A DNA stretch of 64,000 nt. It comes from Polycladomyces abyssicola. Its GTDB lineage: Bacteria; Bacillota; Bacilli; Thermoactinomycetales; JIR-001. Under the pieces are notes generated by a model that did not search any database, was not told the DNA's origin, and saw nothing but the letters and a program-made list of their open reading frames with translations. Below are positions 1 through 64,000 of this stretch, in pieces; position 1 is the first letter of the stretch, and every line of letters starts with the position of its first letter. The translations under genes were made by a program, and so were the position numbers. The stretch spans positions 2,034,001 to 2,098,000 of the forward strand of contig NZ_AP024601.1 of the NCBI RefSeq assembly GCF_018326425.1, read 5' to 3'.

Positions 1-40
1 TTGGGGGATACCCGTTTCGTCAAATCCTTTTGAAATCGTG

Positions 41-46
41 TATAAT
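41..46 (+). promoter_or_regulatory. Probable -10 element before the first gene
   Basis: TATAAT lies 53 bases upstream of the acetyltransferase start. A weak -35 (GTCAAA, 19-24) precedes it by 16 bases. The match of the -10 is exact, the -35 is poor, so this is a tentative sigma-A promoter. Confidence 0.4.
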
Positions 47-98
47 GAAAAGGGAAGCCGGACCGAATTTGAGGAGGGGAAAGGAGGCGTCTGCCACG

Positions 99-572
99 AT
101 GAGCCATTACAAAGTGGAACGGCTCAAGATCAATTACAAAACACTGGAAGAATTCCAAAAGTTTCGTGAGTACGGACTACAGGAGTTATCCATGTTGGAA
201 GATTTGCAAGCCAACATCATCGAGAACGACAGCAACTCCCCGTTTTACGGCATTTACTTGGACGGGAACTTGATCGCCCGCGCCAGCTTGTACCGCATCG
301 ATGCCAAATACGACCGTTATTTCGATCCACCGCAAGATTACTATGAGTTGTGGAAGTTGGAAGTGCTCCCCCAGTATCGACATCGAGGATGCGGCACAGC
401 ACTGGTGGAACACGCCAAAAGCCTGGGTTTGCCGATTAAGACCAACGCCCGCTGTCGATCTGATGAATTTTGGAAAAAGATGGGTTTCATACCAGTCAAA
501 TACGATCCCGTACGAGATCGGGGAGAGAACCCTTATGTCTGGACACCACCTGGTGTCAGTCTCAAGGAATAA
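99..572 (+). CDS. GNAT-family N-acetyltransferase, YlbP-like
   Basis: This 157-residue protein has a GNAT fold, with the acetyl-CoA-binding segment VLPQYRHRGCGTALVEHAK followed by a C-terminal WKKMGF motif typical of the last GNAT strand. It resembles B. subtilis YlbP, whose substrate is unknown to me. I chose the ATG at 99 because AAGGAGG (81-87) sits 11 bases upstream; an in-frame ATG at 30 would add an unconserved 23-residue leader. It is likely monocistronic, followed by a GGGACCG hairpin at 654-679. The fold is clear; the acceptor molecule is not. Confidence 0.85.
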   Translation: MSHYKVERLKINYKTLEEFQKFREYGLQELSMLEDLQANIIENDSNSPFYGIYLDGNLIARASLYRIDAKYDRYFDPPQDYYELWKLEVLPQYRHRGCGTALVEHAKSLGLPIKTNARCRSDEFWKKMGFIPVKYDPVRDRGENPYVWTPPGVSLKE

Positions 573-653
573 CCGGGCAAAGGTCACATGATTCCTGATC
601 GTGAGCACCGGTATCTGGAGAATCCGACCATCGCTTCCAGGCAAAACAAATAC

Positions 654-679
654 GGGACCGTTTTCATTTAAACGGTCCC
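654..679. terminator. Hairpin between converging genes
   Basis: GGGACCGTTT and AAACGGTCCC form a perfect 10-bp stem with a 6-base loop between the acetyltransferase (plus) and rsfA (minus). The minus side is followed by a T-rich stretch, so it may serve both directions. Confidence 0.6.
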
Positions 680-796
680 TCATTAAAACTGCTGCCAACG
701 TCCACGAAAAGCCGTCTCCCGCCTCCGTTCCGTATCCTTACGTTGGAATCGGTCGGATGGAAGAAGGCTTTCGCTCATCGCAGGTATACAACCCGC

Positions 797-1417
797 TCAT
801 TTGTCAATTCGTTCCAAATTCCCGTTTTCGTCCATTTTAAACTTGGTTTTCAGCTTTTCGTCGTCCTCTTCTTCCAACAGCGCCAATTTCCTCGCCCTGT
901 CCATGATTTGAATCAGGGCTTTGTAATCGTCATTGACGACTTGGTAGTCGGTCTGCACGTTGTTGAGTTGGCTCTTCATCTCTTCGTTTTCTTTCGACAA
1001 TTGCCGAATCTGTTCTTCCCGCTCCTTGATTTCTTGCTCCAATAGCTTGTGTTGACGCTTTAACTCAGCCACTTCGTTTTTATGTGTGCGCAGAAACCGA
1101 ATGATGGAATCCAGGGACAACAGATGATCTTCCCCATGATCCAATTGCTCGCTCAACACACGTACACGTGAGATGCGGCCTTTTTCTTTGTTCCTTTTTT
1201 GCCGCTGCGATTTGGCAATTTGAATGGCTGCCTCATACTTTTTCCTCACAAAGCTGTTCCAGCGAAATCCGCATGCCGCCGGCGTCCGTCCCAGCTTCTC
1301 AGCCACTTCTTCAAAAGCGGCCAACTGTGTACTACCCTCACGAATATGACGCAATGTCACCTCTGCAAGGACAAGATCGTCGTCCGGCGTCCATGCGTCT
1401 TGTCTTTTCACCACCAT
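797..1417 (-). CDS. rsfA: RsfA-family prespore transcription regulator
   Basis: The 206-residue product begins with a Myb/SANT-like DNA-binding domain (residues about 5-60: DAWTPDDDLVLAEVTLRHI through GFRWNSFVRKKY) and continues with a long charged coiled coil (about 105-180, rich in E, K, Q and L). This is the architecture of RsfA, which in B. subtilis tunes sigma-F and sigma-G dependent genes in the forespore. A separate transcription unit is indicated by flanking hairpins. SD-like GGGAGGG precedes the ATG. Two copies of CATTTGGTATA lie upstream (1470-1480, 1524-1534). Gene symbol is by family resemblance. Confidence 0.85.
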   Translation of the reverse strand: MVVKRQDAWTPDDDLVLAEVTLRHIREGSTQLAAFEEVAEKLGRTPAACGFRWNSFVRKKYEAAIQIAKSQRQKRNKEKGRISRVRVLSEQLDHGEDHLLSLDSIIRFLRTHKNEVAELKRQHKLLEQEIKEREEQIRQLSKENEEMKSQLNNVQTDYQVVNDDYKALIQIMDRARKLALLEEEDDEKLKTKFKMDENGNLERIDK

Positions 1418-1558
1418 GATAACCCTCCCTGATCAAGCTTCCCACAACTCAATTTGTTCTATTTGTATGCATTTGGTATAAAACGTAGTATATGTAACTA
1501 GTAAATTTTATAACCGAATTGTCCATTTGGTATACATGCCGTCCCCAGACATGAGAAA

Positions 1559-1583
1559 AACCGCCCATGATGGGCGGTTTTTC
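1559..1583 (-). terminator. Terminator of the enoyl-CoA hydratase gene
   Basis: CCGCCCATGATGGGCGG is a palindromic stem flanked on both sides by A/T runs, so read on the minus strand it has the stem plus T-tract of an intrinsic terminator, 30 bases past the stop codon at 1612. Confidence 0.75.
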
Positions 1584-1611
1584 TGAGAGTTCCGTCTCCT
1601 AAGATGGATGA

Positions 1612-2379
1612 CTACAATCGGCCGGTCCGACGCAAAAAAATTTCAACAGCCCGATGGTGTACATCCGACTCCCACAGCCGGGAACAGGTCCGGCTCTCCC
1701 ACTCCGTCAATTCCTGCGGATCAGCGCCGTCGCGTACCCGGTTGGCCAATTCCATATACGCCTCAATAACCGGCAACGGTGTACGGGCAATGGTTTCTGC
1801 GAACCGTTGGACTTCTTCTTCCAGCTGTTCCGACGGTACCACCCGATCGACTAACCCGTATTGAAACGCCTGGGTGCTGTCGATTCGCTCCCCGGTTAAA
1901 AGCAATGCCAATGCGCGACTACGCCCCACCAGGCGGATCAGGCGTGAACCGCCTCCCCATCCAGTCGTAATCCCCAAACCAGCTTGAATAAATCCGAACT
2001 TTGCAGTATCTGACGCAAACCGGAAATCACAGCTGACTGCAATTTCACATCCGCCTCCCACCGCCGCTCCCCCGACGGCAGCGATCGTCGGTTTTCCCAA
2101 TCGCTCCAAAACATCCAACAGCCGTCCCATCCGCGCATGCACCGGATAAATCGCATCCGCTGTCTTCAGCCTGTGAAACTCTGTCAAATCGCCGCCTGAA
2201 ACAAATGCTCGTTCATCCCCCGTAAACACCAACACTTTCACATCGGAATCCGATTTCCACTTTGCCAACACCTCTTCCAACTCCTGCATCATTTGCAGGT
2301 TGACCGCATTGCGCACATCAGGACGATGAAACCGAATCCAACCGACGCCATTTTTTTGTTCGGTGATCAATGTCTGCAT
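1612..2379 (-). CDS. Enoyl-CoA hydratase/isomerase family protein
   Basis: The 255-residue protein is a full-length crotonase. It has the oxyanion-hole segments ERAFVSGGDL (about residues 55-64) and AAVGGAAVGGGCEIAVSCDF (about 93-112), and the usual C-terminal helical region. Crotonases hydrate or isomerise acyl-CoA double bonds; the exact substrate cannot be told from sequence. The reading frame stays open for another 99 codons upstream, but that stretch has no family similarity and overlaps the DUF2626 gene on the other strand, so I start at ATG 2379 (MQTLITE). The gene stands alone. Confidence 0.85.
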   Translation of the reverse strand: MQTLITEQKNGVGWIRFHRPDVRNAVNLQMMQELEEVLAKWKSDSDVKVLVFTGDERAFVSGGDLTEFHRLKTADAIYPVHARMGRLLDVLERLGKPTIAAVGGAAVGGGCEIAVSCDFRFASDTAKFGFIQAGLGITTGWGGGSRLIRLVGRSRALALLLTGERIDSTQAFQYGLVDRVVPSEQLEEEVQRFAETIARTPLPVIEAYMELANRVRDGADPQELTEWESRTCSRLWESDVHHRAVEIFLRRTGRL

Positions 2380-2574
2380 GTTCTCATCCCCTGTCTTTTT
2401 TCCCATATGCTCATCATCACAGGATGTATCCGCTTTTAAAAAACGTTTACTTCGTATATAATAACCTCTGTGGTATGATAGTTCCGAACAGTGACACCGT
2501 GCCGTAAAGTGTTCGATCGCAGGCTTGACGGGCACGCGTCCAGAACGTACTGAATCGCGGAAGGAGTGGGAAAA

Positions 2575-2808
2575 ATGGATCGGATGTTCCGGGTACTCGG
2601 GTTCTGGTGCTTGGCCATGGGCATCATGTTCTTGGCCGGCGGCATGTACTCGTTGGCGTTGCTCTTTTTCGCCCAAACCGTCCTGTTCGTCGTGCTGGGC
2701 TTCATGGGTTTCACCGAACGGACGTACATGTACCTGTTCTGTGGTTATATGGTCGTCGCATTTATCGGCATGGTCACCTATTCATTCTTTTTCATGCCGC
2801 AAGGTTGA
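2575..2808 (+). CDS. DUF2626 small membrane protein, YqgY-like
   Basis: The 77-residue protein has two to three hydrophobic segments and the family pattern RVLGFW near the N-terminus and TERTYMYLF in the middle, as in B. subtilis YqgY (DUF2626). Function is unknown. A GTG at 2566 overlaps the AAGGAG ribosome binding site (2561-2566), so the ATG at 2575 is the better start. A terminator follows at once. Confidence 0.8.
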   Translation: MDRMFRVLGFWCLAMGIMFLAGGMYSLALLFFAQTVLFVVLGFMGFTERTYMYLFCGYMVVAFIGMVTYSFFFMPQG

Positions 2809-2828
2809 CGCATCTGCACACCAAACCT

Positions 2829-2851
2829 GCTCCCGAACCGGGGGCTTTTTT
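2829..2851 (+). terminator. Terminator after the DUF2626 gene
   Basis: GCTCCCG-AAC-CGGGGGC forms a 7-bp stem (one G-T pair) followed by six T residues; its T-tract reaches the stop codon of the converging midA gene. Confidence 0.7.
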
Positions 2852-3981
2852 CATTCTCCGGCATGCAGGACTTCTGCTAGCTCATCGAACTGGACCCCTT
2901 TTGCCTGAATCAGCACGCGGAACCGTTCCCCCATCCCCTCGGATAGGACGAGATGACGGATGGCCCGGTTCCGACGGGCGGATGCACTGAACGGATCCGG
3001 GTCATGGTGTTCGGTCAGTAAACGTAAAATGCCGGCGGCGACAAGAAAACGCGATTGTGGACCGTACCAGACCGTCTCCAGCCCTGCTTTCTTTCCCCAC
3101 CGCATCAAATCGTCAAAGTTGACGTCGGCGGTGATGTCCGATTCGCCGGGAGCATCATACAAGCGTCGATGCGCATGATGCCGGGAATAACAACGAATCG
3201 TTCCTTCCGGTCGATGGGGTCCGCGCACTTCTTCTTCCCGACCGCCATAATCGAAGGTGACGACAAACCCTTCCCGCAAGCTGACAGCCACTTGATTGAG
3301 CCACTCCCGTGCCCGGGTGTTGACCTCAGTTTCCGTTCCGTCCGGCCACGATTCCCGCCATTTTTCAACGTACCAAAACAATGCGGGATCGGTGATCGGA
3401 CGCGTGACTTCATGCAGGCGGCGCCGCTCATCCCAGGAGACGTGAATCTCACACCAATGTCCGTTTTCTTTGCGCAACCGATGCACCGGAAATGCATCGA
3501 TCAGCTCGTTACTGAGCACGACACAAGGTACGGAGTTCAACACAGGTTCCGGTCGCTGTGTCCACATAATCTTTGAACCGAAGCGTGCCAGCCGCTCCCG
3601 TTGCCTGCGTCGATGATCCGCACTTCTCTCCACCATGACATAGGTGAGAGAAGAAAATACCGCCGTTTCTCTTAGTCCTTCCAGCAACTGTTCCGCCCAG
3701 CGGCCGTCCCCTCCGCCAAATTCGACAATCGCCCAAGATCCTTTTCCGCAAAAAGAGCGGTGCATCGTTTCAAGAACACCGCTCATGACACTACCGAACA
3801 CATCCCCCACCATCGGACTGGTGTAATAATCTCCGTGTTTTCCCCATTTCGGCCGCTCCTGTTGATAATAACCCCAAAGCGGATGGTACAACGCCAGCTC
3901 CATAAACCGGATAAACGGGATCGAACCGCCGGGCGCATGGCTGATTTCCTCCACCAATACCTTCTCCAGAGGTCGCATCAT
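2851..3981 (-). CDS. MidA-family SAM-dependent methyltransferase
   Basis: The 376-residue protein matches the MidA/NDUFAF7 family (class I SAM-dependent methyltransferases; the mitochondrial member methylates an arginine of complex I). Visible hallmarks are the N-terminal PFIRFMELALYHPLWGYY, GDYYTSPMVGDVFG and the SAM-binding IVEFGGGDGRWAEQLL. The bacterial substrate is unknown to me. It is the last gene of a minus operon: the upstream cysK stop lies 10 bases before. A TTG at 3987 is in frame, but GAGGGA is better spaced from the ATG at 3981. Confidence 0.8.
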   Translation of the reverse strand: MMRPLEKVLVEEISHAPGGSIPFIRFMELALYHPLWGYYQQERPKWGKHGDYYTSPMVGDVFGSVMSGVLETMHRSFCGKGSWAIVEFGGGDGRWAEQLLEGLRETAVFSSLTYVMVERSADHRRRQRERLARFGSKIMWTQRPEPVLNSVPCVVLSNELIDAFPVHRLRKENGHWCEIHVSWDERRRLHEVTRPITDPALFWYVEKWRESWPDGTETEVNTRAREWLNQVAVSLREGFVVTFDYGGREEEVRGPHRPEGTIRCYSRHHAHRRLYDAPGESDITADVNFDDLMRWGKKAGLETVWYGPQSRFLVAAGILRLLTEHHDPDPFSASARRNRAIRHLVLSEGMGERFRVLIQAKGVQFDELAEVLHAGE

Positions 3982-3991
3982 CCACAATCCC

Positions 3992-4936
3992 TCATTCCGA
4001 GGAGAACAGGTCGGTGCTCAAATACCGTTCACCAGTATCCGGAGCGATGCAAACGACCCGCTTGCCTTTGCCCAACCGTCTGGCCACTTGCAATGCAGTC
4101 CATACCGATGCGCCAGAGGAGGGGCCTACCAGGATGCCTTCCAGTCGGGCCAGTTTCCGGGCTGTTTCTGCCGCATCCTCGTCCGTCACGTGGAAAATCT
4201 CGTCATAAATGTCCTGGTTCAAAATCGGCGGGATGAAACCGGGGCTCGTTCCCGGAATTTTGTGCGGCCCGGGTTGTCCGCCAGCCAACACGGGCGATCC
4301 CTTCGGTTCGACCACGGCGATATACAGATTGGGATAGTGCTGTTTTAACACTTCACCCGTACCGGTAATTGTCCCCCCGGTTCCCGCCGTCGCCACGAAC
4401 GCATCCAGACGATCCCCCATCTGCTCGATAATTTCCCGAGCGGTTGTCCGCCGATGGACTTCGGGATTGGCTTCATTTTCAAACTGCAACGGCATGAATG
4501 CACCGGGCGTTTTCTCCAAAATTTCTTTGGCGACACGGATCGCACCTGGCATCCGTTCATGACCGGGAGAGAGGACCACCTCCGCCCCGTACGCCTTCAA
4601 AATGTTGATCCGTTCCTGGCTCATCGTATCCGGCATCACCAAGATGGTCCGATACCCGCGCGCCGCTCCTACCAGTGCCAACCCGATGCCGGTGTTGCCG
4701 CTGGTGGGTTCAACGATGGTGGCACCCGGTTTCAGTTTCCCTGCCTCTTCGGCAGCCCGGATCATGCTGTATGCGGTGCGGTCTTTCACACTGCCGCCGG
4801 GGTTGAATTTCTCCAGCTTTACATAAACTTCGGCGTCACCGGGCGAGGGGAGCCGATTGAGCCGGACCAACGGCGTCTTCCCGATCAGATCGGTAATATT
4901 GTCCACAGCCCGGGAAAACGGCCCCTTCATCCCCAT
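3992..4936 (-). CDS. cysK: Cysteine synthase (O-acetylserine sulfhydrylase)
   Basis: This 314-residue PLP enzyme makes cysteine from O-acetylserine and sulfide. It carries the PLP-lysine motif NPGGSVKDRTA (about residues 44-54), the substrate loop EPTSGNTG, the phosphate-binding GTGGTITGTG and the C-terminal GPSSGA. It is slightly longer than B. subtilis CysK (about 308) through its N-terminus. The start at 4936 follows the rhodanese stop by two bases, with GGAG inside the preceding stop region, so translation is probably coupled. Neighbours (rhodanese, thioredoxin) support a sulfur-assimilation operon. Confidence 0.9.
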   Translation of the reverse strand: MGMKGPFSRAVDNITDLIGKTPLVRLNRLPSPGDAEVYVKLEKFNPGGSVKDRTAYSMIRAAEEAGKLKPGATIVEPTSGNTGIGLALVGAARGYRTILVMPDTMSQERINILKAYGAEVVLSPGHERMPGAIRVAKEILEKTPGAFMPLQFENEANPEVHRRTTAREIIEQMGDRLDAFVATAGTGGTITGTGEVLKQHYPNLYIAVVEPKGSPVLAGGQPGPHKIPGTSPGFIPPILNQDIYDEIFHVTDEDAAETARKLARLEGILVGPSSGASVWTALQVARRLGKGKRVVCIAPDTGERYLSTDLFSSE

Positions 4937-4938
4937 CT

Positions 4939-5268
4939 TTACTCCGTTGTCACCGGTCCGGTCCATTCCAACATGCCTCCCTCCAAGTTGAACAGTCGGC
5001 GAAATCCTTTGTCTGCCAAAACGTGCGCAGCGATGACGCTACGGCGTCCGCTTCTGCAGACCAACAAAATATCCCGGTCTTTGACCGATTCCAGCTCGTG
5101 TGCCCGCTCTTCCATTTCATCGTGGGGGATGTGAATTGCCCCAGGAATGTGGCCGGATTGAAACTCCTCGTCTGTTCGGACGTCAACGACCACAAATCGT
5201 TCTTTCTCACGCGCAAAGGTTTGGCTCAACTCTTCGGCCGCAATATCCTGATACACTTTTTCGCTCAT
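4939..5268 (-). CDS. Single-domain rhodanese-like protein
   Basis: The 109-residue protein is one rhodanese domain with the DVRTDEEF entry motif and an active-site loop CRSGRRS, in which Cys71 would carry the persulfide sulfur. Such proteins transfer or relay sulfane sulfur. It lies between a ResA-like thioredoxin and cysK in one operon, two bases ahead of cysK, so a role in sulfide or persulfide supply to cysteine metabolism is plausible but inferred. Confidence 0.85.
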   Translation of the reverse strand: MSEKVYQDIAAEELSQTFAREKERFVVVDVRTDEEFQSGHIPGAIHIPHDEMEERAHELESVKDRDILLVCRSGRRSVIAAHVLADKGFRRLFNLEGGMLEWTGPVTTE

Positions 5269-5292
5269 GGTGCTCCTCCTTTACCAAAAAGC

Positions 5293-5829
5293 TCATTTGT
5301 CTTGAGACATCATTTGCTGAACCATTAACCGGGCATAGCCCGTATCCATCGGTCGGACCACTTTTTTCCGAATTCGACCATCCGGTCCGATGAGATAAGA
5401 AGTAGGAATCGGTTCCACATGATAGCGTTCCGTCACACTCCGATCAGAGTCGAGGACGATCGGAAACGTGACCCCTTGCTGGCGGACAAACCCGCCTACC
5501 GTCACCTTCGTTTCGGCAATGTTGACCCCCAGGACGACCCAACCCCGATCGCGATATGCACGGTACGTCTCCTCCAATGCGGGCATTTCCTCCCGACAGG
5601 GTGGACACCACGTGGCCCAAAAATTGAGCAGAACGTACCGGCCGCGATAATCGCTCAGCTTGACAGGCTTTCCGTCCAAAGAAGTCAGCTGAAAGTCCGG
5701 TGCAGGATCACCGACTTCCGGCGCATCATCGTCTTTCTGATTCACTGTCTGATAGACGGCAAATCCGATCATCACTGCCATGATCAAAAACAGGATGCGA
5801 CGGGTCCAGTATCTGGCCTGATTGTTCAA
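5293..5829 (-). CDS. ResA/TlpA-like membrane thioredoxin
   Basis: The 178-residue protein has an N-terminal membrane anchor (about residues 10-28), then a peroxiredoxin/thioredoxin-like domain with NFWATWCPPCREEMP; Cys75 and Cys78 form the redox centre. It resembles ResA, which keeps apocytochrome c cysteines reduced outside the membrane. It is first in an operon with a rhodanese, cysK and midA. Start is uncertain: I prefer TTG 5829 because GGGTGA lies five bases before it; GTG 5838 is possible. Divergent from the HesB-like gene at 6083. Confidence 0.8.
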   Translation of the reverse strand: MNNQARYWTRRILFLIMAVMIGFAVYQTVNQKDDDAPEVGDPAPDFQLTSLDGKPVKLSDYRGRYVLLNFWATWCPPCREEMPALEETYRAYRDRGWVVLGVNIAETKVTVGGFVRQQGVTFPIVLDSDRSVTERYHVEPIPTSYLIGPDGRIRKKVVRPMDTGYARLMVQQMMSQDK

Positions 5830-5970
5830 TCCAATCACCCACTCGTTGGCAACATCTTGCGAGGATACCGCAAGCAACCCGATTGTATCGAATTTACCGC
5901 TTCCCTACAAGGAATAACCCGACACCCGCTCGACTTGTCTTTTCGATACAAACATCTTTTGTTCAATGTA

Positions 5971-6000
5971 TTGTTGAAACGGACAGTCCCCGTCTATAAT
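5971..6000 (+). promoter_or_regulatory. Probable sigma-A promoter of the HesB-like gene
   Basis: TTGTTG (5971-5976) and TATAAT (5995-6000) are separated by 18 bases and point toward the gene at 6083. The -10 is a consensus match. Confidence 0.5.
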
Positions 6001-6082
6001 ACCTCTTGGAAGGACCACAAGATCCGTTGCCGCCTGATGGGAATGACCCAACACGTCCCAGACAAAGAAAGGAGACCCGTTT

Positions 6083-6409
6083 ATGCTGGAACTGACTCGA
6101 TCCGCCGCATGCCAACTCCATGCATTGCTTCAAGAGCAGGGCTTGAATCCTCAAGAAGTTTACCTTCGTTTTACGCACTCCGGGGTTGCTTGCGGCGGGA
6201 GGTTCGGATTTCAAGTAGAAACCTCCCCACAGAAAAAGGATCAAGTGATCGAACGAGAGGGCTTGCGTTTTTTAGTGGGTGAAACCGATCGGCTGTTGTT
6301 TCGTGAAGCCCATATCGACTTTTCTCCTTCGCTCTTGCGAGGCGGTTTCCACATACGGACCCGTGGGGGGTTCTTCGGCGACACATCCTCCAGGCAATTA
6401 TTCGGATAG
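6083..6409 (+). CDS. HesB/IscA-like domain protein with a single cysteine
   Basis: The 108-residue product has the start and middle of an IscA/HesB fold (LTRSAACQLHALLQEQG, then VYLRFTHSGVACGGRFGFQV). A-type iron-sulfur carriers normally use one cysteine here plus a C-terminal Cys-Gly-Cys pair; here the C-terminal cysteines are missing, so cluster binding by the usual ligands is doubtful. It converges on a cstR-like gene with seven bases between. SD AAAGGAG precedes the ATG. Family membership is by pattern; function is unknown. Confidence 0.6.
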   Translation: MLELTRSAACQLHALLQEQGLNPQEVYLRFTHSGVACGGRFGFQVETSPQKKDQVIEREGLRFLVGETDRLLFREAHIDFSPSLLRGGFHIRTRGGFFGDTSSRQLFG

Positions 6410-6416
6410 AACCATC

Positions 6417-6683
6417 CTAGCGGCTTTTCACCAACAGTTGAATCGCTTCTTTCACTACTTTTTTCGTTCCTTCTTCATCGCCTTTTTGCAACTCTTCCCG
6501 GATGCACCGTTCCATGTTGGAACTGACGATGACCGCGATGGCACGGTCGACGGCGGAGCGCACAGCCGACAACTGGGCGACCACGTCTTTGCAATGCGCT
6601 TCCTGTTCCATCATGCGCAGTACGCCGCGCACCTGCCCCTCGATCCGTTTCAAACGGTTTCGCATCTCCGTCGTGTACTCCAT
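6417..6683 (-). CDS. CstR-type persulfide-sensing repressor (CsoR family)
   Basis: The 88-residue protein is all-helical with the CsoR/RcnR DNA-binding core LKRIEGQVRGVLRMM. Cys31 and Cys60 are present, but the copper-ligand His of CsoR is Asn56 here (SNMERC). That Cys-Asn-Cys pattern marks CstR, which forms inter-subunit sulfur bridges with persulfides and then leaves its operator. It follows a membrane rhodanese in the same operon, as expected for a sulfide/persulfide stress circuit, and a palindrome resembling a CstR operator lies upstream (7174-7193). Confidence 0.8.
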   Translation of the reverse strand: MEYTTEMRNRLKRIEGQVRGVLRMMEQEAHCKDVVAQLSAVRSAVDRAIAVIVSSNMERCIREELQKGDEEGTKKVVKEAIQLLVKSR

Positions 6684-6715
6684 GGGCTGATCCCTCCTTC
6701 ACTTGTAACCTTCGC

Positions 6716-7102
6716 TTATGATTCGCGCGTCGTTTGGTACGGCCATCCGAAGAGACCTCCCCGCAAATGATACACTTCCTTGAACCCTTGTTTTTTTAAC
6801 ATCCGCGCTGCGATCCCACTGCGATTGCCGCTCTGGCAGTAGAGAAGCACGGGTTTCTCCTTGGACAACAGCGGGAGATGATGTGGCAGACGACCGATGG
6901 GCACATTGATCGCCCTCGGAATATGCCCGTCCCGATACTCCTCCGACTCCCGGACATCGATCAGTTGACTGTCCGTCTGCTGCATCAATTGATAAAAAGC
7001 ATTCGGAGAGAGGGCTTTCACTCCGTGGGACTGGATCCATCGCATCCCGATCCAACCCACCAAACCGATAACCAGTATCCACACCAATCCGCCCAATATC
7101 AT
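6716..7102 (-). CDS. Membrane-anchored rhodanese
   Basis: The 128-residue protein has an N-terminal transmembrane helix (residues 1-23) and a rhodanese domain with IDVRESEEYRDGHI and the active loop CQSGNRSG (Cys89). It would handle sulfane sulfur at the membrane face. The ATG at 7102 follows GGGGAGGG; the frame is open further upstream but that part would read through the operator. It is co-transcribed with the CstR-type gene 32 bases downstream. Confidence 0.8.
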   Translation of the reverse strand: MILGGLVWILVIGLVGWIGMRWIQSHGVKALSPNAFYQLMQQTDSQLIDVRESEEYRDGHIPRAINVPIGRLPHHLPLLSKEKPVLLYCQSGNRSGIAARMLKKQGFKEVYHLRGGLFGWPYQTTRES

Positions 7103-7173
7103 GCCCTCCCCTATGAAGTGAATGACACCAGAATGATGGCCGTTTTCGTGTTCAAGGATCCCATCGGATACAC

Positions 7174-7193
7174 ATATACCACTATAGGTATAT
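7174..7193. promoter_or_regulatory. Putative CstR operator
   Basis: ATATACC-ACTATA-GGTATAT is a perfect 7-bp inverted repeat with a 6-base spacer, about 80 bases before the rhodanese start. CsoR/CstR operators are A/T-flanked C/G-centred palindromes of this kind. Assignment rests on position before the operon holding the regulator gene. Confidence 0.55.
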
Positions 7194-7253
7194 ATTGCCC
7201 GAATATTCACCCATCGTCCATGGATAATCAAGCATGTCTCGTCGTCGGAGCAT

Positions 7254-7275
7254 AAAAAAAGCGGGAAAATCCCGC
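7254..7275 (-). terminator. Terminator of the ccdA operon
   Basis: GCGGGAAAATCCCGC followed on the minus strand by seven T residues, just beyond the ccdA stop. Confidence 0.8.
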
Positions 7276-7278
7276 GCT

Positions 7279-7989
7279 TCATACCCCGACAAAACCGCCG
7301 AACAGCTGGATCAGCCAAACCGTAATCTTGGACATTTGGTTAAAATACAACAACACTCCCAAAACCACCATCACGCCCCCGCCCACTTTCATGATACGTG
7401 CGGAGTGGCGCAGTATCCACCTCGTTCGGCCCAGGAAAAACGCCATGACAAAAAACGGGATGGCGAACCCGAGTGTATAGGCGGTGATATATCCAATCCC
7501 CGCACTGGGGTTGGAAGCGGATAATGTCAATACCGAAGCCAAAATGGGTCCAACACACGGTGTCCATCCTGCTGCAAAGCCGATCCCGATCAAAGTCGAG
7601 CCGAGATAGCCCATTTTTCGTCCCGAAATATCCAGTCGCTTTTCGCGCATAAGAAAAGCGGGTTGAAAGACCCCCATCAAAAAGAGGCCCATCACGGCGA
7701 TCAGCACGCCGCCCAGCATACGGATCGTCTCTTTGTACGACTCGAACAACTGCCCCAGCCACGTCGCCGAAAAACCGAGCACGTAAAAAATGATGGAAAA
7801 GCCCAAGATGAAAAACAAGGTGTGCGACACGACCGCCCTACGAACATCCACCGTTTGTTTCTCCCTCAGTTCACTGACCGAGATCCCCGTGATGTAGGAC
7901 AGGTACGACGGATACAGCGGAAGACAACAGGGGGAGATGAACGAAAGCACACCCGCTCCGAATGCCAGCCACCATGACAAATCCGACAT
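7279..7989 (-). CDS. ccdA: Cytochrome c biogenesis protein CcdA
   Basis: The 236-residue protein has six predicted transmembrane helices and the redox cysteines SFISPCC (Cys21/22) and GWTPCVGP (Cys145). CcdA passes electrons from cytosolic thioredoxin to extracytoplasmic thioredoxin-like proteins such as ResA. I start at ATG 7989, seven bases after GGAGG; an ATG at 7995 sits too close and overlaps the stop of the upstream gene. It forms a two-gene operon with a TlpA-like protein, its probable partner. Confidence 0.9.
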   Translation of the reverse strand: MSDLSWWLAFGAGVLSFISPCCLPLYPSYLSYITGISVSELREKQTVDVRRAVVSHTLFFILGFSIIFYVLGFSATWLGQLFESYKETIRMLGGVLIAVMGLFLMGVFQPAFLMREKRLDISGRKMGYLGSTLIGIGFAAGWTPCVGPILASVLTLSASNPSAGIGYITAYTLGFAIPFFVMAFFLGRTRWILRHSARIMKVGGGVMVVLGVLLYFNQMSKITVWLIQLFGGFVGV

Positions 7990-7991
7990 GC

Positions 7992-8606
7992 TCATCCCTC
8001 CGGTTTGATCAGCGAATCCAGCACGTCCGTCACTTCTTTCTCGGTAACCGCGCCTGTTTTACTCCACACGATGACCCCGTTGGCATCCACGATATAGGTG
8101 GTCGGAATGCCCAAGATCGAATAGGCTTCCGCCACTTCTCCCGTTTCATCCTTCAACACGGGGAAGGTCAGCTTATGTTGTTGGAGAAATTGGCCGACGC
8201 CTTCCACATTTGTTTCCTCTGTGGTGAGATTCACCATGAAAAAGTCCACACGTTTCCCGTACCGATTGTACATCGACTGCAAAATCGGCATTTCCTCACG
8301 GCACGGCGGGCACCATGTCGCCCAAAAGTTGATCAAGGCCGGCTTGCCGTTCCGTTTGGCCAAGTCCATCGTCTGCCCGTCCAATGTCTGCAAGGCAAAA
8401 ACGGGTGCGACGTCCCCATTTTTCAATCCCGTATTCTTTTGAGGGGGCGTTGATTTTTTTTCGACCTGCTGCTTGAGTGACGTTGACGATGGGTGTGTCG
8501 TCTGAGCGGAATCCTGTTTTCCGCCGTACCAAACGGCACCGATCAACGCTGCGACGATCAACAGCCCGATCAGCCCGTTTCGCCAAGCTTTAGGTTGCCC
8601 TGCCAA
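7992..8606 (-). CDS. TlpA-like thiol-disulfide oxidoreductase
   Basis: The 204-residue protein has a signal anchor (about residues 10-28), a polar linker and a thioredoxin-like domain with FWATWCPPCREEMP; Cys99 and Cys102 form the active site. The cis-proline motif GIPTTYIV is present. It is the second membrane thioredoxin in this region and is translationally adjacent to ccdA, so it is the likely direct recipient of CcdA electrons. Substrate could be apocytochrome c or another secreted disulfide protein. Confidence 0.85.
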   Translation of the reverse strand: MAGQPKAWRNGLIGLLIVAALIGAVWYGGKQDSAQTTHPSSTSLKQQVEKKSTPPQKNTGLKNGDVAPVFALQTLDGQTMDLAKRNGKPALINFWATWCPPCREEMPILQSMYNRYGKRVDFFMVNLTTEETNVEGVGQFLQQHKLTFPVLKDETGEVAEAYSILGIPTTYIVDANGVIVWSKTGAVTEKEVTDVLDSLIKPEG

Positions 8607-8714
8607 TGGCTTCGCCTCCTTATCTCACTAGGGCGTGTCTTTAGCTCAGGGGACATCCCCTGTAACCAGTATATCTCAGCAATCTACGAAAATTTGCCCG
8701 AAAAGGGGATAACA

Positions 8715-8737
8715 GAAAAAAAGGGGGGCATCCCCCC
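8715..8737 (-). terminator. Terminator of the copA-csoR-copZ operon
   Basis: GGGGGGCATCCCCCC with eight T residues on the minus strand, 32 bases after the copZ stop. Confidence 0.8.
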
Positions 8738-8769
8738 GAGCCTTACCTACAGAGACCGGCGAGACAACC

Positions 8770-8982
8770 TCATCCGTCCACAACATCATAGCCCTGGTCT
8801 TCAATCGCCTCTTTCATTTGCTCCACCGTCGCCCCGGTTTCATCATACCAAACGGTGACCTTTTTCTCGGCGAGGTTGACTTCCGCCCGCTCTACACCCG
8901 TCAATTTTTTGAGTGCGCCTTCGACCGCCTGCTTGCAATGATTGCACGACATACCTTCCACTCGGAGCGTGATCGTTTGCAT
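8770..8982 (-). CDS. copZ: Copper chaperone CopZ
   Basis: The 70-residue protein is one heavy-metal-associated domain with the Cu(I)-binding loop GMSCNHC (Cys13, Cys16). It hands copper to CopA or to CsoR. It is last in the copA-csoR-copZ operon, 13 bases after csoR. Length equals that of B. subtilis CopZ (69). Confidence 0.92.
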   Translation of the reverse strand: MQTITLRVEGMSCNHCKQAVEGALKKLTGVERAEVNLAEKKVTVWYDETGATVEQMKEAIEDQGYDVVDG

Positions 8983-8995
8983 CGTCAGATCCTCC

Positions 8996-9322
8996 TCACT
9001 TTTTCATCAGTTTGTGAACAGTGGTCAACAGCTCTTCGATCACCGCCAGATCGCCTTCCTGAATCCGCTCGACCACACAGCTTTTCATATGTCCTTCCAA
9101 CAACAGCTTGCTCACGCCGTTCAAAGCGGATTGGATCGCCGCAATTTGATTCAGCACATCATCACAATAGGTATCATTCTCGATCATACGGCGTACTCCC
9201 CGTACCTGCCCCTCAATGCGGTTCAGACGGGTGATGAGATTGTTTTTGAATGTTTCCGTATGATGACTGTTCCTTGGCGACTTCGACACGGGGGATTCCC
9301 GGCTTGCATCCGTCCTGTCCAT
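8996..9322 (-). CDS. csoR: Copper-sensing repressor CsoR
   Basis: The 108-residue protein has the CsoR core RLNRIEGQVRGVRRMI and a complete Cys-His-Cys copper site: Cys53, His78 and Cys82 (GHMKSC). Cu(I) binding releases DNA. An N-terminal polar extension of about 20 residues precedes the core. It starts one base after the copA stop, with AAAGGAG inside the end of copA. A second promoter for csoR appears to lie within copA (9349-9378). Confidence 0.9.
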   Translation of the reverse strand: MDRTDASRESPVSKSPRNSHHTETFKNNLITRLNRIEGQVRGVRRMIENDTYCDDVLNQIAAIQSALNGVSKLLLEGHMKSCVVERIQEGDLAVIEELLTTVHKLMKK

Positions 9323-9323
9323 C

Positions 9324-11798
9324 TCATCGATCTCCTTTCGCCAATTTCACTATACTATACCCCCTCCCCCCTTGGAAAGAAGAGTCTCCGTGATGGGAAG
9401 GGCGTTTGACCCGTTGCAGACGAAGCGCGTTCAGAACGACGGACACCGAGCTGAAGGCCATCGCCGCCCCCGCCAGCCAAGGTGCCAACCATCCGGCAGC
9501 AGCCACCGGAATACCGACGGCATTGTAGACCAAAGCCCAGAACAAGTTTTGCCGGATGTTCCTCACCGTCAAACGGCTGATGACGAGCGCATCGACGATG
9601 CCATTCAGGTCACCGCGCATCAACGTGATATCCGCTGCTTCCATGGCCACGTCGGTCCCCGTACCAATCGCCATGCCTACGTCCGCTGCCGCCAAAGCGG
9701 GAGCGTCGTTGATGCCGTCGCCCACCATGGCCACTATTTTCCCTTCCGCCTGCAACTGTTTGATCGTTTCCGCTTTTTCTTCGGGCAATACTTCCGCGAT
9801 GACTCGCTTGATCCCCACTTCGCGGGCAATGGACTGAGCGGTACGTGTATTGTCTCCCGTGAGCAGGATCACTTCCAGTCCCATCGCCTTCAGGCGTTCA
9901 ATCGCTTGCCGGGAAGTGGGTTTCACCGGATCAGCCACTGCGAGCGCCCCCGCATATTTGCCGTCAATCGCCGTCAGTATGGCCGTTTTCCCTTCTTCCT
10001 CCCATTTTTGCAACACGGTTTCCGCCGTGGAAAAATCCACATCGTGCTGTTCCATCCATTTACGATTACCGATCCAAACATCGCGCCCTTCCACTTGGGC
10101 ACGAATACCGTGACCAGGAGCCGCTTCAAAGGATTCCACATCCGGAAGCCCCTCTCCGTTTTCATCAACACTGGCTACCACCGCTCGGGCCAGAGGGTGT
10201 TCCGACTTCTTTTCCGCCGCAGCCACCAGACGCAACCATTCTTGTTTGTCCCACAGCACCTCTGCAATCGCATCCGTCAATACCGGTTTTCCTTCCGTGA
10301 TCGTACCCGTTTTGTCCAACACCACCGTTTGGACTCGGTGGGCCGTTTCCAGATGCTCGCCGCTTTTGAACAAAACCCCCCATTCTGCGGCACGTCCCGA
10401 TCCCGCCATGATCGAGGTGGGGGTGGCTAAGCCCAATGCGCAGGGACAAGCGATAACCAGTACGGCGATCGCTTTTTCCAGAGCGGAGGCGAATTGACCG
10501 GGTTCCAACAATACATACCACAACCCAAACGTGACCAACGCAATTCCGACGACAATCGGTACGAACACGCCCGAGACAGCGTCGGCGATGCGTTGAATGG
10601 GCGCCTTGGCCGCCTGAGCTTCTTCCACCACCCGGATGATCTGCGCCAGCACCGTGTCTTTTCCGACTCGGTTGGCCCGCAAAGTCAATGACCCATTGCC
10701 GTTCACTGTACCGCCGATCACCTTATCCCCGATCGTTTTCTCAACGGGAATACTTTCTCCCGTCAACATCGACTCATCCACGGAAGAGCTGCCTTCCATC
10801 ACTTCGCCGTCTACCGGAACCTTCTCACCCGGTTTGACAAGCACTTGATCGCCAACCTCCAATTCAGCTGCCGGAATGCGCAGTTCTTTCCCATCCCGGA
10901 TGACCGTTGCCATCTTCGGCTGCAGGTTCATCAATTTACGGATCGCTTCCGACGTATGCCCCTTGGCCCGGGCTTCCAACCATTTGCCAAGGAGTATCAA
11001 GGTGATCAACACGGCACTGGTTTCATAATACAGCTCCGCATGACCGCCTCCCATGGTGCGAAGTGTCTGAAACAGACTGTAAAAATAGGCGGCCGACGTA
11101 CCGAGAGCGACCAACACATCCATGTTGGCGCTGCGGTTGCGTAATGCTTTGAATGCCCCTTTATAAAATTGCCATCCGATCCCCAGCTGAATCGGTGTGG
11201 TCAGAACCAGCTGAACCCACGGATTCATCAACGGCTCCGGCACCCACAGAAAAGAGAGAAACGCAAAATGTCCTGCCATCGCCCACAACAACGGTAGCGA
11301 CAACAGAGCAGACCAGACGAATTGGCGTTTGCGCCTGGCGATGTCCAACTGCCGATGGTCATGATCTTCCGGTTGTGCCGAACGGAGTTTTGCCCGATAA
11401 CCCAGCTGTTCCACCTTCCGCATCATATCGTCCGCGTTCACCGATGCAGGGGAGTACGTCACCCGCGCAGTCTCCGTCGCCAGGTTGACATGGGCTTCCC
11501 ACACACCCGGTAAACGGGACAACCCTTTTTCAATGCGGGTAGCACACGCAGCGCATGTCATCCCCGTGATAGCCAGATCGACGGTCTCCTTCACCGTCCC
11601 ATATCCCAACGCTTCGATTTTTTCCCCTATTTTCTTCACATCCAGCCGTTCCGGATCATAATGGATTGTGGCTTGTTCTGTCGCAAGATTGACGTTGGCA
11701 TCCTGTACCCCTTCCAAGTGTTTCAATCCTTTTTCAATCCGATTGGCGCATGCGGCGCATGTCATCCCTGTGATTCGGACCACGACTTGCTTTTTCAC
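9324..11798 (-). CDS. copA: Copper-exporting P1B-type ATPase CopA
   Basis: The 824-residue protein has two N-terminal metal-binding domains (GMTCAAC at residues 11-17 and 79-85), eight membrane helices, the CPC metal-transport motif in [13 protein letters not shown], the phosphorylation motif DKTGT, and the hinge GDGINDAP. It exports Cu(I). GTG 11798 is preferred because GAGGTGAT precedes it; a GTG at 11807 overlaps that site. The C-terminus is odd: after the usual LRLQRVK it continues for about 26 residues ([15 protein letters not shown] and on) encoded by what looks like a copied promoter. Confidence 0.93.
9349..9378 (-). promoter_or_regulatory. Second CsoR-type promoter, inside the 3' end of copA
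   Basis: TTTCCA (9373-9378) and TATAGT (9349-9354) are 18 bases apart, the same layout as the copA promoter. The spacer keeps TATACTATACCCCC, identical over 14 bases to the copA operator half, but the other half-site has been lost. It would drive csoR-copZ separately from copA. Confidence 0.5.
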
Positions 11799-11896
11799 GT
11801 TTATCACCTCGATAGGATACTGGGCATCCGTATCCTTGTTCGGTACTATTCCCCTGATGGTCTTGTTTCTACACCCACATGTTCGATCTCAGTTGC

Positions 11897-11926
11897 ATTA
11901 TACTATACCCCCCTATAGTATGTAAA
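11897..11926 (-). promoter_or_regulatory. copA promoter with CsoR operator
   Basis: TTTACA (11921-11926) and TATAAT (11897-11902) are 18 bases apart. The spacer holds a perfect inverted repeat, ATACTATA-CCCCCC-TATAGTAT (11900-11921), of the CsoR operator type. The arrangement explains repression by blocking RNA polymerase. Confidence 0.75.
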
Positions 11927-12044
11927 GCGGAAAATGAGATGACATGGATACCCATTCGTTCTCCTTCACAATTCCGTTACAATGGAACCGGGATATCAAA
12001 CCCTATCGGTACAGATGTATGTAAATGGGTGGAGAAAGGGAGAT

Positions 12045-12620
12045 ATGATGGTTTCATACTGGGTGGATCGATTTACCGACTGGGGATGGTGGGCTGTTCT
12101 GGTCAGTATCGTGGTCAACGGCGGTATCAATTTGATCGGGTTTCTGCCTTCCGTCGCGATTACTGCGGCCAATACACTCGTCTGGGGTCCCTGGCTGGGG
12201 GGAATCGTTTCATGGTTGGGGGAAATGCTGGGTTCAGCTGCTGCTTTTTTTCTGTATCGCTTAGGGGTAAAAAAAGCGGGCCTCACCCGGCACCTGGATT
12301 GGAAATGGGTTCGTTCTCTCAACCGGATGACCCGACAACAGAAACTGCTTTCCCTGATCCTGATCCGGATCACCCCGTTCGTCCCATCCGGATTGGTCAA
12401 CATGGCAGCTGCCCTGACTACCATTCCCGCGTGGATTTTTTTGGCAGCGACTGCCGTTGGAAAAATCCCATCCATCTCACTTGAGGTGCTGATCAGTTAT
12501 AACCTGACCCACGTAGAATCCAACTATATCCGATTGGGCATTACATTGATCATATTGGCACTGGGATTCTTCATTTGGAAACGGGGACGGTGGCTGGTGC
12601 CACCGTACGAAACCAAATGA
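12045..12620 (+). CDS. TVP38/TMEM64 (VTT-domain) membrane protein
   Basis: The 191-residue protein has five or so hydrophobic segments and VTT/DedA-like features: GFLPSVAITAANTLVWGPW, a GEMLGSAAAFFLYR re-entrant region, and the RITPFVPSGLVN motif. DedA/VTT proteins are linked to lipid flipping or membrane homeostasis. The ATG at 12045 follows AAAGGGAG. It is divergent from copA and shares its upstream region, though a functional link to copper is not shown. Confidence 0.8.
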   Translation: MMVSYWVDRFTDWGWWAVLVSIVVNGGINLIGFLPSVAITAANTLVWGPWLGGIVSWLGEMLGSAAAFFLYRLGVKKAGLTRHLDWKWVRSLNRMTRQQKLLSLILIRITPFVPSGLVNMAAALTTIPAWIFLAATAVGKIPSISLEVLISYNLTHVESNYIRLGITLIILALGFFIWKRGRWLVPPYETK

Positions 12621-12690
12621 TCAACATGTACAGACTGCCGACAGATTTCCGCAATCAATGTTTCTTCTGTATCCTTCGTTTAGAGGGCGA

Positions 12691-12754
12691 GCCTGTTTCC
12701 CTTTCGCTCCTGTTTCCCTTCAGATCAATGGTCACGCGCGGGAAACAGGCCTCC
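12691..12754 (+). repeat. Dispersed hairpin repeat, copy A
   Basis: GCCTGTTTCCC (12691-12701) pairs perfectly with GGGAAACAGGC (12740-12750), followed by CTCC. It is one of at least four related intergenic hairpins in the window (others at 21980, 35367 and 62568). It sits between converging genes. Confidence 0.55.
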
Positions 12755-12842
12755 TCAATCCTGTGTGTTTCGGGTTTATTAAATAACTAGTCTGTATCAA
12801 TCAGATGAGATGATACGTCTCTCTACTCCAACGTTTGCTTGT

Positions 12843-13475
12843 TCAGCCCATCATCCCCGTCACAAACGGATTGGACGCCTGCTCACGGCCGATCGTGGTC
12901 GTCGGGCCATGTCCGGGATATACCCGCGTCTCTTCCGGCATTTCCATCAATACGTCATGGATGGAACGCATCAATGTTTCGTAATCGCCCCCAGGTAGAT
13001 CGGTTCGGCCGATCGACCCGGCAAACAAGACGTCACCGCTGAACACCTGATCATCCAGATGGAACGTCACACTGCCCGGCGAATGGCCCGGTGTATGGTA
13101 GACGCGGAATTCCCTGCCGATCCATTTCAATGTTTCCCCACCGTCCAACAAGTGATCCGCCGGGTTACAGCGAATCAGCTCCAACCCCGGAAACAGGCTG
13201 GATCCGTTTTTTTGCGGATCGGCAAGCCATTCCGCTTCCGCACGGTGCACATAAACCGGTGCCCCGGTCGCTGCCCGTACGTCTTCCACCCCACCGATAT
13301 GGTCAAAATGCGCATGGGTCAGCAATATGGCCTGCACGTTCAATTGTTCCGCCTGCACCCATTCCAGCACCGGATCAGGGCCCATCCCCGGATCAATCAC
13401 CACTGCTTCCCGTCCTTCATACAACACATAACAATTGGTTGCCACGGGGCCAAGCGTAAAGGAACGCACGTTCAT
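12843..13475 (-). CDS. MBL-fold hydrolase, glyoxalase II-like (YqgX-like)
   Basis: The 210-residue protein carries the metallo-beta-lactamase signature THAHFDHIGG (His54, His56, Asp58, His59), HTPGHSPGS, FSGDVLF and the last ligand region VYPGHGPTT. This is the compact hydroxyacylglutathione-hydrolase-like type similar to B. subtilis YqgX. It lacks the C-terminal substrate domain of classical glyoxalase II, and the natural thioester substrate is unknown. Confidence 0.87.
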   Translation of the reverse strand: MNVRSFTLGPVATNCYVLYEGREAVVIDPGMGPDPVLEWVQAEQLNVQAILLTHAHFDHIGGVEDVRAATGAPVYVHRAEAEWLADPQKNGSSLFPGLELIRCNPADHLLDGGETLKWIGREFRVYHTPGHSPGSVTFHLDDQVFSGDVLFAGSIGRTDLPGGDYETLMRSIHDVLMEMPEETRVYPGHGPTTTIGREQASNPFVTGMMG

Positions 13476-13659
13476 GATTTTTCACCTTCCCCTATGAATA
13501 GATGGGATACTTTTCATTCTACACCGAAATGTTTGCTTCATACGATGACACGGAGAGAAAACGGGGCAATTGACAGATACATTGTTGCATACATCGGATC
13601 ATATGTCTGCGGATACACTAACAGCAACTGATCACGTTCACGGAAAGGAAGGAACGCCA

Positions 13660-14235
13660 TTGATCCGTCTGTTGTTCATTGTTTGTACGATCGGCCTTTT
13701 AACCTTCGGGTGTCAACCGGCCAATAAGCCGCCGGCCAACCAAGCGGCACCGCCGCCCAACATTCCCGAAACCATCCATGTCAAACAAACGGCGCCGGAA
13801 GCCGGCCGACCCGCCAATCCGCAAGCGATCGCCCGCAGATTGACACAAATCGCCATCAGCCAGCCCCAGGTACGTGGAGCTACGGCCGTCGTTGCAGGGC
13901 GGTATACAGTTGTTGGCATTGATATCGACCCCGCCTTGGATCGCGGGCGCGTTGGCACCATCAAGTACTCTGTCGCCCAGGCCCTGCGTAAAGACCCCTA
14001 TGGTGCGCATGCGCTGGTTACTGCCGATGTGGATCTGGTGCAACGATTGCGCGAATTGAGCGAAGACGTTCGCCAAGGACGACCGGCTGTCGGTGTGGCG
14101 CAGGAGTTGGCCGAAATCGTCAACCGTTTGATGCCGCAACCGTCCAAAACCGTTCCCAAACGGGAACAGCAGAACACCAAACTCAATCAGGAAAAAATCG
14201 ATCAATCTCCGTCCGCCCCCTCACCACGTCAATGA
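13660..14235 (+). CDS. YhcN/YlaJ-family sporulation lipoprotein
   Basis: The 191-residue product begins with a lipoprotein signal ending in LTFGC, a proline-rich linker, then the YhcN/YlaJ domain (VRGATAVVAGRYTVVGIDID, SVAQALRKDPYGAHALVTAD) and a basic Pro/Gln-rich tail. Family members are found in the inner spore membrane or coat region and help germination. The TTG at 13660 follows GGAAGGA and gives a proper signal peptide; an upstream in-frame TTG at 13570 would bury it. Confidence 0.85.
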   Translation: MIRLLFIVCTIGLLTFGCQPANKPPANQAAPPPNIPETIHVKQTAPEAGRPANPQAIARRLTQIAISQPQVRGATAVVAGRYTVVGIDIDPALDRGRVGTIKYSVAQALRKDPYGAHALVTADVDLVQRLRELSEDVRQGRPAVGVAQELAEIVNRLMPQPSKTVPKREQQNTKLNQEKIDQSPSAPSPRQ

Positions 14236-14255
14236 GGGAACTTCATCCATTCTAT

Positions 14256-14306
14256 AAAAAGGACCGGTATCCGTCGAGCAGCCCGAAAAAACGGACACGG
14301 TCCTTT
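14256..14306. terminator. Bidirectional terminator
   Basis: GGACCGGTATCCGT (14261-14274) pairs with ACGGACACGGTCC (14291-14303). A/T runs flank both sides, between converging genes. Confidence 0.7.
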
Positions 14307-14312
14307 CCTCTC

Positions 14313-14621
14313 TCACAAACGGAATATCAGGTAATCAAACACCACGTAAGACAGGACGGGGATGATCACACTGGTCAGGATCAATGTCCGCGGCGGGCGC
14401 TTTACCTGCATCACTGCATTGATCACAGCATGAACCATCAGTAAAATCACCACCGCCACAGCCAACAAGCCTGTCACCATCCATCCCGACGGTTTGGATG
14501 CTTGGGCCATGAATGCGTGCACCTCTTGGAAAAAGGCCCACATGTTCACCACCGGACCTATGGCGAGAAACGCCACCACGTTCACTAACCAAAACGCGAT
14601 GTTTCCCCATCGGCGTGCCAA
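14313..14621 (-). CDS. Unrecognised three-helix membrane protein
   Basis: This 102-residue protein has three hydrophobic helices (about residues 8-28, 42-62 and 78-98) and no motif I recognise. The TTG start at 14621 is preferred because GAGGAGG lies six bases upstream; a TTG at 14642 would overlap the preceding gene. It follows the flavin-type gene closely and is probably co-transcribed with it. Confidence 0.6.
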   Translation of the reverse strand: MARRWGNIAFWLVNVVAFLAIGPVVNMWAFFQEVHAFMAQASKPSGWMVTGLLAVAVVILLMVHAVINAVMQVKRPPRTLILTSVIIPVLSYVVFDYLIFRL

Positions 14622-14638
14622 CCTCGTCTCCTCCTCTA

Positions 14639-15103
14639 TCAAGCCGTTCCGTCTTTTTTCAACGCGCTCATCACTTGGTTGTCCAATTTGGCTGCAGCGT
14701 CTTCGTCATAGGTTTTTACATAGGTGGGCTCTTGATCGATTTTGGCTCCGTAGAACATTACGTCACGCACTGCCGTCACATCCACTTCCACTTTGGCCAG
14801 TTTGATCTGAACATTGGCCATCGGCTTCTCCACCACACGCGCTTTTCCCTCGATCGCATAAGTGGAACCAGCTCCGATCAGCGTGATGCTCACATCCGGG
14901 TTCGCCTCGATGTTTTCCACGATGCGGGAACGCTGCCCCACCGCAAACCGGATTTGGTTCGGATTAGGCGCAAATACCCAGGATACGGTGTGGACACTGG
15001 GCGCTTTAGTTTCCACATCCACAGTGGCCAACAACACGTAATGTTCCTTCTGCAATTTGGCCAGCAGCGTTTCAGGCAGTTCATTCGCCACCAGATCCGA
15101 CAT
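14639..15103 (-). CDS. Pyridoxamine-5'-phosphate-oxidase-like (FMN-binding split barrel) protein
   Basis: The 154-residue protein shows the split-barrel pattern: EHYVLLATVDVETKAPSVHT, VSWVFAPNPNQIRFAVGQ and SRIVENIEANPDVSITL. Such proteins bind FMN, F420 or haem; which one, and the reaction, cannot be read here. The ATG at 15103 is seven bases after AGGAGG, while ATG 15109 is too close. Confidence 0.75.
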   Translation of the reverse strand: MSDLVANELPETLLAKLQKEHYVLLATVDVETKAPSVHTVSWVFAPNPNQIRFAVGQRSRIVENIEANPDVSITLIGAGSTYAIEGKARVVEKPMANVQIKLAKVEVDVTAVRDVMFYGAKIDQEPTYVKTYDEDAAAKLDNQVMSALKKDGTA

Positions 15104-15564
15104 CTGCATCTCCTCCTGTTGATTCCTGATTTACTACATCCGATCAGACCGGCGGAAAAATGTTCGAAGCCAGCCATCTGACTTCTAATATTCCCCACTT
15201 TAACATACTGCTCGTTCGGAATCGTATACGATATTGGACGACATCAGCATACACAAGAAAAAAGCTGGTCACAACCCTATTCTTCCTTTTCTCGACATAT
15301 AAAACCAGCTGCCGTTGAGCAGCTGGTTTGGTCATCATCGAATCAATATCTTTCCAATCAATCATCCCATTGGACTTCGATCCCGTCATCACCGTGGCCC
15401 AACATTTCTTTGGGTTGAACCACTGAAAATGTGATACACTGTCCATGAAAACAAAAATCGGCCCGTTGTTTGCAAAATGTTTGCAAACGGACCTGTTACG
15501 TGGATTCTAAAAATGTTCCCCTTTTCGTAGTATACTAGTGTGGAAGGAAGGGGAAGATCGAACC
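15104..15564. other. 460-base intergenic region
   Basis: No convincing gene is seen. It holds a hairpin ACCAGCTGC/GCAGCTGGT (15304-15327), a 21-base dyad at 15468-15488 and a TATACT -10-like element (15531-15536) ahead of the next plus-strand gene. Confidence 0.5.
15468..15488. promoter_or_regulatory. Operator-like dyad of two TTTGCAAA palindromes
   Basis: GTTTGCAAA-ATG-TTTGCAAAC is a perfect 9-bp inverted repeat whose arms each contain the self-palindrome TTTGCAAA. It lies about 45 bases upstream of a -10-like TATACT. The binding protein is unknown. Confidence 0.45.
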
Positions 15565-15909
15565 ATGAAGCGGCAGAAAACCGTCACTTACCATCCCAAC
15601 TTAATCGAACGGGTGGAGAAACTGGCCAACCACACGGAGCACCTTAACGCCCGGCTGGACCGGATCACCTTGTGGATGGAACAATCTCGCCTGCAAGATC
15701 TGCTGATGAACTACACCCAACCGCGACGTGTGTTTTGGCTCAACCTGCTCGCCGGATTGAGCAGGGGACTCGGTCTGACACTGGGGACAGCGATTGTGAT
15801 CAGTCTGCTCAGCATTTTGCTGTCTGAACTCTCTCATATCCCCTATATCAGCGACACTATCCAGCAATTGAAGAAGATCGTGGACCATTCTTCCCCTCAC
15901 ACCCGTTGA
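15565..15909 (+). CDS. DUF5665-type membrane protein
   Basis: The 114-residue protein has a polar helical N-terminus (HTEHLNARLDRITLWMEQSR), a motif NYTQPRRVFWLNLLAGLSRG and one transmembrane helix (about 58-82: LGLTLGTAIVISLLSILL). This matches small Bacillales proteins annotated DUF5665, of unknown function. It is followed by a ylaI-like gene 31 bases downstream. Confidence 0.7.
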   Translation: MKRQKTVTYHPNLIERVEKLANHTEHLNARLDRITLWMEQSRLQDLLMNYTQPRRVFWLNLLAGLSRGLGLTLGTAIVISLLSILLSELSHIPYISDTIQQLKKIVDHSSPHTR

Positions 15910-15940
15910 CGGGAGAGGAAAGGCAAAGGAGATAAGAATC

Positions 15941-16114
15941 ATGAAAGTGATTTGTATTTTATGTGAACAGCCGTTTATACCAACCAAGCTGCAAGTGAAA
16001 AAACTCCGCAAACACCCGCATAAAATCATCATTTGTTCGGACTGCTACGAACGGGTGGGAAAAAAAGCTCTTGAACGCCGGGCAAAATCAGGAGCTTCGC
16101 CTACTACTGATTGA
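15941..16114 (+). CDS. YlaI-like zinc-ribbon protein (DUF2197)
   Basis: The 57-residue protein has two CxxC pairs, CILC (residues 5-8) and CSDC (32-35), separated by a short basic stretch, like B. subtilis YlaI. A zinc ribbon is likely. The ATG follows AAAGGAG. Its last codons overlap the end of the converging gene on the minus strand by 11 bases. Confidence 0.75.
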   Translation: MKVICILCEQPFIPTKLQVKKLRKHPHKIIICSDCYERVGKKALERRAKSGASPTTD

Positions 16115-16376
16115 ACTTGGGCTCTGACTCGATGAACGACAGCAATTGCTCCACCGCTTCCCGTTCGAATCGCTGTTCGCTCGTCTGCCCGTCCTTTTCA
16201 AATTGGACAAGATAATGATCCCCTTCCAGAGTGACACCCGTCACTTCCACACCATGGTCTTCCCGCAACATCTGTGCAAAAAACTCCACCGTGTCCTTGG
16301 CAGAACGATCCGCCGGACGAGCATCCCACACCACCTTGATCTGCAACCAATTGAACAAGGTATCCATCAACTGCAT
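16104..16376 (-). CDS. Unrecognised 90-residue acidic protein
   Basis: The product (MQLMDTLFNWLQIKVVW at its start) is small, soluble and acidic with a predicted alpha/beta pattern; DHYLVQFEKDGQTSEQRF looks like two strands. I do not recognise the family. Start 16376 has GGAG five bases upstream and lies inside the end of the preceding gene, so the two overlap by 10 bases. It is the last gene of a three-gene minus unit. Confidence 0.6.
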   Translation of the reverse strand: MQLMDTLFNWLQIKVVWDARPADRSAKDTVEFFAQMLREDHGVEVTGVTLEGDHYLVQFEKDGQTSEQRFEREAVEQLLSFIESEPKFNQ

Positions 16377-16798
16377 CTGTTCTCCGACACCCTCTTTCCT
16401 TCCGGTTCCACCAACAATCCCGTTCGAAAACCCTGACTCCACCAACGAACCAATGTTGTCCCCAGAGCATGTCCGTCAAAATGACGGGCCAGTGCCAGCG
16501 CATCCTCACCTCCCAACAGCGATTCAGCCCATCGGCATGCACAACCGGACAGGGACCAAGGTTTTCCGTTCAGCACGATGGGACCGTCCACTTCCAGCCG
16601 TTGTCGAAACATCCCGCACGTATCTTGTTCCTGTTGAATCATGCGGGTGATTTTCATTGGCAAAATCAGGCGTGGGTGCGCTCTGCGGGCGATCCATATC
16701 AATCGCTCCGCCGCCGTTTGATCCAATCGGATGCGTTCTTCTCCCAATGTCAACGGTGTGAGGCGTGTCACTGGCACCAGCCAGTAGCGCGCAGTCAT
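16367..16798 (-). CDS. Unrecognised 143-residue protein in the ylaH-like unit
   Basis: The protein begins MTARYWLVPVTRLTPL and has a hydrophobic-basic middle (ERLIWIARRAHPRLILPMKI) and two cysteines close together (SLSGCACRW). I cannot name its family. Its ATG shares one base with the stop of the ylaH-like gene (TGATG), which indicates translational coupling, and its end overlaps the next gene. Confidence 0.6.
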   Translation of the reverse strand: MTARYWLVPVTRLTPLTLGEERIRLDQTAAERLIWIARRAHPRLILPMKITRMIQQEQDTCGMFRQRLEVDGPIVLNGKPWSLSGCACRWAESLLGGEDALALARHFDGHALGTTLVRWWSQGFRTGLLVEPEGKRVSENRCS

Positions 16799-17094
16799 CA
16801 GGAACTCTCCCGGTTGTGCTGCTCGGCATTTTGTTTGGCCGTCATCGCCATGCGGATCCGTGCCACGATCATCAGGATGACCGTGCCGATCAGGATGGGG
16901 ATGATCGGAAACCCGAGGAGATGAAACACCAATAACAGGAAACATCCCGCCACCAGTGCCAGATAGACGACCAACTGTTTCAGCAGTGGGAGGGGTCTGG
17001 CGAATACGACTTTGTACACGATCGCCGTCAAAATGAGAATCACTCCGTACGCGCCCCAAAACGATTGATGCAGCCACGCGTTGATCGCCGCCAT
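16798..17094 (-). CDS. YlaH-like membrane protein
   Basis: The 98-residue protein has three hydrophobic helices and the family-like stretch VYKVVFARPLPLLKQLVVY followed by a glycine-containing helix, as in B. subtilis YlaH. Function is unknown. It is the first gene of a tightly overlapping three-gene unit. Confidence 0.7.
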   Translation of the reverse strand: MAAINAWLHQSFWGAYGVILILTAIVYKVVFARPLPLLKQLVVYLALVAGCFLLLVFHLLGFPIIPILIGTVILMIVARIRMAMTAKQNAEQHNRESS

Positions 17095-17110
17095 GTTTGG
17101 TTCCCCCTTC

Positions 17111-17956
17111 TCATGTCCCGATGGCCTGTGCCTTCAGCTCGTGCAGGTAACGGATTTCATCCGCATATTCCGCTTCGTCTTCCACCGGCGTTTCCAAGAT
17201 GATCGGCAACCCCTCAAACCGGTCGCAATGAAGAAACAGGGCCAAAGCGGCGGAACCGATTTCACCCTTTCCGATTTTTTCGTGCCGATCCTTCCGACTG
17301 TTGAACGGTGCTTTGCTGTCATTGAAATGAATGGCGATCAGATGATCCAGATAGCCGGTTCGTTCCATCGTCTCCACCAACTGGTCAAACGTCTCTTCCG
17401 ACCAGACACCTGCTGCAAACGCATGGCACGTGTCGAAGCAAAAGCCGATTTTCTCCGGATGGTCGGTCGCTTCTCGAATGGCCACCAAATCCTCGATGGT
17501 AAGACCCAATTCCGATCCCTGACCGGCGGTGTTTTCCAACAACAGTTTTACCGGTCCGTCATACTCCGACAAAATGAGGTTCAGTGTCTCGATCATTCGC
17601 TGCGTGCCATATTCCACGCCTTTACCCACATGCTTCCCGCAGTGGACGACCGCCCCGATGGCCCCGTATGCTTCGGCAATCCGCAAATCCTCGCGGATAG
17701 AGCGGATCGTCACCTCGTGCAGATCCGCTTTGGGTGTGGACAAATTGGTGATGTACGGTGTGTGCGCCACCAATGTGATATCGGCTTCACGGCAAAATCG
17801 GACACCCGCTTCCGCATCTTTGACGTCCACCTTTTTGGGACGAAGTCCGCGCGGATTTTTCGTAAACACCTGAAATGCAGTCGCGCCCAGCTCTTTCGCC
17901 CGTTGCGACGCTTTCAAAAATCCTTTGGCCACACTGATGTGACAACCGATTTTCAT
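17111..17956 (-). CDS. nfo: Endonuclease IV
   Basis: The 281-residue protein cleaves DNA at abasic sites. It shows the zinc-ligand motifs of the family in order: MKIGCHISVAKG at the start, HTPYITNL, VVHCGKHVG, LLENTAGQGSELG, FCFDTCHAFAAG, IAIHFNDSK, DRHEKIGKGEIG and ILETP. Length fits (E. coli 285). The ATG at 17956 follows GGGAGG. In spore formers Nfo protects germinating spores. Confidence 0.93.
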   Translation of the reverse strand: MKIGCHISVAKGFLKASQRAKELGATAFQVFTKNPRGLRPKKVDVKDAEAGVRFCREADITLVAHTPYITNLSTPKADLHEVTIRSIREDLRIAEAYGAIGAVVHCGKHVGKGVEYGTQRMIETLNLILSEYDGPVKLLLENTAGQGSELGLTIEDLVAIREATDHPEKIGFCFDTCHAFAAGVWSEETFDQLVETMERTGYLDHLIAIHFNDSKAPFNSRKDRHEKIGKGEIGSAALALFLHCDRFEGLPIILETPVEDEAEYADEIRYLHELKAQAIGT

Positions 17957-18046
17957 GTTTTTCGCCTCCCGAAACCAAAAAAGCGCCTGCTTCCAATTGC
18001 GGGCGCCATGAACCTCTTTCATCATACCATTTTTGCAAATCGAGCT

Positions 18047-18775
18047 TCAACTTTTCTTGAGCTGGCCATCTAATACTTGGCGGCATCGTTCGGGGTAATT
18101 GGTGATGATGCCGTCCACACCCCATTTTATGAGTTGTTGCATCACTTCGGGATCATCCACCGTATATGGCCGTACGGCGATTCCCACCGATTGGCACCCT
18201 TTTATCACATTTTTGTCGATCGCACGCCAATCTGGATGGATCGCATGTACTCCCAGATAACGGGCATAGACCCACGGTTCGAACAAGCCCGATTCATATA
18301 ATGCCGCCAATGAAAGATCCGGTCTCATCCCGTGCAACATGCGCAAACTGTAATGATTGAACGACGACAGAATGACGCGATCGGCCATACGGAACCGATC
18401 AATACACGCCAACACCGCGGCTTCCAACCCCGGATACCGGACCCAACCGTTTTTTAACTCGATGTTGATGATCATATCTGTGTTGGATAACAAGTCCAGC
18501 ACGTCTTCCAACAGCGGGATTCGTTCCGATGAGAAACGGGGGTTCCACCACGATCCCGCATCCAATCGTCGCAATGTTTCCCATTCATGGTCTTTCACCC
18601 AGCCGGAGCCGTTCGTGGTACGATCCAACGTCTCGTCATGGATCACCACGACCCGGCCGTCCCGGGTGAGTTGTACGTCCAGCTCCACCCCGCTCGCACC
18701 AGCTTTGACCGCCAGTTCAAACGCGGCCATTGTATTCTCCGGCGCCGCCGCAGAGCTTCCGCGATGGGCAAACAC
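18047..18775 (-). CDS. Glycerophosphodiester phosphodiesterase
   Basis: The product of about 242 residues has the GDPD motifs FAHRGSSAAAPENT, GASGVELDVQLTRDGRVVVI, HDETLDRTTNGSG and INIELKN; the catalytic His, Glu and Asp residues are present. It releases glycerol-3-phosphate from glycerophosphodiesters. Start is unresolved: GTG 18775 is 19 bases from AAAGGAGGA (18794-18802). The only codon in frame at proper spacing is ATC 18787, giving a few more residues before AHRG as in relatives. Confidence 0.87.
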   Translation of the reverse strand: MFAHRGSSAAAPENTMAAFELAVKAGASGVELDVQLTRDGRVVVIHDETLDRTTNGSGWVKDHEWETLRRLDAGSWWNPRFSSERIPLLEDVLDLLSNTDMIINIELKNGWVRYPGLEAAVLACIDRFRMADRVILSSFNHYSLRMLHGMRPDLSLAALYESGLFEPWVYARYLGVHAIHPDWRAIDKNVIKGCQSVGIAVRPYTVDDPEVMQQLIKWGVDGIITNYPERCRQVLDGQLKKS

Positions 18776-18824
18776 GAGGGGTTCGATATGCGATTCCTCC
18801 TTTGACTCGGGTGACCCACACGTC

Positions 18825-19136
18825 CTATAAGCGAATGTTCATCAGATAGATCTGTCCATCGCTATGCACTGTAAACGAATCCCGGGAAGGATCGTAGTCG
18901 ATCTTCACCCGCGGATCAAAATAAACTTCGCTGTCCGGGTCATACACCAATGTGAACCCGTAAAAAGGAATTTGCACATCCTCCGGCCGGGGATAGTCCC
19001 AATTGAACTCATACAATACGGTCGCTCCGCAACCGCAACCATCGTCCGTCGCCGACAGCCGCAACACGGCGGGCGACTCTTGCGGTATTTTTCTTTGGAT
19101 CGCCTGTTCCGCTTCTTTGCTGATCAATACCTGCAT
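18825..19136 (-). CDS. YqkB-like iron-sulfur cluster biosynthesis family protein
   Basis: The 103-residue protein has a HesB-like fold with the cysteine cluster DGCGCGATVLYEF (about residues 33-45) instead of the spaced IscA cysteines, as in B. subtilis YqkB. The ATG at 19136 follows a GGGAG site. It may bind iron or a cluster; direct function is unproven in this family. Confidence 0.72.
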   Translation of the reverse strand: MQVLISKEAEQAIQRKIPQESPAVLRLSATDDGCGCGATVLYEFNWDYPRPEDVQIPFYGFTLVYDPDSEVYFDPRVKIDYDPSRDSFTVHSDGQIYLMNIRL

Positions 19137-19180
19137 GCTGGTTCTCCCACTCCCTACTCCATAATCGCTCATGAGGTGTA

Positions 19181-19825
19181 TTACGCACTGCGGGATTGAT
19201 GTTGTGCACAATTTCCGCGAACGGGACAGGTGGTGCAACCGGGGACGTTCTTTTTGCAGTGTTTCTTGCCCAATTCCACCAACAAGGCATGGAACAACTG
19301 CAATGCCGGCAAATCGGGGAGTGCCTCCAGGACCTCCGCCCGAACCGATTCGTAAGTGGGCGGTGGACAGCCAAACCAGCGAGCGGCGATGCGTCGGGTG
19401 TAGGCGTCACCGATGAATGTCTTTTTCTCCAACATGTACAGCAGCAACATATCCGCCGTCTCCGGTCCGATTCCCCGAATCGCCAGCAACTGCACCCGTA
19501 GAGTGGAAGCGGATTGTTTCTTGGCCTTCTCCCATCCTCCAGCGGTGTTCAGCCACGTGTACAACCCTCGCAACGCGGCCGATTTGGCACGATAAAATCC
19601 TGCCGGGCGAATCGCCTTCCACAATGTGTCGTCGGATGCCTGGAGCAAAGCCGAAGGTGTGGTCATGCCCCGTGCACACAGCCCATCAATGGCAAGACGC
19701 GCATTGTGCCACGAGGTGTTTTGCACCAACACGCACCCGGCACTTTTGAAAAACGGATCCGTCACTCCCCACCATCCATCCACGGTCAGATCCGGCTCCC
19801 ACTCGCGCAATGCCTCATAAAGCAT
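19181..19825 (-). CDS. Endonuclease III-like DNA glycosylase with 4Fe-4S cluster
   Basis: The 214-residue protein has a helix-hairpin-helix (IRGIGPETADMLLLY), the catalytic aspartate (GDAYTRR) and a C-terminal C-x6-C-x2-C-x5-C cluster motif. The lysine used by bifunctional EndoIII is glutamate here (GPET), so a monofunctional glycosylase, perhaps of the MagIII alkylbase type, is more likely. It lies 44 bases before the YqkB-like gene on the same strand. Confidence 0.82.
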   Translation of the reverse strand: MLYEALREWEPDLTVDGWWGVTDPFFKSAGCVLVQNTSWHNARLAIDGLCARGMTTPSALLQASDDTLWKAIRPAGFYRAKSAALRGLYTWLNTAGGWEKAKKQSASTLRVQLLAIRGIGPETADMLLLYMLEKKTFIGDAYTRRIAARWFGCPPPTYESVRAEVLEALPDLPALQLFHALLVELGKKHCKKNVPGCTTCPVRGNCAQHQSRSA

Positions 19826-19861
19826 GACCCAGTTCCGCTTCAGCTTTTCTCCCCCCCTTTG

Positions 19862-20638
19862 TCACAGCGCCATGTCATCCAACGGTCCCAATACACGATT
19901 GGTGAGCACACCAATTCCCTCCACTTCCACCTCTACTTGATCTCCCGGTGAAAGCGGCCCGACACCGCTCGGCGTGCCGGTCAGGATCACGTCACCGGGT
20001 TCCAGCGGAAAAACCGATGAAATATGTGCGATTAACTCCGGAACGGAATGGATCAAGTCGGACGTTCTCCCCTTCTGCCGGACATCGCCGTTGACACGGC
20101 AGACGACTTCCAGATCGGACGGATCCAGTTCTGTCTCGATGACCGGGCCGAGCGGTTTGAATGAATCGAATGACTTGGCGCGAGTAAATTGACCATCCTT
20201 CTTCTGCAGGACCCGATTGGAAACATCGTTGGCACAAGTATACCCCAATATATAATCCGCCGCACGTTCTGCAGGGATGTTCTTGCCTCTTTTTCCGATC
20301 ACCACGGCAAGCTCGGCCTCATGGTCGATTCGGTCATCCACATTGGGCAACACAATCGACGCCTCCGGTCCGATCACCGCGGTGGGGGAGATCATGAACA
20401 TCATCGGTTCGTCCGGAATGGGCTTACCGGTCTCCTCCGCGTGTGCGGCATAGTTGAGACCGATGCCGATCAGTTTGTTGGGAATGAGCGGCGCTAACAA
20501 TTGGACATCCCCCGCCACTACCGGCTCACCCGCTTCTTCCCATGTCTCATACAAAGAGCCTGAAATCGGGTGAATCACATTCCCGCGGACAATGCCATAC
20601 CGGATCTGTTTTTGGTAAAGGTATCGAGCGATTTTCAT
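19862..20638 (-). CDS. Fumarylacetoacetate hydrolase family protein
   Basis: The 258-residue protein has an FAH fold: IGIGLNYAAHAEETG, the metal-ligand glutamates in DHEAELAVVIGKRGKNI, GYTCANDVSNR and the C-terminal ILTGTPSGVGPLSPGD. Relatives include acylpyruvases, oxaloacetate decarboxylases and HpcE-type isomerases; this one cannot be assigned further. I start at ATG 20638 (MKIARYL) because the upstream in-frame stretch is not family-like. Confidence 0.85.
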   Translation of the reverse strand: MKIARYLYQKQIRYGIVRGNVIHPISGSLYETWEEAGEPVVAGDVQLLAPLIPNKLIGIGLNYAAHAEETGKPIPDEPMMFMISPTAVIGPEASIVLPNVDDRIDHEAELAVVIGKRGKNIPAERAADYILGYTCANDVSNRVLQKKDGQFTRAKSFDSFKPLGPVIETELDPSDLEVVCRVNGDVRQKGRTSDLIHSVPELIAHISSVFPLEPGDVILTGTPSGVGPLSPGDQVEVEVEGIGVLTNRVLGPLDDMAL

Positions 20639-20742
20639 GACGTTTCCCCCTTTTTGGACATAGAAAAAAGTGCATCCCCATAGGAGATACACCGATATTC
20701 TTCGACAAAAGCCTGAAATGTTCCTTTTCAGCTGACGTTCCT

Positions 20743-20973
20743 TCACAATGCCTCCAACATCATCATTTCACGACGAAGTTCACGCAAGCGCGCCTTGCAT
20801 TGATCGATCCGGTGGGGATCGTTTTCAACCATTGCCTCATGCAACAGGGCCAGTTCGTAATCCAACTCCATTCTCAGAACCGGTATGCGCTTCTCGGGTT
20901 CCCGGCATTTGAACGCACGGATCACTTCTTCCACGGTTACGCTGCACCCCTTCTCTCGCTTGTATCTTCCCAT
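20743..20973 (-). CDS. Unrecognised 76-residue helical protein
   Basis: A small, highly charged protein (MGRYKREKGCSVTVEEVI at its start) predicted to be all helix, ending in REMMMLEAL. I do not recognise it. The ATG at 20973 has a GGTGGGA site upstream. The 328 bases between it and yktB hold no gene I can support. Confidence 0.5.
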   Translation of the reverse strand: MGRYKREKGCSVTVEEVIRAFKCREPEKRIPVLRMELDYELALLHEAMVENDPHRIDQCKARLRELRREMMMLEAL

Positions 20974-21301
20974 GAGATCCCACCCCGTTTTTTGATGAAG
21001 GAAACGCCATCGGTGCTCCATATTTTGGGACGGAAGGGAATCTGGCTACAGGATGCCCTTCCAATCTAGGAAATAAACCTGTCCGTTCCGATCCAGTTTT
21101 CGATTCCACCAATCGAACTTGTTACCTATAACGTACGCAGGTTCTCCTAATTCGGTCACGGTTCTTCGCTGATATGATTAATTTTTCGCAATTTTTTATC
21201 TAATCAGGTATGGACCATTTCGTGATTCTATCATCATTGTGCTATGATGAAGAATAAGCCTGACTTCTATGAATGAATCCACGGATGGTGAATGAACATT
21301 G

Positions 21302-21934
21302 ATGTTTCCCGGATTTACTGATCAGGATTTTGACGTGTTTGCCATACCCGGTCTGGAACCGAGAATGGAGGCGCTGAGAGCGCGGATCCGTCCTAAATTG
21401 GAGGCGATCGGTGAAGCGACGGTCCCGCTGTTGGAACAAACGATCGGCGAGCCTTTTTACGTACATGTAGCGAAACACGCACGTCGTACCGTCAACCCGC
21501 CGGATGAAACATGGGTGGCCTGGTCAACCAACAAACGCGGTTACAAGGCGTATCCCCACTTCCAAGTCGGTCTCAGGCAAGCGCACGCCTTCATCATGTT
21601 GGCCATGATCGAGGAATGCAAAAGCAAAAGCGCGTTTGCGCGCAGCCTTCTGGAACAACTGGATGAGGTGTGGCCGACTGTACCGGATGGGTTCGTCATT
21701 TCGGAAGATCATACACGACCGGAAACCACAGCGAAATATGAATTGGGGCGTGATGGAATACGCCGTGTGTTGGAGCGATTGGAAAAGGTGAAAAAAGCGG
21801 AGTTTCTGTGCGGCGTCCTGTTGGACCGTCATGATCCGGTTGTTCAGGACGGGCAGGCGTTCCTCCGTTCGGTGCAAAGGACATTTCAACAGCTTATGCC
21901 GTTGTATCGTTTGGCGGAAACGGCCGGGCACTGA
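21302..21934 (+). CDS. YktB-like protein (DUF1054)
   Basis: The 210-residue protein matches DUF1054: it begins MFPGFTDQDFDVFAIPGLE, includes HVAKHARRTVNPPDETWVAW and KRGYKAYPHFQVGL, and ends in a helical domain. Its function is unknown. ATG 21302 follows GGTGAA; a TTG three bases earlier is less likely. Confidence 0.85.
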   Translation: MFPGFTDQDFDVFAIPGLEPRMEALRARIRPKLEAIGEATVPLLEQTIGEPFYVHVAKHARRTVNPPDETWVAWSTNKRGYKAYPHFQVGLRQAHAFIMLAMIEECKSKSAFARSLLEQLDEVWPTVPDGFVISEDHTRPETTAKYELGRDGIRRVLERLEKVKKAEFLCGVLLDRHDPVVQDGQAFLRSVQRTFQQLMPLYRLAETAGH

Positions 21935-21979
21935 GTGGAGGAACTCGACGGAAAATTGAAGTCCGCTCCTTAAAAAGAG

Positions 21980-22048
21980 GGTGGCCTGTATCCCGCGAGC
22001 GACCCTTGCGCTTTTGCGTGACAGGAGCAAATGGGAAAAGGCTCACCC
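21980..22048 (-). repeat. Dispersed hairpin repeat, copy B
   Basis: Read on the minus strand, GCCTTTTCCC (22042-22033) faces GGGATACAGGC (21994-21984) with a T-G-C-rich loop including AGCGCAAGGGTCGCTCG. Loop and downstream bases (CCGTCGAGT) match copy C closely. It lies between converging genes. Confidence 0.55.
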
Positions 22049-22183
22049 TTTTTTGTGCCCATTCATTCCCAACATCCCTCGATCCATGGAATGGGACAAA
22101 CAAAAAACATCCACCTGATAGCGGTGGATAATCAGTTGCTTATCTTGCTCAAACACGCGATCACTCCGTGTTGGGTTCACCAT

Positions 22184-22681
22184 TCACTCCTTTTTCGACC
22201 ATTTCCGAAACAATGCAACCAATAAAGAAACCAAACCAACCGCCAGCAAACAGATCATGACCACCACAAACAATTCATAAGCAGGTGTTGTACCTTTCAG
22301 TTCATGAATCATTCGATCATAAGAAAATTGAGGGTAAGTCACATTTTTCAAATAGAGAAGAACATGTATCCAATAATAAATTCCATAGAGCACAACAGCG
22401 CTTGAAAGGGACCAAAAGCTGAATATTACAGGCCGTGACACTGGTCGGGAACGTATTATAATCAGAACCGTTCCCACCACCAAACACAACCACTTCGCAA
22501 GGATCAACCCAAACCAATACACACTGGTTGTGGAGGTATGAATAAATTGGTAATAATAGAAATAACCGTTGTCAATGGGACCGGGTGTCCGATAAAACAT
22601 CAATGCAGCTGTCAGTGTGTTGACGCAAAGAAGATAAAGAAACAAAGACACAAATCCAAAACCGAGGGATCGTGTTTTCAA
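22184..22681 (-). CDS. Unrecognised four-helix membrane protein
   Basis: The 165-residue protein has four hydrophobic segments (about residues 8-28, 55-75, 85-108 and 135-158) and an aromatic-rich outer loop (GYFYYYQF). No family is recognised. Codon use appears more A/T-rich than its neighbours, which could indicate later acquisition. Confidence 0.6.
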   Translation of the reverse strand: MKTRSLGFGFVSLFLYLLCVNTLTAALMFYRTPGPIDNGYFYYYQFIHTSTTSVYWFGLILAKWLCLVVGTVLIIIRSRPVSRPVIFSFWSLSSAVVLYGIYYWIHVLLYLKNVTYPQFSYDRMIHELKGTTPAYELFVVVMICLLAVGLVSLLVALFRKWSKKE

Positions 22682-22908
22682 GTCGTTTCCGCTCCTTGAA
22701 GTAAAGGTATGACACTTCTCAATACATCATATAACAAATTATCAGAATAGTACATATTCAGGGATTCCTGCAGGAATGTTTACTCTCCAAGTGGCCATCC
22801 TGTTTAACGTCTATGATGATGGACGTTTAACGGAACATTGGCATTGGCCAACGGAACCAAAGCAAATCGCAAATACACGACAAATGAACGATTTTTTTGC
22901 ACTGACGG

Positions 22909-22937
22909 TTGATTTTGTACTATAACAGTACTATAAT
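22909..22937 (+). promoter_or_regulatory. Orphan sigma-A-type promoter
   Basis: TTGATT and TATAAT are exactly 17 bases apart and point toward the 3' end of korB, antisense to it. No reading frame follows. Confidence 0.45.
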
Positions 22938-22970
22938 ATATCTGAAAATTATATAACAGGCCCTGTTTTC

Positions 22971-23003
22971 AAAAATAAAAAACCGCTCCGTTGAACGGAA
23001 CGG
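22971..23003 (-). terminator. Terminator of korAB
   Basis: CCGTTCCGTTCAACGGAGCGG on the minus strand is an imperfect hairpin followed by a T-rich tract, 27 bases after the korB stop. Confidence 0.7.
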
Positions 23004-23029
23004 AAAATCCCATTGCTACCCCCCGGATC

Positions 23030-23893
23030 TTAACGAAACGACTGCAACAGGGCCTGTTGTTCTTCTTTTGGCAAACGCAAATCCAACTTGGCGGCGGCGA
23101 CATCGCTGGCGCCTGACATCACTTCGTGATATACCGGTCGCTTTTGTTTGTACAAGATGCCTGTCACCGTCCCATTCGCTTCAGCCAGCACGCGAAGAGC
23201 GCAATCAGCGTCTTCCGGTTGGTAATTCTCCAACTCATCCACATTGACCAATTGTTCTTTGAACCATTCGTACGTATTAACTTTGTTGAAGGTGACACAA
23301 GGGCTGAAACAGTTGACCAGCGCAAATCCTTTGTGGCTGATCGCCTCTTTGAAAATCCGAGTCATCTGTTTCACGTCGCCGGAAAACGCTTGGGCCACGA
23401 AGCTGGCACCGTTCACGATCGCTGTTTCCACCGCTTTGACCGGCTCTTCAGCGGCACCTTGCGGCGAGGTTTTGGAACGAAAGCCCCGCTCACTGGTCGG
23501 CGAAGTTTGACCGGTGGTCAACCCATAAATATGATTATCCATCACGATGTAGGTGATATCGATGTTGCGACGGACCGTGTGGACAAAATGCCCCATACCG
23601 ATGCCGTAGCCATCCCCGTCACCCCCGGCGGCAATCACCGTCAGATCCTGGTTGGCCAGTTTCAAACCGGTAGCCGTGGGTAAAGACCGTCCGTGCAGGC
23701 TGTGAAAACCGTAGCTGTTGAAATATTGGGATATTTTCCCTGAACATCCGATTCCGGATACCAAGGCTACTTGTTCCGGCTCCAACCCCAACTCGGCAAC
23801 GGCTTTCTGCAGGGCAGCCAAGACCGTGAAATCCCCGCAACCCGGGCACCACGTCGGTTTGTTTTTCGTTCGGAAGTCCTTCATGGTCGCCAT
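23030..23893 (-). CDS. korB: 2-oxoacid:ferredoxin oxidoreductase, beta subunit
   Basis: The 287-residue subunit binds thiamine diphosphate and a cluster: TWCPGCGDF (Cys16, Cys19), GIGCSGKISQYFNSYGFH, and the TPP motif GGDGDGYGIGMGHF. With KorA it converts a 2-oxoacid and CoA to acyl-CoA, CO2 and reduced ferredoxin. 2-oxoglutarate is the usual substrate of this two-subunit type, but pyruvate cannot be excluded. It starts one base after the alpha-subunit stop. Confidence 0.88.
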   Translation of the reverse strand: MATMKDFRTKNKPTWCPGCGDFTVLAALQKAVAELGLEPEQVALVSGIGCSGKISQYFNSYGFHSLHGRSLPTATGLKLANQDLTVIAAGGDGDGYGIGMGHFVHTVRRNIDITYIVMDNHIYGLTTGQTSPTSERGFRSKTSPQGAAEEPVKAVETAIVNGASFVAQAFSGDVKQMTRIFKEAISHKGFALVNCFSPCVTFNKVNTYEWFKEQLVNVDELENYQPEDADCALRVLAEANGTVTGILYKQKRPVYHEVMSGASDVAAAKLDLRLPKEEQQALLQSFR

Positions 23894-23894
23894 C

Positions 23895-25658
23895 TTACAA
23901 CCCCACCCCCTGCTCCAGTTTGCAATGCGCCAAAATCTCCTCCACCGTAAACGGGTCTCCGCTGAATTTCAGGCAGGATTGAATTCTGTCGTGGAACCCG
24001 ACGCGTGCGCGGATCAGCTCCGCCAGTTGTCCTGTGGCATTGTTTTCCACGACGAGAATTCGTTCTGCACCGGACAGATACCGCTTAACCAACGCATCCG
24101 GGAACGGTTTGACCACCTTGATCTGCAGGTGACCCACCTTTACTCCTTTATCCTGTAAGTGTTTGACGGCTTCTCCGATCTGCGCACGGGTGGAGCCGAA
24201 ACCGACCAGCGTCCACTTCGTCGTCTCCGGGCCGTCGTATTCCACACTCAACACGGACGGGTCGAAAGCATTCAGTTTGCGCATCCGTTTGGCCATTTGT
24301 TGGACGCGGGTTTCCGGATCTTCGATCTCCTCATTGGCTCCCTCGTCGTGCTCATTGCTCATCGCCACAAACCGACCGTTTTTCTGACCGGGAATCGAGC
24401 GTTTGGAAATCCCCGACTCGGTGACGGCGTAACGGCGGTATTCGCCGGGCGCCAAGGCCAGCAACTCTTCGTCCGAAATCAATTCACCCCGGTCGATGGT
24501 CACTTTTTCGAAATCAATCGCGCCAACCGGCACCGATTGTTTGGACATTCCCAGATACAAATCGGTGGCCACAATCACCGGGCATTGGTATTTTTCAGCC
24601 AGGTTGAAGGCCTCAGCCGTGTAGTAGAAACACTCCTCCACCGTCGAGGGCGTCAACACAATGCGCGGAATTTCCCCATGCGAACCGTAGACCAGTTCAT
24701 TCAGATCAGACTGCTCCGTTTTGGTCGGCAAACCGGTTCCAGGACCGCCCCGCATAACATCGACGATCACCAAAGGCGTCTCCGAGATCCCCGCCAGGCC
24801 GATTGCTTCCTGCATCAGTGAAATTCCAGGACCCGAGGTGGAAGTCATCGCACGCACACCGGCATAGTTGGCTCCGATCGCCATGATGCAGGCGGCGATT
24901 TCATCTTCGGCCTGCAATACTTTTCCACCGTATCTGGGGAAATGAGCCAATGCGGTGTACATGATCTCCGTGGCGGGTGTGATGGGATACGCCGCCAAAA
25001 ACCGGCACCCCGCGGCCAGCGCACCCAATCCCACGGCTTCGTTTCCGGAGATGAACAAATGACCGCCGCCGTCATCAGCCGGTTGCGGGTTGGGCAACTG
25101 CTTCAGCACGCCGTACCGTTCCATGGTAAATTCAAATCCGGCTCGGACAGCCGCCTTGTTGCTCTCTACCACAGAGTCCCCTTTTTTACCGAACCGCTCT
25201 TCGATCAGCGAGTCAAATGCATCCGCCGACAACCCGACGATCGCCGCAGAGACCCCGCTGGCCACCATGTTTTTCATAATCGGGCTTCCCAGCTCTTTGG
25301 CCATGTCCGTCACGGGAACGGGGCACAGTTTTACCTGAATTCCATCCGGGATGACAAGGGATTTCAACTTGCCGGAATCATAAATCAATACGCTATCTTC
25401 TGTAAGTTCATGGGCGTTTTCGTCGATGGTCCGTTGATCGAATGCGACCAAAATATCCAAATCGTCGCCATGATATCTCACGGGGCTTTCCGCCACCCTC
25501 ACTTTGTAGTTGGTGTGGCCCCCTTTGATCAGCGACATAAAATGGCGGTACGTAAACAGATAATAACCCAAACGGTTGAGTGTGGTGGCGAATATGTCCC
25601 CGGTGCTGTCAATCCCTTCACCCTGGGCGCCGCCCACTTTCCATGTCAATGTCGCCAA
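23895..25658 (-). CDS. korA: 2-oxoacid:ferredoxin oxidoreductase, alpha subunit (gamma-alpha fusion)
   Basis: The 587-residue protein fuses a gamma domain (residues about 1-190, starting WKVGGAQGEGIDSTGDIF) to the alpha pyrimidine-binding domain (GNEAVGLGALAAGCRF, AYPITPATE, TSTSGPGISLMQEAIG). This is the two-subunit Kor architecture. The TTG start at 25658 is preferred because AAAGGGGTGA is well spaced; GTG 25667 overlaps it. Confidence 0.88.
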   Translation of the reverse strand: MATLTWKVGGAQGEGIDSTGDIFATTLNRLGYYLFTYRHFMSLIKGGHTNYKVRVAESPVRYHGDDLDILVAFDQRTIDENAHELTEDSVLIYDSGKLKSLVIPDGIQVKLCPVPVTDMAKELGSPIMKNMVASGVSAAIVGLSADAFDSLIEERFGKKGDSVVESNKAAVRAGFEFTMERYGVLKQLPNPQPADDGGGHLFISGNEAVGLGALAAGCRFLAAYPITPATEIMYTALAHFPRYGGKVLQAEDEIAACIMAIGANYAGVRAMTSTSGPGISLMQEAIGLAGISETPLVIVDVMRGGPGTGLPTKTEQSDLNELVYGSHGEIPRIVLTPSTVEECFYYTAEAFNLAEKYQCPVIVATDLYLGMSKQSVPVGAIDFEKVTIDRGELISDEELLALAPGEYRRYAVTESGISKRSIPGQKNGRFVAMSNEHDEGANEEIEDPETRVQQMAKRMRKLNAFDPSVLSVEYDGPETTKWTLVGFGSTRAQIGEAVKHLQDKGVKVGHLQIKVVKPFPDALVKRYLSGAERILVVENNATGQLAELIRARVGFHDRIQSCLKFSGDPFTVEEILAHCKLEQGVGL

Positions 25659-26042
25659 CGTATTCACCCCTTTACATGTTTATTCATTTTGGTCACAATA
25701 AATCGCCCCCATCGCTTGGTCCTCTCTCCCCTCCACATGGTTTTATTACTGATGCTACTTAAAACAATCAGAAATTTCAAGAGGAATCGCAAAAGTAATT
25801 TTCCTCCATCTATTTTGGCAAAAAATCTCAACAAACGCAACCGTTCCACATCCGTACGCTTCAGTCATCATCGATTCAATCAACACCGAGAGCCAACGAT
25901 TCGTCCTGATCATCCTATTTACCCACGGGATTCCGATTCCAACGAAAAAATTCCTCCCATCCTGCATTTTCTCTCTTCAGTTTGTGATCTGTTTTTGTTA
26001 TACTTGCCGAGTGAATCTTTATGTAAAGAGAGGCATGCAACC
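25659..26042. other. Divergent regulatory region korA/speA
   Basis: 384 bases between divergent genes without a convincing ORF of their own. A TATACT -10-like element lies near 26000 ahead of speA with a poor -35. The speA frame happens to stay open through this region and into korA antisense. Confidence 0.4.
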
Positions 26043-27500
26043 ATGATGCCCAGACAGTATCAAACACCGCTATTTACCAAGCTGAAAGAACACGCGGCAA
26101 AAAATCCGATCCAATTTCACATACCCGGACACAAAAAAGGGCATGGCATGGACCCCGAATTTCGCGATTTCATCGGTCCCAACGCGCTCTCCATCGATTT
26201 GATCAACATCGCGCCCCTGGATGATCTGCACCATCCGCACGGCGTGATCCAGGAAGCGCAGGAATTGGCGGCGGAAGCGTTCGGGGCGGATTACACTTTT
26301 TTCTCCGTTCAAGGAACCAGTGGTGCCATCATGACGATGGTGATGTCCGTCTGCACGCCGGGAGACAAAATCATTGTCCCGCGCAACGTTCACAAATCCG
26401 TGTTGTCCGCCATCATTCTCGCCGGCGGCCACCCGGTATTCGTGCATCCGGCCATGGACGATCAGTTGGGCATCGCCCACGGCGTCACCGCCCGTGATGT
26501 GGAAAAAGCCCTCCGCGCCCATCCGGATGCCAAAGCGGTGTTGTTAATCAACCCGACCTATTATGGTATTGCCGGCAACTTGGCCGAAATCGTCGATTTG
26601 GTGCACCGTTGGGACATTCCGGTGCTGGTGGACGAAGCACACGGCATTCATACGCATTTCCACGAACGGCTCCCCATGTCCGCGATGCAGGCCGGGGCAG
26701 ACATGGCCGCCACCAGCATGCACAAACTGGGAGGATCGCTGACGCAAAGCTCAGTCCTCAACGTCAAGGGCAAGCGGATCAATCCCAATCGGGTGCAATC
26801 GATCATCAGCATGCTGACGACCACATCGACATCATATTTGCTCCTGGCTTCGCTTGACACGGGACGGCGTTTTTTGGCCACGCAAGGTCATGCTCAATTC
26901 GAACGGGCATTGAGATTGGCCGATGAGGCGCGTAAACGAATCAACGAAATCCCGGGCATCGTCTGTGTCGGCCGGGAAATCCTCGGTTCGGACGCCACAT
27001 ACGACATGGATGAGACCAAGCTGACCATCCACCTCAAACATTTGGGCATCACCGGTTATGAAGCGGAAAAATGGCTGCGTGAGAACTGGAATATCGAAGT
27101 GGAACTGAGTGATTTGTACAACATCCTGTGCCTCATCACCCCGGGTGACTCGGAAGAAACGATCAGCTTGCTGGTAGAGGGTCTGCAGGATTTGTCCCGG
27201 CATTTTTATTCGCCCGACCGGAAAAACGGCGGTCCGATCCGCCTGCCGGATATCCCGGAATTGGCGGTATCACCGCGGGACGCGTTTTATGCGGAAACGG
27301 TTGCCGTTCCGCTGGAGGAGTCGGTCGGTCGCATCATTGCCGAATTTATCATGATTTATCCGCCGGGAATCCCGGTGTTGTTGCCCGGTGAACGGATCAC
27401 GCAACAAAACATCGACTACATCCGTGAACATTTGGAAGTGGGATTGCCCGTACAGGGGCCTGAAGATCCCGATATCCGAATGGTGCGTGTGATCCGCTGA
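26043..27500 (+). CDS. speA: Orn/Lys/Arg decarboxylase family (arginine decarboxylase SpeA-like)
   Basis: The 485-residue PLP enzyme has the fold-I motifs FHIPGHKKGHG, the Schiff-base lysine in TSMHKLGG (Lys228), VDEAHGIHTHFH, and the family C-terminal domain (IIAEFIMIYPPGIPVLLPGE). Length agrees with B. subtilis SpeA (490), the first polyamine enzyme; a lysine decarboxylase or YaaO-type relative is the alternative. ATG 26043 follows AGAGAGG. The SR1-like gene converges on it, a neighbourhood that recalls Bacillus, where SR1 is next to speA. Confidence 0.87.
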   Translation: MMPRQYQTPLFTKLKEHAAKNPIQFHIPGHKKGHGMDPEFRDFIGPNALSIDLINIAPLDDLHHPHGVIQEAQELAAEAFGADYTFFSVQGTSGAIMTMVMSVCTPGDKIIVPRNVHKSVLSAIILAGGHPVFVHPAMDDQLGIAHGVTARDVEKALRAHPDAKAVLLINPTYYGIAGNLAEIVDLVHRWDIPVLVDEAHGIHTHFHERLPMSAMQAGADMAATSMHKLGGSLTQSSVLNVKGKRINPNRVQSIISMLTTTSTSYLLLASLDTGRRFLATQGHAQFERALRLADEARKRINEIPGIVCVGREILGSDATYDMDETKLTIHLKHLGITGYEAEKWLRENWNIEVELSDLYNILCLITPGDSEETISLLVEGLQDLSRHFYSPDRKNGGPIRLPDIPELAVSPRDAFYAETVAVPLEESVGRIIAEFIMIYPPGIPVLLPGERITQQNIDYIREHLEVGLPVQGPEDPDIRMVRVIR

Positions 27501-27534
27501 AACCCACCCATGATAAACGGGTGGGTTTTTATTT
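27501..27534 (+). terminator. Terminator of speA
   Basis: AACCCACCC and GGGTGGGTT flank a 9-base loop and are followed by five T residues. Confidence 0.8.
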
Positions 27535-27538
27535 CGTA

Positions 27539-27569
27539 CAAAAAAAGAAACACCGCCCGTGACGGGCGG
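27539..27569 (-). terminator. Terminator of the SR1-like RNA
   Basis: On the minus strand CCGCCCGTCACGGGCGG is followed by a T-rich tract (TTTCTTTTTTT). A TTTGTCAACAGTCT box immediately precedes it. Confidence 0.7.
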
Positions 27570-27782
27570 CGAGACTGTTGACAAAGTGATCGAGCCATTC
27601 ACTGGAATCTATTTCATCAAGTGCAAAGGTTGTTGGGAGGAAAACGGTCACGCTCTTCAAAAGAAGGTCAGAATCTCTCGTCGGGTGTCGTGCTTTAGAT
27701 TGAAGCTCACATGTCAACAAAAATCGGACTAGCTGTATGGATGAGTGGTGTATCACAAGTGTTGTCGGTTTCAGATATTCAG

Positions 27783-27923
27783 TCATGCGGTTTGCGATGC
27801 CCTACGTTGTCCGCGCTGCTTTTCCTCACCGCATCCAGGACATTTGCCGTACAACACACCAGTTTTCTCGGCTTCCGTGAAGGCGATGATCTTGTCGCAC
27901 GTTTGGCAGACAATCACTTCCAT
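27783..27923 (-). CDS. GapA-binding peptide SR1P
   Basis: The 46-residue peptide has the SR1P signature: MEVIVCQTC at the start, the centre EAEKTGVLYGKC, and a closing CPGC pair. It differs from the 39-residue Bacillus peptide by a longer basic tail (EEKQRGQRRASQTA). AGGGGG lies seven bases before the ATG. In B. subtilis SR1P binds glyceraldehyde-3-phosphate dehydrogenase GapA and supports RNase J1. The match is by residues, context and promoter together. Confidence 0.78.
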   Translation of the reverse strand: MEVIVCQTCDKIIAFTEAEKTGVLYGKCPGCGEEKQRGQRRASQTA

Positions 27924-27976
27924 GAGAAATCCCCCTCACGCGGAATTGTAACCGCTTCAATTAATGTGTCACTATT

Positions 27977-28005
27977 AGTATAATGTGATATCATATTTAT
28001 GTCAA
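27977..28005 (-). promoter_or_regulatory. Consensus sigma-A promoter of the SR1-like RNA
   Basis: TTGACA (28000-28005) and TATACT (27977-27982) are 17 bases apart. The spacer contains TGTGATATCA, which partly resembles the CcpN operator pattern known at SR1 promoters; that regulation is inference. Confidence 0.7.
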
Positions 28006-28040
28006 TGCACCTTGAATGATTAGGCTTATTTCACCAAAAT

Positions 28041-28100
28041 GAAACCGCGAGGCACGGGATTGATCCACACTTTCTCCCGTTATACCTCGCGGTCGGTTTC
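28041..28100. terminator. Long hairpin between SR1 promoter and DUF3055 gene
   Basis: GAAACCG-CGAGG on one side pairs with CCTCG-CGGTCGGTTTC on the other, with a second inner CACGGG/CCCGT pairing. Flanking T-tracts are weak, so a terminator for the minus-strand gene at 28164 is likely but not certain. Confidence 0.45.
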
Positions 28101-28163
28101 ACTCCTGTTATCAGCGGCGCTATGTGGTGGTTCAACCAAATCTGACATGTCGGTCATCTCCGT

Positions 28164-28466
28164 TTAATGCTCGGCCTCGGCTTCCAAGGTCAGTCCCGGA
28201 AGGTTGTTACTGAAAAAGACAGCCAACTCCTCCGCTTCTTCCTTGGACCTCAAATTGTACACCTTCTGCAGATATTCCAGGTTCTCCACATCATCTTGTG
28301 ACAACAGAGAGGAGCGTCCCGTCTGCATACAAACGACCAATGGCTTTCCGAAAAACATGTTGGTATACACGATCCCGAAATCATAGCGACCGTGTTCCGA
28401 AACAAATCCGACAAAACGCACCTTGACTTGTTCCGCTTCATCGTACAGCCGTTCATAGAGACTCAT
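28164..28466 (-). CDS. DUF3055 (SAV0927-like) protein
   Basis: The 100-residue protein has the strongly conserved stretch VRFVGFVSEHGRYDFGIVYT followed by MFFGKPLVVCMQTGRSSLL, characteristic of this Firmicutes family of unknown function. AGGAGG precedes the ATG. About 270 bases without a gene separate it from the GAF gene upstream. Confidence 0.8.
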   Translation of the reverse strand: MSLYERLYDEAEQVKVRFVGFVSEHGRYDFGIVYTNMFFGKPLVVCMQTGRSSLLSQDDVENLEYLQKVYNLRSKEEAEELAVFFSNNLPGLTLEAEAEH

Positions 28467-28740
28467 ACTGATCTCCTCCTTTGCAAAAGTCTGTCACGAC
28501 AAAAGGAAGCCATATCCTTTATAATATGACTCACTACCGATATTGATACTGCTGTTGAGAAAAAAAGCGGTATTTATCGACAAAAAGACAGGGTTAGGGG
28601 TGTATTACCCGTTTCTCGTGATCTTCAAACCTACTCAGCCTTCTCTCATAGAGACGGATACAGGGTTGAAATGATAGGCGTGAGGACTTCTGATGGGATT
28701 TGATCAAGGCCGTAGAACCTGTCCTGCGTTCACGACGTGA

Positions 28741-29181
28741 TCATGAATTGCACTCTTCCGACTTTGACTCAAACAAAGAAGCCAATTCACAGAAAAACGC
28801 GATATCCTCCTCATCGATCTGGTCGCTCGGCTCACCAATCACCACCAGCTCACCAATCAAATGATGGCCACGATAAAACGGGACGAACACTTCGGTGCGC
28901 TTGCCTCTCTGTTCCCGGACGACACCGCCCCGGGCGGCTGCCAGGCTGTGAAGCCCTTCGCCGAAACGAACCCGGTAGGGATACGGATTGGCTCCTGCAT
29001 ATCCCAGACATTCAAACATGTACGGTTTGGTGAGGTAAATGCCGACAAATTGATATGCCGCCACTTTTTCATATAAACATTCGATGACAAAATGGTACAG
29101 TTCTTCAATTCCTCCGTCCATTTTGTCCGACATGACACCGATTTCTGAGCGGAGTTCATCCAACAGGTCCGATTTTCGCAT
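28741..29181 (-). CDS. GAF-domain protein
   Basis: The 146-residue protein is a single GAF domain: AAYQFVGIYLTKPYMFECLG, VRFGEGLHSLAAARGGVV, then RTEVFVPFYRGHHLIGELVV and ASLFESK. It may bind a small ligand or nucleotide. The cysteines do not follow the free-methionine-sulfoxide reductase pattern. ATG 29181 is better placed after GGGGGA than ATG 29187. Confidence 0.72.
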   Translation of the reverse strand: MRKSDLLDELRSEIGVMSDKMDGGIEELYHFVIECLYEKVAAYQFVGIYLTKPYMFECLGYAGANPYPYRVRFGEGLHSLAAARGGVVREQRGKRTEVFVPFYRGHHLIGELVVIGEPSDQIDEEDIAFFCELASLFESKSEECNS

Positions 29182-29434
29182 GCACATCTATCCCCCATCG
29201 GACACTGAAAGTTAGATATTAGTGTATCATAAGGGAGTGAGCAAGACAACATATTTTCACAATATTTTATAGTTTTATTACGAATAAACCAACATCTTGT
29301 TTTGTCTTTTTTTGAATAATCCAGACGAATAGGAGTGGCACGATTCTGATTTGTTTGTTTAAACATCCCGGAACGTGCTAAGATGATTATGTTGCAAGAG
29401 CCGGAGAAGATCATATATAGCAGAGGTGACGTAT

Positions 29435-29836
29435 ATGAACCAAGTGGCGACGATCCGCCTGGTAGAAGGTTCAATCCAATCGGAAATCGACTTGCATCAG
29501 GTGATGGAACATCTGGAACGTTACCGGAAGATGAGCGCTTATACCGGTCAACAGTTGGACTGGGACTACGCCGCTGCTGCGTTTCCGTACCAGATCGAGG
29601 AAAAATCCAAAGACGGACGGTCGTGGTTGGTGTTGACGGGAACCAATCCCAACCTGTACAAATACCTGGTAATCGGAGTGGTAGAACCGGACCAGGTCCA
29701 AATCATCCTCCCCGCAGATTCAACTCATGGAGACAAAGCCAAAGCCAATGAATTGTCTCGATATCTCGCCCGTTCCCTGAAAGCTGAACTGCACCTGTTC
29801 AACGGACGGGTCATGTATTTCAATCCCAGAAAATAG
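29435..29836 (+). CDS. DUF1885 family protein
   Basis: The 133-residue protein starts MNQVATIRLVEGSIQSEIDL and contains WDYAAAAFPYQIEEK and LYKYLVIGVVEPDQVQIILP, a pattern I associate with DUF1885 of Bacillales. Function is unknown. The ATG at 29435 follows AGAGGTGA. Confidence 0.7.
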   Translation: MNQVATIRLVEGSIQSEIDLHQVMEHLERYRKMSAYTGQQLDWDYAAAAFPYQIEEKSKDGRSWLVLTGTNPNLYKYLVIGVVEPDQVQIILPADSTHGDKAKANELSRYLARSLKAELHLFNGRVMYFNPRK

Positions 29837-29890
29837 GCATGGAAATCCATCAATTTCCTCTCCTCATTTGTTTGTTCCGTGGTAAAATAA

Positions 29891-29902
29891 GAACAAACGT
29901 TC
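29891..29902. promoter_or_regulatory. LexA/DinR box of dinB
   Basis: GAACAAACGTTC matches the core of the Gram-positive SOS box, GAAC-N4-GTTC, exactly. It lies 17 bases before the dinB start and beside a TAAAAT -10-like element. Confidence 0.75.
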
Positions 29903-29918
29903 GTGAGGAGGGAACGGG

Positions 29919-31136
29919 ATGACTGCCCGACGCACCGTATTGTTGGCCGATATGAATGCCTTTTACGCCAGCGTGGAGCAGATGCGCAACCCACATCTTC
30001 GCGGACGCCCTGTCATTGTCTGTGGCGATCCTGCCCGTCGGCGCGGCATTGTGCTGGCCGCTTCGTACGAAGCAAAAAAATACGGTGTGAAAACCGGGAT
30101 GGCTGTCCATCAGGCCAAGGAGCTGTGTCCCCATGCCTGTCTGGTTCCACCGCGCATGGAACGGTATTTGCAGGTTTCGGTACGGATCGTCGAAATTCTG
30201 AAACAATTTTCACCGCTGGTCGAACCTTTTTCGATAGATGAGGCATTTGTGGAAACCACCGGATGCGAAGCCCTTTTCGGTGACGGAAAGACGACGGCCC
30301 GGCTGATCAAGGAACGCATCTTTCGGGAAACGGGTCTCCGCTGCTCCATCGGGGTCGGTCCCAACAAGCTGATGGCCAAGATGGCTGCAGGGTTGGAAAA
30401 GCCGGACGGATTAACCGTGCTGACGATGGAGGATCTTCCCCGTCGCATCTGGCCCTTGCCGGTGATCGAGCTGTTCGGTGTCGGACCGCGTATGGAGCGG
30501 CATTTTCACCGAATGGGGATCCGGACGATCGGTGATTTGGCCCATGCCGATCCGGAACTGCTGCAACACCGCTTCGGCGTGATCGGACGCGTGTTGCACC
30601 AATCAGCCAACGGTATCGATCACAGCCCTGTCGATCCCCATTCACTGGATGAAAATAAATCGATCGGACATCAGTTCACCTTGCCCCGGGATTATGAAAC
30701 TGAGTCGGATATTCGCGTCGTCTTGCGGGAGCTGGCGGAGGAAGTTGCCAGTCGGGTGCGCCGGGCAGGTGCCACCGGACGAACGGTGTCACTCACCTTG
30801 AAGGGGATGGATTTCACTTCCATTCACCGCTCGTATACCCTGCCGGAACCCACCAATATCGGGCGGGTGATTTTTGAAGGAGCCTTGCATCTGCTCCACC
30901 GGCATTGGAACCATACTCCCATTCGGCTGGTTGGGATCAGCTTGGGAAACTTGGAACCGGCGCGCAACCTGCAGCTGGACCTGTTCGGGCGTACGGCCAA
31001 AGACCAACAGCTGGCCGATGCGATCGACCACATTCGGGAACGGTTCGGCACGACGAGTATTTTGTACGCCCGTTCACTCACGCCCGCCAGTGTTTTCTAC
31101 GACCGCGCGGGCAAAATCGGTGGCCACCGCAAATAA
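29919..31136 (+). CDS. dinB: DNA polymerase IV (Y family)
   Basis: The 405-residue translesion polymerase has the catalytic motifs LLADMNAFYASVE and FSIDEAFVE, the helix-hairpin-helix region with SIGVGPNKLMAKMA and GVGPRMERHFHRMG, and a little-finger domain. The segment LQLDLFG near the C-terminus is a beta-clamp-binding motif. Upstream SOS box predicts LexA control. The ATG follows GAGGAGGG. Confidence 0.93.
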   Translation: MTARRTVLLADMNAFYASVEQMRNPHLRGRPVIVCGDPARRRGIVLAASYEAKKYGVKTGMAVHQAKELCPHACLVPPRMERYLQVSVRIVEILKQFSPLVEPFSIDEAFVETTGCEALFGDGKTTARLIKERIFRETGLRCSIGVGPNKLMAKMAAGLEKPDGLTVLTMEDLPRRIWPLPVIELFGVGPRMERHFHRMGIRTIGDLAHADPELLQHRFGVIGRVLHQSANGIDHSPVDPHSLDENKSIGHQFTLPRDYETESDIRVVLRELAEEVASRVRRAGATGRTVSLTLKGMDFTSIHRSYTLPEPTNIGRVIFEGALHLLHRHWNHTPIRLVGISLGNLEPARNLQLDLFGRTAKDQQLADAIDHIRERFGTTSILYARSLTPASVFYDRAGKIGGHRK

Positions 31137-31166
31137 AAAAAGCGCACCCTTCTCCATTGCGGGTGC
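31134..31166 (-). terminator. Terminator of the PAP2 gene
   Basis: GCACCC and GGGTGC flank an 11-base loop; on the minus strand seven T residues follow. It lies at the end of dinB and is read from the opposite gene. Confidence 0.65.
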
Positions 31167-31240
31167 AGTTCAGGATCGAAATTGACTTATGATTAGCCGT
31201 ATCTCACTTTTCGGTTCTTCACTCACTCCATCCGAATACC

Positions 31241-31774
31241 TCAACCCGCGCCCAGCAACGTATAGGCACCCAATGCGAATCCCGTACCCAACACAGCTCC
31301 CATCACCACGTCCGTGGGGTAATGGAGCGCAAGATACATCCGGGAAAGACCGATCAGACAGGCCAACGGCAACCAAATCACTGCCGACCATGGCACATGG
31401 AGCACAAACACGGTGGCGATGGAAAATGCGGCCGTCGTGTGCCCGGAAGGAAAGGAATAGTCCGTCAAGGCATCAGGAAACGCATACAACTCACTCAATC
31501 GCAAATGAGGCCGGATGCGGGGAAGATAATGTTTGCAGACCCGTACGGCCAAATGACTGCCCGCCAGTGCAGCGAACCCCTCTACCGCCCATTGCTTTAT
31601 CGGAGAGGAAGTAAACAACCACCAAACAACCAAAAACGTGATCGTGCAAAATGCACCGCCCAAATGGGTCAACCGGCACATCAACCAGTCCATCACCCGA
31701 GACTTCCACTGGCGGTTGACATAACATACCAACCAAACATCCATCCGCTGAATCCGATGGACCAGACGTTGCAT
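31241..31774 (-). CDS. PAP2-family membrane phosphatase
   Basis: The 177-residue integral membrane protein has the three phosphatase signatures: KHYLPRIRPH, the central YSFPSGHTTAAF, and SRMYLALHYPTDVVMGA. Members dephosphorylate undecaprenyl diphosphate, phosphatidate or phosphatidylglycerophosphate; which one is unresolved. It stands alone on the minus strand. Confidence 0.85.
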   Translation of the reverse strand: MQRLVHRIQRMDVWLVCYVNRQWKSRVMDWLMCRLTHLGGAFCTITFLVVWWLFTSSPIKQWAVEGFAALAGSHLAVRVCKHYLPRIRPHLRLSELYAFPDALTDYSFPSGHTTAAFSIATVFVLHVPWSAVIWLPLACLIGLSRMYLALHYPTDVVMGAVLGTGFALGAYTLLGAG

Positions 31775-31871
31775 CTATCGCCCAACCCCCGTCAAGCGTC
31801 TTCCTATTCAGCCTAAACGACACAGATGAAGAAATGATGAACAACATGTGAACATTTTATGGAGCCTAGAT

Positions 31872-32990
31872 TCAGTGGTTGAACACGTGCTCCAAGATGT
31901 ACCGGCGCTCAGCCGGCGTGAAATACTTCCAAAACCAGTCCCCGTAAATCAAGAGATCCAGATGCAGGTGAAGATCGTTGCCGTTGTGTTCCACTCCCGA
32001 ATACGTGCCCGAATTGCCGACATAGCCGATCAGTTGACCTTTTTTCACGTGTTGTCCTACGTAGAGGCCATCCGCAATCCGGCTCAAATGCGCATAACGG
32101 GACATCACACCTTTGTCATGCTGAATCCAAACCGTCCGGCCCCGCATTTTATCCAAAATGTACTGAGGTGTCTGCCCATTATTTTTCTCACCGATCCGCA
32201 ACAATCGATCCCGCTCGGTATCGGACATTTCTCGATAATCCTTGTCCGCCCTGACCACGATTCCGTCCGCCACTGCGTAGACAGGGGTCCGGGAATCGAT
32301 CTTCACCCCGCACGCATAACCGTACCAGTCGATCCCTTCGTGTACGCCGTGACGATACTCTCGCGGCGCCCCCGGCAAATGCGATTCGCGCTCACTCACT
32401 TTGGCTCCCCGGATGGGTGTTTGCAGGAAGGACAAATATCGAACCATTTGGTCGGGCGAAAACGATGCGCTCGGATCTTTCATCGGAGCCGATTGAACCG
32501 GCACCGCATCCCTTACACTGATCCAAGCAGCGGTTCGTTGGAAGCGGATGGTTTTTCCCAAGCCCTCCTTCAGAGCGGACGAGGGAATCCACACCTCATT
32601 TCCCCACACTTCGGGCCGCTCCGTCATCGGCAGGTAGATTCCGTTGCGGTTCAACACAGGTGCTGATCGCAACATCTCCAAAACCGTATTGCCTTCACGG
32701 ATGGTGATGATGCCTTCCTTGGCTTGATAAGAGACTTGAATATGTAGCCGTTTCAGGTCGTTCAAACGAAAATAGACCGTTCCATTCACTGACCGGAACG
32801 GCAGAGCGACTTCGGAGGAGGAGCGGTTGGCTTTGGAAGCGGGTAAACGAAATATCGAGGAATGTTCTTCCGCCTGTTGATGCCATTCCCGCAACCATGA
32901 ACGCCACCCAACTTCGTCCCCCTGCTGTGTGAACACGATCAACAACACCGCCAACAATGAGGCTGCGATGAGGACGATTGGTCTTCCCAT
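31872..32990 (-). CDS. M23-family metallopeptidase with N-terminal anchor
   Basis: The 372-residue protein has a signal or anchor helix (residues 5-22), a stalk, a region resembling a copper-amine-oxidase N domain ([18 protein letters not shown]), then a C-terminal M23 domain with the zinc ligands [17 protein letters not shown] and DLHLHLDLL. It probably cuts peptidoglycan cross-bridges, for example in sporulation or wall turnover. The presence of the H-x-H motif suggests the enzyme is active. Confidence 0.82.
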
Positions 32991-33097
32991 GACGGTCTCC
33001 CTCTACTGTATTCAAAAGATCCCCTGCATGGACAATCCCATTGTATCACAGGACTCGCCCCTACCATCAAGAACGGGGAATTTTTTCACATAATAGA

Positions 33098-33124
33098 AAA
33101 AACACCTCTATACGAGGTGTTTTT
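33098..33124 (-). terminator. Terminator of the tRNA cluster
   Basis: AACACCTC and GAGGTGTT form an 8-bp stem followed on the minus strand by TTTTTT. It abuts the CCA end of tRNA-Val. Confidence 0.8.
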
Positions 33125-33198
33125 GGTGGGCAGTATAGGAATCGAACCTACGACCTCTTCCGTGTCAAGGAAGCGCTCTCCCTCTGAGCTAACTGCCC
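33124..33198 (-). tRNA. tRNA-Val (GAC)
   Basis: Cloverleaf with acceptor GGGCAGT/ACTGCCC, anticodon loop CTTGACA and encoded CCA. Last of a four-tRNA cluster. Confidence 0.93.
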
Positions 33199-33216
33199 AA
33201 GTGAAAGTATTCATAC

Positions 33217-33292
<76 letters not shown>

Positions 33293-33301
33293 ATTGAAAG
33301 A

Positions 33302-33378
33302 TGGCGGAGCTGACGGGACTCGAACCCGCGACCTCCGGCGTGACAGGCCGGCGTGAACTCCAACTTCACCACAGCTCC
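33302..33378 (-). tRNA. tRNA-Asp (GTC)
   Basis: Acceptor GGAGCTG/CAGCTCC, anticodon stem CCGGC/GCCGG around CTGTCAC, encoded CCA. Confidence 0.93.
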
Positions 33379-33383
33379 ATACT

Positions 33384-33459
<76 letters not shown>

Positions 33460-33500
33460 TCATCTTTTCGTTTATGTCGTTTTCGCTGACGACAACTATA

Positions 33501-33529
33501 ACTATACAACAGGTTCGAGAGGAATGCAA
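33501..33529 (-). promoter_or_regulatory. Promoter of the tRNA cluster
   Basis: TTGCAT (33524-33529) and TATAGT (33501-33506) lie 17 bases apart, about 40 bases before tRNA-fMet. Confidence 0.65.
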
Positions 33530-33538
33530 GAGGTTTTT

Positions 33539-33733
33539 TTATTTTTTTTTCCGAACCTCAGTTCTGTCCCACAAGTAACGTACACCGTAACGACCGCGCC
33601 TCGATTGAAACACTTCAACCTCGGCAGGGCTGTCATAGCCGTAGACCCACCAATCCTCCTGGATGCGGGCAGCCAAACAGCGTGCCTGAAAACGCGTATC
33701 ATACAATTTGGCCCAATAAATCCAGCAAGACAT
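33539..33733 (-). CDS. Unrecognised 64-residue protein
   Basis: The product begins MSCWIYWAKLYDTRFQ, is rich in Trp, Tyr and Arg, and ends in a basic tail. No family is recognised. GCAGGAGGG is well placed before the ATG, supporting translation. The 283 bases upstream contain only the pgpA-like gene's terminator. Confidence 0.5.
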   Translation of the reverse strand: MSCWIYWAKLYDTRFQARCLAARIQEDWWVYGYDSPAEVEVFQSRRGRYGVRYLWDRTEVRKKK

Positions 33734-33972
33734 CGGTGTTCCCTCCTGCGGAAGAGTTTCTTCAGGTATTGTGCCTAAACCAGGCTCCATTCATGCCAGG
33801 CGGGCTAAGGCACATTTTTTCCGCGAAGGATACGAAGACTCGTCTTGGCGCATAAGATATAGCACAAACGGTTCCCCCGTTTGTTTAGGCCATCTGATCT
33901 GCCATTGGACAGATGTTCCCTCCTCTAATCAACCCGGGTGCCAGGCGGCGCTTGGGTCTTTTTGATTCCGAA

Positions 33973-34002
33973 CAAAAAAGCCCCGCGCTTTTTCACGCGG
34001 AG
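33973..34002 (-). terminator. Terminator of the pgpA-like gene
   Basis: CCGCG and CGCGG enclose an A-rich loop; the minus strand continues into a T6 tract. Confidence 0.7.
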
Positions 34003-34016
34003 CAAGACTCTGATAT

Positions 34017-34547
34017 CTACTTGGATGGTGACACAAACGCTTTTTCCTCTTCATCACGCAGCCGGTGCGCCAGGCGGCTGGATGCGGCGGCCGCCACACT
34101 GGCGACCAAATCGTCAATAAATGTGTGGACAGGACCAGATCCATCTTTTTTCGTATCCAGTTGTTTGATCAATCCGATTTTTTGTTTGTCGAGATGGCCA
34201 AAAGTGGTGACAGCGATACTTCCATATCCCAACACCGACCCAAGGGCCAGTGTTTCATCGCATCCAAACAATCCCTCATCTGTTCTCACCAAGGTTTGAA
34301 GGGGTTCTGACAACATCCCCTTTTCCGCCAAAATATCTAATTCAGTTCCAACAAGAATGGCATGCTGGATCTCCCGTTTTTCCAATACGGCCTGTACGCT
34401 TTCCACGCACAGATCGATCGTCAGGTTTTCATTGTAGGGAGCTTGCATCTGATATACTATTTCGGCAATCCCTTCGATGGTAACGCCGCGTTGCTGCAGC
34501 CGTTCCATCACTGCCTGTTTCACTTCACGACTGTGAACACGCTTCAC
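34017..34547 (-). CDS. Phosphatidylglycerophosphatase A-like protein (YutG-like)
   Basis: The 176-residue protein resembles the soluble YutG/PgpA type: GVTIEGIAEIVYQMQ, DEGLFGCDETLALGSVLG, GHLDKQKIGLIKQLD, and the acidic FIDDLVASVAAAASSRLAHR. PgpA removes the phosphate of phosphatidylglycerophosphate in other bacteria; for this subgroup the activity is inferred. GGAGG lies before the ATG. Confidence 0.75.
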   Translation of the reverse strand: MKRVHSREVKQAVMERLQQRGVTIEGIAEIVYQMQAPYNENLTIDLCVESVQAVLEKREIQHAILVGTELDILAEKGMLSEPLQTLVRTDEGLFGCDETLALGSVLGYGSIAVTTFGHLDKQKIGLIKQLDTKKDGSGPVHTFIDDLVASVAAAASSRLAHRLRDEEEKAFVSPSK

Positions 34548-34803
34548 GATCCGGTTCCCTCCTCTCCTTCTCCCTCACGGGAGCCTATGTTCATGATAAC
34601 ACACACCGTGATCAACGTGTACGCGCGAAACCTTTCTTTCGCACGTCCTTTATTATCAGCAGGAAAAGGGGGTATAATGGATATACATCGTGTTGCATGT
34701 TCACTTGCCTCTTTATTCGTGCGAAATTTCGGAAAGAAATTCGCCTTCATCTACTGCAGACGGTAGACAGCTCCTGCAAATTTGTCAAAAGGAGGGAGTT
34801 TGA

Positions 34804-35313
34804 ATGAAATACGGCATTGCAATATTCCCGCAAAAACACGTCCAAGATTTTGCCAACTCCTACCGGAAGCGATATGACCCGCACTATACACTCATCCCAC
34901 CGCACATCACGTTAAAAGAAGCGTTTGAAATGGATGAGGCCAATCTGGATAAGGCGGTCGACCATCTGGAAAAGGTGGCAAGAGAGTCTCAGCCTTTCGA
35001 AATTTGTTTTCATAAAGTGAGTTGCTTCCATCCGACAAACAACGTCATCTATTTAGCTGTGAAGAATGATCAACCGCTCCGCACACTGCATGAAAAAATC
35101 AACTCCGGTATACTGTATCACCCCCATCGCTATCCGTTCACCCCTCATTTGACCATCGGGCAAAATATGTCCACAGACGAATTGCATGATGTTTATGGAA
35201 GTCTGCGGATGCGCTCATTGAATCTTCATACGGAAGTGGACCGTTTTCACCTGTTGTATCAGCTTGAAAACGGTTCCTGGAGCGTCTATCAAAGCTTTCT
35301 ATTTAAAGGGTAG
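34804..35313 (+). CDS. 2'-5' RNA ligase-like protein, YjcG family
   Basis: The 169-residue protein has the two HxT motifs of the 2H phosphoesterase superfamily, PPHITLKEAF and TPHLTIGQ, and the YjcG start KYGIAIFPQK. Activity on cyclic phosphates or RNA ends is expected. AGGAGG precedes the ATG. The GNAT gene that adjoins it in Bacillus (yjcF) follows here 302 bases later. Confidence 0.83.
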   Translation: MKYGIAIFPQKHVQDFANSYRKRYDPHYTLIPPHITLKEAFEMDEANLDKAVDHLEKVARESQPFEICFHKVSCFHPTNNVIYLAVKNDQPLRTLHEKINSGILYHPHRYPFTPHLTIGQNMSTDELHDVYGSLRMRSLNLHTEVDRFHLLYQLENGSWSVYQSFLFKG

Positions 35314-35366
35314 TTGTTTGAAGGAGCAAGCGACACCTTCCACGGTAGCGAACCTGCGATTTCAGA

Positions 35367-35427
35367 GCGTTTTCCCTCTTGCTGCTGTTTTGCAAGCGCA
35401 AAGGTCGCTCGTGGGAAAACGCCACCC
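35367..35427 (+). repeat. Dispersed hairpin repeat, copy C
   Basis: GCGTTTTCCC (35367-35376) pairs perfectly with GGGAAAACGC (35413-35422). The loop contains AGCGCAAAGGTCGCTCG, one base different from copy B. CACCCTT follows, as in copies B and D. Confidence 0.6.
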
Positions 35428-35511
35428 TTTTGAGAGAAGCGGGTCCGAACTTCCCGTCGAGTGCGGAGCGGAGACGGGAAATCGGATCCCGAGGACTTTT
35501 GTCAACAACCT

Positions 35512-35537
35512 GACAGGGCGGATGCCCTGTTTTTTCT
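35512..35537 (+). terminator. Terminator before yjcF-like gene
   Basis: ACAGGGC-GGAT-GCCCTGT followed by six T residues, preceded by a TTTGTCAACAACCT box. Confidence 0.75.
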
Positions 35538-35615
35538 TTCTTTATCTGATTTTTCCTGTTGGATGCCGTGAAAGATCGGGAATACCAATAACGAGCAAAA
35601 AGGAGGTATTTCAAC

Positions 35616-36059
35616 TTGAAACAGACAGAAACCGACATTCGAGAAGCGCGAACACCCGAAGAACTCGAAGAAGTGCATCGTATCCGTCGCAAGGTGTTTG
35701 TCGATGAACAGCAGATGCCCCGCATCATGGAAAAGGATCGGCATGATGAGTCCGCCACGCAACTATTGGCTTATGATGCGGACCGGCCGGTCGGCACTTT
35801 GCGACTTCGCTGGATGGATCCAAAAACGGCTAAAATCGAACGTGTGGCGGTGCTTCCGGAACTTCGCGGCACCGGGATCGGCCGTTCCATGCTGGAGTCC
35901 GTTGAATCCTACGCGAAGCGGAAAGGAGCCAAACGTCTGGTGTTGAGTGCCCAATGGCATGCCCGGCCGTTCTATGAAAAGTTGGGATACCGTGCTGAAG
36001 GAAATCCTTATGAGGAGCTGGGCGTGACACACATATGGATGAATAAAAAGCTGGCGTAA
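35616..36059 (+). CDS. GNAT acetyltransferase, YjcF-like
   Basis: The 147-residue protein is a GNAT enzyme of the YjcF/ElaA type: VHRIRRKVFVDEQQMP near the start, VAVLPELRGTGIGRSML (acetyl-CoA site), and HARPFYEKLGYRAEG. The acceptor is unknown. Start is TTG 35616, eight bases after AGGAGGT. Confidence 0.85.
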   Translation: MKQTETDIREARTPEELEEVHRIRRKVFVDEQQMPRIMEKDRHDESATQLLAYDADRPVGTLRLRWMDPKTAKIERVAVLPELRGTGIGRSMLESVESYAKRKGAKRLVLSAQWHARPFYEKLGYRAEGNPYEELGVTHIWMNKKLA

Positions 36060-36152
36060 CATTTGACCGGGAAAGGTACCCAATAAGTGGCCCGGGTGCC
36101 GATGACGGAACCATTCACGGGGGAAGGAAGATATTGATCATACGCACTCATT

Positions 36153-36989
36153 TTACTTTCTTGCGGCCATTTTGAGTCGTTCCACCTGATCATAGGCCAC
36201 CGTTTTCGTGCCGATCGGTGCGTGAAACATGGAACCGTGCCGTTCACCATGAAAATCGGATCCGGCGGTTATAATCAATCCGTGACGTTCCGCCATCTTC
36301 CTGTACCGTTCAGTGCGCTCCTCATCATGATCTGGATGGTACACTTCCAATCCTGCCAAGCCGTGGCTGATAATCTCTTCTACCAACGCGTCGTTTTCAT
36401 ACAATCCAGGGTGTGCCAGTACAGGAACGCCGCCAGCTTCCTTAATCAAGTCAATCGCTTCAAACGGGGTAATCCGTTTGGTGGTGACGTAGGCCGCTCC
36501 ATCTTTACCCAGATATCGTTCAAACGCCTCATCCATCGAGCGAACGACCCCCTTGTCCACCAATAATTCGGCAATATGGGGCCGCCCGATATTCTTCTCG
36601 GGTGAGGCGCCTCGCTTTTTGGCCTGCACTTCTTCCCACGTGATCGCAATACCCAATTCGTTCAACTTCTCAATGATTTTGCGGTTGCGCTCTACCCTGG
36701 TATTCCGGAGAGATTGCAACCGCTTCAAAAACCATTCCTGCTCCGTATCCACGAAATAACCCAGCACATGAACATCCTGACCGTCCGCCAACGTACTGAT
36801 TTCGATTCCGGGCACCAGCTCCATTCCCAGTTTGGCCGCCGCTACCGCAGCTTGAGCCACGCCGCCCACTGTATCGTGATCGGTGATCGCAATCGCCCGA
36901 AGTCCTGTATCTTTAGCCATTCTTACAACCTCTTCCGGGGAAAACAGTCCGTCTGAAACTGTCGTATGTATATGTAAATCTGCACTCAT
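36153..36989 (-). CDS. PHP-domain phosphoesterase (TrpH/YciV-like)
   Basis: The 278-residue protein begins with the PHP signature MSADLHIHTTVSDGLFSPEE and has AITDHDTVGG, ISTLADGQDVHVLGYF, VLAHPGLYE and GSDFHGE, which provide the metal ligands. Relatives act as 3'-5' nucleases on short RNA or as nucleotide 3'-phosphatases. Its ATG overlaps the stop of the upstream gene (ATGA), so they are coupled. Confidence 0.87.
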   Translation of the reverse strand: MSADLHIHTTVSDGLFSPEEVVRMAKDTGLRAIAITDHDTVGGVAQAAVAAAKLGMELVPGIEISTLADGQDVHVLGYFVDTEQEWFLKRLQSLRNTRVERNRKIIEKLNELGIAITWEEVQAKKRGASPEKNIGRPHIAELLVDKGVVRSMDEAFERYLGKDGAAYVTTKRITPFEAIDLIKEAGGVPVLAHPGLYENDALVEEIISHGLAGLEVYHPDHDEERTERYRKMAERHGLIITAGSDFHGERHGSMFHAPIGTKTVAYDQVERLKMAARK

Positions 36990-37687
36990 GATTCAACACA
37001 TCCTCCCGATTCTATTCGACTTAACCATCCCATACCTTGGCGTTGCATGAATACACGCCATGGCAAATGGGTTTGTTGTGATCTCTTTGTGGCGTAAACC
37101 CGCTCCAACCAACTTCGCACATCATCCGATTCTTCCGGCGACATCACCCGTATCGGTCCGACGGGCAAATGTTGGACTCCCACTTTGACCGGTCGGGCGA
37201 TTACAGACGCCCCTTCCTGCCATTCCTCTGTCGGCCAATTACGAGGATCGGCTGTCAACGGCGGCAAGTCCGATGCCATTTCTTGGAGAATCCAGTTTTC
37301 ACCTGCACGTGTCAAGAAAAAAACAGAGTAAAAAGAAGCGATCAGTGTACTCGCCCAGACCAATCGACTTTTTTTGTCCAACCATATTCCACCACCGGCG
37401 TCGAGATACTCTTGGATCAGGCGACGATGACGGATATTCAAATAATCCAACGCATACCAAATACGGAATACCTGTTCAGCCAACCCGGAAAATGATTCAG
37501 GCTGATCCGGTTTCCGACAGGTCAGTTGCTGAAAAATATGGCGGGCACGCACTTTTTCCCGCAACAGCGTTTGCTTTTCCGCATATGTCAGCACATCCTC
37601 CAACAGCCGGTAAAACTGCCTTTCTTTTTGCCGCTGGCGGATGCTTCTCCACCGCAAAAAATCGACATGGTGTTCCTCATTAGACAA
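36986..37687 (-). CDS. Unrecognised 233-residue protein upstream of the PHP gene
   Basis: The protein is basic, Trp-rich and mostly helical, with a hydrophobic stretch LVWASTLIASFYSVFFLT that could be a membrane segment or core helix. I do not recognise it. Start is uncertain: TTG 37687 has a strong GGGGAGGGGA site; ATG 37714 would include that site as codons. Coupling to the PHP gene suggests a shared task. Confidence 0.55.
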   Translation of the reverse strand: MSNEEHHVDFLRWRSIRQRQKERQFYRLLEDVLTYAEKQTLLREKVRARHIFQQLTCRKPDQPESFSGLAEQVFRIWYALDYLNIRHRRLIQEYLDAGGGIWLDKKSRLVWASTLIASFYSVFFLTRAGENWILQEMASDLPPLTADPRNWPTEEWQEGASVIARPVKVGVQHLPVGPIRVMSPEESDDVRSWLERVYATKRSQQTHLPWRVFMQRQGMGWLSRIESGGCVES

Positions 37688-37798
37688 AAATCGATCCCCT
37701 CCCCTTTTCATCATACCCTACTTTATGCACGCATAGGACGACAGGGTTTCACATTTTTTCGCAAGCATTCAATTGCCCATCCATTACTGATTCACACA

Positions 37799-37833
37799 GC
37801 AAAAAAGCGGCCCACTCCCCTTTGGCCGCTTTT
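37799..37833 (-). terminator. Terminator of the SEC-C gene
   Basis: AAGCGGCC and GGCCGCTT pair, with T6 on the minus side and T5 on the plus side, one base from the stop codon. Confidence 0.75.
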
Positions 37834-39279
37834 TCACCGTTCTTCGATCGTTTGCTCCACCGTTTGATCCCAATCCTCCAACAACACCGGATATATCGCC
37901 TCCACCCGATGAAGTGATCCGTCGTTGGCGACTGTTCCCTTCAACCAAAAACGGTATTCCGCCCAGTTCGGTGGAAAGCCCCGCAAATTGAGCGGCAACC
38001 ACTTTTTCCCCACCAACAACACAGGACCGGACGGCGGAACAGCCAACAAATAGGTTCCCGTCATGGCTGTTTCTTCTGCTGTTCGCTCTTGAACCCCGTG
38101 TTGAACCAGCCATTTTCTCACCTCAAATGCCAAGGGCAACGACTGGATCAAGGAAGGATACACTCTGCGATAAGCGGCATACACGGTCTCGATCCCTTCG
38201 CCATCCAACCAGCGGAAGAGATGTTTGATCGTGTTGAGAAAAATCTTGGCTTTCACTGCATTGCCGCCAACACGATCAACATACCAGACACCGCAAAAAT
38301 GGGCGAGCACGTCCTCATTGAACCGGGACCAGGTGAACGATTTCCCAAAATACAGGGAAATGTATTCCACCAAGTACTCCAACGAGCGTGCAAACAACGT
38401 CTGGGTGCGTGGTTGGTATTTGGAGACCTCGTTCATAAAAAACAGCTCCAAATGCTGGGTGACCAAATCCGGCAGCCCTTTTTCTTCTTCATTCAACGAC
38501 GGCAGAGAAGGCAGGGCACGGACTTCAGCAGTTGGAGCCGCTTCTTCCTGGGATGCCTGTGCTTGAGTGGAGAGCTGGTCCCATTCTTTGGCACGATGTA
38601 TGGCCCAACCCAATACATGCAACCCATTTTGCCGCCAGAACTCCCGCTCTCCCGCCGGATCCCGGGGCACTTGATTCTCCAGATGCATCAAGATCTCCCC
38701 TCTCATTTGTTGTGTAAACACGGTGTAGGGGCCAAACAATTCGTAGCGGTTTCCCAGCCGAGAGAGGCGTCCGATCAATACAGCACCTTTATGTAAAGGT
38801 TCAAATACCTTGGTTACGTATGTTCCCTCACCGAGAATCGGTTGGAGCAGCACTTCCTGATTTCCGGTGTGACACACCTCATAGCATCCGAGATGAACAT
38901 CTCGCAACTGATCGGCCACTTCCAACCGATCCGATGGCAGATTCGTCGCCTCTCTCCACACATCGATCGGTCGACGCCCGTCGACACACGGTGTATCCAG
39001 CATCAACCAAAATCGATAAGCGAGAGAATATCTCGAAGGAAGAGGTTTGGAGGATGGAAAACGCAGAATCTCTTTAAAACGTTCCTCCCATTTTTTCTCC
39101 TCTTCCCTCGAAACGTGTCGTTCAAACCATTCCTTCAGATCCTTGAGAATCTCGTTTTTGATCTGGATTTCCCGCTTTTCACGAAGTTGTTCGGCCGCCT
39201 GAATGGCAACGACACGCTCGCAACATTTCTTGTATTTTTTTCCACTCCCACAGGGGCATGGATCATTTCGACCAACCAT
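37834..39279 (-). CDS. SEC-C motif protein with helical C-terminal region
   Basis: The 481-residue protein opens with a SEC-C zinc motif, NDPCPCGSGKKYKKCC (residues 5-20). A charged coiled coil follows (about 25-75), then a mixed alpha/beta region (about 80-240). Residues about 270-400 are helical; LEYLVEYISLYFGKSFTWSR and LNTIKHLFRWLDGEG recall the arm/core-binding fold of tyrosine recombinases, without any catalytic domain. SEC-C usually mediates binding to SecB or ribosome-associated partners. Overall function is unknown. Confidence 0.7.
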   Translation of the reverse strand: MVGRNDPCPCGSGKKYKKCCERVVAIQAAEQLREKREIQIKNEILKDLKEWFERHVSREEEKKWEERFKEILRFPSSKPLPSRYSLAYRFWLMLDTPCVDGRRPIDVWREATNLPSDRLEVADQLRDVHLGCYEVCHTGNQEVLLQPILGEGTYVTKVFEPLHKGAVLIGRLSRLGNRYELFGPYTVFTQQMRGEILMHLENQVPRDPAGEREFWRQNGLHVLGWAIHRAKEWDQLSTQAQASQEEAAPTAEVRALPSLPSLNEEEKGLPDLVTQHLELFFMNEVSKYQPRTQTLFARSLEYLVEYISLYFGKSFTWSRFNEDVLAHFCGVWYVDRVGGNAVKAKIFLNTIKHLFRWLDGEGIETVYAAYRRVYPSLIQSLPLAFEVRKWLVQHGVQERTAEETAMTGTYLLAVPPSGPVLLVGKKWLPLNLRGFPPNWAEYRFWLKGTVANDGSLHRVEAIYPVLLEDWDQTVEQTIEER

Positions 39280-39418
39280 GGTTCACACTCCAAAAGGATA
39301 TTCCTTACACTCAGTATATCGGAAATGGGCACAAGAGACAAAAGAAAATTGCAAAAAAATCCATGAAATGACGGTTCAGGGAAGCATTGCAGTATGCTCT
39401 CGACAATGTTTTTCATAA

Positions 39419-39455
39419 AAAAAGAAAACCTGCAGCAACTTTGCCGCAGGTTCCC
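39419..39455 (-). terminator. Terminator of the yabE-like gene
   Basis: AACCTGCGGCAA and TTGCTGCAGGTT form a near-perfect stem with a long T-tract on the minus strand. Confidence 0.8.
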
Positions 39456-39459
39456 ACGT

Positions 39460-40476
39460 CTAATCTTTTAGAATGTAAATCGTCACGTTTCGACGACCCC
39501 ATTGGATTGCCTCCTGCTCCGAATCGAAATACAGATCGATAATGTTCCCGTCGACGGCGCCGCCGGTATCTTCGGCCACACCCACACCGTAACCCGGAAT
39601 GTACATTTTGGTCCCCAATGGAATCACATCCGGGTCGACGGCAACCGTTCCGCGGTGAGGTGTGGTCCCGGTCGCGGTTTTGGCGTTGCCGCTGGAAGTG
39701 TATCCTGTCGCTTCAACGTCCATCGTTTTGGTATATTCCAAACCGGCGATTTTGGAAGAGCCATGCTCTTCAGCCACTTGCGTATCCTCTTTTTGTTCTT
39801 TTGGTATCTCCGTTCCTGTGCCGACGGCGACGAGCATATGTACTGGGAGAATTTCTTCAATTAAGCGTTCATCTGTTACTAGAGGTTTGCCGTTTTTGTA
39901 GATCAACGCCACTTCGTAGATCCTTTTGCCCTTGACGCCTTCTTTGAGCACTTGCTCTTTGCCTTTTTGCAATTTGGGGTCTTCTTTTTTCACCGTCTTA
40001 TAGGGCGTAAGCTCCACTTTCTTTTTGATCCGTTTCTCGATTCGGTCTACGACCAGCAACATGTTGTCTGTGATCTTGGCATTCAGTGGGGCGTTCACCT
40101 GATCCCACCGATTCAGCTCAATGTGGCGCTCCGCCAAAAACTGTCCCACTGTAGGTTGCTTCGTAGTATAGGTTCCCGTTTTTTGACCGCCGACCTCCAA
40201 CTGAACTTTGCATTGGCACAGCAGTTGGACCTTGGCATTGTCGGGAAGCGTTTGGTTCCACGGAATACTGGGAATATATTTCTTTTTCAGTTTTTGGATG
40301 TCGTACCCTTCGCTTTCCAATGCCTCTTCCAATGTGCCCCCCATCACACTGGTGACCAAGGGCTGATCTTTATCGCTGAAGGTGATGGTCACATCTTCTT
40401 GCATCGCATAGACCAGTGTTCCGGAAAGGAGCAGGATGGACACAATCCCGATACCGATCAAAAGGATTTTTTTCAT
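39460..40476 (-). CDS. YabE-like cell wall protein (DUF348, G5, 3D domains)
   Basis: The 338-residue secreted or anchored protein has an N-terminal hydrophobic segment (4-24), two ubiquitin-like DUF348 repeats (about 28-75, 88-135), a G5 domain (about 140-215) and a C-terminal 3D domain with MDVEATGYTSSGNAKTATG and VAVDPDVIPLGTKMYIPG and the three catalytic-type aspartates. YabE/Rpf-like proteins are lytic transglycosylase-type wall enzymes. ATG 40476 follows AAAGGAGG. Confidence 0.87.
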   Translation of the reverse strand: MKKILLIGIGIVSILLLSGTLVYAMQEDVTITFSDKDQPLVTSVMGGTLEEALESEGYDIQKLKKKYIPSIPWNQTLPDNAKVQLLCQCKVQLEVGGQKTGTYTTKQPTVGQFLAERHIELNRWDQVNAPLNAKITDNMLLVVDRIEKRIKKKVELTPYKTVKKEDPKLQKGKEQVLKEGVKGKRIYEVALIYKNGKPLVTDERLIEEILPVHMLVAVGTGTEIPKEQKEDTQVAEEHGSSKIAGLEYTKTMDVEATGYTSSGNAKTATGTTPHRGTVAVDPDVIPLGTKMYIPGYGVGVAEDTGGAVDGNIIDLYFDSEQEAIQWGRRNVTIYILKD

Positions 40477-40935
40477 CCAACGCCTCCTTTGCTGAAAAAT
40501 ACCCAAAAACACGTTAACTATTATAGCAGATACGACGAATGTCCAGCCATGAAAATTTTCCCCTTGAGTTTCCATCTCCTTACTGATGCGGCCAGAAAAG
40601 AACGATCTCTCACTGATTCTTCAAAATTCACCTGATGGAAAAACAGAAACAAAAAACCCGCCCAGTTTGGGCGGGTTGTCCATGATGCGTCGTTTTCACA
40701 CGGTAATAGCACACATCGCTTTCCCGGCTCGCGCAACACCTGCACCCTGCAAGGAAGCAGATCATGACTGCTCCAACACGAAGCGCATGACACCGGGGAA
40801 AGTGCGATTCGCTTAGCGGAAATTGACCGCGACTCGATTCCATTCCTGCGCTTTCCGTGTCTTCACTGTGCCTGGCTTAGGTCTTCGCTTACCTGGGAAA
40901 ACATTGCCTCCTTACGGAAATGACCAGACACATAT
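40477..40935. other. 459-base intergenic region with structured-RNA character
   Basis: Between the VanW and yabE-like genes (both minus) lie two large imperfect hairpins (40717-40806 and 40848-40911) and an intrinsic terminator (40649-40678), then the yabE ribosome binding site. No credible gene is present; an open 71-codon frame here has poor codon composition. The layout fits a leader RNA with a terminator, but no known riboswitch class is recognised. Confidence 0.5.
40649..40678 (-). terminator. Terminator upstream of the yabE-like gene
   Basis: ACCCGCCC-AGTTT-GGGCGGGT is a perfect 8-bp stem with T6 on the minus side. It may end the vanW transcript or act as an attenuator for yabE. Confidence 0.75.
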
Positions 40936-42018
40936 CTAGTGAGCCACGGTGGCGTTTCCCGGCGAGGTACTTTCCATCCCTTCGCCATAGGAGCGAGGAA
41001 GTTGTGACGGCGGAATCGGTGCTTCTTCATACTCCGATTTCTTTTCCAACGGCTGCGGCTGGGTCGGTGGCACTTTTTCCGATTCCGGTATCTGCCGTGG
41101 CGCTTCGGGTACAGGGTGTGGCTGGTTCCGAATTTCTTCCGGACCGTAAATCGACACAGTTAACCTGCCGTACCGTGCCTGTGCCACAATCAGTACCGGT
41201 TGATTCAATTGATTTTGAAACCGGAAATCGGGTCCACCCCACGAGACGGTTGCATCCCTGCCGATCGGGACATAAGTTACCTCTTTACTGTGGCTCACTC
41301 GTTGGATGATACGCAATCCCGCTTGGTCGACAGCGTTGAACAAGGTACTGGACGTTTGACAAATGCCTCCGCCGATGCCTTCCGTGTACTCACCACGCAC
41401 GATAATCGGCGCCGGCTTGTAGCCGCGGGATACCAACCGTGGTCCGACCACTTGATTGAAGGAAAACACTTCCCCCACATCCACCACATGATAGTCAATA
41501 GCCTTGGCTGACAACCAGATGTTATGTGATCGATTGGTGTGATTCGGATTGTACAAGGTGGAATAACGTCCGATGCGTTTTTCTTTAATCTGTTCCAACA
41601 TTTCCGTGGTGATGGTTGGATACAGCGTTCGGTACGGTACGGGCAAAGATTGGTTTACATATTCATGGATGTTGTCAAGCCAGTCGTCGATTTTCTGTTG
41701 ATCCAATTTGCGACCGTTCTGGTGAGGCTGAATGGTCCGGCTGACAAACCGGGCGTTTTTCGGTGCTCGGTATACACGTTCCTCAATCGGTTTTAACCAC
41801 GCATGGAACTCTCCTCGGTTCAACGTTGTCGGATCGACTCCATCATATCCAAACCTGCGCAGATCCACAGACCATTGTTGTCCATCCGTTTCCATAATGA
41901 ACATTTGCGGTGTGGGGGTCGCTTTCGGATGTGACTGACCCGACTTTAGAGGTTCCTGGGCGATGCCACAGCCATACACCCACAGTAGCACCACCGCGAT
42001 CATCACCGCTCGTTTCAT
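40936..42018 (-). CDS. VanW-family lipoprotein
   Basis: The 360-residue protein has a lipobox-like signal (LLWVYGCG) and the VanW domain: SLPVPYRTLYPTIT, DVGEVFSFNQVVGPR, and the GGGICQTSSTLFNAV motif, ending in a proline-rich tail. VanW-like domains often accompany G5/YoaR wall proteins; the activity is unknown. It is adjacent to the YabE-like gene on the same strand, suggesting a common wall role. Confidence 0.85.
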   Translation of the reverse strand: MKRAVMIAVVLLWVYGCGIAQEPLKSGQSHPKATPTPQMFIMETDGQQWSVDLRRFGYDGVDPTTLNRGEFHAWLKPIEERVYRAPKNARFVSRTIQPHQNGRKLDQQKIDDWLDNIHEYVNQSLPVPYRTLYPTITTEMLEQIKEKRIGRYSTLYNPNHTNRSHNIWLSAKAIDYHVVDVGEVFSFNQVVGPRLVSRGYKPAPIIVRGEYTEGIGGGICQTSSTLFNAVDQAGLRIIQRVSHSKEVTYVPIGRDATVSWGGPDFRFQNQLNQPVLIVAQARYGRLTVSIYGPEEIRNQPHPVPEAPRQIPESEKVPPTQPQPLEKKSEYEEAPIPPSQLPRSYGEGMESTSPGNATVAH

Positions 42019-42193
42019 GGTGATCCCCCTCTCTTCGTCTTTTAGTGTGCATCAATCCCAGGAAGATACTTGAAGAAATAATCACCAATCATCTGTGACA
42101 AATCTGCCAACGTTTTTTCGATTCGGTGACATCGGCCTGAGAATATGAAAAAAAGGGTATGATAAATCAGAGATCACAAAGGAGGGGAACCGC

Positions 42194-43522
42194 GTGGACG
42201 GATTGACGATCAGTCGGCTGTTGACGGCTGAAACGCTGGGTTTTCACATCATTTGGGCAACCATCGGCGTCGGATTGCCCATTTTTATCTCCATCGCGGA
42301 AGCATGGGGAATTTACAAGAAAGATCCCCATTACATCCTCATGGCCCGCAGATGGACACGTGGGTTTGTTATCACCGTCGCCGTAGGGGTTGTGACGGGA
42401 ACGTGTATCGGCTTGATGCTCAGCCTCTTGTGGCCCCGGTTCATGCAAGTGGCCGGCAACACGATCAGTTTGCCCCTTTTTATGGAGACGTTTGCATTTT
42501 TCTTTGAAGCGATCTTTCTCGGCATTTACCTGTACACTTGGGACCGTTTCCGAACACCGATCTATCACTGGTTGACATCGATCCCGATTATCCTTGGTTC
42601 AACCATGTCGGCTGTATTTATCACGACAGTGAATGCTTGGATGAATACACCGGCCGGGTTTTCCGTCAAAAATCGTACGTTGACCAATATCCGTCCGTTG
42701 GAGGCCATGCTGAATCCGGCCACACCGACCAAAGTGGCACACGTGTTGTCTTCCGCTTACCTGACAGGCGCGTTTCTGCTGGCTTCCATCGCGGCATATT
42801 CCATTTTGAAGGGACATCAACACGTCTATTTTCAAAAAGCGCTCCGATTGACGATGGTCTCCGGATTCATCCTCGCCATCGCCACCTTGATCGCCGGGGA
42901 CCTGTCCGGCAAGTTCCTGGCTAAACATCAACCGGAAAAGCTGGCGGCCGCCGAATGGCACTTTGAGACGCAACGCCATGCACCGCTTGTGGTGGGCGGC
43001 ATTCTGGACCCCGAAACGTTGGAAGTCCGATATGGTATAGAGATTCCGTCGGCCCTGAGCATTTTGGCAAAGGGAAGTCCTTCTGCGGAAGTGATCGGGC
43101 TGAATGATTTCCCTCGACACCTTTGGCCGCCGCTGTATGTTCATTACCTGTTTGACTTGATGGTGGGGATCGGCTTCTACCTGATTTTTATCTCCGCTGT
43201 ATTCCTCTTCCTATGGGCAAAAAAAGGATGGAATGAATGGCACCCATGGGTGATGCGCGGCATTCTCGCCGGTGGACCCTTATCTTTCCTCGCCATCGAA
43301 GCGGGTTGGATCTACGCGGAAGTCGGACGGCAACCATGGATGATCCGCGGGATGATGACAGTGAAGGAAGGTGTGACCACATCGGAACACACACTGCCGG
43401 TGTTTTGGATCTTCACATTCCTCTACTTCGCTCTGGGCATCATCGCGGTGACCGTATTGATCCGTCTGTTCAGAAACAAAACACCGGAATCGGAACTGGC
43501 CGACCGCAACATCATCCTGTAG
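42194..43522 (+). CDS. cydA: Cytochrome bd-type quinol oxidase subunit I
   Basis: The 442-residue membrane protein has the N-terminal haem-ligand helix ETLGFHIIWATIGVGLP, FMETFAFFFEAIFLG with the conserved glutamates, and the GRQPW signature (AEVGRQPWMIRG). The Q loop is short, as in the YthA/CioA type of bd oxidase that tends to be cyanide-insensitive. It reduces oxygen with quinol electrons. GTG start after AAGGAGGGG. Confidence 0.9.
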   Translation: MDGLTISRLLTAETLGFHIIWATIGVGLPIFISIAEAWGIYKKDPHYILMARRWTRGFVITVAVGVVTGTCIGLMLSLLWPRFMQVAGNTISLPLFMETFAFFFEAIFLGIYLYTWDRFRTPIYHWLTSIPIILGSTMSAVFITTVNAWMNTPAGFSVKNRTLTNIRPLEAMLNPATPTKVAHVLSSAYLTGAFLLASIAAYSILKGHQHVYFQKALRLTMVSGFILAIATLIAGDLSGKFLAKHQPEKLAAAEWHFETQRHAPLVVGGILDPETLEVRYGIEIPSALSILAKGSPSAEVIGLNDFPRHLWPPLYVHYLFDLMVGIGFYLIFISAVFLFLWAKKGWNEWHPWVMRGILAGGPLSFLAIEAGWIYAEVGRQPWMIRGMMTVKEGVTTSEHTLPVFWIFTFLYFALGIIAVTVLIRLFRNKTPESELADRNIIL

Positions 43523-43534
43523 AAAGGGAGGTGG

Positions 43535-44569
43535 ATGACCGTGCATCTGGAATGGATCGGGATCATGGTGCTGTGGACTTTTCTGTATGGCTATCTGATC
43601 GTGGCGTCCATCGACTTTGGAGCTGGATTTTTTTCCTATTACAGTGCGGTAACCAAACGGGAACACATCATCAACAAGATCATCGACCGGTATTTATCCC
43701 CTGTATGGGAAGTCACCAACGTGTTTCTGGTGTTCTTTTTCGTCGGATTGGTCGGTTTTTTTCCTGAAACAGCGTATTACTACGGAACCGCCTTACTACT
43801 CCCCGGCGGAATCGCCCTCTTGTTGCTGGCGATCCGTGGTTCGTTTTACGCCTTTGCCAACTACGGAGCGCGGAAGAGTCGGTTGTATCTGTTTCTGTAC
43901 GGTGCGACCGGGTTGTTTATCCCCGCCTCTCTGTCTACAGTATTGACCATCTCCGAAGGGGGGTTCATCCGCAAAGAAGGCGATGATGTCATCTTTTTGC
44001 CGGATCGGCTGTTGACCAGCCCGTATTCCTGGGTAGTCGTCTTTCTCGCCTTGGTAAGTGTACTCTATATCAGTGCCAGCTTCCTGACGTTTTATGCACA
44101 CCGTGCAGAAGACCGTCCCGCCATGGAACTGTTGCGCAAATATGCACTCGCCTGGAGCGGACCGACGATTTTGGCCAGTTTTCTCGTCTTTGTGGGTTTG
44201 TCTCAGCACAATCCCCAGCATTTTGCCAAAACCATGGAGCTGTGGTGGATGTTTGCCTTATCCCTGGGCTGCTTCCTCGGAGCGGTCACCCTGATCTGGA
44301 AGCGTAAAGCGTTGGGATGGGCGTTCGTCCTCGTCATGCTGCAGTATGCATTCGCTTTCTATGGTTACGGTATCTCCCACCTGCCGTACCTGTTGTACCC
44401 GTATGTGACGATACACTCCGCATTGACCAACTCCACGATGGGAGTGGCGTTGGTGACGGCGTTTATTGCGGGCCTGTTTTTGCTCGTTCCATCATTGTAT
44501 CTCTTGTTGCGGTTGTTTCTGTTCAATGCAAAATACGTCCGCGGTGAAAAAGGAGGCCCTCACTCTTAA
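43535..44569 (+). CDS. cydB: Cytochrome bd-type quinol oxidase subunit II
   Basis: The 344-residue protein has eight to nine membrane helices and the CydB/YthB start (LWTFLYGYLIVASIDFGAGF), AIRGSFYAFANYG and a conserved GISHLPYLLYPYVTI near the end. It partners with CydA, 12 bases upstream. ABC genes cydCD are not next to it, consistent with the ythAB type rather than cydABCD. Confidence 0.87.
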   Translation: MTVHLEWIGIMVLWTFLYGYLIVASIDFGAGFFSYYSAVTKREHIINKIIDRYLSPVWEVTNVFLVFFFVGLVGFFPETAYYYGTALLLPGGIALLLLAIRGSFYAFANYGARKSRLYLFLYGATGLFIPASLSTVLTISEGGFIRKEGDDVIFLPDRLLTSPYSWVVVFLALVSVLYISASFLTFYAHRAEDRPAMELLRKYALAWSGPTILASFLVFVGLSQHNPQHFAKTMELWWMFALSLGCFLGAVTLIWKRKALGWAFVLVMLQYAFAFYGYGISHLPYLLYPYVTIHSALTNSTMGVALVTAFIAGLFLLVPSLYLLLRLFLFNAKYVRGEKGGPHS

Positions 44570-44776
44570 AGGTGGGGGCTCTACAGCGGCTGGTTCAACC
44601 GTTGGGCGGTTTCCTGCTTTTCACGGCAGCACGGTTGGGGGGACCGGTTAGAAAGAGATCAATGATGTTTAACCTGGGCACTCACCTGAAAATCTGTTGC
44701 GCTTGATCCAATTACCCGACACACTCTGAAAGAGGTCGCAAGAGGATGGTGACGGGACGTCGTCCTCCACTAGGAT

Positions 44777-45523
44777 TCATTCTCCCACGGACATCACACC
44801 ACCTTTTCCGCTCCGACCGAAGCGACGTTCCGCTGCTTCCACCAATGCTTCAAACAATCTCCGGGAAAAAGCGTCCGTCTTTGCCATGCATTCGGGATGC
44901 CACTGTACACCCACGACAAACCGGTGTCGCGCGCTTTCGATTGCCTCGATCACACCATCGACCGTCCGTGCGGCAACCCGCAACGGAGAGGGAACTCTGC
45001 GAACGGCTTGATGATGAAAGCTGTTAACCCGGACAGTATCCGCCTGAGCCAAACGATGCAACAAGGTGCCTTCCACGAGCTGGATCGCATGTGTGGCATG
45101 GTGACGGGGCGATTGCTGACGATGCTGAAGCAGACCGTCGCGTTGGGTATACAAATCTTGATACATGTCTCCTCCCACAGCGATGTTCAATATCTGACAT
45201 CCCCGACAGACAGCCAGAAGCGGTTTATCCCTTTCCAATAAAAGACAGACCAGATCCGTCTCCATGCGATCCCGTTCCGGCACAATCTCTCCCAGTCCGG
45301 GTAACGGCTCTTCCCCAAACAACGATGGATCGATATCCCCTCCACCGGTTAACACCAAACCGTCTAAACGACTTGCCATCTCAGATACAGCCTCCGGATC
45401 ATTACAGTACGGAATCGCCACAGGTGTTCCTCCCGCGTTTCGGACCGCATCGCTGTAATCCCGAGACAACGTCTGCCGCCGTTCTTCCTTAAGGGACATC
45501 GTCAACCCGATCAACGGCCTCAT
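44777..45523 (-). CDS. Gamma-glutamyl-gamma-aminobutyrate hydrolase family (peptidase C26)
   Basis: The 248-residue class-I glutamine-amidotransferase-fold enzyme has LTGGGDIDPSLFGEEP, the nucleophile elbow LAVCRGCQILNIAVGG and the catalytic His-Glu region VGVQWHPECM. PuuD-like members cut gamma-glutamyl bonds in putrescine breakdown; the substrate here is open. ATG 45523 begins RPLIGLT as in the family. Confidence 0.87.
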   Translation of the reverse strand: MRPLIGLTMSLKEERRQTLSRDYSDAVRNAGGTPVAIPYCNDPEAVSEMASRLDGLVLTGGGDIDPSLFGEEPLPGLGEIVPERDRMETDLVCLLLERDKPLLAVCRGCQILNIAVGGDMYQDLYTQRDGLLQHRQQSPRHHATHAIQLVEGTLLHRLAQADTVRVNSFHHQAVRRVPSPLRVAARTVDGVIEAIESARHRFVVGVQWHPECMAKTDAFSRRLFEALVEAAERRFGRSGKGGVMSVGE

Positions 45524-45621
45524 GTTTCCTCCCCCTTTTGATTCGATCCGGATAACCCATTCAGTTGCTGTTTCAATATACGCATCAACAAGCGGCAACT
45601 GTACTGCAGGAATAACCGTTC

Positions 45622-45655
45622 AAAACAAAAACAACACCGGGTGTGTTCGGTGTTG
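45622..45655 (-). terminator. Terminator of the DUF378 gene
   Basis: AACACCG and CGGTGTT pair around GGTGTGTT, with a T-rich minus-strand tail. Confidence 0.7.
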
Positions 45656-45667
45656 TGAGACTCCCAT

Positions 45668-45886
45668 TTATTCTGTTTGACGTACGGGTGCCCGATCTTC
45701 AAACAAGTATTTGATGGAGTAAATTCCCGCCAACCCCACGAGGCTATAAATGATCCGACTGACAATCGAGGATTCGCGCGTGGCGTCTCCTCCAAAGATG
45801 GCGGAAACCATATCCCATTGAAACAGTCCGACCAGCAGCCAGTTCAAAGCACCGACAATCACCAATATGAAAGCCAAGCGCCCCAC
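45668..45886 (-). CDS. DUF378 small membrane protein (YuzA-like)
   Basis: The 72-residue protein has two hydrophobic helices around the family motif VGALNWLLVGLFQWD and a second motif RIIYSLVGLAGIYSI. Function is unknown. AAGGAGG precedes the ATG. Confidence 0.82.
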   Translation of the reverse strand: MGRLAFILVIVGALNWLLVGLFQWDMVSAIFGGDATRESSIVSRIIYSLVGLAGIYSIKYLFEDRAPVRQTE

Positions 45887-45945
45887 CGTTTTTCCTCCTT
45901 TTTACCAATTCAGCTTCAGTATTTCAATATTTGAAAGGATGTATA

Positions 45946-45973
45946 ACAAAAAAACTCCGGGAATTCCGGAGTT
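45946..45973 (-). terminator. Terminator of ispG
   Basis: AACTCCGG-GAATT-CCGGAGTT with T7 on the minus strand, 16 bases past the stop. Confidence 0.8.
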
Positions 45974-45988
45974 CGTAAGAGAAGAAAC

Positions 45989-47080
45989 TTAAGCACCTTG
46001 TTCTGTTTGCTGTTTGCGATACTCTTCCGCCAGCTTATCAATCTCTTTCTTCAGTTCCTCCACCATTTTCTCTTCCGGGATTTTGCGGATGATCTTTCCA
46101 TGCCGGAACAACAATCCCTCTCCGCGCGCACCGGCGATCCCAATGTCCGCTTCTTTGGCTTCCCCTGGACCGTTGACCGCGCAACCCAAGACGGACACCT
46201 TGATCGGTGCTTGAATTTTGGAGATGTATTCCTCAATCTCATTGGCAATGCTGATCAAATCAATCTCAATGCGCCCGCAAGTGGGACAGGAGATCAACGT
46301 AGCGGCATTGGCGGCCAATCCGAAAGCTTTGAGCAATTCCCGCGCTACTTTCACTTCCTCCACCGGATCAGCGCTCAAGGAAATCCGAATGGTGGAGCCG
46401 ATCCCCATCGCCAAAAGCGCACCCAAGCCGGCGGCGCTTTTTACTGTGCCTGAGAACAATGTGCCCGATTCGGTAATACCGAGATGGAGCGGATAGCGGA
46501 ATGTTTCAGCCGCTTTTTTGTAAGCCTCGATCGCGAGACGCACATCAGACGCTTTGAGCGATACGACGATGTCGTGGAAATCGAGCTCTTCCAAAATGCC
46601 AATATGGTAGAGGGCGCTTTCGACCATTCCCTCTGCGGTCGGATAGCCGTATTTCTCCAAAATCCGTTTTTCCAATGAACCTGCGTTAACTCCGATCCGG
46701 ATGGGAATGCCCCGTTCTTTTGCAGCCTTGACCACGGCTTCCACTTTTTCACGTCGACCGATGTTACCGGGGTTGATCCGGATCTTGTCGATCCCGCCTT
46801 CAATCGCTTTCAACGCCAATTTGTAATCAAAATGAATGTCCGCCACCAACGGCACGTTTACTTCTTTTTTGATCAACGGGATGGCTTCCGCAGCCCGCAT
46901 GTCCGGCACCGCAATACGGACAATTTGGCAACCCGCTTCCGCCAGTCGATTGATTTCTTCCACTGTTGCTTTGACATCGTGCGTTTTGGTGGTGGTCATA
47001 CTTTGAATGACCACTTGATCATTCCCGCCGATTTGGATGTTCCCAACTTTAACGGGTCTGGTTTCCGTTCGATGGAACAT
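45989..47080 (-). CDS. ispG: 4-hydroxy-3-methylbut-2-enyl diphosphate synthase
   Basis: The 363-residue enzyme performs the penultimate step of the MEP isoprenoid pathway. It shows [31 protein letters not shown], and the 4Fe-4S region ISCPTCGR with CAVNGPGEA. Length matches bacterial IspG. ATG 47080 follows AAAGGAG; an earlier in-frame ATG (47113) lacks a site. Confidence 0.93.
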
Positions 47081-47424
47081 GGATCTGATCGCTCCTTTGT
47101 ATCGATCCCTCAAATGATGGCGTTATGACAATAATGGATGAGTTCTCTACATTCCACCTATACGAGTATACCATATTTCAGACAGACGAAAAGGGAGCCT
47201 TTTGGCTCCCCGGGTCTGATGACTACGTGATCACCATGCGATTTCGGAACACGCGCAATTTGTCAACAACCTAAAAGAGCCTTTGGCTCCATGTAAACGG
47301 TCATTAAGTTATTCAAACAGACCACCAAGGTGTCTCCATCAATCCCTAATACCAGACACACCTGGTCGCTTGGCTGGAAGAAGACGTTTGTCAACCTGAG
47401 CTATTCACAGCATGAAGTGTTGTA
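47081..47424. other. Intergenic region with two related hairpins
   Basis: 344 bases without a gene. GGGAGCC-TTTT-GGCTCCC (47193-47210) and GAGCC-TTT-GGCTC (about 47275-47288) resemble each other, and the second is preceded by a TTTGTCAACAACCT box (47259-47272). On the minus strand either can terminate the YkuS-like gene. Confidence 0.55.
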
Positions 47425-47673
47425 TCAGGTTCCCGCACGTTCCTGGACTGCACGGTACACTTCTTCCACCGTCTGTCCCTTGGCACTGATCACCGGTGCG
47501 CCCGTGTCAATGTTTTGCATTCCCATCACATCTTTGTCCACACCTGAAATCACACAGCAATCGCAAGTGTCAAGCTGAGTCGACGCGTTCAACGGAACGA
47601 CTTCATAACCATTGTGACGCAGATATTCTTGTACGTGTTTCAAATCATCTTCCACAGCGATGCGTTTCGCCAT
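47425..47673 (-). CDS. UPF0180 (YkuS-like) protein
   Basis: The 82-residue protein starts MAKRIAVEDDLKHVQEYLR and contains CDCCVISGVDKDVMGMQNI, the conserved core of the UPF0180/YkuS family, which has no assigned function. AGGAGG precedes the ATG. Confidence 0.83.
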   Translation of the reverse strand: MAKRIAVEDDLKHVQEYLRHNGYEVVPLNASTQLDTCDCCVISGVDKDVMGMQNIDTGAPVISAKGQTVEEVYRAVQERAGT

Positions 47674-47745
47674 GACGGACACCTCCTTCATGGACCATAG
47701 GTTTTCACATACTGCCCCGTGATATGCGGGTGATTTTCGGATCCG

Positions 47746-47907
47746 TTATAACGAATCAGCCTGACGAACGTAGGCGACTAATGCGACGTCCTGCTGCAGT
47801 AAGCGGTGTAACTCTTGTTCCGCCTGTGAGATCGTCCGCATCACATCAGGACGATCTTCCAGGTTGATCAATCGGTAACTTTCCTTGCTTTGATCATACG
47901 TGTTCAT
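47746..47907 (-). CDS. Unrecognised 53-residue protein coupled to yqzE
   Basis: A small helical acidic protein (MNTYDQSKESYRLINLED at its start). No family is recognised. Its ATG overlaps the yqzE stop (ATGA) and CAGGAGATC gives a site, so it is probably translated with yqzE. Confidence 0.5.
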   Translation of the reverse strand: MNTYDQSKESYRLINLEDRPDVMRTISQAEQELHRLLQQDVALVAYVRQADSL

Positions 47908-48089
47908 GATCTCCTGATCCGTTCCTTTCGCTTGTTCATCATCATGCTCAACGAAATGGGAAGCATGCCAAACCATCGTAAAGTCCACGGCTCTTTCTTT
48001 TTCTGCAATTGTTTGCGTTCCTGCTTCGGTGTTTCCACATACCAGATCATCCGTTCCAACATCATGCGTATCAAATCTTTGGAAGACAA
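47904..48089 (-). CDS. yqzE: YqzE-family protein
   Basis: The 61-residue protein shows the YqzE pattern: an N-terminal helix (SSKDLIRMMLERMIWYVE), TPKQERKQLQKKKEPW, then RWFGMLPISLSMMM. yqzE follows comGG in Bacillus as here. Start is TTG 48089, after GGGGGGTG, which lies in a hairpin (48096-48129). Confidence 0.78.
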   Translation of the reverse strand: MSSKDLIRMMLERMIWYVETPKQERKQLQKKKEPWTLRWFGMLPISLSMMMNKRKERIRRS

Positions 48090-48095
48090 AACAAC

Positions 48096-48129
48096 ACCCC
48101 CCACGGTCTTAGCATGACCGCAAGGGGGC
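48096..48129 (-). promoter_or_regulatory. Hairpin holding the yqzE ribosome binding site
   Basis: On the minus strand CCCCCTTGCGGTC pairs with GACCGTGGGGGG around ATGCTAA. The G run is the yqzE SD, so folding would hide it. A CGTGTTTAAACACG palindrome (48129-48142) adjoins. Confidence 0.5.
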
Positions 48130-48291
48130 GTGTTTAAACACGAGTCTATCTCCCGACACCACTGGCTGTTCCATTTCCGCTGCCACTTCATTAGCGTTTG
48201 GCCCAGTGATCTCCACTTTCCAGTCGGCAAAATCGCATTTACTTGGCCCGTCGAATGAGAGTCTCTGTACGGCAGGACAGTCAAGTTCGCA

Positions 48292-48741
48292 TCAGCGTGT
48301 CGACGACGTTGGTAATCGTTCCCATCGGACGATGGTCCATCTCCGGTTTTCCAGCACAGCGCGGACGGTTTGGACGACTCCGTTTTTCCGCTCTCCAACG
48401 GCCGTCACGTTCCAATAACCGGACGGGCCCGGTTGGCCCCGAACCTGCACTTTCGTCCCATCCCAGTTAAAAGACAGGGTCTCTGGAACGGTTCTCCGCT
48501 CGGCCAGCATCGTCTGAATCCGGGCAATCCCTGTTTCCGCCGCATACTGCGCCTGCGTCATTTCCCACTGCCACATCGTATCGTCCCTGTTGTCGGACAA
48601 GCTGCTCACAGCAGCGGTCAGCAACAGGAATAGCGTCATCGTCACAGCCAATACCACCGGCAACGCGAAGCCGTCTTGCCGACTACGGACTGTCTGCAGT
48701 TGAGCGACATCGAACAAACGTAACCACTTCTTCGTCGGCAT
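48292..48741 (-). CDS. comGG: ComGG-like minor pseudopilin
   Basis: The 149-residue protein has a pilin-type hydrophobic helix (about residues 24-47: GFALPVVLAVTMTLFLLLTA) and a soluble C-terminal part resembling PilX/ComGG. It is the seventh comG gene. It overlaps comGF by 59 bases; a shorter start at TTG 48717 is possible. Identity as ComGG rests mainly on position. Confidence 0.7.
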   Translation of the reverse strand: MPTKKWLRLFDVAQLQTVRSRQDGFALPVVLAVTMTLFLLLTAAVSSLSDNRDDTMWQWEMTQAQYAAETGIARIQTMLAERRTVPETLSFNWDGTKVQVRGQPGPSGYWNVTAVGERKNGVVQTVRAVLENRRWTIVRWERLPTSSTR

Positions 48742-49213
48742 ACCAGTTTTGCAGTCCCACCTCCACCTTCACTCCGTCTTCCACCGGAACGAAAGAAAGA
48801 AAATACACTTCGTGCAGCAGAACGGTCGTCCCGGAGAAGGAACGCTCACCGGGATGACGAACATTCCGGATGACCCGCCGTTTTTTCAGCTGGTAACGCA
48901 CGATACTCCCTTCGGGGCGCTCCAACCACAAAGCACCGTCCGTTCCAGAACGAACCCTGACCGCTCCCCGAATTTCATCCCGGATATCACTGACAAACGC
49001 ATTGGCTTCCATCTGCAACTGCTCCCGGCCGATCTGTTTTTTCAGCGAGGATTCGACTGTAAACGCAAGGGTAAACACGATCGGGAGCATCAACATCCAC
49101 AACGCCGTTGTCACTACCATTTCCACATAAGTAAATCCGGCTTGCCGCTTCAGGGCATAAACTGACGGGCGCGCAGACGAAGAAGTTGTTCTTGTTTCCG
49201 AAAGTCCCGCCAT
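48683..49213 (-). CDS. comGF: ComGF-like minor pseudopilin
   Basis: The 176-residue protein has a prepilin peptidase site KRQAG/FTYVEM (about residues 23-33) and a hydrophobic helix after it. Its N-terminal leader overlaps comGE by 64 bases. ATG 49213 follows GGTGA. It likely helps initiate the DNA-uptake pseudopilus. Confidence 0.75.
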   Translation of the reverse strand: MAGLSETRTTSSSARPSVYALKRQAGFTYVEMVVTTALWMLMLPIVFTLAFTVESSLKKQIGREQLQMEANAFVSDIRDEIRGAVRVRSGTDGALWLERPEGSIVRYQLKKRRVIRNVRHPGERSFSGTTVLLHEVYFLSFVPVEDGVKVEVGLQNWYADEEVVTFVRCRSTADSP

Positions 49214-49521
49214 CGTATCACCACTTCCGACTCCAACAAACGGGAATGAATCCACTTTTTGTGGAGAGTGACCCGAAACATCGTCCCAGCGCGGCTCATC
49301 TCCATCGTCCTGTTGACCGGCGGCACAACCCGTTCCCGTTGGAGACGTTCCATTTGTTCCTGTATCAACTGAACGGCTTCAAAGCGCTCATCCTGCACCT
49401 GTTGTCGGATTCGCAACTCGGCAAATGCCGGAATGGCCGTAACAGCCAACAAACCGAGAATCATCAGCGCGGTTAACACCTCTGCCAATGTGAAACCGCG
49501 TTCAACGCCAAACTTTTTCAC
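49150..49521 (-). CDS. comGE: ComGE-like minor pseudopilin
   Basis: The 123-residue protein has a short leader and a prepilin site VERG/FTLAEVL with the conserved Glu at position 5 of the mature form, then a hydrophobic helix. Its GTG overlaps the comGD stop (GTGA). Confidence 0.78.
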   Translation of the reverse strand: MKKFGVERGFTLAEVLTALMILGLLAVTAIPAFAELRIRQQVQDERFEAVQLIQEQMERLQRERVVPPVNRTMEMSRAGTMFRVTLHKKWIHSRLLESEVVIRWRDFRKQEQLLRLRARQFMP

Positions 49522-49982
49522 GGTACCGTCTCCACACGGACACGCCCCGACGCCACCTGGACGATCACCTTTCCCCGGACCGTGTTTCCCTCCATCAGGT
49601 GAATCGTTCCACCCCGCACCTGCCCGCTTCGATGAAATTCTAGACGACCGCCCGGATAGTTGCTGACCAGTCGGTATCTTCGCGGCACTTCACCCGTCCT
49701 CCATACGGTGGAACCGGAGAGAATTCGATAATGTCGACCATCTTTCATCACTTGTACAACCACCTCCCGTTCGCGGCTCACCGCCCACCGCTGTGCCATA
49801 CGCAAATCCGATTGCAGGCGGGACAAAGTCATCTCCCGATCCACCCGTTCCCCGATTTGCGCCGCGGCCGGAAATGCCAACGCGGCCAACAGACCGATAC
49901 ATGCCAGAGTCAATGCCATCTCCAACAAAGTCCATCCGCCTTCCTTCCCGGGGATGGATGTCCGCCCAAGCATCAAACACAT
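49518..49982 (-). CDS. comGD: ComGD-like pseudopilin
   Basis: The 154-residue protein has the prepilin site GKEGG/WTLLEMALTL (Trp in place of Phe at +1) and a GspH-like C-terminal domain. The Trp at +1 is unusual but the rest of the site is intact. It starts three bases after comGC. Confidence 0.78.
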   Translation of the reverse strand: MCLMLGRTSIPGKEGGWTLLEMALTLACIGLLAALAFPAAAQIGERVDREMTLSRLQSDLRMAQRWAVSREREVVVQVMKDGRHYRILSGSTVWRTGEVPRRYRLVSNYPGGRLEFHRSGQVRGGTIHLMEGNTVRGKVIVQVASGRVRVETVP

Positions 49983-49984
49983 GG

Positions 49985-50320
49985 CTACTCACCATGTTTC
50001 GAACAACGAACCCGTTTTTCCGGCGGTGCATCCGGTTGGATCGTATATTTGCCGTGGGCGGGGCATACGGGTTCTGTTCTGAGATACCCTCTTTTTTTCA
50101 ATTCCGCCACGTTGGGAGGGTATTTTCCCATCTCCAGGTAATAATTGTCCGCCTGAGCGCCGATCAGTTGTCGGTTGGCTTGACACGCCCGGGCCTGCGC
50201 CTTTTCTCCGGCCGATTTCAAGTTGGGTAAGGCGATGGCGATGATCACGCCGATGATGAACAGCACCACCAACATTTCCACCAAGGTGAATCCCCGTTGG
50301 TTCCCGATCGGGGAACGCAT
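49985..50320 (-). CDS. comGC: ComGC major pseudopilin
   Basis: The 111-residue protein is the main pilin of the competence pseudopilus, with prepilin site QRG/FTLVEMLVVLFIIGV and two cysteines in the C-terminal part (VCPAHGK, RCSKHGE) that could form a disulfide. Length fits (about 100). It follows comGB by 15 bases. Confidence 0.87.
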   Translation of the reverse strand: MRSPIGNQRGFTLVEMLVVLFIIGVIIAIALPNLKSAGEKAQARACQANRQLIGAQADNYYLEMGKYPPNVAELKKRGYLRTEPVCPAHGKYTIQPDAPPEKRVRCSKHGE

Positions 50321-50335
50321 GCGTCCACATCCCTT

Positions 50336-51376
50336 CTATATGGCTTTCACCAGCTGTAGCATTGGTAAAAACAGCGCCATCACCGTGACAGCGATCATGA
50401 GACCGATGCAAAAGATGAGTACGGGTTCCAAACTTCGTGTAAATCGGCGAATTTGTTCATGCATCAATACTTCCGTTCCCTTGGCCATCGACAACAGGGC
50501 TTGATCCAGTCGCCCGGTTTCCTCTCCCAGAGCGACCCATTGGGAAAGCGTCGGCAATAACAGATCGGATCCACCGTGTTTCAACGCATTGTGCAGGGAT
50601 TCTCCCGACAACAAGCAAGATCGAACCCGGTCAATGGATGCCTTTAACGACCACCATGGTGTCAACTCCCGCATGATGTCCAATGCGCGCAAGAGCGGAA
50701 CGCCCGCCCTCAGCAACAATCCCAGCTGAATGGAAAAATAGTGTGTAAAACGATAGCGAAACATCCGCCGAACCATCGGCAATCGAACTAGCCGTTCGAT
50801 CCACGGTGTACGTCCCCGGGAAGGCAGCATGCGCAAACCGATCCCTATCACACTCAAGAGAGCAACACTCCACACCACCCACACCAGAGCATCATTCAGC
50901 CAGGTATAGAGGCGAATCATTCCGACCGTGAACGGGGGTAATTCCAAACCCATTGTTTCATATAAGACCGCAAATCGCGGAATGACAGTAGTGATCAGAA
51001 AAAGAAACGAAAGAATCACCAAAACGAACACGATTACGGGATAGATCACGGCCTGCCCGATTTCCCGTCTCCTGCGCGCAAGCTCGTGATAGTACGCTTC
51101 GCACTGATGCAACCCCTGCCCATAATCTCCGTGCTCTTCCGCCGCACTGACGAACGATAGAAAAAGCGGTGGCATCCCTTCTTCCCGCAAGGCTTGTGAG
51201 AAACTGACTCCTTCATTCAACTTTTGCCGGATCCGTTCGGCCTGTGCGGAAGTGATCACCCGTTGTTCCGCCAGAATCGCAATGCCGGGCAACAGCGGGA
51301 ATCCGCTATCCAGCAGGTGAGCGAGCGTCCGACTGAACATCGCCAACCGTTCCGCCGTCCACTTCCATTTCCTCAA
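50336..51376 (-). CDS. comGB: ComGB pilus assembly membrane protein
   Basis: The 346-residue GspF-family protein has two GspF repeats, each with a helical cytoplasmic part and membrane helices, and the motif ALGEETGRLDQALL near the second repeat. It is the inner-membrane platform for ComGA. The TTG start at 51376 follows GGTGGAG and overlaps comGA by 71 bases. Confidence 0.85.
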   Translation of the reverse strand: MRKWKWTAERLAMFSRTLAHLLDSGFPLLPGIAILAEQRVITSAQAERIRQKLNEGVSFSQALREEGMPPLFLSFVSAAEEHGDYGQGLHQCEAYYHELARRRREIGQAVIYPVIVFVLVILSFLFLITTVIPRFAVLYETMGLELPPFTVGMIRLYTWLNDALVWVVWSVALLSVIGIGLRMLPSRGRTPWIERLVRLPMVRRMFRYRFTHYFSIQLGLLLRAGVPLLRALDIMRELTPWWSLKASIDRVRSCLLSGESLHNALKHGGSDLLLPTLSQWVALGEETGRLDQALLSMAKGTEVLMHEQIRRFTRSLEPVLIFCIGLMIAVTVMALFLPMLQLVKAI

Positions 51377-52451
51377 TGTACTCCACCACCCGAAGACACT
51401 CTTCCCACGTCGTGATACCAGCTGCTGCCCGTTCCTTCACATGGTCGGCGATGGTACGCACACCCCGGTGCAACAGATGTTTCCGCATCCGTTCCGATGG
51501 CCATCCTTCCGCAATGCCGCGACTCAATGACTCATCCACCGTGACCACTTCAAACACTCCCGTTCGCCCGTGATACCCTGTCTGCTGACAATCCGGACAT
51601 CCTTCGCCTACGCATGAACCGCAAACCCGCCGAACCAATCGCTGGGCGACGGCGCCGATCAGCGTGGCCGCCACCCGGTACGGCTCTACCCCCATATCGA
51701 GCAGACGGGTGATGGAACTCAGCGCATCCGGGGTATGCAGGGTTGACAACACGAGATGTCCGGTCATGGCTGCACGCACAGCAATATCCGCTGTCTCTCT
51801 GTCCCGTATTTCACCCACCATGATCACGTTGGGATCTTGGCGGAGTACGGCGCGCAAACCCGCAGCAAAAGTGAAGCCCGCTTTCGGGTGGATCTGAATC
51901 TGGTTGACCCCTGGCATCTGATACTCCACCGGGTCTTCCAATGTCACGATATTGGTCTCCGGACGATTCAACTCGCGTAACATCGCATACAACGTCGTCG
52001 TCTTCCCCGCACCGGTCGGACCGGTGACCACGATCAATCCATGCGGTCGGGCAATCAAACGCGTCACACGGGACAGCTCCGGCTCGTCCATTCCTAATTC
52101 GGCCAACAGCCATCCGTCAGGACGGTCGCGCAACAAACGGAGAACCACCTTTTCCCCGTGCACGGTTGGCATCGTAGATATGCGCACATCCACCTTTTCA
52201 CCCCGATGTCGGATCGTCATCGCCCCATCCTGGGGCAGACGTTTTTCCCCGATATCCAAATGGCCCATCACTTTTAAGCGGGACACGTATCGTAACATCC
52301 ACTCAGACGGAATGCGATCGATCACCGTCAAAAATCCGTCGATTCGAAACCGGATGCGCAAACCGTCCCCCTGTGGCTCCACATGGATATCGCTGGCTCG
52401 CATGTCAATCGCCCGCTCCAGCAATTTCGCAATCGATGCCGGAATATCCAT
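51306..52451 (-). CDS. comGA: ComGA competence traffic ATPase
   Basis: The 381-residue GspE-type ATPase has the Asp box and Walker A GPTGAGKTT (residues 144-152), Walker B region DPNVIMVGEIRDRETADIA, the His box LSTLHTPDA and a tetracysteine zinc site (CGSCVGEGCPDC). It powers pseudopilus assembly for DNA uptake. ATG 52451 follows GAGGTGG; an ATG at 52484 has AGGAGG too close and would be leaderless given the promoter below. Confidence 0.9.
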   Translation of the reverse strand: MDIPASIAKLLERAIDMRASDIHVEPQGDGLRIRFRIDGFLTVIDRIPSEWMLRYVSRLKVMGHLDIGEKRLPQDGAMTIRHRGEKVDVRISTMPTVHGEKVVLRLLRDRPDGWLLAELGMDEPELSRVTRLIARPHGLIVVTGPTGAGKTTTLYAMLRELNRPETNIVTLEDPVEYQMPGVNQIQIHPKAGFTFAAGLRAVLRQDPNVIMVGEIRDRETADIAVRAAMTGHLVLSTLHTPDALSSITRLLDMGVEPYRVAATLIGAVAQRLVRRVCGSCVGEGCPDCQQTGYHGRTGVFEVVTVDESLSRGIAEGWPSERMRKHLLHRGVRTIADHVKERAAAGITTWEECLRVVEYIEEMEVDGGTVGDVQSDARSPAG

Positions 52452-52492
52452 CTCCCACCACCTCACCCTTTTATACCCATGCACCTCCTACC

Positions 52493-52519
52493 ATTCTACA
52501 AATTTCAACATTTTCCTCT
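52493..52519 (-). promoter_or_regulatory. Sigma-H-like promoter of comG
   Basis: AGAGGAAAA (-35, 52511-52519) and GTAGAAT (-10, 52493-52499), 11 bases apart, match the sigma-H consensus RnAGGAwWW-N11/12-RnnGAAT at every defined position. No ComK box (AAAA-N5-TTTT) is visible. Confidence 0.6.
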
Positions 52520-52525
52520 TTTTGT

Positions 52526-52540
52526 CGACATTTATTGTCG
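52526..52540. promoter_or_regulatory. Palindrome upstream of the comG promoter
   Basis: CGACA-TTTAT-TGTCG is a perfect 5-bp inverted repeat beginning seven bases before the comG -35; the left part also forms TGTCGACA. Candidate operator, protein unknown. Confidence 0.4.
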
Positions 52541-52615
52541 TATAAAAATACCTTCACTGCGGCAATATATCCATTAACAGCCAGTGAAGAGTGACCTTCG
52601 ATTCTCAATATGTGA

Positions 52616-52690
52616 TGGGGAGTAGCCAAGCGGTAAGGCAACGGACTTTGACTCCGTGATGCGCAGGTTCGATTCCTGCCTCCCCAGCCA
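52616..52690 (+). tRNA. tRNA-Gln (TTG)
   Basis: Acceptor TGGGGAG/CTCCCCA, anticodon loop CTTTGAC (TTG), D and T arms normal, CCA encoded. Single gene. Confidence 0.93.
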
Positions 52691-52696
52691 TGACAG

Positions 52697-52733
52697 AAGC
52701 CCCCGAGACGCTGAGCGCTCGGGGGCTATCTTT
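52697..52733 (+). terminator. Terminator of tRNA-Gln
   Basis: AGCCCCCGAG pairs with CTCGGGGGCT; ATCTTTT follows. Confidence 0.8.
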
Positions 52734-52867
52734 TGGAACAATTGGTGAATCATTGGGTGAAACCCCGTGATTTGACGGTTTCTTTCCTTCATTTACTATG
52801 GACGGGAGGAGGTAGAGCCAGTATGCTAGAAAAGAGTCGGGAAACGTAGAGGGTGGTGATTGTGAAC

Positions 52868-53707
52868 ATGTCCATCATCGCATGGATCGGGGGCGCCATA
52901 GCGACGGCATTCGTTGCGCTGTGGATCGTCGCCCGTCGAAACACGTACAAACCGATGGTGAAACATGTGAACCTACAAATTCCTCGCCCGGTTCTCTCTT
53001 CTCCATTGAAGATTCTCCATTTAACCGACTTGCACATGGAGAAGCTGTCGATTTCTCCCCAAGCGTTGCTTGCGCAAATCGGGGATACGAATATCGACTT
53101 GATCGCATTGACGGGCGATTATTTGGACACTCCGCGGATGACCAACCGCTTTCTAGAATATATGGATGTTTTGGCTTCTTTGAATCCCCGTTACGGAATG
53201 TACGCTGTATTTGGCAATCATGATTATTGCATCGAAAAACTTTTACCCCAGTTGAAAAAAGAGATGGAGAAGCGCGGCTGCACCGTACTGCAAAACGAAC
53301 ACCGTACACTGGAGTTGGAAGACGGCGTTCGGCTCAACATCATCGGTGTGGATGATCATTACACCGGGCGCAGTGATTTGGCCCGCGCCTACCAAAATGT
53401 CCCGGACGGCATCAACCTCGTGTTGACACACGATCCCAACATTGTACTGGAGATGGCCGATTATTCGTTTGACTATCTGCTTTCCGGTCATTTTCACGGC
53501 GGACAGATTCACTGGCCCAAACCGTACCATCTGAAAAAAATGGGACAACTTCCTCATCTTCGCATCTTCCGCGGTCTGCATTTTTACCAGAACCGCGCAT
53601 ACTACATCAGCGAAGGACTGGGGCAGACGGCCCTCAATCTCCGCCTGCGGTCCCGTCCGGAGATTACGTTCCACACCTTGAATACACCGACCGTGGATGC
53701 ATCATAA
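52868..53707 (+). CDS. Metallophosphoesterase, YkoQ-like
   Basis: The 279-residue protein has a membrane helix (about residues 2-20), then the calcineurin-type motifs LHLTDLHME, LTGDYLD, FGNHDY, LTHDPN and SGHFHGGQ. It is anchored with its catalytic domain likely outside. The gene neighbours are of the ykoN/ykoP type, the B. subtilis ykoNPQ set, although here it is on the opposite strand. ATG 52868 is spaced best from GGTGGTGAT. Confidence 0.83.
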   Translation: MSIIAWIGGAIATAFVALWIVARRNTYKPMVKHVNLQIPRPVLSSPLKILHLTDLHMEKLSISPQALLAQIGDTNIDLIALTGDYLDTPRMTNRFLEYMDVLASLNPRYGMYAVFGNHDYCIEKLLPQLKKEMEKRGCTVLQNEHRTLELEDGVRLNIIGVDDHYTGRSDLARAYQNVPDGINLVLTHDPNIVLEMADYSFDYLLSGHFHGGQIHWPKPYHLKKMGQLPHLRIFRGLHFYQNRAYYISEGLGQTALNLRLRSRPEITFHTLNTPTVDAS

Positions 53708-53721
53708 ACGATACGATCAGA

Positions 53722-53765
53722 TTCCCACCTATTCCGTGTTCTTACGGCATGGGTGGGATTTTTTC
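53722..53765 (+). terminator. Terminator of the metallophosphoesterase gene
   Basis: TCCCACC and GGGTGGGA pair across a 21-base loop with inner pairing; TTTTTT follows. It may also end the converging glycosyltransferase gene. Confidence 0.7.
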
Positions 53766-53777
53766 GTTTGAATGATT

Positions 53778-54893
53778 CTACATGATACTCAGGATCACAT
53801 CCGCCGCCCGCAGGGCAGAATCCGGTCTTCCCAGCTCAAGGGCTTTCGTACGCATTCGTAACCATTGAGCATCTTCTGTTTGCATAGATTGCATCTGTCG
53901 CGGAATGGCGGAAGGAGAGTCCTGGCGAACCGCCACCCGCTGATGCAGCAGGAAGCGAGTGTTCCGCTCCTCTTGGCCGGGGATCGGACGGCAAATGACC
54001 AACGGTAGTCCGGCTGCCAACGCTTCGGAACTGGTCAACCCTCCCGGTTTGGACACAATCCAATCGGACGCATTCATCCATTGTGCCATCCGATCCACAA
54101 ATCCCAACACGCGCACCTGGTCCGCATCGCCGAAACGATCGGTCAACCGTCGAAACAGGGATTCATTTTTTCCCGTCACGACCACCAACTGCACCTCTGG
54201 CCAATCGCGACAAAATGATGTCAAGCACGCTTCCATCGGACCCAAGCCCACGCCCCCGCCCATGATCAGCACCGTCAAACGCTGGCCATCTAGCCCCAGC
54301 ATCTGCCGAAGCTCGGACTTGGCCGGTTGTTGCACGGAAAAAGCAGGGTCAATGGGAATGCCCGTGACATGAATCCGGCTGGGAGTGATGCCAAAACGTT
54401 GACGCAGGCGTTGTTCCACCCGTTCATGGGCCACCAGATAAAAATCGACAGCGGGGTCAACCCAAAAACCGTTGACATCGAAATCGGTGATGGCTGCACC
54501 CAATGCGAACGGCCGTTTCATCCGTCCCTTGATTCTGCCCATCGCACTCAAACATAACGCATGTGTACAAACCACTGCACGGGGTTGTACTTGTTCGACC
54601 CAGTCTTTGAGCCGCTTGGCCACTACTTTCCCCAGCGGTGTTTTGAACCAGTGACTCAGTTCCCCTTCTCTGCGGTATGCCGCTCCCCACAGATGTGGCG
54701 CATACTGCAAGGTGTGGAGATAACATTTGCGGACCATCTGCTCCAGAGAAGGGTTGACCAATGGCATACCGCAAGCGATTTCCGTCTGGAGCTGGGGAGC
54801 GGTGTGCGCCAACCCTTTTTGAATGGCTTGTGCCGCTTTGAAATGGCCATTGCCGCCGATCTGCTCCGTCAAAATCAACACTTTGTCCGTCAT
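53778..54893 (-). CDS. MGDG-synthase-like glycosyltransferase, YkoN-like
   Basis: The 371-residue GT28-type protein has the N-terminal GNGHFKAAQAI loop, VVCTHALCLSAMG, the donor domain with IMGGGVGLGPMEAC and KPGGLTSSEALAAGLP. Such enzymes add sugars to diacylglycerol or to lipid precursors. It is shorter at the N-terminus than UgtP but complete. It is coupled to ykoP-like by ATGA overlap. Confidence 0.82.
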   Translation of the reverse strand: MTDKVLILTEQIGGNGHFKAAQAIQKGLAHTAPQLQTEIACGMPLVNPSLEQMVRKCYLHTLQYAPHLWGAAYRREGELSHWFKTPLGKVVAKRLKDWVEQVQPRAVVCTHALCLSAMGRIKGRMKRPFALGAAITDFDVNGFWVDPAVDFYLVAHERVEQRLRQRFGITPSRIHVTGIPIDPAFSVQQPAKSELRQMLGLDGQRLTVLIMGGGVGLGPMEACLTSFCRDWPEVQLVVVTGKNESLFRRLTDRFGDADQVRVLGFVDRMAQWMNASDWIVSKPGGLTSSEALAAGLPLVICRPIPGQEERNTRFLLHQRVAVRQDSPSAIPRQMQSMQTEDAQWLRMRTKALELGRPDSALRAADVILSIM

Positions 54894-55465
54894 GGCTCCT
54901 CACCATCAAGATAACGCTGTAACAAGCGCGCTTTGGAAATGTAGACCCGTTTGGGGACCAAGGGGCCATTGCCCGTTTTCAGCCGTTTCCACCCTTCGGG
55001 ATGGCAGTTGGATAAAATGAATTTAAAAAAACAGGTTTTATATGCCACATACCAATTGCCGGGCACATCCGCCACGTCAAACCCCAAGTGTTGCGATCCC
55101 CGGTGCAAAAATGTGGTTCCCATCAATATCCGGATTTGACCCGATCGCGGGTGATCAGCTACGAAACGCGCCAATGTGGGGAGAGATTGGCGTACTTCGG
55201 TCAGCACCCTCAACGCCAATTTGACGTCATCTCCCTCATGACGACGCAATATGTGTGCCAACAAGCAATTGTGCAAATGCAATTTGGCATACCAGTCTCC
55301 CCGATGTAAAACCACCCCGTCGGACGTCGTCAGTGTCGGTCCGTGATACGGTTTGATCACCACACGAAACATGTTTTGATTTTCCCTGTCAACGTACTGC
55401 AAGCGGGTACAGTGATAATACACTTGATCCCACAAACGCCAAGCCGACAACAAACCGCCACTCAT
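54890..55465 (-). CDS. YkoP-like protein
   Basis: The 191-residue protein contains GDWYAKLHLHNCLLAHILRR and GTTFLHRGSQHLGFDVADVP, which I associate with YkoP. It lies upstream of and overlaps the YkoN-like glycosyltransferase, as in ykoNPQ of B. subtilis. Its biochemical role is unknown. Confidence 0.72.
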   Translation of the reverse strand: MSGGLLSAWRLWDQVYYHCTRLQYVDRENQNMFRVVIKPYHGPTLTTSDGVVLHRGDWYAKLHLHNCLLAHILRRHEGDDVKLALRVLTEVRQSLPTLARFVADHPRSGQIRILMGTTFLHRGSQHLGFDVADVPGNWYVAYKTCFFKFILSNCHPEGWKRLKTGNGPLVPKRVYISKARLLQRYLDGEEP

Positions 55466-55533
55466 CCCACCAACGCCTCCGATTCGAACTATGCCTTGTT
55501 AGTATGGATCGGGGACGCAAACGGCATGCACAC

Positions 55534-55564
55534 ACAAAAAAAGCGCTCCGCAGTTGCGGAACGC
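55534..55564 (-). terminator. Terminator of the TerC gene
   Basis: GCGTTCCGCAACTGCGGAGCGC on the minus strand followed by T7. Confidence 0.8.
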
Positions 55565-55574
55565 AAACCGTTTT

Positions 55575-56234
55575 TCATTTGGCGGTACGTTTGAGCGCGC
55601 CACCCGCAATCACGACCAACAGAGCCAAAGCGAGCGGTACTGCCCAGGACAAAGCAGAAACGGACTCGACGAACAGTTGATGGATGATGGGATCTTCCAC
55701 GATCAACTGTCCGGCTGTATATCCCAAAATGGCGGAGCCAACATACACCAGCCATGGCAGTTTATTCATCATCACGGCGATGATCCGGCTCCCCCACATG
55801 ATGATGGGGATACTTAACATCAAGCCGAACAGCACCAACCAAAAATCGCCGTGCGCCGCTCCCGCGACCGCCAGAACATTATCCAAGCTCATCACGACAT
55901 CGGCGACGATAATCGTTTTGATCGCTTCCTTCAATCCCCGGCCAACATGGACTTCCGTCTCGTCATCCTCCTCGGTGACCAGTTTCACCGCAATCCACAG
56001 CAAGATCAATCCGCCGATGGACATCAACAACGGGATATTCAACAAATAGGCGGCTATACCGGTCAAAGCGACGCGAAGTACAATAGCGGCACTGGTACCG
56101 AAGATGATCGCTTTTTTCCGCTGTTTTTCAGGGAGCGCTCTTGCCGCCATACCGATGACGACGGCATTGTCCCCACTCAATACCAAGTCGAGGATGATGA
56201 TATTGATAAATCCAATCCAAAATTGTGTATCCAA
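55575..56234 (-). CDS. TerC-family membrane protein (YkoY/YceF-like)
   Basis: The 219-residue protein has seven membrane helices and the paired TerC motifs DLVLSGDNAVVIGMAA and ADVVMSLDNVLAVAGA, whose aspartates are expected to bind metal. YkoY-type TerC proteins export manganese to secreted enzymes. The TTG at 56234 follows GGAG. The yybP-ykoY manganese riboswitch seen upstream of some relatives is not evident here. Confidence 0.85.
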   Translation of the reverse strand: MDTQFWIGFINIIILDLVLSGDNAVVIGMAARALPEKQRKKAIIFGTSAAIVLRVALTGIAAYLLNIPLLMSIGGLILLWIAVKLVTEEDDETEVHVGRGLKEAIKTIIVADVVMSLDNVLAVAGAAHGDFWLVLFGLMLSIPIIMWGSRIIAVMMNKLPWLVYVGSAILGYTAGQLIVEDPIIHQLFVESVSALSWAVPLALALLVVIAGGALKRTAK

Positions 56235-56351
56235 TCCAACTCCATTCCTTCCTGTCTTGCAAGGTTTATACTTGGATAGATTCCCCCCATACGATATCAT
56301 AAACTGAGACAGTGTTGCACCCTACAATGGGAAAGGAAGGGGAACCTGATC

Positions 56352-56633
56352 ATGAAACTGTCCCGTCGGGAAATCGAAAATACGCTGGCCCGTTTTCCGG
56401 GTTGGCGTTGGGAGAATGAGGCACTGGTCAAAACGTTCTCTTTCCCCGCTTATATGGACGGTGTCCATTTTGCTGTACGTGTGGCGGAAGAAGCCGAGCG
56501 CCACGATCATCATCCGGACATGCTGATCAGCTATCGGAATGTCACTGTCACCTGCACCACGCATGATACCGGCGGCGTAACGCAGCGCGACGTCGCGTTG
56601 ATCGAGCGAATTGAGCAACTGATGCAATCATGA
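56352..56633 (+). CDS. Pterin-4a-carbinolamine dehydratase
   Basis: The 93-residue protein has the PCD/DCoH pattern: FPGWRWENEALVKTF, AEEAERHDHHPDM with the active-site histidines, and TTHDTGGVTQRD. It dehydrates 4a-hydroxytetrahydropterin, recycling pterin cofactor, or may have another pterin or molybdenum-cofactor role. AAAGGAAGGGG precedes the ATG. Confidence 0.88.
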   Translation: MKLSRREIENTLARFPGWRWENEALVKTFSFPAYMDGVHFAVRVAEEAERHDHHPDMLISYRNVTVTCTTHDTGGVTQRDVALIERIEQLMQS

Positions 56634-56660
56634 ACAAAACATCATGGTATCAACGTTTGG

Positions 56661-56718
56661 GGGACCCGTTTCCAGCCATGGTTTCCATCCAGGAAGGAAA
56701 CGGGTCCTGTGCTTTTTT
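56661..56718 (+). terminator. Terminator of the pterin dehydratase gene
   Basis: GGACCCGTTTCC and its perfect complement GGAAACGGGTCC enclose a 21-base loop; GCTTTTTT follows. Confidence 0.75.
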
Positions 56719-56780
56719 AAGTCGTGACCTGCTATATCCGGTTGAGCCGGGTGAGCCGCTAGCGAAATTTCCCGTATCGG

Positions 56781-57980
56781 TCAGAAAAACGTAAACTCTT
56801 CCTCCCGTTTGTCCGGTGACAGGTCCAACACTTCCGTCGCATCGACTGCTTCCTGCACCAACCGTTCCACGTCGAGATTGGATTCCGTCCGCTCCGTCGC
56901 GTTCAAATCCGGACGGGTTTTTGGTGATTTGGGAAGAAAAACGGTACAGCAGTCTTCATAAGGCAAAATGGAGGTTTCATAGGTGCCAATCCGTTTGGCG
57001 ATATTCATGATCTCCTGTTTATCCATACCGACCACGGGGCGCAGGACCGGCATCCGAATCACGTGGTTGATCGTGTACATACTCTCCAGTGTCTGACTGG
57101 CCACTTGGCCGAGATTTTCACCCGTGACCAGCGCCAGTGCTTTTTCCTTGTGAGCGATTCGCTCAGCGATGCGGAACATCATCCGGCGCATCACCGTTAC
57201 CGAATACGACTCTTCGCATTTTTGCCGGATCTGCGTCTGAATTTCGGTGAACGGCACCACATGCAGACGGATTTTTCCCCCATAGCGGGTCAGAATTTGC
57301 GCCAGGTCGATCACCTTCTGTTTGGCACGTTCACTCGTGAACGGATACGAATGGAAGTGGATCGCCTGCAATTCGGCTCCGCGTTTCAACGCCAGATATC
57401 CCGCCACCGGTGAATCGATCCCGCCTGACAAAAGTAGAGCCACCCGACCGCTGGCTCCCACGGGCAACCCGCCTGGGCCCGGAATGTCATCACCGTATAC
57501 ATAAGCTGCTTCGGCGCGCACTTCCACATGAACGGTGATCTCGGGTTGATGGACATCCACTTTGATCCCGTCCACATTTTTCAATACGTAACCGCCGATC
57601 AGATGGTTCAACTCCATCGATTTGTGCGGAAACGATTTGATGCTTCGCTTGGCGGCAATCTTAAAAGTAGCAGGCTGCGTTGGCTGCTCGCGGATCAGTG
57701 CCACAGCTGCTTGTTGGAGCGCCTGCAGCTCTGTGGGGACGCGCTTAGCCGGGCTCACCCCGACAACACCGAAAACTTCCTGAAGCCGCTCCACGACGGG
57801 CGGATATGCTTGTCCGTTCAGCTCCACCAACATGCGGCCATATGTCTTTTTCACCTTTACGTCCGGAAAGTCTTTCAACTTGTTGCGGATATTCCGCAAC
57901 AGTCGGTCTTCAAAATCAGACCGGTTCTTTCCTTTCAACGCCAATTCTCCATACCGTATTAAAAGCACATCGTATCCCAT
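56781..57980 (-). CDS. thiI: tRNA 4-thiouridine synthase
   Basis: The 399-residue enzyme adenylates U8 of tRNA for sulfur insertion. It has a ferredoxin-like/THUMP region (residues about 1-165), the PP-loop LLSGGIDSPVAGY, and AVVGMDKQEIMNIA near the end. It lacks the C-terminal rhodanese domain of E. coli ThiI, like the Bacillus enzyme, which receives sulfur directly from the desulfurase NifZ encoded just upstream. Confidence 0.92.
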   Translation of the reverse strand: MGYDVLLIRYGELALKGKNRSDFEDRLLRNIRNKLKDFPDVKVKKTYGRMLVELNGQAYPPVVERLQEVFGVVGVSPAKRVPTELQALQQAAVALIREQPTQPATFKIAAKRSIKSFPHKSMELNHLIGGYVLKNVDGIKVDVHQPEITVHVEVRAEAAYVYGDDIPGPGGLPVGASGRVALLLSGGIDSPVAGYLALKRGAELQAIHFHSYPFTSERAKQKVIDLAQILTRYGGKIRLHVVPFTEIQTQIRQKCEESYSVTVMRRMMFRIAERIAHKEKALALVTGENLGQVASQTLESMYTINHVIRMPVLRPVVGMDKQEIMNIAKRIGTYETSILPYEDCCTVFLPKSPKTRPDLNATERTESNLDVERLVQEAVDATEVLDLSPDKREEEFTFF

Positions 57981-57993
57981 TTGCGTCGCACCC

Positions 57994-59145
57994 TCACGTC
58001 ATGATCTTTTGCAATCGGGGAACCACTTTACACAGTGCCTGTGCACACCGTTCCACTTCTTCTTCCGTGGTGTGATACCCCATGCTGATGCGGATTGAAC
58101 CAACTGCAGCAGCCGGATCCAGCCCCATCGCCAACAGGATGCGGCTCGGTTTTTCCCCTTTGGAAGAACAGGCTGATTTGCTGGAAACGAACACGTTTTC
58201 TTCTTCCAATGCGTGCACGATCACTTCCGAGCGCAGTCCCGGGAAGGAGAAACTGACAATATGAGGCGCACTGCCTTCAGGAGAAGGATCGCCGTTGACC
58301 CGGGCACCTTCCACCCGACTCATCACCTGTTCGATCAGGCTCGCTTTCCAACGCGCCCAACGGCGAACCGCTTCCGGTTGCCGCTCTTTGGCCAGCAATG
58401 CCGCTTTGGCAAAACCGGCGATACCGGGGACATTGTGCGTCCCGGAACGAAGTCCGCCTTCCTGTCCACCGCCTGTCAATAACGGTGCTAATGACACCCC
58501 CTCCCGGACGTAGAGGCATCCCACACCCTTGGGCCCGTGAAACTTGTGTCCGGACAGGGTCATCAGATCCACGCCCCATTCTTTGGGCCGCACGTCAACT
58601 TTGCCGAACGCCTGCACCGCATCCACATGGAACAAAACTTTAGGATGGCGTTTCAGCAGTGCCCCGATCTCAGCGATCGGCTGAATGGTTCCCACCTCGT
58701 TGTTAACGTGCATGACTGTAACCAATACCGTCTCGTCGGTGACGGCCTTCTCTACGTCCGCAGGACGCACCCGGCCGTGCGCATCCACCGGCAAATAGGT
58801 GACACGCCAACCCCACTCTTCCAATTGCTTGCACACACCATAGACGGAAGGATGCTCCACCTGGGTGGTAATCAGGTGGCGACCACGATCACGGTATTGG
58901 AAAGCCACACCTTTGATCGCCGTATTGTTCCCCTCCGTTCCACCGGAGGTGAACACGATCTCCCCAGGGGAAACACCCAGAGTGCGTGCCGTCGCTTCAC
59001 GGGCCTGGGTGACGAGTCGTTCTGCCTTGGCGCCCAGCCCGTGAAGCGAAGCGGGATTTCCATATATGTTGTTCATCACATCAACCATCACCCGCACCAC
59101 TTGATTGTCAGTCCGGGTGGTGGCGCTATTGTCCAAATAGGCCAT
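57994..59145 (-). CDS. nifZ: Cysteine desulfurase, NifZ-like
   Basis: The 383-residue PLP enzyme has AYLDNSATTR at the start, the PLP lysine in LSGHKFHGPKG and the catalytic-cysteine loop SSKSACSSKGE. It is 13 bases upstream of thiI. In B. subtilis this pair supplies sulfur for s4U in tRNA. ATG 59145 follows AAAGGA. Confidence 0.9.
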   Translation of the reverse strand: MAYLDNSATTRTDNQVVRVMVDVMNNIYGNPASLHGLGAKAERLVTQAREATARTLGVSPGEIVFTSGGTEGNNTAIKGVAFQYRDRGRHLITTQVEHPSVYGVCKQLEEWGWRVTYLPVDAHGRVRPADVEKAVTDETVLVTVMHVNNEVGTIQPIAEIGALLKRHPKVLFHVDAVQAFGKVDVRPKEWGVDLMTLSGHKFHGPKGVGCLYVREGVSLAPLLTGGGQEGGLRSGTHNVPGIAGFAKAALLAKERQPEAVRRWARWKASLIEQVMSRVEGARVNGDPSPEGSAPHIVSFSFPGLRSEVIVHALEEENVFVSSKSACSSKGEKPSRILLAMGLDPAAAVGSIRISMGYHTTEEEVERCAQALCKVVPRLQKIMT

Positions 59146-59239
59146 CTCATTCATCCTTTCGCTCACGTCCGCATTCCCCCCGTACCGGGTCCGTGAACTC
59201 CGCAGCTTGTTTCCATGGGTCATTTTATTAGCTTACACC

Positions 59240-60262
59240 TTACGGACGATCGGGGCAACTGGACTTGCGCACGATCAGTTCCGACGGCAACAGGATCTCT
59301 TTTTTGGTTTGCGCTTTTTCGGGGTGTTCCAATCCCTCCAGCAGTAATTCCATCGCTTCAACACCCAATTGATAGGAAAGGATGCGGACACTGGTCAACG
59401 GCGGATGGGTATATGACATGATCGGTGTGTCGTTGAAGCCGACAATGCCCAGCTCATTAGGCACATGAACCCCCTGCTCATGAGCAAAGCGAAGAGCACC
59501 GAGTGCAAGCAAGTCGTCCGCCGCCACCACGGCATCAAACGGCACCCCTTTCTCTCGTAAATGATACATTGCCTGGGTTCCGCCCTCCTCCGAAATCTCC
59601 GCCACCTCGATCCGTTCGGGCACAACCGGGATACCTCGCTCAATCAGCGCTTGTTTATACCCGGTCAACCGGTCCACGCTGACCACCAAATTTTGTGGTC
59701 CACTGATATACGCGATATGGCGATACCCTTGATCCAACAGGTGCAGCGTTGCCTGATACCCTGCTTTGACATTATCGTTGTTGACGGAACGGACAGGCTG
59801 ATCCGCACTGCGCCCGATCACGACAAATGGGGCGTCTTCTTTCACCAGCGCTTCGATCAACGGGTCACGTACCCGCGAAGTGGATAGGATCAGCCCGTCC
59901 ACCCGACGCTCACGTACTAGTTGCAAACACTTTTTCAACTCTTCTTCCGGGGTCAGGCTGATCGAGAGCAAAATGTTGTAATCCTTCTCCTGTGCCACCG
60001 CGGACATCCCTCGGATCGCTTCCGGGAAAAACGGGTTGGAAAATACCTGGTCCTCCCGCCGGCACATTGTGAATCCGATTGTATGGGTGTTACTGCGGGC
60101 CAGACTCCGGGCGATTGCATTAGGTACGTATCCCAACTGTTCCATCGCCCGCCGCACGCGCTCTTTCGTCTCCTGGCTGATCCGGTTGCTTCCTGCGATC
60201 ACGCGTGAAACCGTCGACGGCGACACGCCCGCTTTTTTGGCGACATCCTTGATGGTAGCCAT
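59240..60262 (-). CDS. LacI-family transcription regulator
   Basis: The 340-residue regulator has the LacI helix-turn-helix ATIKDVAKKAGVSPSTVSRV and hinge NAIARSLAR, then a periplasmic-binding-like sugar domain. No sugar-use genes adjoin it, so its targets are elsewhere. A cre-like operator overlaps its own -10. ATG 60262 follows AAGGGGAT. Confidence 0.87.
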   Translation of the reverse strand: MATIKDVAKKAGVSPSTVSRVIAGSNRISQETKERVRRAMEQLGYVPNAIARSLARSNTHTIGFTMCRREDQVFSNPFFPEAIRGMSAVAQEKDYNILLSISLTPEEELKKCLQLVRERRVDGLILSTSRVRDPLIEALVKEDAPFVVIGRSADQPVRSVNNDNVKAGYQATLHLLDQGYRHIAYISGPQNLVVSVDRLTGYKQALIERGIPVVPERIEVAEISEEGGTQAMYHLREKGVPFDAVVAADDLLALGALRFAHEQGVHVPNELGIVGFNDTPIMSYTHPPLTSVRILSYQLGVEAMELLLEGLEHPEKAQTKKEILLPSELIVRKSSCPDRP

Positions 60263-60556
60263 GACGATATCCCCTTCATTTCTCAGCTTGTGCGCAATCG
60301 TTTTCATTATACACGATCGGATGCGAAGTTTGGCCATTGCCATCATGACCGCTCCGAACCGGTAGCGCAGGACGCGGGCACAGTACGTTTCTGATTGGAG
60401 AAAATTGCCCGCGATTTCAGTCCTGCGCTTCTCGAATCGTCGCGAGCGATTTGTTAACCCAGCTGTCCCTCTCATACCGGTGTTTGTGCAACCGTCTGCG
60501 CAGATGAATAAAACAGAGAGCTCCCATCCCCATTTATCACACGAATGTTGAGTCAT
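60263..60556. other. Intergenic region with a long hairpin
   Basis: Apart from the lacI-like promoter, it has a hairpin with GCAGGAC (near 60370) and GTCCTGC (near 60420) arms and an inner GGGCA/GCCC pair. No gene is seen. Confidence 0.45.
60293..60311 (-). promoter_or_regulatory. LacI-family operator overlapping the -10 of the lacI-like gene
   Basis: ATGAAAACGATTGCG (60293-60307) fits the cre consensus WTGNAANCGNWNNCW at all but the last base. TATAAT (60306-60311) overlaps its upstream edge. Autoregulation or CcpA control is predicted. Confidence 0.5.
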
Positions 60557-60916
60557 TTACTTCAACCATTTACAACCCCACTTTTTCATTTCACGGAAAA
60601 TGGGCTTCAGATCCAATCCTTTTTCCGTCAATGCATATTCCACCTTGGGCGGTATCTCCGGATATACTGTGCGAGTGACTATCCCGTGCCGTTCCAGTTC
60701 CTTCAAGCGGACGGACAAGGTTTTGGGGCTGGCTCCCTTGAGCGATTGCAGCAATTCACCGAACCGCTTGGGCCCTTCAATCAAATCGCGCAAAATGAGA
60801 AATGACCACTTGGCTCCAATTACATCCAACACTTCTTCCACTGAACACTGCATCCACTCCACATCCCGATCCGTACACACCTCTTGTTTGTGCGGTGCTG
60901 ACTTGGTCTGTTCCAT
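60557..60916 (-). CDS. HxlR-family winged-helix regulator
   Basis: The 119-residue protein has the HxlR core: CSVEEVLDVIGAKWSFLILR, RFGELLQSLKGASPKTLSVR and ERHGIVTRTVYPEIPPKVEY. YodB/HypR-type members sense electrophiles or oxidants through an N-terminal cysteine; Cys27 (MQCSVEE, or an earlier Cys) is a candidate. It is divergent from a PfpI/nitroreductase pair, its probable targets. Confidence 0.85.
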   Translation of the reverse strand: MEQTKSAPHKQEVCTDRDVEWMQCSVEEVLDVIGAKWSFLILRDLIEGPKRFGELLQSLKGASPKTLSVRLKELERHGIVTRTVYPEIPPKVEYALTEKGLDLKPIFREMKKWGCKWLK

Positions 60917-60988
60917 CCCGATCACTCCTATTACTTTTCTATTGGAAATTATATATCCTGATCGAAATTATGTGTAGAGAAAATCACT

Positions 60989-61001
60989 ACTTTAAAAAAG
61001 T
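60989..61001. promoter_or_regulatory. Candidate operator in the HxlR/PfpI divergent region
   Basis: ACTTT-AAA-AAAGT is a perfect inverted repeat between the divergent genes. YodB-like operators are short A/T palindromes of this style; the link is inferred. Confidence 0.4.
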
Positions 61002-61061
61002 CTGCAATAGGTATATCATGTAAGTGTCTAACTGAAAGAAAGCGTAAGGAGGGCACAATAC

Positions 61062-61574
61062 ATGGCAAACATCGCGGTCGTTTTAGGCAACATGTACCAT
61101 GACAAAGAATTTGAGGTGCCAACGGAAGCCTTCAAAAAAGCTGGCCACAAGGTGACTTTGGTCGGAGCGGAAGCAGGGAGCACCGTAGAGGGATTGTACG
61201 GTGGCAAACAGAAGATTGAACTTTCCGTGGACGATGCAAAAGCGGAAGACTTTGACGCGTTGTTTATCCCGGGTGGATTCTCCCCCGATATCCTGCGGGC
61301 GGATCAGCGTTTCGTGGCATTTGCGCGGAAATTTGCCTACTTGGAAAAACCGATTTTCGCCATCTGCCATGGTCCGCAACTGCTGATTAACGCTGAGGTC
61401 TTGCGAGGCCGTCGGGTGACCGGTTACACCTCGATCCAAATCGATTTGAGAAATGCCGGTGCGCAAGTATTTGACGAAGAAGTGGTCGTGGACGGTGGAT
61501 TGGTCACCAGCCGGACACCGGATGACCTGGACGCTTTCACCCGTGCTTCGCTTGATGTTTTGGCAAGCCGATAA
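61062..61574 (+). CDS. PfpI/DJ-1-family protein
   Basis: The 170-residue protein has the DJ-1/PfpI elbow IFAICHGPQLL with the nucleophile Cys and next His, plus FIPGGFSPD. The group includes glyoxalase III/deglycase-type enzymes and the stress protein YraA. Located between an HxlR regulator and a nitroreductase, it fits an aldehyde or electrophile stress module. Confidence 0.87.
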   Translation: MANIAVVLGNMYHDKEFEVPTEAFKKAGHKVTLVGAEAGSTVEGLYGGKQKIELSVDDAKAEDFDALFIPGGFSPDILRADQRFVAFARKFAYLEKPIFAICHGPQLLINAEVLRGRRVTGYTSIQIDLRNAGAQVFDEEVVVDGGLVTSRTPDDLDAFTRASLDVLASR

Positions 61575-61597
61575 CCCACAGGAATGTTGTCTGAAAG

Positions 61598-62335
61598 ATG
61601 AATGACGTGATTCGAACGCTCACGCAACACCGTTCGATTCGCAGCTACACCTCCCAGGAAGTAACCGATGAACAGCTGGATCACATTTTCCGTGCTATTC
61701 AAGCGGCCCCCAACTCGATTAACGGTCAACAGGTTATAGTGATCGTGGTCAAGGAAAAAGAACGGAAACGGAAACTCTCCCAGCTCGTCGGCAACCAAGT
61801 CTGGGTGGACCAAGCTCCGGTATTTCTCGTATTCTGCCTGGATTTCTACCGGGCCAAACTGGCTGCGGAAACCAACGGCGAGCAACTCGCCATCACAAAC
61901 AGCATCGAATCGATTATCGTCGGTGCAACCGACGTGGGAATCGCCCTGGCAAATGCTGCCGCGGCAGCTGAGTCGATGGGATTGGGGATCGTCCCCATCG
62001 GCGGGATTCGGAAAAATCCGGATGAAGTGATCAAACTGTTGAATCTGCCCGAGTACGTGTTTCCCGTCTCCGGATTGGTGATCGGTCACCCTGCCGATCC
62101 ATCGGCACAAAAACCCCGTCTCCCGCGGGAAGCGGTCATCCATCAAGAAACCTACAACCGGGATCAGCTGGATCTGATCCGGCAGTACGACGAAACGATG
62201 GCCGAATACATGCGTCAACGTACTGGCGGGGAAAGCGACCGCAACTGGTCGCAAACCGTCTCCTCCTTTTACAACAAAATCTACTATCCCAAGGTTCGTC
62301 CGACTTTGGACCAGCAGGGATTCAAATATAATTGA
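61598..62335 (+). CDS. NADPH-dependent nitro/flavin reductase (NfsA/NfrA-like)
   Basis: The 245-residue flavoprotein begins with LTQHRSIRSYTSQEVTDEQL and has AIQAAPNSINGQQVIVIVV (FMN site), LANAAAAAESMGLGIVPIGG and FPVSGLVIGHPADP. It is of the NfrA/NfsA group reducing nitroaromatics, quinones or FMN. It is 23 bases downstream of the PfpI gene and likely co-transcribed. Confidence 0.87.
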   Translation: MNDVIRTLTQHRSIRSYTSQEVTDEQLDHIFRAIQAAPNSINGQQVIVIVVKEKERKRKLSQLVGNQVWVDQAPVFLVFCLDFYRAKLAAETNGEQLAITNSIESIIVGATDVGIALANAAAAAESMGLGIVPIGGIRKNPDEVIKLLNLPEYVFPVSGLVIGHPADPSAQKPRLPREAVIHQETYNRDQLDLIRQYDETMAEYMRQRTGGESDRNWSQTVSSFYNKIYYPKVRPTLDQQGFKYN

Positions 62336-62468
62336 TCATCTTTGCAACCTTTGCACCCTTTGCGCCGTCTGTTAAGATGTCAGGGCAATTTCCCGCCGTC
62401 TCCTTCAGGGAAGATGCCCTGCCGCATCGGTTTGAGTTACACCTCCTTCACCTCTGTACCTGGAACGT

Positions 62469-62497
62469 CAACCGGCCCGATTATCGGGCCGGTTGAT
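62469..62497 (+). terminator. Terminator of the PfpI-nitroreductase operon
   Basis: CAACCGGCCCGA and TCGGGCCGGTTG pair perfectly with a TTA loop; the T-tract is short. Confidence 0.65.
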
Positions 62498-62567
62498 CGT
62501 TTATTGCATGGAAACCAACTTTTTGTGATATATTGAGTTGATAGGGCATGTCTGATATTCGTGAAGG

Positions 62568-62636
62568 GTGTCCGTTTTCCCTCGAATGACCTTTAAACTT
62601 GTCAAAGCAAGAGCAAGAGGGAAAACGACTCACCCG
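62568..62636 (-). repeat. Dispersed hairpin repeat, copy D
   Basis: CGTTTTCCCT (62573-62582) and AGGGAAAACG (62618-62627) are perfect 10-bp arms. On the minus strand TTTTCCCTCTTGCT matches copy C exactly over 14 bases, and ACACCCTT follows the second arm as in the others. Confidence 0.55.
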
Positions 62637-62672
62637 AGGAAAACAGGTTTACCGCCCTCTAACAAAACAGAG

Positions 62673-62704
62673 CGGGATTCCTCCATTGGGGGAATCCCGT
62701 TTTG
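62673..62704 (+). terminator. Leader terminator before the EamA gene
   Basis: CGGGATTCC and GGAATCCCG form a 9-bp stem followed by TTTT, ending 33 bases before the EamA start. Its position suggests attenuation. Confidence 0.6.
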
Positions 62705-62736
62705 CGGCAATTTTGCGAACAGAAGAGAGAGTACGG

Positions 62737-63639
62737 ATGCGGATCAACCGTTCGATCGCCAGCTTTTTCGTACTGACGGCCGCCGCTTGTTACGGGTTGC
62801 TGTCGCCACTCGTCAAAATGGCTTATGCCAACGAATTGCATCCCGCCGATTTGACCGCCGCCCAGGCGGTGGTGGGTGCATTGGGCATCTGGATCGTCTG
62901 TTTGGCGGCCACCCGGAAGATGCCGAAACTACCCGCACGCACGGTGCTGGCTTTGTTCGGTTGCGGAGTGTTGGGCGGTCTGACCGGTGTCTTCTATTTC
63001 ACTTCATTGCAGGACTTACCCGCTTCGTTTGCCATTTTACTGTTGTTTCAATTTACGTGGATGGGCATGGTACTCGAATGGCGGATCACCCGTCGCCCTC
63101 CCGCACGCAACCAGCGATGGGCATTGGCGATCATCCTGGCGGGAACGGTGCTGGCCGCCGGATGGACGGATACACTCCCCTCCACGATCTCCATCTTCGG
63201 TGTCACCACTGCTCTGCTTTCGGCCATCTGCTACACTGGATACATCCATCTGAGCGGCCACATCGCGGTCGACGTTTCCCCCTGGTGGCGCAGTGCGTGG
63301 ATTTCCACGGGCTCCGTTGCTGTCACACTGATCGTGTTCCCACCACGTTTCCTGCTGGAGGGAATGGGGGGCAGCGTTTTGGTGGAGTGGGCCAGCTTGA
63401 TCGCCTTTTTTGGAACGATCCTGCCGTCGATTCTGTTTACCGCCGGTGTCACCAGGATCGGTACGGGACTGGCCGCCACGCTCGGATCGGTCGAATTGCC
63501 CGTTGCCGTCAGCTTGTCCGCCTGGTGGCTAGGTGAACCCGTTACGACTGCGCAGTGGGTTGGCGTGTTGCTGATCCTGGTTGGTATCTTGGTAGCCGAG
63601 GGAAAACTGAATCTCCTCAAAGAAAAAAGCTGGCCGTGA
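62737..63639 (+). CDS. EamA-family (DMT) transporter
   Basis: The 300-residue protein has ten predicted membrane helices in two EamA repeats, with AACYGLLSPLVKMAYANEL in the first and LPSILFTAGVTRIGTGLAATLGSVE-type helices in the second. It probably exports a small metabolite or amino acid. ATG 62737 follows a weak GAAGAGAG site; the open frame upstream crosses the leader hairpin and is not used. Confidence 0.85.
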   Translation: MRINRSIASFFVLTAAACYGLLSPLVKMAYANELHPADLTAAQAVVGALGIWIVCLAATRKMPKLPARTVLALFGCGVLGGLTGVFYFTSLQDLPASFAILLLFQFTWMGMVLEWRITRRPPARNQRWALAIILAGTVLAAGWTDTLPSTISIFGVTTALLSAICYTGYIHLSGHIAVDVSPWWRSAWISTGSVAVTLIVFPPRFLLEGMGGSVLVEWASLIAFFGTILPSILFTAGVTRIGTGLAATLGSVELPVAVSLSAWWLGEPVTTAQWVGVLLILVGILVAEGKLNLLKEKSWP

Positions 63640-63653
63640 ACTGGCCAGCTTTT
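63625..63653 (+). terminator. Terminator of the EamA gene
   Basis: AAAAGCTGGCC-GTGAACT-GGCCAGCTTTT, symmetrical, at the end of the EamA gene; it could serve converging queF too. Confidence 0.75.
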
Positions 63654-63710
63654 GATACGACTTGAAAAGGGATTCAGCGGCACAATACCGGGTCATTGTC
63701 TTTCCAGCGA

Positions 63711-64000
63711 TTATTTGCGGACATAGCCTTCTTTCGTGTACTCCGCCACTACGCGAGTACCCAGGCCACCGCGCGGGTTCCACACCGCTTCCACCTTCAT
63801 GTATTTCGGTTGGATCAGGTTGACCAAGTCCTCCAAAATTCGGTTGGTCGCATGCTCCTGATAGATCCCGACGTTGCGGTAGGAAGTCAGATAATATTTG
63901 AGCGATTTCATCTCCACCAACAATCGGTCGGGAATGAAGGTGATGGTCAACTCGGCGAAATCGGGCAGACCCGACCACGGACAGACGGAGGTGAATTCAC
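63711..64000 (-). CDS. queF: NADPH-dependent 7-cyano-7-deazaguanine reductase, partial
   Basis: The C-terminal 96 residues of QueF are present and the gene continues beyond the window. Visible are [15 protein letters not shown] (catalytic Cys and Asp region), the substrate loop [17 protein letters not shown] and [11 protein letters not shown]. It makes preQ1 for queuosine synthesis in tRNA. The N-terminus lies past base 64000. Confidence 0.9.

Follow-up and report, generated by a model that had tools for sequence, protein, structure and literature searches.

A 46-codon frame on the minus strand of a 64,000-nucleotide stretch of Polycladomyces abyssicola DNA (the window) raises the question of whether the SR1 regulator of Bacillus has a counterpart in this lineage, and whether a longer peptide and a longer predicted transcript signal a new function. 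In B. subtilis, the peptide SR1P binds GapA and promotes the GapA–RNase J1 interaction and RNA turnover (PMC8152036, PMC8464778, PMC8501984), and SR1 also pairs with ahrC, with CsrA helping (PMC8464778, PMC8501984). The locus examined here is a typical relative of Bacillus SR1; its longer tail and transcript are modest differences specific to the lineage and give no hint of a new function.

Identity of the peptide and of its locus

The product of the frame (27783–27923, minus strand) is MEVIVCQTCDKIIAFTEAEKTGVLYGKCPGCGEEKQRGQRRASQTA. The Pfam SR1P model, PF13790, matches residues 1–31 with 42.3 bits (E 8e-11) against a gathering cut-off of 26 bits, and SR1P is the sole family to exceed its cut-off on this peptide in Pfam and NCBIfam searches; within NCBIfam, no SR1P model fired on it. 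In an alignment of 32 homologues, the conserved residues C6, Q7, C9, K20, L24 and Y25 and the second Cys pair are all present. Since promoter, leader and coding frame are 90–100% identical among three congeners and the stop codon keeps its position, the locus is more than a chance arrangement. Judged by its sequence, the frame is SR1P and the locus is the normal sr1 locus of its bacterial order. An earlier note on this DNA had made the same assignment and had described the promoter, a Shine–Dalgarno (SD) sequence, a distal hairpin terminator and convergence on speA, all of which were recovered (Table 1). It had also envisaged that homology might place the peptide in an unrelated zinc-ribbon family. 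This reading is exceedingly unlikely: it can draw on weak, sub-threshold matches to other zinc ribbons and to Fur/PerR zinc sites, but only SR1P passes its cut-off, and both promoter and synteny fit the SR1P family.

By sequence as well as by structure, SR1P finds its best matches in the Zn(Cys)4 dimerisation domains of Fur/PerR regulators. These matches are not significant, and the resemblance is a possible hint at the origin of the peptide.

Table 1. Features of the sr1 locus and its neighbours (positions in the window)
Feature	Position	Strand	Basis and remarks
Convergent speA-type Orn/Lys/Arg decarboxylase gene	26043–27500	+	PF01276, E 2e-107
Predicted intrinsic terminator, hairpin and T tract	27541–27571	−	9-bp stem, 8 GC pairs; counterpart in congeners
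Long 3′ untranslated part (predicted), fast-diverging	27572–27782	−	Two congeners at 59% and 82% identity, large indels
SR1P coding frame, 46 codons	27786–27923; stop codon 27783–27785	−	PF13790 score; frame, tail and stop kept in three congeners
SD-like sequence GAGGGGGAT	27929–27937	−	Sequence; kept in congeners
cre-like site (CcpA) in 5′ leader, TTGAAGCGGTTACA	27947–27960	−	11/14
Second CcpN-like box at predicted start site, AGTGACACATT	27963–27973	−	9/11 (10/11 in congener G001); weak alone
Predicted sigma-A-type promoter, TTGACA-17-TATACT	27977–28005	−	11/12 consensus positions; same promoter in most relatives
CcpN-type box in promoter spacer, TGTGATATCAT	27984–27994	+	9/11 to TRTGHYATAYW; degenerate
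Upstream SAV0927-like (DUF3055) gene	28164–28466	− (same as SR1P)	PF11256, 118 bits

SR1P was found in 39 of the 42 genomes sampled from the genus and order of the window, typically behind the same promoter, which marks the locus as the ordinary sr1 locus of the lineage. A phylum-wide sample of 299 genomes yielded SR1P in only four, all of the window's own class. An alignment-based scan brings in Thermoactinomyces, Kroppenstedtia, Laceyella, Paludifilum, Shimazuella, Melghirimyces and others, together with Bacillus and Geobacillus. Compared with other SR1P loci of the Thermoactinomycetaceae (Kroppenstedtia, Laceyella, Thermoactinomyces, Paludifilum and further genera), the window has a similar peptide core, promoter and spacer box, and shares with many of them the cre-like site and the convergent speA; those loci have a shorter 3′ part, and tails of varying length and charge. 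The VxCQxC and LYGxC core, the speA neighbourhood and an intrinsic terminator are also common to the window and B. subtilis.

The gene order recurs among relatives. A convergent speA lies close to SR1P, adjacent within the fetched flank, in 29 of 47 relatives, and the SAV0927-like gene, which has its own terminator-like hairpin at 28057–28045 according to a terminator scan, adjoins SR1P in many of them. In a thirtieth relative (locus L015, genome G022), some 1.35 kb separate the SR1P stop from the speA match, and nearby, at G022:C67:87678-87740, lies a second SR1P-like match that is partial and below the cut-off (22.9 bits); this suggests that the locus has been rearranged or duplicated. In the window, a second hairpin, AACCCACCCG...GGGTGGGTTT (27500–27527), lies between speA and the SR1 terminator and probably ends speA transcription; one of two congeners has a clear counterpart, the other a less regular one.

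Promoter and probable sugar control

Promoters of the TTGACA...TATAAT type are common to the SR1P loci of relatives, and that of the window carries, as in B. subtilis, a CcpN-type box in its spacer. The genome encodes CcpN next to ppsR (347 bits with an equivalog model whose cut-off is 260), and CcpA is encoded with a score above its model cut-off. As the CcpN box consensus we took TRTGHYATAYW, which is matched at 11/11 at gapB and pckA of the genus and gives no match above 9/11 at gapA.

Taken without the relatives, both 9/11 boxes of the window would be unconvincing as operators. One congener has only 8/11 in the spacer, and the 9/11 of the window is among the weaker scores of the clade. Comparison gives these boxes their meaning: 22 of 44 relatives have an 11/11 match at one fixed place between −35 and −10, and the spacer box of the window stands in exactly that register; shuffles reach at least 9/11 in about 1.5% of cases. 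The second box likewise has the offset of the relatives' commonest second box. Downstream, the leader holds a cre-like site that the earlier note had missed. A site scoring at least 11/14 occurs in 29 of 50 loci (shuffles reach a score of 11 anywhere in about 5%), and in 24 of these 29, the window among them, it sits 15–16 nt after the −10 box. The arrangement differs in detail from that of B. subtilis, where one CcpN box precedes −35, another occupies the spacer, and the cre site lies some 260 bp upstream (PMC8464778); here the second CcpN-like box is at the start site and the cre-like site in the leader.

Sugar control of the predicted SR1 promoter is supported by these conserved positions and by the presence of CcpN and CcpA. 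The CcpN-type control proposed earlier from the spacer element is plausible in position and in principle, with CcpN encoded and the register homologous, but the box itself matches at only 9/11.

The C-terminal tail

The peptide has 46 residues, seven more than the 39 of B. subtilis SR1P, and was described in the earlier note as elongated by about 14 basic residues. The elongation relative to B. subtilis is confirmed. The 15 residues past the last Cys have a net charge of only about +2, and the length lies within the 37–53 aa (median 41) of 47 relatives. Eight of the 47 relatives reach at least 46 aa, three of them with an equally or more basic C-terminal end, so the extension is ordinary variation.

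The three congeners all keep the tail, with two substitutions, no indel and an unmoved stop codon, which implies that it is either genuinely translated or very young. In an AlphaFold2 model, three strands span residues 1–30 with pLDDT above 90, and the tail falls near 60. Given the length range among relatives, the conservation in congeners and the low-confidence modelled end, the 14–15 residues are best modelled as a flexible, mild lineage-specific end without sign of a new function.

The long 3′ part and the function of the RNA

From promoter and terminator, whose hairpin proper is GC-rich and spans 27571–27551, the transcript is predicted to start at about 27970 and to run for about 430 nt; that of B. 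subtilis has 205 nt. In the three congeners, 289, 432 and 302 nt separate the SR1P stop from speA; in the 29 relatives with adjacent speA (L015 set aside), the median distance is 114 nt and the longest 231 nt. The long 3′ part therefore appears to be real and genus-wide. No other stretch of the locus is so poorly conserved, even among congeners: in the comparison of G000 with G001 it shows 59% identity with 137 gap columns, against 94–96% for promoter, leader and ORF core and 89% for the upstream region. The full transcript shows no excess folding over shuffled sequence (z = +0.46). The simplest reading is that most of the 3′ part is unconstrained spacer between convergent genes, before a terminator that is kept. 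The contrast of about 430 with about 205 nt drawn in the earlier note thus stands as a prediction, and extends to the genus, but the difference itself is probably spacer.

That note had further suggested that the extra ~240 nt might hold a different base-pairing region. The lack of conservation and the shuffle-like folding argue against a conserved region of this kind, and the suggestion is not upheld. In its strongest form it would make the 3′ part a genus-specific base-pairing domain, and SR1 a dual-function sRNA with new targets. Such a domain would agree with stop-to-speA distances that in all three congeners exceed those of the relatives and with the preserved far-end terminator. It is quite unlikely in view of identities of 59% and 82% with large indels, where promoter and ORF core keep 94–100%, of the folding score, and of ahrC pairing that does not go beyond shuffles, although the positive control was likewise negative. 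A broader version, in which the SR1 of the genus gained an extended RNA domain on its 3′ side along with a basic SR1P tail that might bind RNA, and with them fast-evolving targets absent from other SR1 RNAs, is very improbable.

One further candidate within this region, a second small gene of 85 codons (27529–27786) overlapping the SR1P stop as ATGA, was rejected. The frame is open in the window and its start would be coupled to the SR1P stop, but it is interrupted in both congeners and runs through the terminator, which leaves it with almost no probability.

Whether the RNA pairs at all is a separate matter. The Rfam SR1 model, RF02376, scores the locus at 24.9 bits, below its threshold of 45; among the 20 loci to which it was applied, 19 from other genera and one from a congener, it fell short or found no match in 15 and reached the threshold in five. 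CsrA was not detected in the whole genomes of the genus (G000, G001, G002); another genome from the order, G003, carries two copies. Pairing of SR1 with ahrC, assessed by whole-length duplex scoring and by local 22-nt duplexes, showed no excess over shuffles, and a Bacillus-like control (G055) equally showed none. The RNA thus differs from B. subtilis SR1 in falling below the Rfam threshold and in the absence of a detectable CsrA. For these two reasons, while the peptide belongs to the SR1P family, the base-pairing half of the "dual-function" description is unproven.

The gene may accordingly keep only its SR1P-coding role, as a plain mRNA. We hold this tentatively, at slightly less than an even chance. 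The sub-threshold Rfam score, the undetected CsrA and the unconserved 3′ part speak for it; on the other side, the ahrC test missed the established pairing in the Bacillus-like control as well and so had no power, and a model reached by five of 20 scanned loci is too narrow to decide.

A working model and its meaning

The reading that we consider likely is that of an sr1 gene making a sugar-repressed SR1P mRNA for GapA, with a flexible tail and a 3′ part that is mostly spacer. Both gapA and gapB are present in the genome, and RNase J scores above its model cut-off, so that genes for CcpN, CcpA, GapA and RNase J are encoded here as in B. subtilis. By analogy with that organism, a sigma-A promoter, repressed in the presence of sugar by CcpN and probably by CcpA, would give rise to a short mRNA for SR1P. 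While glycolysis is off, SR1P would adopt a small zinc-ribbon fold of the Cys4 type and bind GapA, which would promote the interaction of GapA with RNase J and RNA turnover; the binding to GapA, the stimulation of RNase J and the direction in which sugar acts are all carried over from the Bacillus system.

The locus widens the range of a regulator well studied in Bacillus to take in an entire neighbouring lineage. It also provides a comparative set for the constraint acting on SR1, in which peptide, promoter and leader are constrained and the 3′ RNA of the genus is not.
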